Assembly: GCA_014860115.1 (NCBI GenBank)
Contig: JACZKK010000139.1
Span: 1 to 33,485, forward strand
Source of the DNA: Ignavibacteriaceae bacterium
Lineage (GTDB): Bacteria; Bacteroidota; Ignavibacteria; Ignavibacteriales; Ignavibacteriaceae
Length of the DNA stretch: 33,485 nt
Reading direction: 5' to 3'
The position numbers were made by a program, and so were the translations under genes. Positions 1-33,485 of this stretch are shown here, in pieces (position 1 is the stretch's first letter; each line of letters opens with the position of its first letter). A model generated the notes under the pieces. That model was given only the letters and a program-made list of their open reading frames with translations, did no database searches and had not been told where the DNA came from.

Positions 1-189
1 GTAATCAGCTGCTTTTTTAATTTCTTCCGTTCCGCTATCTCTACCTTTTAATTCATCAGAAGCTAAAAAACATATGTGCTCTTTGATTTCTTCTGAAGTA
101 ATTTCCGGATTGTTATTCCGCTGACAGAAAACTGTTGCCGAAAAAATCAAAAATATTATTAACGAAAAACTGATATTCTTAAATAACAT
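1..189 (-). CDS. M28-type aminopeptidase, secreted (N-terminal part only)
   Basis: The reading frame starts at an ATG at 187-189 with an AGGAG ribosome site just upstream (190-202 region, minus strand) and stays open to base 1, so only the first 63 residues are in the window. Residues 1-22 are a hydrophobic signal peptide (MLFKNISFSLIIFLIF...). The mature start, with EITSEEIKEHICFLASDELK and then GRDSGT, matches the conserved N-terminal region of secreted zinc metallopeptidases of family M28, where a sequence like LxxHxxxLASDELxGRxxGT precedes the PA or catalytic domain. The metal ligands lie outside the window, so activity cannot be judged. It lies 38 bases downstream of the beta-propeller gene on the same strand and is probably co-transcribed with it. 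The likely role is digestion of peptides outside the cytoplasm. Confidence 0.75.
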   Translation of the reverse strand, partial: MLFKNISFSLIIFLIFSATVFCQRNNNPEITSEEIKEHICFLASDELKGRDSGTEEIKKAADY

Positions 190-227
190 TTTACTCTCCT
201 GTTATAATTAAAAATTTTTGTTGAAAA

Positions 228-1277
228 TTACTCAACCCAATCTGCAATGAAAACATTTGTATCGCCTTCATTACTATTGAACCTGTTAGAACAAAAGACA
301 AGGTGCTTGCCATCTTTTGTGAACATTGGGAAACCATCAAATGTTTCGTTGAAGGTAATTTGTTCTAATGCTGTACCATCAACATTTATTAGATAAAGAT
401 CGAAATCTCGTCCGCTTTGACTGTTAACATTTGATGAAAAAATTATTCTCTCTCCATCGGGATGAAAAAATGGAGCAAAGCTTGCTTTCCCAAAATTTGT
501 TACCTGCTGAATATCAGATCCATCAGAATTCATAATATATATTTCTAATATCGAAGGACGAAACATTCCATTTTTTGCGAGGTCTTCATAGTCAGCAAGT
601 TCTGCTTCTGTTTTTGGTCTGCTTGCACGAAAGACGATCTTACTTCCATCTTGTGAGAAGAAAGCGCCACCATCGTAACCTTTTTCAAAAGTAAGTCTTG
701 TTTGATTTGAACCATCAATGTCCATCACATAAAGTTCAGGGTCACCGTCTCTTGTGGAAGTAAAAACAATTTTATCTCCTTTAGGAGATACTGTTGCCTC
801 GGCATCGTATTTTCCTGAAAAAGTTAATGGAGTAACATCAGTTCCATCTGCATTAGCAGAAAAAATATCGAATGAATCATAAAGCTGCCAGACGTAGCCT
901 TTCGCTCTGTCGGGTGGAGCAGGGCATTCTGAATCGGCCATGTGTGTAGATGAATAAATTATTCTTTCATCACCCGGTAAAAAGTATGCGCAGGTTGTTC
1001 TTCCGTTTCCGGTGGATACTAAATGCTTTTCGCTTCCATCTAAGTTCATTACATATATCTGATCGCATTTCATATTGCCGAATGTTGCCTGAAAAATTAA
1101 TTCCTTTTCATCAAATGAAAAATAAGCTTCTGCATTTTCGCCGCCATCTGTCAGCATCCTGATGTTAGTCAAATGAGTTTCACCTTCAAAATTATAATCA
1201 TCAATCTGTGAAACGCTCGTAATAGTTAAAATAAATATTAGGAGAACAATCTTACTTAAAAGAATAAAGATTTTCAT
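228..1277 (-). CDS. Secreted PD40/TolB-like beta-propeller protein
   Basis: This 349-residue protein has a signal peptide (about residues 1-24, ending near SVSQ) and then five or six PD40 (WD40-like, TolB-type) blades. Each blade has the pattern xxPxFSxDGxxIVFxSxR...LYVMDxDGSNxxxLT; clear copies begin near YDAEATVSPKGDKIVF, YDGGAFFSQDGSKIVF, ASFAPFFHPDGERIIF and FDGFPMFTKDGKHLVF. The start ATG has AGGAAG upstream. The blades form a closed propeller that usually binds a protein or glycan. No Pal-binding TolB N-terminal domain and no enzyme domain is visible, so it should not be called TolB. It precedes the M28 peptidase gene on the same strand; propellers of this type are often linked to peptidases, so a joint role outside the cytoplasm is inferred. 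Confidence 0.8.
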   Translation of the reverse strand: MKIFILLSKIVLLIFILTITSVSQIDDYNFEGETHLTNIRMLTDGGENAEAYFSFDEKELIFQATFGNMKCDQIYVMNLDGSEKHLVSTGNGRTTCAYFLPGDERIIYSSTHMADSECPAPPDRAKGYVWQLYDSFDIFSANADGTDVTPLTFSGKYDAEATVSPKGDKIVFTSTRDGDPELYVMDIDGSNQTRLTFEKGYDGGAFFSQDGSKIVFRASRPKTEAELADYEDLAKNGMFRPSILEIYIMNSDGSDIQQVTNFGKASFAPFFHPDGERIIFSSNVNSQSGRDFDLYLINVDGTALEQITFNETFDGFPMFTKDGKHLVFCSNRFNSNEGDTNVFIADWVE

Positions 1278-1291
1278 TTTACTTCCTTTTT

Positions 1292-2002
1292 TTATTCAGG
1301 GACGTGAACTAAGAAATATTTTTTTGCGGATTTCCCGATTGCGACAGCTTCTTTCATCGTCATATGCATATCATCAGGAGTTTCTTCATCGTGACCAGCT
1401 TCCAATATTGCAAGATCAGCGTTACGAGCATGAACAACAAGCTCTTCGCAGTAGGCTGTATCGCCGCCGTAACAAATTGTCATGCCATCAAAAACAAAAT
1501 TGTAACCGAGTGCAGGAACCTGTCTTGTTTTATCTCCAGACAAATGTTCTTTATGGATTACAGAGAAGGGCTTAACTGTAATATTGTTTGTGGTAAACCC
1601 GCTGGATTTTTTTATTGTTTTAAGATTAATCTTATAAGTAATCGAACGGGAATAAACTTTTTTGAAGGCGTTATAAATACTTTCTATTTCTACGCAGCCA
1701 TCAGGATAATGGATTGTAAGGGGAGATTTCTTTTGCATAACACGCAGATAAGTAAGTAGTGACCAAACACCACCAACATGATCGTGATGACCGTGCGTAA
1801 TAAATACATCCGAAATTTCTAATAACTTCTTTACTCCAATTTCTGTGTTAAGATCTCTAAGTATTCCATCACCGGGATCAATAACAAAATGAGCATCGCC
1901 GGCTTTAAGTAATATTCCCGTTGCAATGTTTGGAATTGAACAGAAAATTTTAATAGAGAAGTTTTTCTTTTTCCAGTTTAGGGGATAAAGTTGTGCTGTC
2001 AT
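1292..2002 (-). CDS. MBL-fold metallo-hydrolase, RNase Z-like
   Basis: This 236-residue cytoplasmic protein has the metallo-beta-lactamase zinc motif HGHHDH at residues 70-75. Further likely metal ligands are His150 in SVIHKEH, Asp181 in YGGDTAYCEE, and a final histidine in the closing LVHVPE. The arrangement, with a GY motif after the third histidine site (PALGYNF) and a late His, is that of the RNase Z/arylsulfatase branch rather than of antibiotic-hydrolysing enzymes. The long flexible arm of true tRNase Z is not evident and the protein is shorter than usual, so no gene name is given. Its ATG overlaps the stop of the Fur-like gene by four bases (ATGA), so the two are translationally coupled within the feo cluster. 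A role in iron stress is possible but is only inferred from position. Confidence 0.75.
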   Translation of the reverse strand: MTAQLYPLNWKKKNFSIKIFCSIPNIATGILLKAGDAHFVIDPGDGILRDLNTEIGVKKLLEISDVFITHGHHDHVGGVWSLLTYLRVMQKKSPLTIHYPDGCVEIESIYNAFKKVYSRSITYKINLKTIKKSSGFTTNNITVKPFSVIHKEHLSGDKTRQVPALGYNFVFDGMTICYGGDTAYCEELVVHARNADLAILEAGHDEETPDDMHMTMKEAVAIGKSAKKYFLVHVPE

Positions 2003-2526
2003 TTCTCTCTGGATTGTTTACATTTTTTTGGATCTTTGCAGCGGGCAAAAATGTTGAAAGAGTAACTTTCAAAGTTAAATCCTAAGTTCTCACTTATTTC
2101 TTCAGGAAGCTGCTTAATTCTTGGGTCAGCAAATTCGATTATTTTACCGCAGTCAACACAAATAAGATGGTCGTGAACCTGTCGTTTAAAGCTGCTTTCA
2201 AAACGGTTTACGTTATCGCCAAAATTTCGTTTTGAGAGCAATTCACATTGTGCAAGTAGTTCGAGAGTTTTATAAACAGTAGCGCGAGATACTCTCGAAT
2301 TTAAATTTTTCATCAGGACGTAAAGATCATCAGCACCAAAGTGTCCTTCATACTCGAGAGCTGCTTCCAGCACTTCAAATCTTTCAGGTGTAATTCTATT
2401 CTTACCTGCTTTAAGAAAATTCCTGAATATTTCTTCGGCTTGTTTATTTTTCAATTCTATTAAGTTGAAATCTATTTGAAAATATGACCGCTGTATGGCT
2501 TCTGCAAAATAAAGATTTTTGATCAA
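1999..2526 (-). CDS. Fur-family metal-responsive repressor
   Basis: The winged-helix DNA-binding region is clear (RITPERFEVLEAAL at about 45-58, then RVSRATVYKTLELL). It is followed by the Fur metal and dimer domain with HDHLICVDCG (His118, His120, Cys123, Cys126) and a second cysteine pair, CKDPKKC (163, 169). This four-cysteine structural zinc site is usual for Fur, PerR and Zur. The frame opens with TTG at 2526, but family members normally begin about eight residues before the equivalent of IFRNFL. A second TTG at 2454 (residue 25, then KNKQAEEIFRN) fits better; neither has a good ribosome site. It is 12 bases downstream of feoB and overlaps the hydrolase gene, so it is part of the feo operon. 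Regulation of ferrous iron uptake, including its own operon, is the simplest reading. Whether it is Fur, PerR or Zur cannot be decided from sequence alone. Confidence 0.85.
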   Translation of the reverse strand: MIKNLYFAEAIQRSYFQIDFNLIELKNKQAEEIFRNFLKAGKNRITPERFEVLEAALEYEGHFGADDLYVLMKNLNSRVSRATVYKTLELLAQCELLSKRNFGDNVNRFESSFKRQVHDHLICVDCGKIIEFADPRIKQLPEEISENLGFNFESYSFNIFARCKDPKKCKQSREK

Positions 2527-2538
2527 GAATTAAATGTT

Positions 2539-4575
2539 TTACTGGATTCCAAAAAATCTAAGTCCATTGACTGTTATAAAAGTCATCAAATAAGCTAATG
2601 CTGTAAAAATGAAAACTTGTAGGAGAGGGATTTTCCACCCGCCCGTTTCCTTTCGGGATACAGCAACTGTAGAAAGACACTGCAGCGCAAAAATGAAAAA
2701 CACTATAAGCCCAATGGAAGTGGCAACAGTAAAAAGCTTCTCTCCAGTGCCTTCTTTCTTTGCATTCCGGAGTGAGCTAAGCAGTGTACTATGCTCCTCG
2801 TCATCTTCTGAAGTCACTTTAAATGTTAATGACAAAGAGGAAACAAATACTTCACGTGCGGCAAATGCTGATATTAGTGATACTCCAATTCTCCAGTCCA
2901 TCCCAATTGGTGACATAAATGGCTGGATTAATTTACCTAAATCAGATGCGTATGAATGTTCTAATCTTTCAGCGCGTTCAAGATTTTGAATCTGCCCGGA
3001 GGTAAAACCCTCAGTTTCAACCTGAGGATCAATATTTGGGAAAAAAGTTAAGAACCATAACACAAGCGAAAAGCCGAGTATCATTGGTCCGGCTCTGAGT
3101 ATATATTCTTTAGAACTGTTATATGTATGATTTATTACAGCACTTATTTTTGGAACCCTGTAAGATGGCAGTTCAAGTATAAACGATGAAGAACCTTCAG
3201 CGCTAAAAATTCTTTTCGAAAATTTATTAATTATCCAGGCAACTACAATTGAGCTAACGATACTAAAAAAGTAAATACCTCCCAACAAAATTCCACCCAG
3301 CCAAGGCTTATCTCTTGGAATAAGATAGGCGATCAGCAATGCATAAACAGGCAGCCTTGCACTACAGCTCATCAATGGTATTATAAAAATTGTAAACAAT
3401 CTCTCTTTCCGATTCGGAATTGTTCTGGCAGCGATAATTGCAGGAATTGCACACGCAAATCCTGAAAGCATTGGAACGAACGATCTTCCGTTTAATCCTA
3501 TTTTAGATAATGGCTTATCAATTAGCATAGCCCCGCGTGCAAGATAACCTGAGTCCTCGAGCAATCCGAGTATTACAAATAAGATTATTATTTGAGGAAC
3601 AAATACCAACACAGAACCGGCACCGGAAATTATTCCATCAGAAACTAAAAATGTAAACCAGCCGGGTTCAAAATTTTCTAAGACGAGTGAGTTTAGATTA
3701 GTAAATAGTTCATCAACCAAATCCATTAACGGTTGTGCAATCCAGAAAATGCTCGTAAAGGTTAGCCCCATAACGACAATAAAAACTAAAAATCCCCAAA
3801 ACCTGTGAAGTAATACTCGATCAATTTTTAATGTAATTTCATCCGGAGTAAACCCATTAATTGTTGCACCATCCTGAAGAATTTTTAATTCACGATTGGC
3901 AGAATTGAGATAAATTTTCTCGTCTTCCCTAACATTTTCATAAACATCATTAATAATTTCTTCAATTTCTTTAAAGGTATCTATCAGGTCTTTTCTATTC
4001 TTAAGTGAATTGTAAGGGATAATGTTTTTCTTGTCAGTTACACCAATTCGTTCCAGGTTTGAGTTGGTTGCTTGTATTAAATTTTCTATCCCTTGTTTTG
4101 ATCTTCCATTTAAGACAACAACATCGCAGTTTAAAGCTTTGCTAAGTTTTCTCTCAGATATTTTCAATCCTCGTTTTGCTAAAATATCTGTCATGGTTAA
4201 CACGATAATAACATTAAAACCAGCGCTGATTAATTGTTTAGGTAAAAGTAAATGTCTTGATAACTGGCAAGAGTCTATTGTTGTAATTACTAAATCAGGT
4301 GTACCAAGTTTTGGATGTGAGTACAATGAATCTACAGCAACTTTTTCATCAATGGATTCCGGTATAAGACTAACAATGCCGGGTGAGTCAACTAACTCTG
4401 CTTTGATATTGAATTTAGATAAAATACGGCTCGTATAATATTCTACGGTAGAGCCAGGATAGTTTACCGTCTTGTAATTTTTGCCGCTGAGGAGATTGAA
4501 TAAGGTAGTTTTGCCTGAATTGGGTGGTCCGACAAGAGTTATTAGCGGATCCTTAAGATCAGTAGAAGTAATCAT
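2539..4575 (-). CDS. feoB: Ferrous iron transporter FeoB
   Basis: This 678-residue inner-membrane protein imports Fe2+. The N-terminal G domain has G1 GPPNSGKTT (16-24), the switch NYPGSTVE (Thr43) and G3 DSPG (63-66). The G4 motif reads TMTD (127-130) instead of the usual NMxD, an unusual change at the guanine-recognition asparagine. A helical linker follows. The membrane domain starts at about residue 255, with the two gate repeats GFACAIPA (Cys375) and MSCSARLP (Cys404) intact, and a hydrophobic C-terminus. The length is at the short end for FeoB. The ATG overlaps the feoA stop by four bases (ATGA). No FeoC follows; a Fur-like gene takes that place. A palindrome upstream of feoA suggests iron-controlled transcription of the whole set. 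Confidence 0.95.
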   Translation of the reverse strand: MITSTDLKDPLITLVGPPNSGKTTLFNLLSGKNYKTVNYPGSTVEYYTSRILSKFNIKAELVDSPGIVSLIPESIDEKVAVDSLYSHPKLGTPDLVITTIDSCQLSRHLLLPKQLISAGFNVIIVLTMTDILAKRGLKISERKLSKALNCDVVVLNGRSKQGIENLIQATNSNLERIGVTDKKNIIPYNSLKNRKDLIDTFKEIEEIINDVYENVREDEKIYLNSANRELKILQDGATINGFTPDEITLKIDRVLLHRFWGFLVFIVVMGLTFTSIFWIAQPLMDLVDELFTNLNSLVLENFEPGWFTFLVSDGIISGAGSVLVFVPQIIILFVILGLLEDSGYLARGAMLIDKPLSKIGLNGRSFVPMLSGFACAIPAIIAARTIPNRKERLFTIFIIPLMSCSARLPVYALLIAYLIPRDKPWLGGILLGGIYFFSIVSSIVVAWIINKFSKRIFSAEGSSSFILELPSYRVPKISAVINHTYNSSKEYILRAGPMILGFSLVLWFLTFFPNIDPQVETEGFTSGQIQNLERAERLEHSYASDLGKLIQPFMSPIGMDWRIGVSLISAFAAREVFVSSLSLTFKVTSEDDEEHSTLLSSLRNAKKEGTGEKLFTVATSIGLIVFFIFALQCLSTVAVSRKETGGWKIPLLQVFIFTALAYLMTFITVNGLRFFGIQ

Positions 4576-4793
4576 TTCAATTTAATGCAGCCAGCTTCGC
4601 TTTTTCTAATCGCTATTAAAGTACCTCGGATGGAAATTGCAATTGGGTCGTTAAATGTTGATTTACAGATTAACTCAATTGTTTGGCCGGGAGTAAAACC
4701 ATGCTCCATTATTCTTTTGCTGGATGGATGGGAGAAATCGATTTCTGATATTATTCCCTTTTCTCTATAATTTAATTCTGCTGCTGTTCGCAT
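4572..4793 (-). CDS. feoA: FeoA, small SH3-like partner of FeoB
   Basis: This small cytoplasmic protein (73 residues from the ATG at 4793) has the FeoA SH3-like pattern: an opening ENY-like segment, SHPSSKRIMEHGFTPGQTIEL in the middle, and a closing strand with GTLIAIRKSEAGCIKL. FeoA proteins bind FeoB and are needed for Fe2+ uptake. A TTG nine bases further upstream (4802) is in frame. The ATG is preferred because it has a GAAG stretch a few bases before it and gives the usual protein start. Translation is coupled to feoB by the ATGA overlap. It is the first gene of the feo cluster, reading away from the histidine kinase. Confidence 0.9.
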   Translation of the reverse strand: MRTAAELNYREKGIISEIDFSHPSSKRIMEHGFTPGQTIELICKSTFNDPIAISIRGTLIAIRKSEAGCIKLK

Positions 4794-4814
4794 ATTCTTC
4801 AATGATTTTACAAA

Positions 4815-4837
4815 TTATTAAGATTTAATCTACATAA
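4815..4837. promoter_or_regulatory. Candidate iron-regulator operator (imperfect palindrome) upstream of feoA
   Basis: A palindrome is centred on base 4826. The core AGATT-T-AATCT (4821-4831) is perfect, and it extends outward to TTAT (4815-4818) and ATAA (4834-4837) with two mismatched pairs between. It lies 22 bases before the feoA ATG on the minus strand, where a repressor site would block transcription. The size and the single central base suit a Fur- or DtxR-type dimer site. The regulator is inferred, not shown. Confidence 0.4.
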
Positions 4838-4877
4838 AGATAGCATTGTTAATTAAGATTGTCAATAAAAATATGCA

Positions 4878-4891
4878 GGATAAGATTATCC
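4878..4891. promoter_or_regulatory. Second palindrome in the feoA/kinase intergenic region
   Basis: GGATAAGATTATCC is a perfect inverted repeat (GGATAA, two bases, TTATCC). It lies between the divergent feoA and histidine kinase genes, about 85 bases from feoA and 110 from the kinase. GATAA/TTATC half-sites recall parts of the classical Fur box, so it may be a second operator. No promoter elements could be placed confidently around it. Confidence 0.3.
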
Positions 4892-5000
4892 CAAAAGAAG
4901 TTGAATGTTGACCAAACTACCATTATGAAAAAATTTGTGATATATCGGCATAAAAGTTGTTTTTTTGTAAGATATTTCAAATGAGAGAAAACTCTTATAA

Positions 5001-6647
5001 ATGTCCAATATTAATAATTTGCAGTTTGTCAAGGAGCTTCTTGAGGAGCCTGAGGTAAGAAATGTTGAAAATCTGAGTCAGGTTTTTTATAAGTATGACT
5101 ATAAAAAGGAGTTGTTTCAGTTTATGACTCCAACTGTTGAAAAACTTCTCGGATACAACATTGATGAACTTAACAAAATTGGATTTCAAAACATCATCAG
5201 AAACCAACTTGTAGAAAAGAAGAGTTCTTATTCACTTAATCATACCAGGATCGGTCTTCATATTGAAGAGAATTTTATAACCTACCTTGTAGAAACACAT
5301 ACTGGCGAAAGTAAATGGATAGAAGATAACTCTTTTATCATCTGTGATGCTTTCAATCAAAAAGTCAGCAGATACGGAATTCTGAAAGACGTTGGTGCAT
5401 ACATTAGAGAAGAGAAACTAAGACAAATTATATCCGAGATACTGGAAGCTTCTAATTCAGAAAAAAACCTGAGCGATCTTTTCAAATTCATCCATACTTG
5501 CATTAAGAAGTTGATGAAAGCTGATAATTTTTATATCGCATATTACAAAAAGGATTCAGCTTTGCTTACATTTCCATACTTTGTTGATGAAGAAGATACT
5601 GATTCATCAGCAAAAAAACTTGGCAAAGGCTTAACCGAATACGTTCTTCGAACAGGAAAATCGGCTCTCGTTGATTTGGAAATGGACGAAGAGTTAAGAA
5701 GGCGGGGTGAAATAGAGCTGATAGGTCCGCAATCTCCGATATGGCTGGGTGTACCATTAAAAATTATGGATAAAACTATAGGTGTACTGGTAGTTCAAGA
5801 TTATTTAAATCCAAACACATACGGACCCTCAGAGCAAAAGATTCTGGATGTTATTTCCTACCCGATATCCAGGGCGATTGAAAGAAAGATGATGGATGAA
5901 GATCGTGAAGATATGATCCGACAGCTCAAAGATATGAATCGTTCAAAGGATAGACTATTCTCGCTAATTTCTCATGATTTGAGAGCACCATTCAATTCAC
6001 TCTTGGGATTTACAGAAATATTAACAACTGAATTTGATACTTTAACACACAGAGATATTAAAGAGTATATTAATGTAATCAATGATTCCTCCAGAACTCT
6101 ATTTGCAATGACGAACAATCTATTGCATTACTCCCGGCTTCAATTAAATAAGTTTGACTTCCTTCCGGAAAAGATTTTTCTTGATGAACTGATTCATTCT
6201 GCAATCGACTTGTTAAAATTTAAAATCAGGAAGAAAGACGTTCTTATTAAAGCCGATATTAATAAGGAATATAGAATAGTGGGCGATATTGAAATGTTGA
6301 GGATTACTTTTGAAAATTTGATATCGAATTCAATCAAGTATTCCAAAAAAGGAAGCGTTGTAAAAGTCTTTGCTGAAAAAATCACATCTGAAAATGGTGA
6401 CGTTTCAGCAATCCAAATAAGTATCACTGATGAGGGAGTTGGAATAAGTGATGATAATCAGAAGAAGATCTTAAATGGGGAAATGATTTCTACACCCGGA
6501 ACGGATAAGGAACCTGGTTCCGGTCTGGGACTTTTACTCGCTCAGAAATACATTTCGTTGAACAGAGGCAAATTTGAAATTATCAGCACGGAGGGTGAGG
6601 GGGCAACTGTTCTTATCACATTTCCAGTGATAAAGAGCGATTATTAA
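5001..6647 (+). CDS. Soluble PAS-GAF sensor histidine kinase
   Basis: The protein has 548 residues and no membrane segment, so it is a cytoplasmic sensor. Order of domains: a PAS-like domain (about 25-135, with FMTPTVEKLLGY and a PAC-like end SRYGILKDVGAY); a GAF domain (about 140-296, with GLTEYVLRTGKSALV and WLGVPLKIMDKTIGVLVVQ); a HisKA dimerisation helix with SLISHDLRAPFNSLLGF, where His325 is the phosphorylation site; then the ATPase domain with N box ENLISNSIKYS (438-447), G1 DEGVG (477-481) and G2 GSGLGL (506-511). All catalytic boxes are present. No response regulator is adjacent, so its partner is elsewhere. It is divergent from the feo operon and shares its control region, but a link to iron is only positional. 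It has no clear ribosome site before the ATG. Confidence 0.9.
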   Translation: MSNINNLQFVKELLEEPEVRNVENLSQVFYKYDYKKELFQFMTPTVEKLLGYNIDELNKIGFQNIIRNQLVEKKSSYSLNHTRIGLHIEENFITYLVETHTGESKWIEDNSFIICDAFNQKVSRYGILKDVGAYIREEKLRQIISEILEASNSEKNLSDLFKFIHTCIKKLMKADNFYIAYYKKDSALLTFPYFVDEEDTDSSAKKLGKGLTEYVLRTGKSALVDLEMDEELRRRGEIELIGPQSPIWLGVPLKIMDKTIGVLVVQDYLNPNTYGPSEQKILDVISYPISRAIERKMMDEDREDMIRQLKDMNRSKDRLFSLISHDLRAPFNSLLGFTEILTTEFDTLTHRDIKEYINVINDSSRTLFAMTNNLLHYSRLQLNKFDFLPEKIFLDELIHSAIDLLKFKIRKKDVLIKADINKEYRIVGDIEMLRITFENLISNSIKYSKKGSVVKVFAEKITSENGDVSAIQISITDEGVGISDDNQKKILNGEMISTPGTDKEPGSGLGLLLAQKYISLNRGKFEIISTEGEGATVLITFPVIKSDY

Positions 6648-7002
6648 TCCATTAGATTTTGTTTCAAAAGCTTAAAATTCCGGTAAATTTTACCATCAAA
6701 TAATTTTTTATAAAAATTTTCTTCACCAAAATTCCTGAATAAAAGTAACTACTAATTAGGGAGATTTTAGTTTAATTTGAACTACCATATCTAAATTCAA
6801 ACCTTTCATACAACAAATACCTTTATTTCTTTTAATAAAATAAATCTTACTTACTTTCTGAAGAGCTTTAAAAGCAAATTGGCAGGTAATTAAATCGTAA
6901 AATTTATCCTTAATACATTGGATAACCGTCTCAAAAGATGGCATTGAATATGTTAAATATCATCGGTTGAGTTTTTCAAAATTATTATTTAGGAGTTAAA
7001 AA
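6648..7002. other. 355-base intergenic region, AT-rich, no gene seen
   Basis: It lies between the histidine kinase and the 177-aa gene. A short perfect inverted repeat, GGTAAATTTTACC (6682-6694), followed by a T run at 6704-6709 may be a weak terminator for the kinase. AGGAG just before 7003 is the ribosome site of the next gene. A 62-codon minus-strand frame (6756-6944) has no recognisable content or ribosome site and is taken as chance. Confidence 0.5.
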
Positions 7003-7536
7003 ATGGAAATTGCAAAGATTGCATTTTTGGAGACTTATGCACTCGAAGAAAATGGTGGTGTAATGGGAGCCATTCTGGTTACCGATTCAGAAACTAAACC
7101 ACTGGAGTTTAGAGTAACTGCACCAATTAAACCTACCGGCTTCCAAAAAACACTTTACGGTGATGTTCTTCTTGAGCATATTCTTGTTGAATTAATTTCG
7201 GTTCCACTTTTGAATGCAATAAACGAACAGGTTGATTTGATACTGGTTAAGGATCCATTCTTTCTCGGTGCAAATAACAAGCAGGGCGTTAGGGTTGTGA
7301 GAGTTTTCAACGAAGGAGATGGTAAATCAAGAATAAGCACAAAGGTAGAACCTCTTTCATTTCCAGGCAACGGTGCAGGAAAAGTTATGATAGAAACTTC
7401 AAAAAAATTCGAAGCCGAAATAGTTCCAATCAAAGATCAGCTAAATAAACTTGCTGAAAGCCGAAATCTACTTGAGCCTTTTGAAAGACTTCGGATTGCC
7501 TGCGAACAGGTACATCAGCAAAAATCCATCGAATAA
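7003..7536 (+). CDS. Conserved protein of unknown function, partner of the degenerate SNF2 protein
   Basis: This 177-residue protein has no signal peptide or membrane segment and an alpha/beta look. The striking part is residues 36-65: FRVTAPIKPTGFQKTLYGD, then an amphipathic helix (VLLEHILVELI). It is preceded by GGVMGAILVTD and followed near the end by LLEPFERLRIAC (156-167). From memory this FRVTxPxxPTxxQxxLYG pattern recurs in an unnamed family in several phyla; that was not checked. TTAGGAG lies seven bases before the ATG, one of the better ribosome sites in the window. The next gene starts five bases after its stop, so the two are almost certainly one operon and probably work together. 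No catalytic residues can be pointed to. A scaffold or adaptor for the large protein is a guess. Confidence 0.75.
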   Translation: MEIAKIAFLETYALEENGGVMGAILVTDSETKPLEFRVTAPIKPTGFQKTLYGDVLLEHILVELISVPLLNAINEQVDLILVKDPFFLGANNKQGVRVVRVFNEGDGKSRISTKVEPLSFPGNGAGKVMIETSKKFEAEIVPIKDQLNKLAESRNLLEPFERLRIACEQVHQQKSIE

Positions 7537-7541
7537 TCTAA

Positions 7542-10265
7542 ATGCTTAGAAAGGTTCGGAAAAAACTAGCCTCTTCAATTTCTAAAGTTGAAGGGGTTGA
7601 AGATTTTAATTTTGGCAATTGGTTAAAAATTCCCTTATCTGAAGAATTTCAAATAGGTGCTATTAATTCCAGGTTAAAAGACTTGCCCGGTTTATCTATT
7701 GATATACCAACCACTCAAAGTTCCGCTCATTCGTTTGATATCCATGAACCGGAAGTTGGTGATGAAATTAAAGCTTATCACTTCAAAAAAGTACGCAGTA
7801 ACGCTGTCTTTTTTATGATGCACGAAGTTACTAACCAGGGAATAAATTTACCTGAAATCGAACCTAAGCCTCTCGGTTATTCTGCAATGAATGTTGACTT
7901 TCTGATTAAATCTCCATCCATAAAAGATATAAGAGTGAAGTTCAGTTCCTGGGCTGCGCCTGAATATAAATTTGTCATTGAAGTGCCAGCTATTTTTGAT
8001 TACCTGAGTGAAATGGTTCCAACGGTTTATAATATTGAATTGTTGAAAGTTGAGGAATTTGTAAATCAAGTTGAAAATATCGATGTATTGAATGTTGAAC
8101 TTGAGACATTCAGGAAAAGTAAAATTAAAAAGATCCCTATCCCTGAAGTTCAGAAATCGAAAAAGATTTATAAAGTAAAAATTCCTTCCATTGGCAGTTA
8201 TAAAGCTACTCAAAAAGAAATTTCATTCTCAGTTTTTCAGCAGCCAACAATTTCCGAATCACATAACGTATCGATTCCTAATGTAAAAAACTGGTTTACA
8301 AAAGTGCAACTGCCGGTTGTTGATTCATTTTTGTATTTTAATTTAACGCAGGATAAACTGCCGCCAATGGATAAAAAGGTAAAGGGTCTTAAAAATCCAG
8401 AGTCAGTTAAGGAAATATTAAAGTTTGTATTGAGCAGTGTAAAGAAGGTTGATTGGAAAGAACGAAAGGACCTCCACATTCAGCTCAGATCTTACGAAGA
8501 AACCGGATCAAAATTTTTAGTAGAGCATGACTATGCATTGCTGCAGGATGAGTTTGGAATAGATAAAGAAAAAGAAGTTATAGCTGCATTAAAGTTTTTG
8601 TTTGGAAACAGGATCATTCGCTCAGCGCTTATTGTAACAACTTCGGCTAAGAAAGGAAATCTTGATCTTAGCTTAAGATGCAATATTGAAATTGGCTGGA
8701 GCGATAAATTAAATAAATACTGTCCCGAACTTCCGCTGACAGTTGTTGAAGGGGATAACGAAAAAAGAACCAATCTCTGGAATAAATCCGGAGTGCTTCA
8801 TCTCAGCGACCAGGCAACTGTGTTAAACGACTTCCGATTAAAAATATTAGAAGAAAAAATATTACACAGATTTGATTGTATTATTCTTGATGATGTTCAT
8901 CTGATACTTTATGCCGGCGATAAAGGCAAAGAATTTTTATCAGTGTTAAAACCACGTAACCTTTGGGCAACATCTGGAATCCTTGATAAAAATCTTTTGC
9001 AAAATATTAACGCTCTCCTGAATCACTCAATCAAAATAGAGTCAGTAAAAATCAGAGATAAAGAATCAATAGTAAAAGAAGCTCCAAAGTTTATATGGCA
9101 TGAGGAATGGATAAAAGCAGATGAGGACCAGCTTAAAGAGTTTAAAGTCAGTATGGTTGAATGTCAGAAAGATTTAAGAAGGGTGCTGGAGTCTGGTAAT
9201 CCCTTAAGATTTACTGCAAACATTTTTACTCTTCTTCATCGCTTAAAGCAGGTTGGTAATTTTGCTCCGGGTAATACAAAAAGTCCTAAAACAGAATTGC
9301 TTCTTGAACAAGTAAAAACCATCAGAGATAACGGTAAGAAAGTTCTGATTCTGTCACAATATGACAGACTTGGTACAAAAAAGATTGAAAAGCTGCTTGA
9401 ACAGGAAGGAATAAACTTCATGCAGATTCCAGCAGGAATGGCAATTGATGAAGTTAAAAAATCAATATCACTCTTTAAATCGAAAAAAGAAATTGTTGCA
9501 TTAGTTACAGATGCTAAGATGTCAAAACTTGATTTTGGAAATTTTGCAGTTCCGTACATAATTCGTTTCGATCAATGGTGGAATCCTATTGCTACCTGGG
9601 AATTGGCAGATATGTTTTCACCTGAAGCGGATGAATCAGCTAATACCGGAAGCGTAAATGTTTATAACTACTATTTGATGGGATCTATTGATGAAGGTAT
9701 TAGAGAATTATTATACAAAAAGGATGTTTTGAGAAAAAATCTTTTTGAACTTATGCCTTTAAAAGTTTTTGATGAACTTATGACCATAGACGAGTGGCTT
9801 CGATTATTTCAGATGCCTTCAGGAGATGATTTTATTAAGATAACACCTGAAGACGTAATAAAACTTTTGAACACCTCTACGCTTAACTTTTTCAGAACAA
9901 CCCTTTCTAAATTTTTCTTTTTGCTTGGATACTCAAACGTGGATATAATTGATCTGCCTAATTCAAGTTCATTTAATGTTGTTGGTGAAGCAGTCCGCAA
10001 CAACCGGAAATATTACCTTAATGCCAGGGTATATATTGAAGGTAAGGTGACAAAGAAGATGATTGAGGAAATTGTATTTGAAACTTCATCTTCCAGTAAG
10101 GATAAGATTTTTATTATTTCAAAAGGAGAATTCCCCGAAGACAGCGAAAAACTTCTTCGCGATAATGTCACCTTGCTGGATGGCCATACTTTAGCAAAGT
10201 ATCTGCTTCTTCTCGAAATTATTAATTCCCAGACTACTGATCACGCTCAGAAATTATTTTCATAA
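7542..10265 (+). CDS. Degenerate SNF2-type helicase with Mrr-like C-terminal domain (putative pseudo-ATPase)
   Basis: The 907-residue frame is intact. Residues 1-290 match no domain known to me and carry repeated short IP/LP/VP strands. From 311 the SNF2 layout is followed step by step: LRSYEETGSKFLVEHDYALL, then DEFGIDKEKE (336-345) where SNF2 has DEMGLGKT; LIVTT (363-367) and WSDKLNKYCPELPL; DDVH (450-453) for DEAH; WATSG (475-479) for the ALTGTP motif; LLHRLKQVGNF and KKVLILSQYD (599-608) at the start of the second lobe; then FDQWWNP (676-682) followed by WELADMFSPEADES where QAxDRxHRIGQ is expected. The Walker A GKT and the motif VI arginines are missing, so ATP hydrolysis is unlikely. 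Residues 780-895 resemble an Mrr-type nuclease fold (FFFLLGYSNVDII, IFIISKGEFPEDSEKLL, LLDGHTLAKYLLLLE) without the D...QxK residues. It pairs with the 177-aa gene. A regulatory, DNA-binding or decoy role is inferred. Confidence 0.75.
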   Translation: MLRKVRKKLASSISKVEGVEDFNFGNWLKIPLSEEFQIGAINSRLKDLPGLSIDIPTTQSSAHSFDIHEPEVGDEIKAYHFKKVRSNAVFFMMHEVTNQGINLPEIEPKPLGYSAMNVDFLIKSPSIKDIRVKFSSWAAPEYKFVIEVPAIFDYLSEMVPTVYNIELLKVEEFVNQVENIDVLNVELETFRKSKIKKIPIPEVQKSKKIYKVKIPSIGSYKATQKEISFSVFQQPTISESHNVSIPNVKNWFTKVQLPVVDSFLYFNLTQDKLPPMDKKVKGLKNPESVKEILKFVLSSVKKVDWKERKDLHIQLRSYEETGSKFLVEHDYALLQDEFGIDKEKEVIAALKFLFGNRIIRSALIVTTSAKKGNLDLSLRCNIEIGWSDKLNKYCPELPLTVVEGDNEKRTNLWNKSGVLHLSDQATVLNDFRLKILEEKILHRFDCIILDDVHLILYAGDKGKEFLSVLKPRNLWATSGILDKNLLQNINALLNHSIKIESVKIRDKESIVKEAPKFIWHEEWIKADEDQLKEFKVSMVECQKDLRRVLESGNPLRFTANIFTLLHRLKQVGNFAPGNTKSPKTELLLEQVKTIRDNGKKVLILSQYDRLGTKKIEKLLEQEGINFMQIPAGMAIDEVKKSISLFKSKKEIVALVTDAKMSKLDFGNFAVPYIIRFDQWWNPIATWELADMFSPEADESANTGSVNVYNYYLMGSIDEGIRELLYKKDVLRKNLFELMPLKVFDELMTIDEWLRLFQMPSGDDFIKITPEDVIKLLNTSTLNFFRTTLSKFFFLLGYSNVDIIDLPNSSSFNVVGEAVRNNRKYYLNARVYIEGKVTKKMIEEIVFETSSSSKDKIFIISKGEFPEDSEKLLRDNVTLLDGHTLAKYLLLLEIINSQTTDHAQKLFS

Positions 10266-10277
10266 ACCCATTCATCG

Positions 10278-10292
10278 AAACCTCCGAGGTTT
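10278..10292. terminator. Short hairpin between convergent genes
   Basis: AAACCT-CCG-AGGTTT is followed on the plus strand by a T run at 10297-10300. It sits between the stop of the SNF2-like gene and the convergent C69 dipeptidase stop, where a terminator serving either gene is expected. The stem is only six pairs and the T run is short, so it is probably weak. Confidence 0.4.
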
Positions 10293-10315
10293 ACCGTTTT
10301 GTGTAAAAGGACTGA

Positions 10316-11920
10316 TTAAAACAGCTCATCATATTTCGTCCACAGTTCCTCGCTCAATTCCCAGGCTCTTTTAACAATCGCTTCCTGAAGTTCAAAAGAA
10401 TATTTGGTAAGATATTCCTTTGCAGCAATCCTGTCTGAACTCCATAATGTAAATGCTTCGTCTTCAATTTCCTTTTGATTGGTAAATAGTTCAGCCTGCC
10501 AGGGATCCCAGACGGCTCTAACATCGTGACGCATATCGCCCCATCTTTGTGCAGCGATAGTTCCAAGATGATTAAACGCCCACCACGCAGAGTTGCGAGA
10601 AAAACCTGTTACTCTTCCATCAGTCGAAGAAGTTTTATGAACTCTGGTTATTCCAGCATAGAAAGGTGCATAGATTGAAGTTGCTACGTTATCCCACGCT
10701 ATCCAGGCAACTCCGCCAATATCATTTGGAAGCCAGCTTCTGCACTGGATAATCGTTGCATACATTGTATACCATCGCGCAATAGTTCTTTCACCTCTCC
10801 AGCCCCAGCCGCCATTTATTTTGAACAACTTGTTCATATCGTAAGGCATAAACGGATTTGCGAGAGGGGAGATAACAGTTCTTCCGCTGTCATCGGTTAC
10901 TGTCAAATCTTTCACAAAGTTGAATTCTGTTCCTTCGTAATAATCTGAAAATATCTCAACCATTTTTTCAAGAGTAACCGGTTTATCAGGTTTTACTGAG
11001 AAGGGATAATTTTCAGAATTTGGATCTAGTTTCAGTGATGGTGCAACCAAATCGAAAACGCGCCACTCTCTTCTTCTTGTTGCCAATGAATTTCTTTCAG
11101 CGTAGGCATAGCAGAATTCGAAAGCTCCTTCTTCAGGTTTCCACCAACCGTTCTCTTTTGCAACGTCAAAAACATTTTCAGAATACATAAAATAATCAGG
11201 ATTCTCTGTATCAATCTGCCTGATACGGCTCCCATTTGCACCGACGGAAATTTGATCATCCGGAACTCTCTGAGCAGCCCAGACCGCACCAAGCTTACCT
11301 TTACCCGGACCAACAACTTCAAATACCCAGACTTCATTTGGATCAGCAATTGTTAACATCTCGCCATAATCATTCCAGCCGTATTCTTCCAACAACTCGC
11401 CTGCGATTCGTATTGCATCTCGCGCAGTTTTTCCTCTTTCAAGCATAAGCATACATAAGCGCTGACAATCAATTAATCCTTTGTCTGATTTTAATTCCTC
11501 TCTACCGCCGAATGTAGTTTCACCAATCGCAACCTGCTGATCGTTTATACATGGATACGCTGTGTTTATATAACCAAATGTATTTTCAATCTGAGGAATT
11601 TTTCCCGTTGGAATATTTTTATATGCAGGCATTCTTTGAGTGTCATCATTTTCTCTTTTATATAAAGTTACCATTGCATCTTTTTCGTGAGTAATTGCAG
11701 GAACAATATCAAGATTACTTCTCGTTCTGTGACTGTCATCAGTGTGTGATGTCATCACAGATCCATCAAAGCTAGCAAGTTTGCCGACTGCAATGGTCGT
11801 GCAGCCATCGGGATATCTGCCTTCCCAATCGGGCTTATCTTCGCTTTTTGTTTGTTTGTTTTGTGAGAACGCAGTTAGATAAAATAATATTAGTGCAATC
11901 GGTAGAAATATTCTGAACAT
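10316..11920 (-). CDS. Peptidase family C69 dipeptidase, exported
   Basis: This 534-residue protein has a signal peptide (about 1-20, ending in AFSQ) and then a family C69 (DUF/U34) dipeptidase domain. The expected nucleophile is Cys40 in DGCTTIAVGK, followed by the family segment FDGSVMTSHTDDSHRTRSN and, further on, YPCINDQQVAIGETTFGG and ITRVHKTSSTDGRVTGF. C69 enzymes are Ntn-hydrolases whose nucleophile usually becomes N-terminal after processing; here it would be exposed by removal of about 39 residues. The probable role is cleaving dipeptides outside the cytoplasm. The start is supported by GAGGAA seven bases before the ATG. It is downstream of the T9SS YCF48 gene on the same strand but is separated from it by 383 bases of hairpins, so it probably has its own promoter in 11921-12010. 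Confidence 0.88.
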   Translation of the reverse strand: MFRIFLPIALILFYLTAFSQNKQTKSEDKPDWEGRYPDGCTTIAVGKLASFDGSVMTSHTDDSHRTRSNLDIVPAITHEKDAMVTLYKRENDDTQRMPAYKNIPTGKIPQIENTFGYINTAYPCINDQQVAIGETTFGGREELKSDKGLIDCQRLCMLMLERGKTARDAIRIAGELLEEYGWNDYGEMLTIADPNEVWVFEVVGPGKGKLGAVWAAQRVPDDQISVGANGSRIRQIDTENPDYFMYSENVFDVAKENGWWKPEEGAFEFCYAYAERNSLATRRREWRVFDLVAPSLKLDPNSENYPFSVKPDKPVTLEKMVEIFSDYYEGTEFNFVKDLTVTDDSGRTVISPLANPFMPYDMNKLFKINGGWGWRGERTIARWYTMYATIIQCRSWLPNDIGGVAWIAWDNVATSIYAPFYAGITRVHKTSSTDGRVTGFSRNSAWWAFNHLGTIAAQRWGDMRHDVRAVWDPWQAELFTNQKEIEDEAFTLWSSDRIAAKEYLTKYSFELQEAIVKRAWELSEELWTKYDELF

Positions 11921-12018
11921 TTGTATTCCTCAGGTTTAGTTGAATTGATAATCACTGTTGGAAATATAAAAATGATGTAGTGAATTATGAAAAGATTTTG
12001 TGAGTTTTAAGATTGTTA

Positions 12019-12160
12019 TTCGCCTCCTGCCTGAGGAGGGGACGACTCGTCTCGGCGAAGGCCGAGCCGCAGCCGGAAAGGGTGGAGGGAGAAAATTAGT
12101 TTAGAGTTTTTATCTGGACACTACCCCGTCCTTCGGATACCCCTCCTCAAAGAGGAGGGG
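12019..12160. repeat. GC-rich inverted-repeat element (CCTCC/GGAGG type)
   Basis: CCTCC-TGCCTGA-GGAGG near 12021-12037 is followed by a GC-rich stretch containing GGCGAAGGCC, then by CCCCTCCTC-AAA-GAGGAGGGG at 12140-12160, a perfect nine-pair hairpin. The base composition is far from the AT-rich surroundings. Elements of this look are, from memory, common between genes in Bacteroidota and relatives. It may also act as a terminator or mRNA stabiliser between the YCF48 and C69 genes. Confidence 0.6.
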
Positions 12161-12168
12161 ATTATTTA

Positions 12169-12215
12169 GGTTGTCGAGTAATTCCGAGCGAAGCGAGGAA
12201 TGTATCGAGACAACC
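12169..12215. repeat. Nested inverted repeat GGTTGTC/GACAACC
   Basis: The outer arms GGTTGTC (12169-12175) and GACAACC (12209-12215) enclose inner arms ATTCC (12181-12185) and GGAAT (about 12197-12201), with a GAGCGAAGCGAG core. It can fold into a long hairpin on either strand. Confidence 0.6.
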
Positions 12216-12223
12216 ATTCCGAC

Positions 12224-12292
12224 GGTGTCTTCGATAAGTTCATCTCTCGCTTCGCAAGCGAAGCGCAGCGAGTCGATGAACACTCAGACACC
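12224..12292. repeat. Nested inverted repeat GGTGTCT/AGACACC, possible terminator of the YCF48 gene
   Basis: Three nested pairs of arms share one centre: GGTGTCT (12224-12230) with AGACACC (12286-12292), GTTCATC (12238-12244) with GATGAAC (12275-12281), and CTCGC (12246-12250) with GCGAG (12268-12272). Inside is the perfect stem CGCTTCGC-AA-GCGAAGCG (about 12248-12265). It begins 11 bases past the YCF48 gene stop on the minus strand, so it may end that transcript. Confidence 0.65.
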
Positions 12293-12303
12293 TTATTAAT
12301 TTC

Positions 12304-14694
12304 TCACTTCAGTAATATCATTTTCTTCGTCTCAGAAAATTGTCCAGCTTTCAACTGATAGAAATAAATTCCGCTTGGAAGGGTTGTAGCGTCAAACTCA
12401 ACTTCATATTCGCCGGCAGGTTGTTCTTCGTTGACAAGTGTTGCAACTTCTCTTCCTAAAAGATCATAAACTTTGAGCGTAACGAATCCCCCGGCTTCGC
12501 TTTCCCCCTTTAATAAAGGGGGACTAAGGGGGATTTGATATTTTATTTTTGTGCTCGGATTAAACGGGTTGGGGTAGTTTTGAGAGAGTGAAAACTCATT
12601 AACGAAAGGAATTTCTACCTCAACTATTTGCGAATACTCAAACGTACCATCGTAATCAATCTGTTTTAGTTTGTATTTATACTTGCTGGGTTTAACATCA
12701 TTATCTGTAAATGAGTAATGCTGAGTTTCTGTTGTTGTTCCGTGTCCCGGAACAAATCCTATTTTATTCCACTCATCCTTTTTGATTGAGCGAAGAATCT
12801 CAAAACCAGAATTGTTTGTTTCTGTTGCGGTTGACCAATTTAATTCTACTTTGCTTTCAAGAATATATGCTGTGAATGAAGTTAATTCAACAGGAACTCC
12901 TCCATTAATTGTATGAAGTATTGTTCCATTTTGACCAACTACAGTTCCAATATTAGGATTCGTAAATTCAACTGCATACAATTCATGATTCGTAATTCTT
13001 TCTTGAATTGACCAACTTAAACCACCGTTGGTTGTACGAAGTATTGTTCCATTATAACCAACAGCTGTAGCATTATTTATGTCCGCGTAAGAAACATCAT
13101 CTAGTATTTGTGTTGTCCCACTCACTGAATTTAGCCATGTATTTCCGCCATCTGTAGTTCTTAAGATTATCCCATTCATCCCTACGATTATCCCATTAAA
13201 TTCATCGATGAAGTCAATTCCGAAAAGATAAGCATATACTCCACTGTTTTGTTCTACCCAAGTAGTTCCTCCATCGTTAGTTCTGAGTATTTTACTTGTT
13301 TGACCAAATTGATATATAGTTATTATGGTTCCATGCAAGCTATCACTGAAACACATTGTGTGAAGAAGATCTCCCCAAAAAGAGTTTAAAACGAACCAGG
13401 AATCACCTCCGTTTGTCGTTTTAGCTACATCACTACTATAACTAATATAACCTACATTTTCCGTGGGAAAGGAAACGGCTCGAATATCATAGATTGTTCC
13501 ACTTTGAAGGTTAAACCAATTTTCGCCGCCATTGGTGGTTTTAAGAATCAGTCCATCATCTCCAACGACAAATCCAATATTTGAATTATAGAAATCAACC
13601 CAGTGTAGTGATTTAGTTGTTCCACTTGTCTGGCTTGTCCAATTGGTTCCGCCATTTGTTGTTTTAAAAATTTGACCAAGCATACCCACAGTGCATCCTA
13701 TGTTTTCGTTAACAAAGGAAACTGAACTAAACCAATTTGAAGAACCGCTGGAAAGTGTAAGCCATGTATCTCCTCCATTAGTTGTCCTCAATATTCTACC
13801 TCTTTCACCAACTGCACTTCCATTGTTTAGATCGTAAAAGGAAACTGCATATAACCAATAGAATGAACCTGTGGGTTGATTAATCCAAGAATTTCCACCA
13901 TCAGTAGTTCTGAGTACATTATCCCCATATACACTTACACCAACCAAGGTACCATTGTTAGCATCCGTGAACGAAATACTGGTTGGATAATCAAGCAAAA
14001 CTGACTGAGTAATCCAAGTACTCCCCCCATCTGTAGTTTTCAATGTATGGCCAGCATATTCAGCTATGTATCCCACATTTTCATCAACTAGACAAACATC
14101 TCTTAGCTTTTCAGTAGTGCCACTGATTTGGCTTGACCAGCTACTGCCTCCATTCGTTGTTCTGAGAATTGTACCGGCGTCACCAACAGCTGTACCTATA
14201 TTTCCATCAATAAATGATACTGAATAAAGCAGATTGTTCGTTCCACTTGATTGCGTATTCCAGGTTTCACCACTATTAGTAGTCCTTAGAATTTTACCCA
14301 AATTACCTACAACTGTGCCGGTGCTTACGTCAGAAAATGATACTCCATATAAATCTGCTACTGTTCCACTTGCTTGAGTAAACCAAGTATCACCTCCATT
14401 CGTAGTTCTAAGAATTGTCCCGGCATCACCAACGGCCGTACCAATGTTCATATCTAGAAAAGAAATTCCTCTAAGATTTTTTGTTGTTCCTGTGGTTTGA
14501 ATAATCCAGCTATTTCCTCCATTACTTGTTTTAATTATTGTGCCTGCATTTCCCGCAGCAGTCATAGTATTTGAATTAATCGTTACAACAGAATTAAGAA
14601 AGTTTCCCTGAGGTTGCGGATTTTGCCAAAACCACTGCGCGGATATAGTAATTGGAAGAAAAAAAACCAGGAGTGATATTTTAAGGGTTCGCAT
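12304..14694 (-). CDS. Secreted YCF48-repeat (BNR-like) protein with T9SS sorting domain
   Basis: From the ATG at 14694 the protein has 796 residues. An ATG 12 bases upstream (14706) is rejected because its own bases form the GGAG ribosome site, six bases before the chosen ATG. A signal peptide (MRTLKISLLVFFLPITISAQ) is followed by about 13 YCF48/BNR repeats of some 48 residues, each carrying GTILRTTNGGDTW-like text and SGTxxxLxxVSF, plus a degenerate last one (HTINGGVPV). The repeats form a beta-propeller. Next is a fibronectin-like linker (VELNWSTATETNNSGFEIL), then a type A T9SS sorting domain (NYPNPFNPSTKIKYQIP, VYDLLGREVATLVNEEQPAG, SGIYFYQL, KKMILLK). The protein should therefore cross the outer membrane by T9SS and be anchored or released at the surface. 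The sorting domain carries an extra LSPPLLKGESEAGG segment coded by a palindromic element. The ligand is unknown. Confidence 0.9.
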   Translation of the reverse strand: MRTLKISLLVFFLPITISAQWFWQNPQPQGNFLNSVVTINSNTMTAAGNAGTIIKTSNGGNSWIIQTTGTTKNLRGISFLDMNIGTAVGDAGTILRTTNGGDTWFTQASGTVADLYGVSFSDVSTGTVVGNLGKILRTTNSGETWNTQSSGTNNLLYSVSFIDGNIGTAVGDAGTILRTTNGGSSWSSQISGTTEKLRDVCLVDENVGYIAEYAGHTLKTTDGGSTWITQSVLLDYPTSISFTDANNGTLVGVSVYGDNVLRTTDGGNSWINQPTGSFYWLYAVSFYDLNNGSAVGERGRILRTTNGGDTWLTLSSGSSNWFSSVSFVNENIGCTVGMLGQIFKTTNGGTNWTSQTSGTTKSLHWVDFYNSNIGFVVGDDGLILKTTNGGENWFNLQSGTIYDIRAVSFPTENVGYISYSSDVAKTTNGGDSWFVLNSFWGDLLHTMCFSDSLHGTIITIYQFGQTSKILRTNDGGTTWVEQNSGVYAYLFGIDFIDEFNGIIVGMNGIILRTTDGGNTWLNSVSGTTQILDDVSYADINNATAVGYNGTILRTTNGGLSWSIQERITNHELYAVEFTNPNIGTVVGQNGTILHTINGGVPVELTSFTAYILESKVELNWSTATETNNSGFEILRSIKKDEWNKIGFVPGHGTTTETQHYSFTDNDVKPSKYKYKLKQIDYDGTFEYSQIVEVEIPFVNEFSLSQNYPNPFNPSTKIKYQIPLSPPLLKGESEAGGFVTLKVYDLLGREVATLVNEEQPAGEYEVEFDATTLPSGIYFYQLKAGQFSETKKMILLK
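12485..12535. repeat. 51-base nested palindromic element inside the T9SS sorting domain
   Basis: The outer arms AATCCCCC (12485-12492) and GGGGGATT (12528-12535) enclose a perfect inner palindrome, CCCCCTTTA-A-TAAAGGGGG (12504-12522). The length of 51 bases is 17 codons, so the frame is kept. It codes for the PLSPPLLKGESEAGG stretch between KYQI and FVTLKVYD, where related sorting domains have only a short turn. This looks like a small mobile palindrome that landed in a gene and is tolerated as a loop. Confidence 0.7.
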
Positions 14695-14789
14695 TTTACG
14701 CTCCATTAAATGTTAAACTCACCAGAAACTTATAAAATTATTTTGAGAAAGGCGAGAGGTATTTTGCTTGACGTTTAATGATTAGAAAA

Positions 14790-14803
14790 TGACATATATG
14801 TCA
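14790..14803. promoter_or_regulatory. 14-base perfect palindrome, candidate operator
   Basis: TGACATATATGTCA lies about 95 bases upstream of the YCF48 gene start, in the divergent region shared with asnS. The form (TGAC, six bases, GTCA) suits a dimeric regulator of the MarR or CRP/FNR kind. No regulator gene is nearby and no promoter boxes could be placed with it. Confidence 0.3.
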
Positions 14804-14827
14804 ATCCCGCAAACGAATGTCTATGCC

Positions 14828-14998
14828 GTCCCTCTGGGACTTTTTGATGATACTGAATTAAATTGTTCTATAGATATTTTGTCCCAGTCGGGACAAATAA
14901 GCTATTAAGATTTTTTGATATTACTATAATCCCTTTAGGGATTAAATATTTTTAGAAATATTAAAATCTCCCCGGTTATCCAAAGTCCCGTTAGGGAC
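14828..14998. repeat. REP-like array of four short hairpins at about 50-base spacing
   Basis: There are four small inverted repeats: GTCCC-TCT-GGGAC (14828-14840), TTTGTCCC-AGTC-GGGACAAA (14878-14897), TAATCCC-TTTA-GGGATTA (14927-14944) and GTCCC-GTTA-GGGAC (14985-14998). Starts are 50, 49 and 58 bases apart, with AT-rich stretches between. The stems share the TCCC/GGGA theme, but loops and spacers differ. This is the look of REP/BIME elements that are moved by Y1 (REP-associated) transposases. No such transposase is in the window. Confidence 0.65.
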
Positions 14999-15100
14999 GC
15001 TATATAATCCTTTTTGATGTACTCATTAACAATTATTTATCCCTCAAATCAAAAAAAATCTTTATATTTGACTTCAATTTTTATAAAAAAGTAACTTTAA

Positions 15101-16396
15101 ATGCAGAAAGTATTCATCAATAAACTTAAAGACTTCGTTGGTCAGGAAGTAACACTTCAAGGCTGGCTTTTCAACAAACGTTCAAGCGGAAAAATCAGGT
15201 TTGTAATTTTACGAGACGGGACAGGTTATGTACAGTGTGTATTCTTCAAAGGAAATGTATCCGAAGAAATTTTTGAATTAGCTGATAAGATTGGACAGGA
15301 ATCTTCCATTATTGTAACGGGAAAAGTTAAAGAAGATTCACGACAGGTCGGAGGAGTTGAAATTGATGCAACCGGTTTGATAGTAATCCAGGACGCAAAA
15401 GATTATCCGATTACTCCAAAAGAACACGGACCTGAATTTTTACTTGATAATCGTCATCTCTGGCTTCGCTCAAAACGACAGGTAGCGATAATGAGAATCC
15501 GTCATCGCATAATAAAAGCTATCAGAGATTTTTTTGATGAACGTGATTTTGTTTTGATGGATCCGCCAATACTTACTCCAAATGCAGTTGAAGGAACATC
15601 AACATTATTTGAAACTCCGTACTTTGATTTAGGCAATGCTTACTTAACTCAATCCGGACAGCTTTACGCTGAAGCCGGTGCAATGGCTCACGGAAAGGTT
15701 TATACATTTGGACCAACATTCAGAGCAGAGAAATCTAAAACAAAAAGACACCTGACGGAATTCTGGATGTGCGAACCTGAAGTTGCTTTTGCTGATTTGA
15801 ATGATGATATGGATTTAGCAGAATCAATGCTTGAGTACATCGTTCAAACAGTCTTGAGAGAAAGAGCGGAAGAGTTAAAAATTCTTGAACGTGATACAAC
15901 AAAGTTGGAAAAAGTTGTTCGTCCATTCCCGAGAATCAGTTACGATGAAGCAGTTGAAATTCTCCACAAGAACGGGGTAAACTTTGAATGGGGAAATGAT
16001 TTCGGTGCACCGGATGAATCTGTAATCGTTCAGCAATTTGACAGACCTGTGATGGTTCATCGTTATCCTGCTGAAGTAAAAGCATTTTATATGAAACGCG
16101 ATCCTGAAAATCCTAAGGTTGCACTTGCAGTCGATGTGCTCGCGCCGGAAGGTTACGGCGAAATAATTGGTGGTAGTCAAAGAGAAGATAGTCTTGATGA
16201 ATTACTCAGCAGAATAAAAGAGCACAATCTTCCTCAGGAAGTTTTTGAATGGTACCTAGATTTAAGAAGATACGGTACGGTTCCTCATGCAGGTTTTGGT
16301 ATCGGATTGGAAAGAACTGTTAGCTGGATTTGCGGACTTGATCATTTAAGAGAAGCAATTCCATTTCCAAGGATGATTTATAGAAATACTCCTTGA
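15101..16396 (+). CDS. asnS: Asparagine--tRNA ligase
   Basis: This 431-residue class IIb aminoacyl-tRNA synthetase charges tRNA-Asn. An OB-fold anticodon domain (about 1-100, [20 protein letters not shown]) precedes the catalytic core. Motif 2 is [17 protein letters not shown] (207-223) and motif 3 is [16 protein letters not shown] (398-413), with the closing PFPRMIY. The combination [11 protein letters not shown] and [21 protein letters not shown] is that of AsnRS rather than bacterial AspRS, which has a large insertion domain missing here. An archaeal-type AspRS is the main alternative. The ATG has no Shine-Dalgarno sequence. It is divergent from the YCF48 gene across a REP-like region and is followed by a 191-base repeat-containing gap before nuoJ. 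Confidence 0.87.
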
Positions 16397-16398
16397 TA

Positions 16399-16436
16399 GA
16401 GTAGTAGGTAGTCAGGAGTTGGTAGTTTGTAGTTAG
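16399..16436. repeat. GTAG-rich degenerate short repeat
   Basis: Just after the asnS stop, GTAGTAGGTAGTCAGGAG and GGTAGTTTGTAGTT repeat the GTAGT theme. Such strings occur between genes in related genomes, from memory. No function is evident. Confidence 0.35.
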
Positions 16437-16543
16437 AGAAGTGAAGGAATTGAAAGTTTTAATTTTAAAAAGATTTTTAGTTCAATTAAATTAACAGCAC
16501 AACAAAATTTAAATAAGTAGAAATGGCTCAAAGTGGTATTAAA

Positions 16544-16574
16544 CATCTTCCATTTTACATCTTACATCTTCCAT
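16544..16574. repeat. Tandem-like CATCTTCCAT/TTACATCT repeat before nuoJ
   Basis: CATCTTCCAT occurs twice (16544-16553 and 16565-16574) with TTTACATCTTA between, giving an imperfect tandem of roughly nine- to ten-base units. It lies 13 bases before the nuoJ start and directly upstream of its GAGGG ribosome site, so it forms the nuoJ mRNA leader. Confidence 0.45.
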
Positions 16575-16587
16575 AGATAGAGGGACA

Positions 16588-17103
16588 ATGACTTTAGAAA
16601 TAGTTCTCTTTATACTTTTCGGTTCAATATGTGCTATCTCCGCAGTGCTGATGATTACTCGTCCGAATCCTGTTATATCTGCTTTGTTCCTGGTTCTAAA
16701 TTTTTGTTCACTTGCCGGATTATATTTAATACTTAATGCTCAGTTTATTGCAGTTGCTCAGATAATTGTATATGCCGGTGCGATAATGGTTTTCTTCCTG
16801 TTTGTAATAATGCTTTTAAATCCTGAAAAAGAAAAAAGATTTTTTGAACAGAAGACTAAACTGCGAATTTTTGTAATTGCGATTGTCGCTTTAATTCTAG
16901 TGCAGATTGTTTATATAATATTTCTATCAAGTCCATCAGAAGTAATTACAAGAGAAGTTGCCAGAAGTGTTGAAACTGGAACTGTAGAAAATATCGGAAG
17001 AGAAATGTTCACAAATTACATTTTACCTTTTGAAGCAGCAGGTTATTTATTACTCGCAGCAACAATCGGTGCATTGGTTATTGCTAAAAAGAAATTTGAA
17101 TAA
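16588..17103 (+). CDS. nuoJ: NADH-quinone oxidoreductase subunit J
   Basis: The 171-residue membrane protein has five predicted transmembrane helices and the NuoJ/ND6 signature AQIIVYAGAIMVFFLFVIMLL in its third helix, the pi-bulge helix at the E-channel. It is a core part of the membrane arm of complex I, next to NuoH, NuoA and NuoK. GAGGG seven bases before the ATG is a good ribosome site. It is the first gene of the nuo block here: three bases separate it from nuoK, while upstream is asnS, not nuoI. The remaining complex I genes must be elsewhere in the genome. Confidence 0.95.
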   Translation: MTLEIVLFILFGSICAISAVLMITRPNPVISALFLVLNFCSLAGLYLILNAQFIAVAQIIVYAGAIMVFFLFVIMLLNPEKEKRFFEQKTKLRIFVIAIVALILVQIVYIIFLSSPSEVITREVARSVETGTVENIGREMFTNYILPFEAAGYLLLAATIGALVIAKKKFE

Positions 17104-17106
17104 GCT

Positions 17107-17412
17107 ATGCAGATACCAATTGAATATTATCTGATCCTCAGCGCGTTTATGTTTACAGTTGGAATTGTAGGCGTGTTAACTCGCAGAAATGCGATCGTGG
17201 TTTTTATGTCTATTGAGCTGATGTTGAATTCAGCGAACCTGACACTAATAACCTATTCGTCTTACTTAGGTGATGTTGCAGGACAGCTTTTTGTTTTCTT
17301 CGTGATGTCAGTGGCAGCAGCAGAAGCCGCTGTTGGATTAGCAATCATAATTGCTATATATAGAAATAAGCTAACAGTTAATATTGATGAAATAAATATT
17401 CTCAAGTGGTAA
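17107..17412 (+). CDS. nuoK: NADH-quinone oxidoreductase subunit K
   Basis: The 101-residue, three-helix membrane protein has the NuoK/ND4L pattern. The two buried glutamates needed for proton transfer are present: Glu37 in [13 protein letters not shown] and Glu73 in [11 protein letters not shown], corresponding to the well-studied pair in the E. coli protein. It is spaced three bases after nuoJ and ten before nuoL, so it is co-transcribed with both. Confidence 0.96.
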
Positions 17413-17422
17413 TCCAAAAGTT

Positions 17423-19366
17423 ATGATTGATCTGATTTACCTTACAGTTCTGTTGCCTTTGTTGGGATTTTTATTTAATGGATTAGCTGGTCCAAAAATA
17501 AAAAACGAGAAATTAATCGGCATCGTCGGAAGCGGTGCGATTGGTTTATCATTTATCATAGTTGTCGGCGCTTTCTTCGAAACACTCGCTCTTCCCGTTG
17601 ATCAAAGATTAAACATTGTAACACTTTTTCAGTGGATTGCTGTTGCAGGATTAAACATCAGCTTTTCCTACCAGGTAGATCAGCTATCATTGGTCATGTC
17701 CTTAATAGTAACTGGAGTGGGATTCATAATCCATATCTACTCAATCGGTTATATGCATGGTGATAAAAGTTTCTGGAGGTTTTTTGCATATATGAATCTT
17801 TTCATCTTTGCGATGATGAACCTCGTACTTGCTGATAACTTCCTTCTTCTTTTTCTTGGATGGGAAGGAGTGGGATTATGTTCTTATTTGCTTATAGGTT
17901 TTTGGTATGACAGAAAATTTGAAAAGAGTACTACTTCTGCTGCAGGATTAAAAGCTTTTATTGTAAACAGGATTGGCGACTTTGGATTCCTTCTCGGAAT
18001 GTTTCTAATCTACTCTACTTTCGGAACATTAGTTTTTACTGATGTATTTTCACGAGCAGTTTCGTTCGCAGTTCCTGAACACATCTTTGTTTTGATTGCA
18101 ATCTTTTTATTTATCGGTGCAACAGGTAAGTCCGCGCAGATTCCACTGCTAGTCTGGCTTCCTGATGCAATGGCTGGTCCAACTCCTGTTTCAGCACTCA
18201 TCCATGCTGCCACAATGGTTACTGCCGGTGTTTATATGGTTGCACGATGCAGTATAATTTATGCATCAGCTCCTGCTGCTATGATGGTTGTAGCGGTGAT
18301 TGGTGTATTCACAGCATTCTTTGCTGCAACGATTGGTCTTGTACAAAATGATATTAAAAAAGTTTTAGCTTATTCAACAGTTAGTCAGCTTGGATATATG
18401 TTTTTGGCATTGGGTGCAGGTGCATTCTCTGCAGGAATTTTTCATGTTATGACTCACGCATTCTTTAAAGCCCTACTCTTTCTTGGTGCCGGCTCTGTTA
18501 TTCATTCAATGCACGAGCAGCAGGATATCAGGCATTATGGCGGCTTAAAAAAATATATGCCGCTCACTTATGGAACGTTTCTCGTTGCTGCTGTGGCGAT
18601 TTCTGGTATACCACCGTTGTCAGGATTTTTCAGCAAGGATGAAATACTTTGGTACTCTTACGCAAATCTTGGGATGGTTTTCTGGTTGATTGGATTAATC
18701 ACTGCGCTGATGACTGCATTTTATATGTTCAGACTTTACTTCATGACTTTTGAAGGGAAAGAAAAGTTTGATCACCACAAAGTTCATCCCCACGAATCAC
18801 CAAAAGTAATGACTGTTCCATTAGTCGTGCTTGCAGTTTTATCAGCCATTGGCGGTTTCATTGGTATTCCTGAAATTTTCTCTGGTGAGCATGGCAATCT
18901 TTTTCATAGCTGGCTGGCACCTGTTTTCAAAACTGCTGAATTAAAACTTCTCAACTATGGAAGTCACTTACACTTCGAAGAATTATTACTGATGATAATC
19001 TCTGTGGTTGCTGCAGCGGGTGCAATCTTTTACGCACGATATGTCTATTTGAAAAAACCTGAAGTTGCAGAGAAAACTTCATCAAGGTTTAAGGGAATTT
19101 ATAATGTTCTCCTAAATAAATATTTTCTTGATGAAGGATATGAAGCGTCATTAATCAAACCTATTGTTAAAGGTTCTGAAAATATTCTCTGGAAAATTGC
19201 AGATAATAAGTTGATTGATGGTCTGATAAATGGGCTTGCAAAAATCGTTGATAATATTTCCGGTTCGATAAAAAAAATTCAAACGGGTGTTGCACAATCC
19301 TATGCACTGGTTATGGTTCTTGGAATTTTAATTGCTCTTTTCTGGATAATTTTGAGCTACGCATAA
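17423..19366 (+). CDS. nuoL: NADH-quinone oxidoreductase subunit L
   Basis: This 647-residue antiporter-like subunit forms the distal proton channel of complex I. The key charged residues are in place: Glu148 in LGWEGVGLCSYLL, Lys236 in GATGKSAQIPLLVWLPDAM, and the HAATMVTAGVYM helix with His261. The C-terminal part (about 540-647) is the long lateral helix and last membrane helix that set NuoL apart from NuoM and NuoN. It ends directly against the nuoM start (stop at 19366, ATG at 19367). Length and motifs are ordinary. Confidence 0.96.
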   Translation: MIDLIYLTVLLPLLGFLFNGLAGPKIKNEKLIGIVGSGAIGLSFIIVVGAFFETLALPVDQRLNIVTLFQWIAVAGLNISFSYQVDQLSLVMSLIVTGVGFIIHIYSIGYMHGDKSFWRFFAYMNLFIFAMMNLVLADNFLLLFLGWEGVGLCSYLLIGFWYDRKFEKSTTSAAGLKAFIVNRIGDFGFLLGMFLIYSTFGTLVFTDVFSRAVSFAVPEHIFVLIAIFLFIGATGKSAQIPLLVWLPDAMAGPTPVSALIHAATMVTAGVYMVARCSIIYASAPAAMMVVAVIGVFTAFFAATIGLVQNDIKKVLAYSTVSQLGYMFLALGAGAFSAGIFHVMTHAFFKALLFLGAGSVIHSMHEQQDIRHYGGLKKYMPLTYGTFLVAAVAISGIPPLSGFFSKDEILWYSYANLGMVFWLIGLITALMTAFYMFRLYFMTFEGKEKFDHHKVHPHESPKVMTVPLVVLAVLSAIGGFIGIPEIFSGEHGNLFHSWLAPVFKTAELKLLNYGSHLHFEELLLMIISVVAAAGAIFYARYVYLKKPEVAEKTSSRFKGIYNVLLNKYFLDEGYEASLIKPIVKGSENILWKIADNKLIDGLINGLAKIVDNISGSIKKIQTGVAQSYALVMVLGILIALFWIILSYA

Positions 19367-20890
19367 ATGGAACAATCATATTTACTGACATATCTTCTCG
19401 CAGTTCCGATTATCGGCTCGCTTCTTCTGCTTTTCATTAATAAAGAAAAAGCACAAACGATTAAATATGTTGGATTGATAGTCTCGCTTATCGCTTTCAT
19501 TATTTCTTTAATTATTTATTTTGATTTTAATAATCAATCAGGTGATTTCCAATTCGTGCATAAATTCAACTGGATAACCGATCTTAATATAAGTTATCAC
19601 GTTGGTATTGATGGTTTGTCAATGCTATTAATACTTTTAACAACATTCCTTACACCACTTACTTTGATTTCAAGCTGGAGCGGCATTAAAAACAAAGTAA
19701 AAGAATTCACATTCTTTATGCTGTTTCTTGAGTTAGGAATGCTTGGTGTTTTTTCTTCGCTTGATATGTTTTTATTCTACGTGTTCTGGGAAGCAATGCT
19801 TATCCCGATGTATTTCATAATTGGAATCTGGGGCGGTGAGAGAAGAATTTATGCATCGATAAAGTTTTTCATTTACACAATGGCTGGCAGCTTGTTAATG
19901 TTAGTTGCAATAATCTGGCTTTGTGTTTACTCTGCGGATTTACTAGGTGGATTTACTACCAATCTTCTTGATCTTTATAAAACAGGACCGACAATCGATA
20001 CAACGATCCAGGGATTTTTATTCCTTGCTTTCGCATTAAGTTTTGCGATTAAAGTTCCTCTCTTTCCATTTCATACCTGGTTACCCGATGCTCACGTGGA
20101 AGCACCAACTGCAGGCAGTGTTATTCTTGCAGGCGTTCTCCTCAAAATGGGAACTTATGGATTTCTAAGATTTAATCTTCCTTTGTTTCCTCAGGCATCG
20201 ATTGATTATGCTGGTTTTATTTCTGTCCTTGCTGTAATAGGAATTATTTATGGTGCGCTTGTAGCAATGGTTCAAACAGATATGAAAAAGTTGGTTGCAT
20301 ACTCTTCCGTTTCTCACCTTGGATTTGTCATGCTCGGAATTTTTGCGTTGAATCAGGAAGCCGTGCAAGGGGCAGTGATTCAAATGGTGAACCATGGTTT
20401 ATCAACAGGGGCACTCTTCCTTTTAGTCGGAATGATTTATGAAAGAACTCACACAAGAAAGATTGCTGACTACGGTGGAATTGCAAAAATAGTTCCTTTC
20501 TTTTCATTTGCTTTACTCTTTACCTCACTCTCTTCGATTGGTTTGCCGGGATTAAATGGATTCGTTGGTGAATTTCTGATTTTAACCGGGGCGTTCAAAT
20601 CAACTGTTCTTGGAAGCTGGTGGTTTACAATATTTGCTTCAACAGGAGTAATCTTCGCTGCAGTTTACTTACTATGGATGTATAAGAAAGTTGCTTTTGG
20701 TGAAGTTACAAATCCAAATATGAATTCAGTAACAGATCTGAATTTCCGTGAGAAATTAGTTCTGATCCCAATCTTCATTTTTATAGTCTGGATAGGAATC
20801 TATCCCAGCACATTCTTAAAAGTATCGGAAAAATCCTCCGAAAAAGTAATCGAACAGGTTCTTAATCCCGCAATAATAAATTTAGAATAA
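19367..20890 (+). CDS. nuoM: NADH-quinone oxidoreductase subunit M
   Basis: This 507-residue antiporter-like subunit forms the central proton channel. Glu142 (YVFWEAMLIPMYFIIGIWGG), Lys229 (FAIKVPLFPFHTWLPDAH, followed by VEAPTAGSV) and the Lys260 region (GVLLKMGTYGFLRF) match the known channel residues. No lateral helix is present, as expected for NuoM. There is no gap to nuoL, and only six bases separate it from the antiporter gene that follows in place of nuoN. Confidence 0.96.
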   Translation: MEQSYLLTYLLAVPIIGSLLLLFINKEKAQTIKYVGLIVSLIAFIISLIIYFDFNNQSGDFQFVHKFNWITDLNISYHVGIDGLSMLLILLTTFLTPLTLISSWSGIKNKVKEFTFFMLFLELGMLGVFSSLDMFLFYVFWEAMLIPMYFIIGIWGGERRIYASIKFFIYTMAGSLLMLVAIIWLCVYSADLLGGFTTNLLDLYKTGPTIDTTIQGFLFLAFALSFAIKVPLFPFHTWLPDAHVEAPTAGSVILAGVLLKMGTYGFLRFNLPLFPQASIDYAGFISVLAVIGIIYGALVAMVQTDMKKLVAYSSVSHLGFVMLGIFALNQEAVQGAVIQMVNHGLSTGALFLLVGMIYERTHTRKIADYGGIAKIVPFFSFALLFTSLSSIGLPGLNGFVGEFLILTGAFKSTVLGSWWFTIFASTGVIFAAVYLLWMYKKVAFGEVTNPNMNSVTDLNFREKLVLIPIFIFIVWIGIYPSTFLKVSEKSSEKVIEQVLNPAIINLE

Positions 20891-20896
20891 TCAGGT

Positions 20897-22336
20897 ATGA
20901 TAAATAAGAACTTATCAATTTTAATCATACTTGTGCTCATCTTGATCTTGCACCTTGGTGAATTGAAAGCTGCAGATCAAAGCTTAATAGATACATCGGC
21001 AGTAACAGAAAATTCTCTTTCCAGTCACTCAGAAGAGCATCCTTTGCCTGCAGCTTTTATGGTGATTCCGTTTTTAACGCTTTTACTAATGATCGCCACT
21101 GGACCACTATTCTATCGTCATTTTTGGGAAAAGCACTATCCTAAAATTGCTATACTGCTGGGCTTAATTACTGTCGGATATTATTTACTTGTACTGCATG
21201 ATATTCATACACCTCTGCATACTCTCGATGAATACATTTCTTTCATTGCTTTGCTTGGCTCTCTCTTCGTCGCATCTGGAGGAATTCTAATTAAGATTGA
21301 TCGTAAATCAACGCCGATGCTTAATTCACTACTTTTCCTTTTTGGTGCAGTCATAGCCAATGTTATTGGAACTACCGGTGCATCAATGCTTTTAATCAGA
21401 CCTTTTCTAAAATTAAATAAAGATAGAATTAAACCATATCACATAATTTTTTTCATTTTCATTGTAAGCAATATCGGAGGTGCACTAACACCAATCGGTG
21501 ATCCGCCATTGTTCCTGGGATTTCTTAAAGGAGTGGGATTTTTCTGGGTAATTGAGCACGTTTGGTATATCTGGCTTCCAACTGTACTTGCTATAACATT
21601 AATTTTTTATTTAGTTGATGCTCGGAATATGCCTGAAAGTAAATCTAACATAAGTCATTCTAATAAGATTGAATTTAAAGGATTTAAAAGCGTGATATTC
21701 CTTGGTGTAATTATTCTTTCAGTTTTTATTGATCCGGCTGTAGTTGACTGGGTTCCAAGCTTTGATCCGCTTCCGATCGGAATAAGAGAAATAATTATGT
21801 TGAGCATAATATTTTTAGCTTACAAAAGTGCTCCGTCAGAAATACTGGCTGCAAATGAATTTGACTTTGAGCCGATAAAAGAAGTTGCTTATTTATTTGT
21901 TGGAATTTTTGCAACAATGATGCCCGCACTTCAACTCATTGCTTATGAGTCAAATGTTTATGGGCAGTCATTAACACCGGGAATTTTTTATTGGGCAACA
22001 GGAAGTCTATCAGCTTTTCTGGATAACGCTCCTACTTACTTAAACTTTTTAAGTGCCGCAATGGGTAAATTCAACTTGGATGTAAATATTCCTGATCAGG
22101 TTTTACAGTTTGAGCTAGCACACCCGATTTATCTATCTGCCGTGTCAGTGGCAGCAGTGTTTTTCGGTGCAATGACTTATATTGGAAACGGACCTAATTT
22201 TATGGTTAAATCAATTAGTGAAAGAGCTGGAATCAGAATGCCGAGCTTTTTTGGGTTCTTATTTAAATATGCGGTCCCGATTCTTCTTCCAATATTTATC
22301 TTAGTCTGGTTAGTTTTTTATTTTGGGAAGGTATAA
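20897..22336 (+). CDS. NhaD/ArsB-like Na+/H+ antiporter embedded in the nuo cluster
   Basis: This 479-residue ion transporter (IT) superfamily protein has about 11-12 membrane helices after an N-terminal hydrophobic segment (7-22) that may be a signal peptide. A short periplasmic stretch rich in Ser, Glu and His (SSHSEEHPLP) follows. Two opposed half-repeats show the family motifs: NVIGTTGASMLLIRPFLK and SNIGGALTPIGDPPLFLGF in the first half, LDNAPTYLNFLSAAMG and GAMTYIGNGPNFMVKSIS in the second. NhaD-type proteins exchange Na+ (or Li+) for H+; GDPP in place of the usual GD(V/L)T sets this apart as a subfamily. It lies six bases after nuoM, one base before the next small gene, and then nuoN, so it should be made with complex I. 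Substrate and direction are inferred from the family. Confidence 0.85.
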   Translation: MINKNLSILIILVLILILHLGELKAADQSLIDTSAVTENSLSSHSEEHPLPAAFMVIPFLTLLLMIATGPLFYRHFWEKHYPKIAILLGLITVGYYLLVLHDIHTPLHTLDEYISFIALLGSLFVASGGILIKIDRKSTPMLNSLLFLFGAVIANVIGTTGASMLLIRPFLKLNKDRIKPYHIIFFIFIVSNIGGALTPIGDPPLFLGFLKGVGFFWVIEHVWYIWLPTVLAITLIFYLVDARNMPESKSNISHSNKIEFKGFKSVIFLGVIILSVFIDPAVVDWVPSFDPLPIGIREIIMLSIIFLAYKSAPSEILAANEFDFEPIKEVAYLFVGIFATMMPALQLIAYESNVYGQSLTPGIFYWATGSLSAFLDNAPTYLNFLSAAMGKFNLDVNIPDQVLQFELAHPIYLSAVSVAAVFFGAMTYIGNGPNFMVKSISERAGIRMPSFFGFLFKYAVPILLPIFILVWLVFYFGKV

Positions 22337-22337
22337 A

Positions 22338-22703
22338 ATGAAATCTCTTGATGAAATACTTCAAAACAACATTAGCGGAATGTATTATGGAAACAGAGTA
22401 TTGCTTCCGTTTCATTTCACTGCACTTAAAATCGTAATTGAAAAAGATATAATTACAGATTTTAGCATCAGAGAAAAAGGTGCTTATGTAAATGAATGTC
22501 CTGAGTTTACTGAAATTTATTTTATGGACTATCCAGAGCTTGAACCTAATATTTCCAAATATGAAAATATTAAGATGGTTATAGTTGAAAAAGGAAAAGA
22601 TATATTTGATTTTAATACGCATAGGAAAATTGCTATCCGACCGGAAGGCGATCATGTCCTTTCAATTAAAGAAATTGATGAAAACACAATCTTCATAGAG
22701 TAA
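22338..22703 (+). CDS. Small cytoplasmic protein of unknown function between the antiporter gene and nuoN
   Basis: The 121-residue protein starts at the ATG at 22338, one base after the antiporter stop, with GGGAAGG upstream as a ribosome site. An in-frame TTG at 22323 would overlap the antiporter and is less likely. The protein is soluble, strand-rich and acidic, with no signal peptide and no cysteine pair. Visible segments are NVRLLPFHF-like NRVLLPFHFTALKIVIE, YFMDYPELEPNISKYENIK, and a C-terminal HRKIAIRPEGDHVLSIKEID. I do not recognise the family. Its position suggests a helper or regulator of the antiporter or of complex I, but nothing in the sequence proves it. Confidence 0.7.
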   Translation: MKSLDEILQNNISGMYYGNRVLLPFHFTALKIVIEKDIITDFSIREKGAYVNECPEFTEIYFMDYPELEPNISKYENIKMVIVEKGKDIFDFNTHRKIAIRPEGDHVLSIKEIDENTIFIE

Positions 22704-22708
22704 TTATT

Positions 22709-24133
22709 ATGATATATATTAACGAAGTTTACAATATTATACCTCTAATAATTATCGGAGGCGGGATAGTAGTATCAATATTAATTGAGCTATACTCAAA
22801 AAGCGGTAAATCCATTCTTCCGTGGTTTTCGTTCATATTATTTCTGGCAGCCGGATTTTATTCCCTGCTGACAGTTGAAAATCAGTCGATTGTTTTTCAG
22901 AATATGCTATCCACCGGTGGTATTACTAATATCTTCTATTTTATTTTTAACATTGGTGCTGCACTTGTTTGTTTGCTTTCAATTGATTACACGAAGAAGT
23001 ATGGAATTAACTACGGTGAGTATTACATTCTAATTCAAAATTCAGTACTGGGTATGATGCTGATGGCTGGTGCAAAGAGCTTGTTTATGATATTTATTGG
23101 ACTGGAAGTTATGTCAGTTTGCTTTTACGTTCTTGCGGGTGTCAACAGGAAAAAAGATAAAGCAATCGAAGCATCATTAAAATATTTTTTGCTCGGGGCA
23201 TTTGCAACAGGATTTTTAGTATATGGAATAGCACTCATTTATGGTTCTGCACAAACCACTTCCATTGATGCAATAACCGCAGGATTCCCTGAATACTCCA
23301 GCAATATTATTTTCCTTGTTGGTATTCTTTTATTTCTGATTGGTTTTTCATTTAAGATTGCAGCCTTCCCGTTTCATATGTGGGTACCGGATGTTTATGA
23401 GGGCGCTCCCACAACAGTCACAGGTTTATTCTCTACAATTGGCAAAGCTGCTGCTTTTGCTGCTATCATTGCAACATTGACAGCGCTGTTTTCTGGTGAA
23501 AGTACAAGTATGTTTCTACCATACTTAGCAGTACTTTCAATATTTTCAATGTTGTTTGGAAGTATAGTAGCTATTGCACAGAGCAATATTAAAAGGATGC
23601 TTGCTTATTCATCCATTTCTCATGCGGGATATATTTTAATCGGATTAGCCTCCGGAACACCTGTAGGTGTTGCCGGAGTAGTATTCTATTTAGCTGTGTA
23701 TACATTTATGAACTTAGCAGCCTTCGGGATCATCGCTTTAATTGAAGGCGAAAACGATGCCAATCTTGAAATCAACTCATATTCTGGTTTAGGTACAAAA
23801 AGTCCTGTGCTTGCTGCATTGTTAGCAATAATAATGTTTTCGCTTGCCGGTCTTCCTCCATTAGCCGGATTTTTTGCAAAGTATTATGTATTTATTGCTG
23901 CAATAAAATCCGGGTTAACCTGGCTGGCCATACTCGGAATTATTTCGAGTGTCATCAGCGTTTATTTTTATTTAAGGATTGTCGTGCTGATGTACTTCAA
24001 AGAAGCAGAAGGAGAAGTTATCCCTGCAAAAAGTTTTAGTGGATTTTTTGGTGTTGCAATTTCTGTAATAATGGTGATATTGCTTGGTATTATTCCTGGT
24101 TCTTTACTTGATTTGATTACCTCGTTTCTATAA
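22709..24133 (+). CDS. nuoN: NADH-quinone oxidoreductase subunit N
   Basis: This 474-residue antiporter-like subunit forms the third proton channel of the complex I membrane arm. Glu133 (FIGLEVMSVCFYVLAG), Lys158 (EASLKYFLLGAFATGF) and Lys216 (FSFKIAAFPFHMWVPDVYEG) are the expected channel residues. It follows the unknown small gene after five bases. The ATG has no clear ribosome site, so translation may depend on coupling with the gene before it. Confidence 0.95.
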   Translation: MIYINEVYNIIPLIIIGGGIVVSILIELYSKSGKSILPWFSFILFLAAGFYSLLTVENQSIVFQNMLSTGGITNIFYFIFNIGAALVCLLSIDYTKKYGINYGEYYILIQNSVLGMMLMAGAKSLFMIFIGLEVMSVCFYVLAGVNRKKDKAIEASLKYFLLGAFATGFLVYGIALIYGSAQTTSIDAITAGFPEYSSNIIFLVGILLFLIGFSFKIAAFPFHMWVPDVYEGAPTTVTGLFSTIGKAAAFAAIIATLTALFSGESTSMFLPYLAVLSIFSMLFGSIVAIAQSNIKRMLAYSSISHAGYILIGLASGTPVGVAGVVFYLAVYTFMNLAAFGIIALIEGENDANLEINSYSGLGTKSPVLAALLAIIMFSLAGLPPLAGFFAKYYVFIAAIKSGLTWLAILGIISSVISVYFYLRIVVLMYFKEAEGEVIPAKSFSGFFGVAISVIMVILLGIIPGSLLDLITSFL

Positions 24134-24176
24134 TTAGTTTCAGTCGTTAAAATATTTTTTAATTTTTTATGTTCAG

Positions 24177-25739
24177 ATGATTCCACTTTATTCCACAAAA
24201 CAAATCCGTCAGGTTGATGAATTCGCCATCGCTAAATTGGGTATTCCAGGTACTATTTTGATGGAAAATGCTTCAAGAGAAATCTTTCAAAAGATTGCTG
24301 ACAGAATAGAGCACCTGGATGCACCAAAGATTGGTTTTGTCTGTGGCAAAGGAAATAATGGTGGTGATGGTTTTGCTTCTGCAAGACATTTTTCAAATGC
24401 CGGATATGAGGTTGTAGTAGTTTTTCTCGGAACAGAAAAAGAAATGTCGGATAATTGCAGGTTCAATTATCGGGTATTAAAAAAGCTTTCTACAAAAAAC
24501 AAAAAAACAACTCTTAAAAAGTTCAGCTCAATTTCATCCCTTAACTCATTAAAACACTGTACAATTGTTTGTGATGCATTACTAGGCAGCGGAAGTCAGG
24601 GTGCTCTTAGAGAACCGTATCTTTCGATCATTAGATATTTGAAAAAACTAAAATCAATTAAAGTTGCTATTGACATTTCAACCGGGTTGAATGCTGACAC
24701 TGGCTATGCAGAGAATTATTTTAATGCGGATTTTACAATCACGCTTGGTCAGTTGAAAAAAGGATTGTTTTTTAGCGATGGTTACATTTGTTCCGGTGAG
24801 GTTGAAAAGGGAGGGATTGGAATTCCTGATTCTCTTTATAACAAATTTACCCCAACCGAATTTCTAATTGAACCCGAAGATGCTTTATCAGGATTGCCTG
24901 TAAAAGCAAAAAATCTTCACAAGTACTCTGCCGGAAAGGTGCTGGCGATTGCTGGCTCAGGTTCCTTACCCGGAGCGGCTGTACTGACTGCAACTTCTGC
25001 TTTGAGGATTGGTGCCGGCGCATCAATTCTTTGTTTCCCAAAATCTGTTCGTGAATTTATTCACAAGAAATTGAGAGAGGTTGTTGTTAAGGCTTATGAG
25101 GATTCAGGCAGCGAATATCTCGCTGAAAAAAATATTGATGAACTTCGTGAAAAAATAAAATGGGCTGATGTTGTTGCAATTGGTCCCGGTCTTGGCAGAG
25201 AAAAGGAAACTCAGAAGGCAGTCTTATCTCTTCTAAAAAAATATAAACTTAAAAAAGTTGTCTTAGATGCTGATGGAATCTTTGCATTGGGGAAAGGTAG
25301 ATATAAAAAATTAAATCTAAAAAATTTTGTTCTAACTCCTCATCACGCTGAGTTTGCTTCTTTGATCAGTATTTCAAATTCAGACTTAAAAAGAGATATC
25401 TTGAAATACGGAAAGGATTTTGTTAAAAAAACCGGCGCTTATCTGGTTTTAAAAGGAGCTCCAACAATTATTTTTACTCCAGATGGAGATGCACTAATAA
25501 ATTCCACTGGAAATCCATCTTTGGCAAAATTTGGAACCGGCGATGTGCTAACAGGTTTTATTGCTGGATTACTTGCACAACAAAATGATATTGAAAAAGC
25601 TGTTGTTACTGCGGTTTATCTCCACAGTCTTGCTGCTGATATCCTCGCAGAAAAGCGAACGAAACTGGACATACTTGCTTCGGATATTCAGAGCTATATT
25701 CCTCAAACAATTAAATTCCTGGAAAATTCTATTGTTTGA
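24177..25739 (+). CDS. nnrD: Bifunctional NAD(P)HX epimerase / ADP-dependent NAD(P)HX dehydratase
   Basis: This 520-residue fusion repairs hydrated, inactive NADH and NADPH. Residues 1-215 are the YjeF_N epimerase (NnrE part), with VCGKGNNGGDGFASARH (55-71) and CDALLGSG. From about 230 comes the ribokinase-like YjeF_C dehydratase (NnrD part), with AGSGSLPGAAVL, DADGIFAL, LTPHHAEFA and the ADP-site motif GTGDVLTG (453-460). Both halves look complete. It follows nuoN after 43 bases on the same strand and overlaps the VanZ-like gene. A link to NADH use by complex I is plausible but may be coincidental. Confidence 0.93.
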   Translation: MIPLYSTKQIRQVDEFAIAKLGIPGTILMENASREIFQKIADRIEHLDAPKIGFVCGKGNNGGDGFASARHFSNAGYEVVVVFLGTEKEMSDNCRFNYRVLKKLSTKNKKTTLKKFSSISSLNSLKHCTIVCDALLGSGSQGALREPYLSIIRYLKKLKSIKVAIDISTGLNADTGYAENYFNADFTITLGQLKKGLFFSDGYICSGEVEKGGIGIPDSLYNKFTPTEFLIEPEDALSGLPVKAKNLHKYSAGKVLAIAGSGSLPGAAVLTATSALRIGAGASILCFPKSVREFIHKKLREVVVKAYEDSGSEYLAEKNIDELREKIKWADVVAIGPGLGREKETQKAVLSLLKKYKLKKVVLDADGIFALGKGRYKKLNLKNFVLTPHHAEFASLISISNSDLKRDILKYGKDFVKKTGAYLVLKGAPTIIFTPDGDALINSTGNPSLAKFGTGDVLTGFIAGLLAQQNDIEKAVVTAVYLHSLAADILAEKRTKLDILASDIQSYIPQTIKFLENSIV

Positions 25740-26136
25740 GTATCTGGAAAAAAGAAAAGTCTGGCTGGTTTACGTACCGTTAATCGTATACTGGCTGATA
25801 CTATTTATTGCAACAACTCTTCCAGCGGAAAGATTACCTAGTGTTGGTTTCTCGGATAAAATCAATCACTTCATAGCTTATTTTGTTTTAGCTGTTCTTG
25901 TAAACCTGACGTTGATCTACCAAAGAAAATCAAGGTTTCTTTTTGAAAAGGCACAGATTACGACGGCTGTCATTTGCTTGTTTTACGGTGCCTTAGATGA
26001 GCTTCATCAATTGTTAGTTCCTGGTCGTTCTGCTGAAACCTGGGATTGGGTTGCAGATGCTTTAGGTGCTTTTACCGGAGTTTTAATTGTTTACTTTTTG
26101 ATAAGCAGGCTTAGGTACAGTCTGGAATTTGACTAA
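25732..26136 (+). CDS. VanZ-like membrane protein
   Basis: The 134-residue protein starts at a TTG (25732) that overlaps the end of the preceding gene by eight bases, with GGAAAA upstream. A much longer frame beginning at 25561 is open only because it runs inside that gene. Four membrane helices and the VanZ family motifs are present: SDKINHFIAYFVLAVL (41-56), and YGALDELHQLLVPGRSAETWD followed by WVADALGAFTG. The conserved D-K-H, E-Q and PGR-D residues are all there. The biochemical role of this family is not known. Despite the name there is no evidence of a glycopeptide resistance function, and none of its usual partner genes is nearby. Confidence 0.82.
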   Translation: MFEYLEKRKVWLVYVPLIVYWLILFIATTLPAERLPSVGFSDKINHFIAYFVLAVLVNLTLIYQRKSRFLFEKAQITTAVICLFYGALDELHQLLVPGRSAETWDWVADALGAFTGVLIVYFLISRLRYSLEFD

Positions 26137-26203
26137 GTAAGGGAAAATTTGAGTATCGTTGGAACATTTTTCAAAAATAATTGTAAAAGGAGCAGAAACT
26201 AAG

Positions 26204-26232
26204 TTGACAAAACTATTATCATTTAGTAATTT
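26204..26232 (+). promoter_or_regulatory. Possible promoter of the TonB-like gene
   Basis: TTGACA (26204-26209) is followed after 17 bases by TAATTT (26227-26232), a weak -10 match. It lies 35 bases upstream of the tonB-like start, in a 131-base gap. The -35 match is perfect, the -10 poor. Confidence 0.3.
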
Positions 26233-26267
26233 TTCATCAGTTAAATGCTTTTAATAGGAGAGCTGAA

Positions 26268-26918
26268 ATGAAACTAAAAAATCCAATTGCTGATCTAAGA
26301 CTTAAATACAAAAAAACATTTGAGGTAAGTCTTATCATAGCTCTTGCCATAATGATTGTTGCTTTCAAATTCTTTCCTGATGTTACATCGGGTGGATTAG
26401 AACTTGACGCAACACAGGAACTGTTTACAGTTGAAGATATTCAACAGACTAAACAAGAAAACAGACCACCTCCACCACCTAAGCCGCCAATTCCGATTGA
26501 AGCACCAAGCGATGATGTGTTGGAAGATATTGAAATTGGTGATACCGAAATAGATCTTAGTGAAGAGATGGAAGCTCCTCCACCTCCGAAAGAAGAGAAA
26601 AAGGTAGAAGAAGAACCAACATATTTCGTTGCTGTTGAAGAGATGCCTGAACCAGTGGGTGGAATTAAAGCAATACAAGAAAAAATTGTTTATCCTGAAA
26701 TCGCAAAGCGAGCTGGTGTTGAGGGTAAAGTTTATGTCCTCGCATTTGTTGATGAATCTGGTAACGTAACAAAAGCACAGGTGCTAAAAGGTATCGGTGC
26801 CGGTTGCGATGAAGCAGCGCTCGATGCGGTTCAAAAAACTAAATTTAAGCCAGGCAAGCAAAGAGGCAAACCTGTTAGAGTACAGGTATCCATTCCAATC
26901 ATTTTCAAACTTCAGTAA
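26268..26918 (+). CDS. TonB-family energy transducer
   Basis: This 216-residue protein has one N-terminal membrane helix (about 18-36), a periplasmic proline-rich stretch (RPPPPPKPPIPIEAP, 66-80, and APPPPKEEKK) and a C-terminal TonB domain (about 125-216, GGIKAIQEKIVYPEIAKRAG with the YP motif at 142-143, then GKVYVLAFVDESGNVTKAQV and a closing strand). TonB passes energy from the ExbB-ExbD motor to outer membrane transporters. No exbB, exbD or receptor gene is nearby, so it is a stand-alone copy. The short linker would span only a narrow periplasm. AGGAG lies eight bases before the ATG, and a strong terminator follows, so it is a single-gene unit. Confidence 0.9.
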   Translation: MKLKNPIADLRLKYKKTFEVSLIIALAIMIVAFKFFPDVTSGGLELDATQELFTVEDIQQTKQENRPPPPPKPPIPIEAPSDDVLEDIEIGDTEIDLSEEMEAPPPPKEEKKVEEEPTYFVAVEEMPEPVGGIKAIQEKIVYPEIAKRAGVEGKVYVLAFVDESGNVTKAQVLKGIGAGCDEAALDAVQKTKFKPGKQRGKPVRVQVSIPIIFKLQ

Positions 26919-26926
26919 ATTTTAAG

Positions 26927-26950
26927 AGGCGTCCACCGGACGCCTTTTTT
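26927..26950 (+). terminator. Strong Rho-independent terminator after the TonB-like gene
   Basis: AGGCGTCC-ACC-GGACGCCT makes an eight-pair GC-rich stem with a three-base loop, followed directly by a run of six Ts (26945-26950). It begins eight bases after the stop codon. Confidence 0.93.
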
Positions 26951-27152
26951 AGTTCTCAATTCAACAAAATAAATTAGTCTGCAATTCCTTTTTGAATTTC
27001 AAGAAGGCTTCAAATGTTATTTGATATTGCGTAGTGTGTGTTTAGTTTAAATAGTATGTTTAGTTAAATTTTAATCACTTAATATCAAGAAGATAAAAAT
27101 AATATCCATCCCGGGTTAAATTGTTTGTAAAAGTTGAGTCAATATTTTTGCT

Positions 27153-28175
27153 ATGCCGAACAAATCTCAAAAAAAATATTTAATTATAGTAGTCAGCCTA
27201 TTACTGGCTCAGCTTATATTTCTTCTGGTTGTGAAATATGCGAATCAGGATATTCCTTTAAATTATTTTTCATTTGCAAAGGCTGGAAACATCTTCAACC
27301 TGCTGATTTATGCTGGTATCATTTTCGGGATATTAATCGGTATCAGAAATATCAATCCCGGCATTTCAAATAAAGCAATTGCAACATTTCTTGTAATTAG
27401 CTGGTTATTACTTATTATCTCATTCATCACAACTAAGGTAAAAATTGTTTCAGCAGGTATTTATATCTTTGAGCAGCCAGGAGATAAAGTTTTAACCGGT
27501 CTGCTGTTCTTATTTTTTCTTCTGACTCTTTTTTACTTCTTGATTTTCTTATGGAGCAGAATTATCAGCAAACGCCGATCATCAATTGTGAGGAATATTT
27601 TTAGTACGATGCTGATGCTGATTCTATTCTTGATTTTAACTCTGATCTATATTGATAACGTTGGTTATGCTTCGGGGAGGTGGATTCTTAATAAAAATAA
27701 AAAAAATATTGCAGTCGTTTTAGGTGCTGCAGTCTGGAGTGGGAATATTCCAAGTCCAACACTTTCATCAAGAGTTGATAAAGCTTTGGAACTTCTTGAG
27801 AAGGGATTTGTTGGGAAGATATTGCTAACTGGTGGAAAAGCTCCTGGTGAATTACCCGAGTCCGAAGTTGGTTACGAGTATGCTCGTGTTAAGGGAGTTG
27901 ATACCTCAAAAGTTATTATTGAGAATTCAACATCCTCAACCACCGGTCAAATCAGATGGATCGAAAATAATCTGTTAGCTGATGATAATTCATTCGAGGA
28001 TATCATATTAATCTCAGATGCTTATCATCTACCGAGAGCTATTGAAATAAGCAAATTTTATAATATTGATATAAAGGTTGCAGAATCAGTTCATAAACAG
28101 GATTTTAAGGATAGAATTGCTAATAAAATCAGAGAAAGTATTGCGCTTTTTAATTTCTGGAATTTTGCTTTATAA
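27153..28175 (+). CDS. SanA/YdcF/ElyC-like (DUF218) membrane protein
   Basis: The 340-residue protein has five predicted membrane helices in its first half (about 9-28, 48-64, 77-94, 114-137 and 150-167). A DUF218 domain follows from about 185: AVVLGAAVWSGNIPSPTLSS, KILLTGGKAPGELPESE, IIENSTSSTTGQI and LISDAYHLPRA. DUF218 proteins such as SanA and ElyC act at the cell envelope, and some affect peptidoglycan or undecaprenyl-phosphate metabolism; the exact reaction is unsettled. The extra four helices compared with SanA place it nearer the YdcF/ElyC type. The ATG has no ribosome site, and the gene is preceded by a 200-base gap after the tonB terminator. Confidence 0.85.
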   Translation: MPNKSQKKYLIIVVSLLLAQLIFLLVVKYANQDIPLNYFSFAKAGNIFNLLIYAGIIFGILIGIRNINPGISNKAIATFLVISWLLLIISFITTKVKIVSAGIYIFEQPGDKVLTGLLFLFFLLTLFYFLIFLWSRIISKRRSSIVRNIFSTMLMLILFLILTLIYIDNVGYASGRWILNKNKKNIAVVLGAAVWSGNIPSPTLSSRVDKALELLEKGFVGKILLTGGKAPGELPESEVGYEYARVKGVDTSKVIIENSTSSTTGQIRWIENNLLADDNSFEDIILISDAYHLPRAIEISKFYNIDIKVAESVHKQDFKDRIANKIRESIALFNFWNFAL

Positions 28176-28240
28176 GAAACAGTTTTAATATTAGCAGTAG
28201 GATTATATACTGAAAAGTAAATTTATATTTTGTTCTTAAA

Positions 28241-28717
28241 ATGTTGACAAATAAATCAAAACGAAGAATCGTACGAGAAAAAGTTTTACAGATTTTGTAC
28301 GCTTACGAAATGAATAAGGAATCGCTTCAACCTCTCTCTTTAGAGATTCTTAAAGATGTTACAGATGAAGTTGACAAAGCATTTGCGCAGGAGCTGATTC
28401 GAAAAGTTCTTGCTAATATTGAAGATCTTGATGGAAGAATAATTCAGCGCGTTACGAACTGGGAAATGAACCGGATTGCCTTGATAGACAAGATACTTCT
28501 TAGAATAGGTATTTGTGAACTTCTTCATTTTCCGGACATCCCACCGAAAGTATCGATAAATGAATCAATTGAAATTGCCAAAGATTACAGCACAGCAGGC
28601 AGTGCAAAATTCATTAACGGAATTCTAGATGCTATCCTTGCTGAAGAAAAAAAAGAAGGTAAGCTTAATAAAACGGGCAGGGGACTTGTCGAAGAATCAA
28701 TCTCACCTTCAAGGTAG
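28241..28717 (+). CDS. nusB: Transcription antitermination factor NusB
   Basis: The 158-residue all-helical protein matches NusB along its length: RRIVREKVLQILYAYEMN at the start, the centre RVTNWEMNRIALIDKILLRI, and the closing motif PPKVSINESIEIAKDYSTAG followed by FINGILDAIL. NusB with NusE (ribosomal protein S10) binds boxA RNA in rRNA operons and prevents early termination. A short basic tail after residue 135 is variable in the family. The start has no ribosome site. It is six bases upstream of the MFS gene and probably shares a transcript with it. Confidence 0.95.
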   Translation: MLTNKSKRRIVREKVLQILYAYEMNKESLQPLSLEILKDVTDEVDKAFAQELIRKVLANIEDLDGRIIQRVTNWEMNRIALIDKILLRIGICELLHFPDIPPKVSINESIEIAKDYSTAGSAKFINGILDAILAEEKKEGKLNKTGRGLVEESISPSR

Positions 28718-28723
28718 TAGCGG

Positions 28724-29944
28724 ATGAAAGAAAAAGGCAGAGTTTTTGTCTGGACTCTCTTTGATTTTGCTAACACATCTTTTTCAATAATCGTTGTAAC
28801 TTTTCTTTATGCTGTTTACTTTAAAAAGACAGTTGCCGGAAATGAAGCCATTGGTGATTTGTATTGGAGCATCAGCACAAGTATAGCAATGATCATAACT
28901 GCATTCATCTCGCCTCTGCTTGGTGCAATTGCCGATTACAGTGCCGGCAAAAAAAGATTTCTTGTATTCTTTACGCTTCTTTGTATTCTAGGAACATCTT
29001 CACTTTATTTTATCGGACCCGGACAAATCTTCTGGGGAATTTTTCTTTTTGTGCTTGCTAATGTTGGTTTTGAAGCAGGACTCGTTTTTTATGATGCATT
29101 TCTTCCTGAAATAACAACGCCAAAAAATTTTGGCAGAGTAAGCGGTTACGGTTTCGGTATGGGATATCTTGGTTCATTGGCAACTCTGGCTATTGTGTTT
29201 CCGTTTATAGAAGCGTCGATGATAAAGGAGACTTTTCCGGTAGCTGCATTATTTTTCCTTTTGTTTTCACTCCCATTATTTTTCTTTCTAAAAGAAACCA
29301 GAAATAAAGTTGAACGGACAAAGTCATTTATAGCAATTGGATTTGAGAGAGTCTGGTCAACATTAACACATCTTAAATATTATAAGAACCTTGCCATATT
29401 TCTTGTAGCTTATTTCTTTTACATTGAAGGAGTGAACACAGTTATTTTCTTTTCAGGCAATTATGCAAGCACAACTCTTGGATATTCTGAAATGGAACTA
29501 CTTGTCTTCTTCATTGTGGTTCAAACGACCGCAATTGCAGGTTCGGTTTTGCTGGGAATAGTTGCAGATAAAATTGGGCAGAAGAGAACAATTGTAATTT
29601 CACTCTTTATGTGGCTTGTAACAGTAGCACTAGCATATTTTATTTATGATAAAACAGGTTTTTATGTTGTTGGATTAATTGCAGGTGCTGCGATGGGTTC
29701 TTGCCAGTCAACAAGTCGAAGTCTTATGAGCAAACTAACGCCACCAGAAAAGAAAACAGAGTTCTTTGGGTTTTATTCATTCTTCGGAAAAAGTTCTGCG
29801 ATAATTGGACCTTTGGTGTTTGGATTGGTTAGCTTTCTTTCCGGTAACCAACGAATTGCAATCATCTCCATCGCATTCTTTTTTATTGTTGGATTGCTGA
29901 TCTTGACCAAAGTGAAGGATCCTAAGGTTCAAACCATAGAATAA
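28724..29944 (+). CDS. MFS transporter, UMF1/Atg22-like
   Basis: This 406-residue membrane protein has 12 predicted helices. The opening VFVWTLFDFANTSFSIIVVTFLYAVYF is characteristic of the UMF1 (Atg22-like) branch of the major facilitator superfamily, as are YDAFLPEI and the second-half MGSCQSTSRSLMSKLTPPEKKTEFFGFYSF. Related yeast proteins export amino acids from the vacuole; the bacterial substrates are not known. It probably shares a transcript with nusB. Its stop is ten bases from the stop of the convergent CDF gene, with no hairpin between them. Confidence 0.88.
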   Translation: MKEKGRVFVWTLFDFANTSFSIIVVTFLYAVYFKKTVAGNEAIGDLYWSISTSIAMIITAFISPLLGAIADYSAGKKRFLVFFTLLCILGTSSLYFIGPGQIFWGIFLFVLANVGFEAGLVFYDAFLPEITTPKNFGRVSGYGFGMGYLGSLATLAIVFPFIEASMIKETFPVAALFFLLFSLPLFFFLKETRNKVERTKSFIAIGFERVWSTLTHLKYYKNLAIFLVAYFFYIEGVNTVIFFSGNYASTTLGYSEMELLVFFIVVQTTAIAGSVLLGIVADKIGQKRTIVISLFMWLVTVALAYFIYDKTGFYVVGLIAGAAMGSCQSTSRSLMSKLTPPEKKTEFFGFYSFFGKSSAIIGPLVFGLVSFLSGNQRIAIISIAFFFIVGLLILTKVKDPKVQTIE

Positions 29945-29954
29945 GTTTTTTCAT

Positions 29955-30950
29955 TCAATCCAAAATCTTATAAACCGCTTTCCCAGATGATTTCTCTACA
30001 TTCCACTCAAAATTAATTGTCTTCTCTTCCTTGCGTACTTCACATTTATAGTAACCACAGAACTTACAAAGTTCCGGTACACAGTAATCGAAATGTATTT
30101 TTATTTGTGAATTTGGGAATTCTTTTTCAAGCTCTTCATCAATTCGTTTCTCTTCTGTGTGAGATTGCTCAATCGTGAAATAATAGGGCAGCAGCAAGTG
30201 AAAATCAATAAAAGTTCTGTCACCAGACTGCCAGTAACGTAGTTCGTGAATATCAATCCAGTAATCTTTTTTAATTGAAATTAATCTGTCGGAAATATTT
30301 TTTAGAATTACCGGATTTGTCTCGTGCATCAATCCGCCTATTGATTCTCTTATCAACTTATATCCAGTAAACAAAATATTTAGTGCCACTATTATTGCAA
30401 GGATTGGATCAAGTAAAACAAAATCAGTAATGATAACCAAAGTAATTCCAACTATAACCCCGATGCTAGTAATCGCATCAGTAAGGACGTGCTTTCCATC
30501 AGCTACAAGAGTTAATGAGCTGGTTTTTTTTCCGGTTCGTATCAGATAATATCCAAGCCCCAGGTTTATAACGCCGGCAGCACTTATAAAAATTACACCA
30601 ATGCTGAGCGATTCAAGAGTTGGTCCTGCAATTATATCAAGTATAGCCTGGTATATTATAAAGCCTGCTGCTAAAACAATTAAGAACCCTTCAACACCGG
30701 CAGAAAAGTATTCAACATTTCCGTGTCCGTAAAGGTGGGATTCATCAGCAGGTTTTGAACTAAGGATGATACTGAATAATGCCATACCTGTTGCCGCAAC
30801 GTGAACAACGGATTCTGCAGCATCAGAAAAAATTGCGACCGAGCCAGTTATAAAATATGCCGTCATCTTTGTGATGAACATACCAATACCAATGGTCATT
30901 GATATTATGGCAGCTTTTTTTCTAAGATTTATTTGTTCTGTTCTGTTCAA
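29955..30950 (-). CDS. Cation diffusion facilitator (CDF) metal exporter with C-terminal cysteine cluster
   Basis: This 331-residue inner-membrane protein uses the proton gradient to export divalent metals such as Zn2+, Fe2+ or Mn2+. Six helices (about 12-200) precede a cytoplasmic ferredoxin-like domain (about 210-290). The transport site has the normal HxxxD in helix 5 (DGKHVLTD, with Asp151, His154 and Asp158). Helix 2 reads SDAAESVVH (Asp43, Glu46, His50), where many members have Asp at the last position. The end carries a CxxxxCxxCxxxxC cluster (Cys290, 295, 298, 303) in DYCVPELCKFCGYYKC, uncommon in CDF proteins and probably a metal site. The start is TTG at 30950; no ATG is available in frame. 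It is convergent with the MFS gene. Confidence 0.9.
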   Translation of the reverse strand: MNRTEQINLRKKAAIISMTIGIGMFITKMTAYFITGSVAIFSDAAESVVHVAATGMALFSIILSSKPADESHLYGHGNVEYFSAGVEGFLIVLAAGFIIYQAILDIIAGPTLESLSIGVIFISAAGVINLGLGYYLIRTGKKTSSLTLVADGKHVLTDAITSIGVIVGITLVIITDFVLLDPILAIIVALNILFTGYKLIRESIGGLMHETNPVILKNISDRLISIKKDYWIDIHELRYWQSGDRTFIDFHLLLPYYFTIEQSHTEEKRIDEELEKEFPNSQIKIHFDYCVPELCKFCGYYKCEVRKEEKTINFEWNVEKSSGKAVYKILD

Positions 30951-31009
30951 TATTTCTATGAAAAATAATTATTAAAAACCATATTAAAAATTCCAAGCGA
31001 AACAACGTT

Positions 31010-31045
31010 GTGACTTTGTGGCTAAACTTTTTGCCACGAAGACAC
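31010..31045. repeat. Inverted repeat GTGACTTTGTGGC / GCCACGAAGACAC
   Basis: The arms at 31010-31022 and 31033-31045 pair at 11 of 13 positions, with the perfect inner part GTGGC/GCCAC. It continues as ACCAAGACTCTAAGAAG up to the aminotransferase stop codon. From memory, similar GCCACGAAGACACCAAGA strings occur between genes in many bacterial lineages. It may also end the aminotransferase transcript. Confidence 0.5.
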
Positions 31046-31062
31046 CAAGACTCTAAGAAGCA

Positions 31063-32205
31063 CTAAAGCTCAGATAACTTTTTTCCTGCTTCTCTAAGCA
31101 CGTCATCAGATTTAGCGAAACAAATTCTTATTAATGATCTGCTTTCTCTGTTTTCATAAAAGGGAGATAGTGGAATTACAGCAACACCAATTTCTTTCGT
31201 TAGATATTCAGAAAATTCTATATCTGGTTTATCCGAGATTGAAGAATAATCAAGAATCTGAAAATAGGTACCTGAACACTTTTGACTTTTGAATCTTGAC
31301 TTTTGAATTTCGGACAGAAATACATCCCTTTTATGCTCATAAAAATTTCCCAGCGAAAGATATTTTTCTTCCTGCTTCATAAACTCTGCATACGCATATT
31401 GAATCGGAGTGTTTACCGAGAACACAATAAACTGGTGCATCTTCCGGAATTCTTTAGTTAGACTTTCTGGAGCAGCACAATAACCCATCTTCCAACCGGT
31501 TGTGTGATATGTTTTTCCAAAGGAAGAAATGATAAATGTTCTTTTAGCTAATTCCTCTGAACTTGCGAGGCTAGTATGTTTCTGCCCATCAAAAGTGATA
31601 TGCTCATAAACCTCATCACTCACTATTAAAATTTCTGTTCCTCTTGTAATTTTCTCAAGTTCTTTAATATCTTCTTGAGTGACCAAGCTTCCGGTTGGAT
31701 TATGAGGCGAGTTGATGATTATCAATTTTGTTTTGTGGGAAATCGTATTGCGGACCAAATCCCAATCAAATGAATAATTATTTTGATTTAGAGGAATGTA
31801 AACAGGTATGCCGCCATTTGATAAAATATCCGGGACGTAACTATCGTAAGCCGGTTCAAACACAATCACTTCATCACCAGATTTTACAACTGAAGCAATT
31901 GCTGTATATAATGCCTGAGTTGCACCTGCAGTTACAGTGATTTCATTTTCAAAATCATAGATTTTCCCATAAAGCTTTTCAATTTTTTCTGAAATAGCTT
32001 TTCGTAGATTTAATACTCCCTGCATCGGTGCATATTGATTGAATCCTTTTTTCTGGAAATGATGAACCAGTTCAAGTAATTCATCATCGCAATTCCAGTC
32101 AGGAAAACCTTGTGCAAGATTTATAGCATTATGCTCAATTGACAAACGAGACATTATTGTAAAAATACTTGTTCCCCAATCAGGAAGCTTAGTTTTAATT
32201 TTCAT
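31063..32205 (-). CDS. Methionine aminotransferase, YbdL type (PLP fold type I)
   Basis: The 380-residue cytoplasmic enzyme follows E. coli YbdL closely from end to end: LPDWGTSIFTIMSRLSIEH, INLAQGFPDW, GFNQYAPMQGV, ITVTAGATQALY, FEPAYDSYVPDI, NSPHNPTG, SDEVYEHITF, SSFGKTYHTTGWKMGYC, HQFIVFSVNTP, CSGTYF and LIRICFAK. Lys231 in SSFGK holds the pyridoxal phosphate, Asp197 in SDEVY its ring nitrogen, and Asn169 is the other cofactor contact. The enzyme moves the amino group of methionine (also Phe, His or Gln in relatives) to a 2-oxo acid and is often tied to methionine salvage. Six bases separate it from the Sel1-repeat gene upstream, so the two are probably co-transcribed. Confidence 0.9.
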   Translation of the reverse strand: MKIKTKLPDWGTSIFTIMSRLSIEHNAINLAQGFPDWNCDDELLELVHHFQKKGFNQYAPMQGVLNLRKAISEKIEKLYGKIYDFENEITVTAGATQALYTAIASVVKSGDEVIVFEPAYDSYVPDILSNGGIPVYIPLNQNNYSFDWDLVRNTISHKTKLIIINSPHNPTGSLVTQEDIKELEKITRGTEILIVSDEVYEHITFDGQKHTSLASSEELAKRTFIISSFGKTYHTTGWKMGYCAAPESLTKEFRKMHQFIVFSVNTPIQYAYAEFMKQEEKYLSLGNFYEHKRDVFLSEIQKSRFKSQKCSGTYFQILDYSSISDKPDIEFSEYLTKEIGVAVIPLSPFYENRESRSLIRICFAKSDDVLREAGKKLSEL

Positions 32206-32211
32206 CTTAAA

Positions 32212-33485
32212 TTAATTTGATAAAATAAACATTGCATTTGCAGGTCTCATTTCATCATATATTCTTTTCAATTCCTCATAAGCAAAACGATTCCCACGCT
32301 GTGCTGCCATCTTGAAATAATTTACTGCTTCAGATTTAGATTGAGATGTACCAATTCCTTGTTCATTACATATTCCCACGGTAACCATTGCAAAAAGTGA
32401 ACCTTGATCTGCAGCTTTTTTTAGTTTCTTAAAATCTTCAGATTTTTTGTATCCTCCGAATTCATCCAGAAGTCTTGATGCTGTTAACCTGATTTCAGCT
32501 TCTTTACTTCCTAATTGCGATGCGGTATTCCAAATGCCTAAACCTGTTTCGGCATTATATCTGCCCAATCTGTTAGAGTAGTAATTCAGTCCTGATTCAA
32601 CCATCGCAGGCAGGTAAAAAGCATCTGCAGATTGATCGAGTAAATTCAAAGCATCTGAAATTGCAATTCGTCTGTCAAAACCAATTGCTGTTAGACCATA
32701 CCATAGATATTGTGCAACGATATTTCCGTTTTCACTTTCACTCCGTACAATTTCCTGGAAATCCGTTTGCTGTGATAACTGCCATAACAAATAAGTCCCT
32801 GATGGTGAATCATTTCTTAATGCGCGATAATAATAGACTCCGGCATCAACTAAATTTCTATTATAGTAAATACCTTGTTCATACATTTTACCAAGAATTG
32901 CCTGAGCTTCCGGACTTCCATTATCAGCAAGCGAATTCAGCATTTCAATATTGCGGGGGTTTGCGAGCTCATTCAAATTTTTTGGCTTATCAGCCAGCAG
33001 AATTTTTGTAAGACTGTCTGTACCAATTACATCTATGTTATCAATCAGCATACTATCAGTAATAGTAATTGCAGAGTCTGTGATTGTCTCAAAATCAATA
33101 AATACCAAACCGAGTGAAGAAGTAAGATTTTCGGATGCATCAGGAATCGGATTTTTATCTTCAGGTTTGCCTGAATAATTCAGAAGAGAATCCACAACAT
33201 TTTGTGAGACTCTGGGTTCAAGTTTTGCAACAATATCTTTTGCGGGATCATAGTCATTGTCGGCTGCCTTTTTAATCCAATAATAAGCTAAGTTATAATC
33301 ACGCTTGACTGTAAGATTATCTGTATATAAAATTCCAACGACATATTGTGATTGAATCATCCCATCAATTGCGGCACTTTGAAACAATATGAATGCATTG
33401 AAGGGGTCCCACTGAACCCCAATTCCGTTAATCAATAAAATTGCATAATTATATTTTGCGGAAGTAAGATTTTGGTCTGCTGCTT
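32212..33485 (-). CDS. Sel1-repeat protein, N-terminus beyond the window
   Basis: The frame stays open to the right edge. A TTG at 33435 could be read as a start, but the upstream codons read on as AADQNLTSAKYNYAILLING, a normal Sel1 repeat unit (A...A.YNLA...NG.GV..D...A), so the true start lies outside the window. At least four Sel1-like helix pairs are visible: at the right end, then NYAIL...WDPFNAFILFQSAAIDG, in the middle LADNGSPEAQAILGKMYEQG, and near the end KKAADQGSLFAMVTVGICNE with YFKMAAQRGNRFAYEEL. An acidic Ser/Thr/Asp-rich linker lies between the first and second groups. Sel1 proteins are scaffolds for other proteins. Membership in a signalling or envelope complex cannot be told from the visible part. 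Confidence 0.8.
   Translation of the reverse strand, partial: AADQNLTSAKYNYAILLINGIGVQWDPFNAFILFQSAAIDGMIQSQYVVGILYTDNLTVKRDYNLAYYWIKKAADNDYDPAKDIVAKLEPRVSQNVVDSLLNYSGKPEDKNPIPDASENLTSSLGLVFIDFETITDSAITITDSMLIDNIDVIGTDSLTKILLADKPKNLNELANPRNIEMLNSLADNGSPEAQAILGKMYEQGIYYNRNLVDAGVYYYRALRNDSPSGTYLLWQLSQQTDFQEIVRSESENGNIVAQYLWYGLTAIGFDRRIAISDALNLLDQSADAFYLPAMVESGLNYYSNRLGRYNAETGLGIWNTASQLGSKEAEIRLTASRLLDEFGGYKKSEDFKKLKKAADQGSLFAMVTVGICNEQGIGTSQSKSEAVNYFKMAAQRGNRFAYEELKRIYDEMRPANAMFILSN

What the first reader, a model, noticed from the sequence alone, without database searches (positions are those of the whole stretch)
7542..10265. Intact SNF2-like protein in which nearly every ATPase motif is altered, with a dead Mrr-like tail
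Seen directly: residues 311-720 track the SNF2 helicase layout motif by motif, but DEMGLGKT is replaced by DEFGIDKEKE, DEAH by DDVH, the ALTGTP motif by WATSGI, and QAxDRxHRIGQ by WELADMFSPEADES. The structural signatures KVLILSQYD and FDQWWNP survive. The tail (780-895) has an Mrr-like outline without nuclease residues. The frame of 907 codons has no interruption. Established: GKT and the motif VI arginines are needed for ATP hydrolysis in this superfamily. Inference: this is a maintained pseudo-helicase, possibly a DNA-bound scaffold, regulator or sensor of foreign DNA, coupled to the 177-aa partner. It is the strongest candidate here for an undescribed system.
Basis: partly seen in the sequence, partly recalled or inferred. 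Interest (0 to 1): 0.75.

Follow-up and report, generated by a model that had tools for sequence, protein, structure and literature searches.

The report
Motorless SNF2 protein with conserved partner
A bacterial protein built like a DNA-pumping motor joined to a DNA cutter has lost the key parts of both machines, yet evolution keeps it intact beside the same small partner protein, and working-looking versions of the pair survive in other bacterial phyla, so it looks like an old, probably defensive machine reused for a motor-free job.

Summary
In detail: 7542-10265 is an uninterrupted 907-aa frame; residues 304-757 of its model have the SNF2 fold (Z 22.2 to 1z63), motifs I, II, III and VI are altered and the Mrr-like tail lacks its active site. 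It is not a decaying copy. It belongs to a two-gene module: a 177-aa protein (p2; RNase H-like fold, nearest EndoV, no known family) lies directly upstream of the SNF2-like gene in 42 of 42 loci (one locus is a fused remnant). Five members from Acidobacteria and Cyanobacteria keep intact-looking SNF2 motifs and carry different C-terminal parts (Mrr, DnaJ, phosphorylase), or an Mrr gene next door. In Ignavibacteria motif VI is lost in 39 of 39 aligned rows; in one deep clade, found beside feoB, the P-loop is lost too, although three pairs inside that clade give core omega of 0.04-0.07. Best explanation: a domesticated, ATPase-dead and nuclease-dead descendant of a p2-SNF2-effector DNA-targeting module, now a scaffold. 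Scaffold role and DNA binding are inferred, not shown. New variant of a known kind.

The parts
7003..7536 (+). p2, 177-aa partner; RNase H-like fold nearest EndoV; no Pfam, NCBIfam or PADLOC family
7542..10265 (+). 907-aa degenerate SNF2-like protein with degenerate Mrr-like tail
7542..8441 (+). residues 1-300: fast-evolving region without a confident fold, rich in short hydrophobic-Pro motifs
8451..9812 (+). residues 304-757: two-lobed SNF2-fold core
8547..8576 (+). altered motif I (DEFGIDKEKE, residues 336-345); lysine K342 kept
8889..8900 (+). altered motif II (DDVH, residues 450-453)
8964..8981 (+). altered motif III (WATSGI, residues 475-480)
9597..9638 (+). place of motif VI without DRxHRxG (residues 686-699)
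9783..9809 (+). TIDEWLRLF after the core (residues 748-756); its W is kept in 42 of 43 module rows
9885..10202 (+). Mrr-like tail (residues 782-887) without D and QxK
2539..4575 (-). feoB, upstream marker of the clade's fixed chromosomal place; homologue in 19 of 45 listed loci

Best explanation
The 907-aa protein and p2 are the domesticated, catalytically dead form of a two-gene p2-SNF2-effector module. In the form seen today in Acidobacteria and Cyanobacteria, p2 pairs with an SNF2 motor with intact motifs that carries, or lies beside, another domain such as an Mrr nuclease; by comparison with ZorD and pPIWI-RE this was probably a DNA-targeting, counter-invader system (inferred). In Ignavibacteria motif VI is gone in every aligned row, and in the window clade and some other rows the P-loop too; the Mrr tail kept its fold signature but not its active site. 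The window clade keeps the pair at one chromosomal place beside feoB. There the protein most likely works as an ATP-independent, SNF2-shaped scaffold or clamp held to p2, perhaps through its N-terminal motif array. Shown: linkage, folds of p2 and of the core (models), motif states, intact-looking relatives, purifying selection in related pairs, fixed place. Inferred: loss of ATP hydrolysis and cutting, DNA or protein binding, docking on p2, and the order and direction of change (the tree is not rooted by the data).
For: 42 of 42 loci linked; 19 of 59 genomes with both genes; SNF2 fold; DRxHRxG in 5 of 5 non-Ignavibacteria rows and 0 of 39 Ignavibacteria rows; P-loop T/S with K in 11 of 17 rows outside and 0 of 21 inside the window clade; omega values; feoB synteny in 19 of 45 listed loci and none of the 18 readable ones with GK[TS]; intact Mrr in L147 and Mrr in trans at L109; L093 keeps a frame of 755 codons without the ATP-binding lobe.
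Against: No activity or binding was tested. The module is absent from 40 of 59 relatives, so it is not a universal housekeeping function. K342 is kept in 16 of 21 window-clade rows, which leaves nucleotide binding possible. The window's own dN/dS is saturated. The clade has moderate tree support (91/80) and long outgroup branches. The Mrr_cat model is met at E up to 0.01 in only 8 of 37 rows, and three rows lack the tail altogether.
Confidence: 0.6

Rival explanations
1. The pair is still a working defence system; the SNF2-like subunit is a pseudo-subunit that senses or presents DNA, and catalysis comes from a protein encoded elsewhere.
For: Relatives resemble ZorD and DpdE; inactive SNF2 lobes and inactive REases are proposed as sensors in DndH, PglZ and BrxHII (passages); the protein evolves much faster than p2.
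Against: Fixed place beside feoB and no copy found in the phage, viral or plasmid collections; six neighbours scanned in the window have no defence family.
Confidence: 0.17
2. The protein still uses ATP in an unusual way, through K342 and D450.
For: K342 kept in 16 of 21 window-clade rows and D450 in 21 of 21.
Against: Second P-loop G is D or E in 19 of 21, T/S is absent in 21 of 21, motif VI absent in 39 of 39; L093 lives without the lobe; that GKT and the motif VI arginines are needed is established knowledge.
Confidence: 0.09
3. The gene is a slowly decaying relic.
For: Motifs and tail are lost stepwise; L110 is a deletion remnant, L093 lost a lobe, three rows lost the tail.
Against: Long intact frames in the 43 aligned rows, core omega 0.044-0.068 in three window-clade pairs, p2 95-54% identical across 18 rows.
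Confidence: 0.06
4. It is a RapA-like, RNA polymerase-associated SNF2 protein.
For: RapA and BrxHII share the order SNF2 core, then degenerate REase (passage in PMC12839542).
Against: No Tudor or RapA C-terminal domain listed for the window protein in the Pfam scan at E up to 1; relatives' C-termini match Mrr, DnaJ or PNP.
Confidence: 0.03

Closest known systems
ZorD of Zorya type I (PADLOC: SWI2/SNF2 helicase, Mrr-like nuclease)
   Same: Best PADLOC match of the intact SNF2 relatives (E about 1e-70 to 1e-74); L147 has the same order, SNF2 then Mrr.
   Different: Window protein has no ZorD match at E up to 0.1; partner is p2; none of the six window neighbours scanned is MotA/MotB-like; motifs dead.
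pPIWI-RE three-gene systems (PIWI module, DinG helicase, REase; PMC3702460, passages)
   Same: Works-like comparison: an RNase H-fold partner with an SF2 helicase and a REase.
   Different: Helicase is SNF2, not DinG; p2 is one 177-aa domain; two genes; pseudo-enzymes in Ignavibacteria.
Inactive SNF2 lobes of DndH and PglZ; SNF2 plus inactive REase of BrxHII and RapA (PMC10853773, PMC12839542, passages)
   Same: Degenerate SNF2 and REase folds kept as proposed binding or sensing parts.
   Different: There one lobe is inactive or the motor is kept; here both lobes are present with motifs I, II, III and VI altered, and the partner differs.
Endonuclease V and DUF99 (for p2)
   Same: Fold: human EndoV 6oze Z 12.8; A. 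fulgidus 2qh9 Z 12.7. That 2qh9 is a DUF99 protein is recalled.
   Different: No sequence-profile similarity to EndoV; no acidic residue conserved on the first strand across the p2 superfamily.

Membership tests
SNF2 family (fold) | two-lobed SWI2/SNF2 core | tested here: met
   (1z63 Z 22.2, 406 aligned)
SNF2 ATPase (active) | motif I GxGK[TS] | tested here: not met
   GIDKE in the window; K342 kept
SNF2 ATPase (active) | motif VI DRxHRxG | tested here: not met
   absent in the window and in 39 of 39 Ignavibacteria rows
Mrr nuclease | Mrr_cat profile over cut-off | tested here: met
   25.6 bits against 21
Mrr nuclease | catalytic D and QxK | tested here: not met
   0 of 36 Ignavibacteria rows with a tail have the full set in either register
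Zorya type I | ZorD match and ZorA/ZorB neighbours | tested here: not met
   no ZorD match of the window protein at E up to 0.1; no MotA/MotB among six neighbours scanned; the rest of the genome was not searched for ZorA/ZorB
pPIWI-RE system | DinG-type helicase in a three-gene operon with a REase gene | tested here: not met
   SNF2-type helicase; two-gene unit
Endonuclease V (p2) | EndoV-like RNase H fold | tested here: met
Endonuclease V (p2) | EndoV sequence profile (PF04493) | tested here: not met
   no Pfam match of p2 at E up to 1 other than Arch_flagellin at 0.13; profile alignment probability under 1%
Endonuclease V (p2) | catalytic acidic residues | tested here: inconclusive
   none conserved on the first strand in the superfamily alignment; no residue-level superposition was available
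RapA | Tudor and RapA C-terminal domains | tested here: not met
   not listed by Pfam at E up to 1

The most novel reading that the evidence does not exclude
p2 is a single-domain PIWI/EndoV-fold specificity subunit that captures the N-terminal motif array of interchangeable effectors (SNF2-Mrr, SNF2-phosphorylase, SNF2-DnaJ, perhaps even a helix-turn-helix protein in L073), and so defines a previously unnamed prokaryotic conflict system. In Ignavibacteria this system was converted step by step, under selection, into a motor-free and nuclease-free chromosomal regulator.
Probability: 0.2. Interest if true: 0.85.

Novelty: new variant of a known kind. Interest (0 to 1): 0.62.

Why it matters
One gene pair gives a graded series: intact motor with nuclease, SNF2 fold without motif VI, without the P-loop, and one copy without the ATP-binding lobe, with the same partner throughout. 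That makes it possible to ask directly what an SNF2 fold does without ATP. The partner p2 is a strongly conserved RNase H-fold protein without a family name in the libraries searched, and it has no match in PADLOC-DB 2.0.0, so the intact versions of the pair are candidates for an undescribed defence system.

Tried and rejected
p2 against known families: Pfam (only Arch_flagellin at E 0.13, far under its cut-off), NCBIfam, PADLOC and a profile search of PDB sequences (one designed protein at E 0.27) gave nothing useful. p2 against EndoV by profile alignment: nothing. The first attempt used an EndoV set that held wrong-frame rows; the second used 7 of the 12 EndoV rows, and the other five (L172, L173, L178, L179, L180) were dropped as wrong frames.

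Phage, viral and plasmid copies: none found (phages; viral contigs, 105 pattern matches, none confirmed; plasmids with the L109 and L108 p2 as queries). Mutual exclusion with canonical SNF2 genes was considered and dropped: one module genome, G026, also has a canonical 1089-aa copy.

The tryptophan motif after the core was first taken as a strict signature; the strict pattern is met by 21 of 44 module rows (5 of 5 non-Ignavibacteria), so only the single W (42 of 43 rows) is claimed.

Rows left out of the 43-row alignment: L069, L087, L088 (contig ends), L073 (SNF2 part replaced), L110 (deletion remnant). L224 was found later and is counted separately. The p2 scans by DNA pattern can miss diverged members; the genome samples are samples.

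Literature: searches listed no paper on this gene pair as far as titles and abstract starts show; they cover open PMC papers only.

Full report
WHAT IS THERE. The window holds an uninterrupted ATG frame at 7542-10265 (907 aa), preceded by five bases and a 177-aa gene on the same strand, p2, at 7003-7536. The genome has 3.93 Mb in 222 contigs, completeness 99%. Pfam gives Helicase_C (residues 586-683, E 6.3e-5) and Mrr_cat (782-887, E 1.4e-5) in the large protein and nothing significant in p2. NCBIfam gives only a partial match to a SCO1167-type helicase far under its cut-off. The AlphaFold2 model (37 rows, pLDDT 70.8) is confident over about 310-760, fair over the tail, and mostly under 50 over 1-300. 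Its core matches the Sulfolobus SWI2/SNF2 ATPase: Foldseek E 1.8e-20; VIA-align Z 22.2, 406 residues, rmsd 3.7.

THE MOTIFS. Motif I reads GIDKE instead of GxGK[TS], motif II DDVH, motif III WATSGI, and DRxHRxG is absent. Two details soften the description: the P-loop lysine (K342) and the first aspartate of the DE pair (D450) are in register. In the Mrr tail the catalytic D is N, and the QxK place reads RVY, or NAR if shifted by two.

THE PARTNER. The p2 model (42 rows, pLDDT 87, pTM 0.85) has an RNase H-like fold. The best Foldseek match is E. coli EndoV (E 1.6e-5); VIA-align gives human EndoV Z 12.8 (164 aligned, rmsd 3.2), A. fulgidus 2qh9 Z 12.7, UvrC C-terminal half 9.9 and Argonaute PIWI up to 9.7. 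Sequence profiles do not detect the relation. The residues conserved across the p2 superfamily include no acidic residue on the first strand, so I infer that p2 is probably not a nuclease; no residue-level superposition was available.

THE MODULE. Among 59 genomes (own included), 29 match the large protein at E up to 0.001: 19 are family members (best E at most 3e-41) and 10 have only weak matches of other SNF2-type proteins. p2 is in 19 of 59, the same 19. A p2-profile scan of GTDB genome contigs gave 42 loci; all 42 have a family match directly downstream on the same strand. In L110 (Nostoc mirabile) the two are remnants in one short frame. In L108 the gap is 215 bases; in the other 40 the genes overlap by up to 37 bases or lie at most 28 apart. 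In a sample of 395 genomes of the phylum 11 have p2, all within the window's order. Identity to the window's protein is 54-95% for p2 and 21-66% for the SNF2-like protein over 18 other rows, two of them partial for the latter.

INTACT RELATIVES. Two cyanobacterial loci (L107, L108) and three acidobacterial loci (L109, L147, L224) carry SNF2 proteins with GTGKT, DEAQ, ALTGTP and HRxG motifs. They score 364-476 bits with the Ignavibacteria profile, against at most 145 for canonical SNF2 rows of the relatives (24 of 27 rows with a match; several rows are the same gene fetched twice). Their C-termini differ: an Mrr with GGIDI and QCK in L147 (E 2.6e-21), a phosphorylase-superfamily domain in L108 (E 3.2e-17), a DnaJ domain in L224 (E 1e-10), no assigned domain in L107, and no tail in L109, where a separate Mrr gene with Mrr_N and Mrr_cat lies divergently next door (E 1.2e-25). 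A constant core with changing C-terminal parts is typical of conflict systems (general knowledge; applying it here is inference). Against it: apart from that Mrr gene, the neighbours scanned at L107, L108, L109 and L147 were not defence genes by Pfam (10 proteins). PADLOC puts the SNF2 parts nearest ZorD and DpdE and has no match for p2. Samples show rarity: the p2 profile matches 26 of 297 Acidobacteria (only two strongly), 2 of 162 in the class of G434, 1 of 291 in the order of the Nostoc genome and 7 of 377 in its phylum (one strongly).

GRADED LOSS. In the 43-row alignment DRxHRxG is in 4 of 4 non-Ignavibacteria rows and 0 of 39 Ignavibacteria rows; L224 has it too. The P-loop T/S is kept together with the lysine in 11 of 17 Ignavibacteria rows outside the window clade (one more has a gap) and in 0 of 21 inside it, where the second glycine is D or E in 19 of 21. 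On the p2 tree the window clade has 24 rows with moderate support (91/80); the 43 Ignavibacteria rows group together (100/98), with long branches outside. L093 lacks the stretch that holds motif I in its relatives L086 and L095, yet keeps a 755-aa frame with N-terminal region, second lobe and tail. None of the 36 Ignavibacteria rows with a tail keeps D, Q/E and K together in either register. Mrr_cat is met by 8 of 37 rows at E up to 0.01, SNF2-rel_dom by 17 and Helicase_C by 34.

FIXED PLACE AND SELECTION. A feoB homologue lies upstream in 19 of 45 loci listed (L110 not listed), besides the window. The window-clade rows without it (L072, L073, L074, L081) begin at a contig end within 500 bases of p2. 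None of the 18 feoB loci with a readable motif I has GK[TS]. Sixteen Ignavibacteria loci outside the clade with at least 3.6 kb upstream have no feoB there. Window-clade pairs give core omega 0.045 (L083/L085, dS 1.01), 0.044 (L079/L080, dS 2.84) and 0.068 (L081/L082, dS 2.47); tail omega 0.037 and 0.072 in the two measurable; N-terminal omega 0.106-0.145. A pair outside the clade, L091/L092, gives 0.112, 0.168 and 0.206 for core, tail and N-terminal part (Nei-Gojobori counts, no formal test). The window and its nearest relative are saturated (dS 2.67 over 346 codons). The dead-looking protein is therefore maintained in its clade.

HOW IT MOST LIKELY WORKS. In the intact forms p2 and the motor presumably act together on DNA and the C-terminal part does the damage (inferred). 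In the window clade, with neither hydrolysis nor cutting expected, what remains is two folded lobes, a REase-like tail and p2: a scaffold or clamp (inferred). The N-terminal part is enriched in hydrophobic-x-hydrophobic-Pro motifs (174 against 99 expected in 39 rows, z 8.5, inflated by relatedness; the core is not enriched). In L073 p2 and the same N-terminal region (44% identity over 245 columns) occur with another C-terminal part: a winged-helix match under Pfam's cut-off (E 2.3e-4), then a stretch that I read as nucleotidyltransferase-like from memory. I therefore guess that p2 grips this region.

WHAT IS KNOWN. pPIWI-RE systems combine a PIWI module, a DinG helicase and a REase (PMC3702460, passages). 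Inactive SNF2 lobes are described in DndH (PMC10853773, passages) and PglZ, and inactive REases after SNF2 cores in BrxHII and RapA (PMC12839542, passages). ZorD is said to carry an Mrr-like nuclease domain (PMC11890865, passages). EndoV, UvrC and DUF99 belong to the RNase H-like superfamily (PMC3985635, passages). A paper on an Snf2-nuclease fusion against phages in Halomonas is known to me only from a reference list and was not held. My searches listed nothing on this gene pair.

VERDICT. A new variant of a known kind: an SNF2-REase module with an unnamed RNase H-fold partner, whose Ignavibacteria branch became motor-free and nuclease-free while under selection. Interest 0.62.

Noticed in passing
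L073:986-2254 and 2256-3395: In a contig labelled Gammaproteobacteria (p2 82% identical to the window's), the family's N-terminal region continues into a winged-helix and possibly nucleotidyltransferase-like part instead of SNF2, followed by a DHH (RecJ-like) gene; an assembly joint or misbinned contig is possible.
   Followed up: partly
L148, L156, L160, L161, L163, L165, L225-L227, L230: Distant p2 relatives (24 weak matches of 297 Acidobacteria; six in the Cyanobacteria phylum sample) are followed by a 259-309-aa ORF, with sigma factor, FHA-GGDEF or Ser/Thr kinase genes close by in some; the ORFs are alike in sequence only within two groups.
   Followed up: partly
L110:10097-10645: Nostoc mirabile carries a broken copy in which part of p2 runs into the middle of the SNF2 gene.
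   Followed up: no
L093:10498-12765: Family member without the ATP-binding lobe but with an intact 755-aa frame.
   Followed up: partly
window 5001-6647: A GAF-containing histidine kinase lies between feoB and p2; a homologue at the same place is in 8 of the 19 feoB loci.
   Followed up: no
whole genome G000: The window genome has no PF00176 (SNF2-related domain) match at all, and no EndoV (PF04493) match.
   Followed up: no
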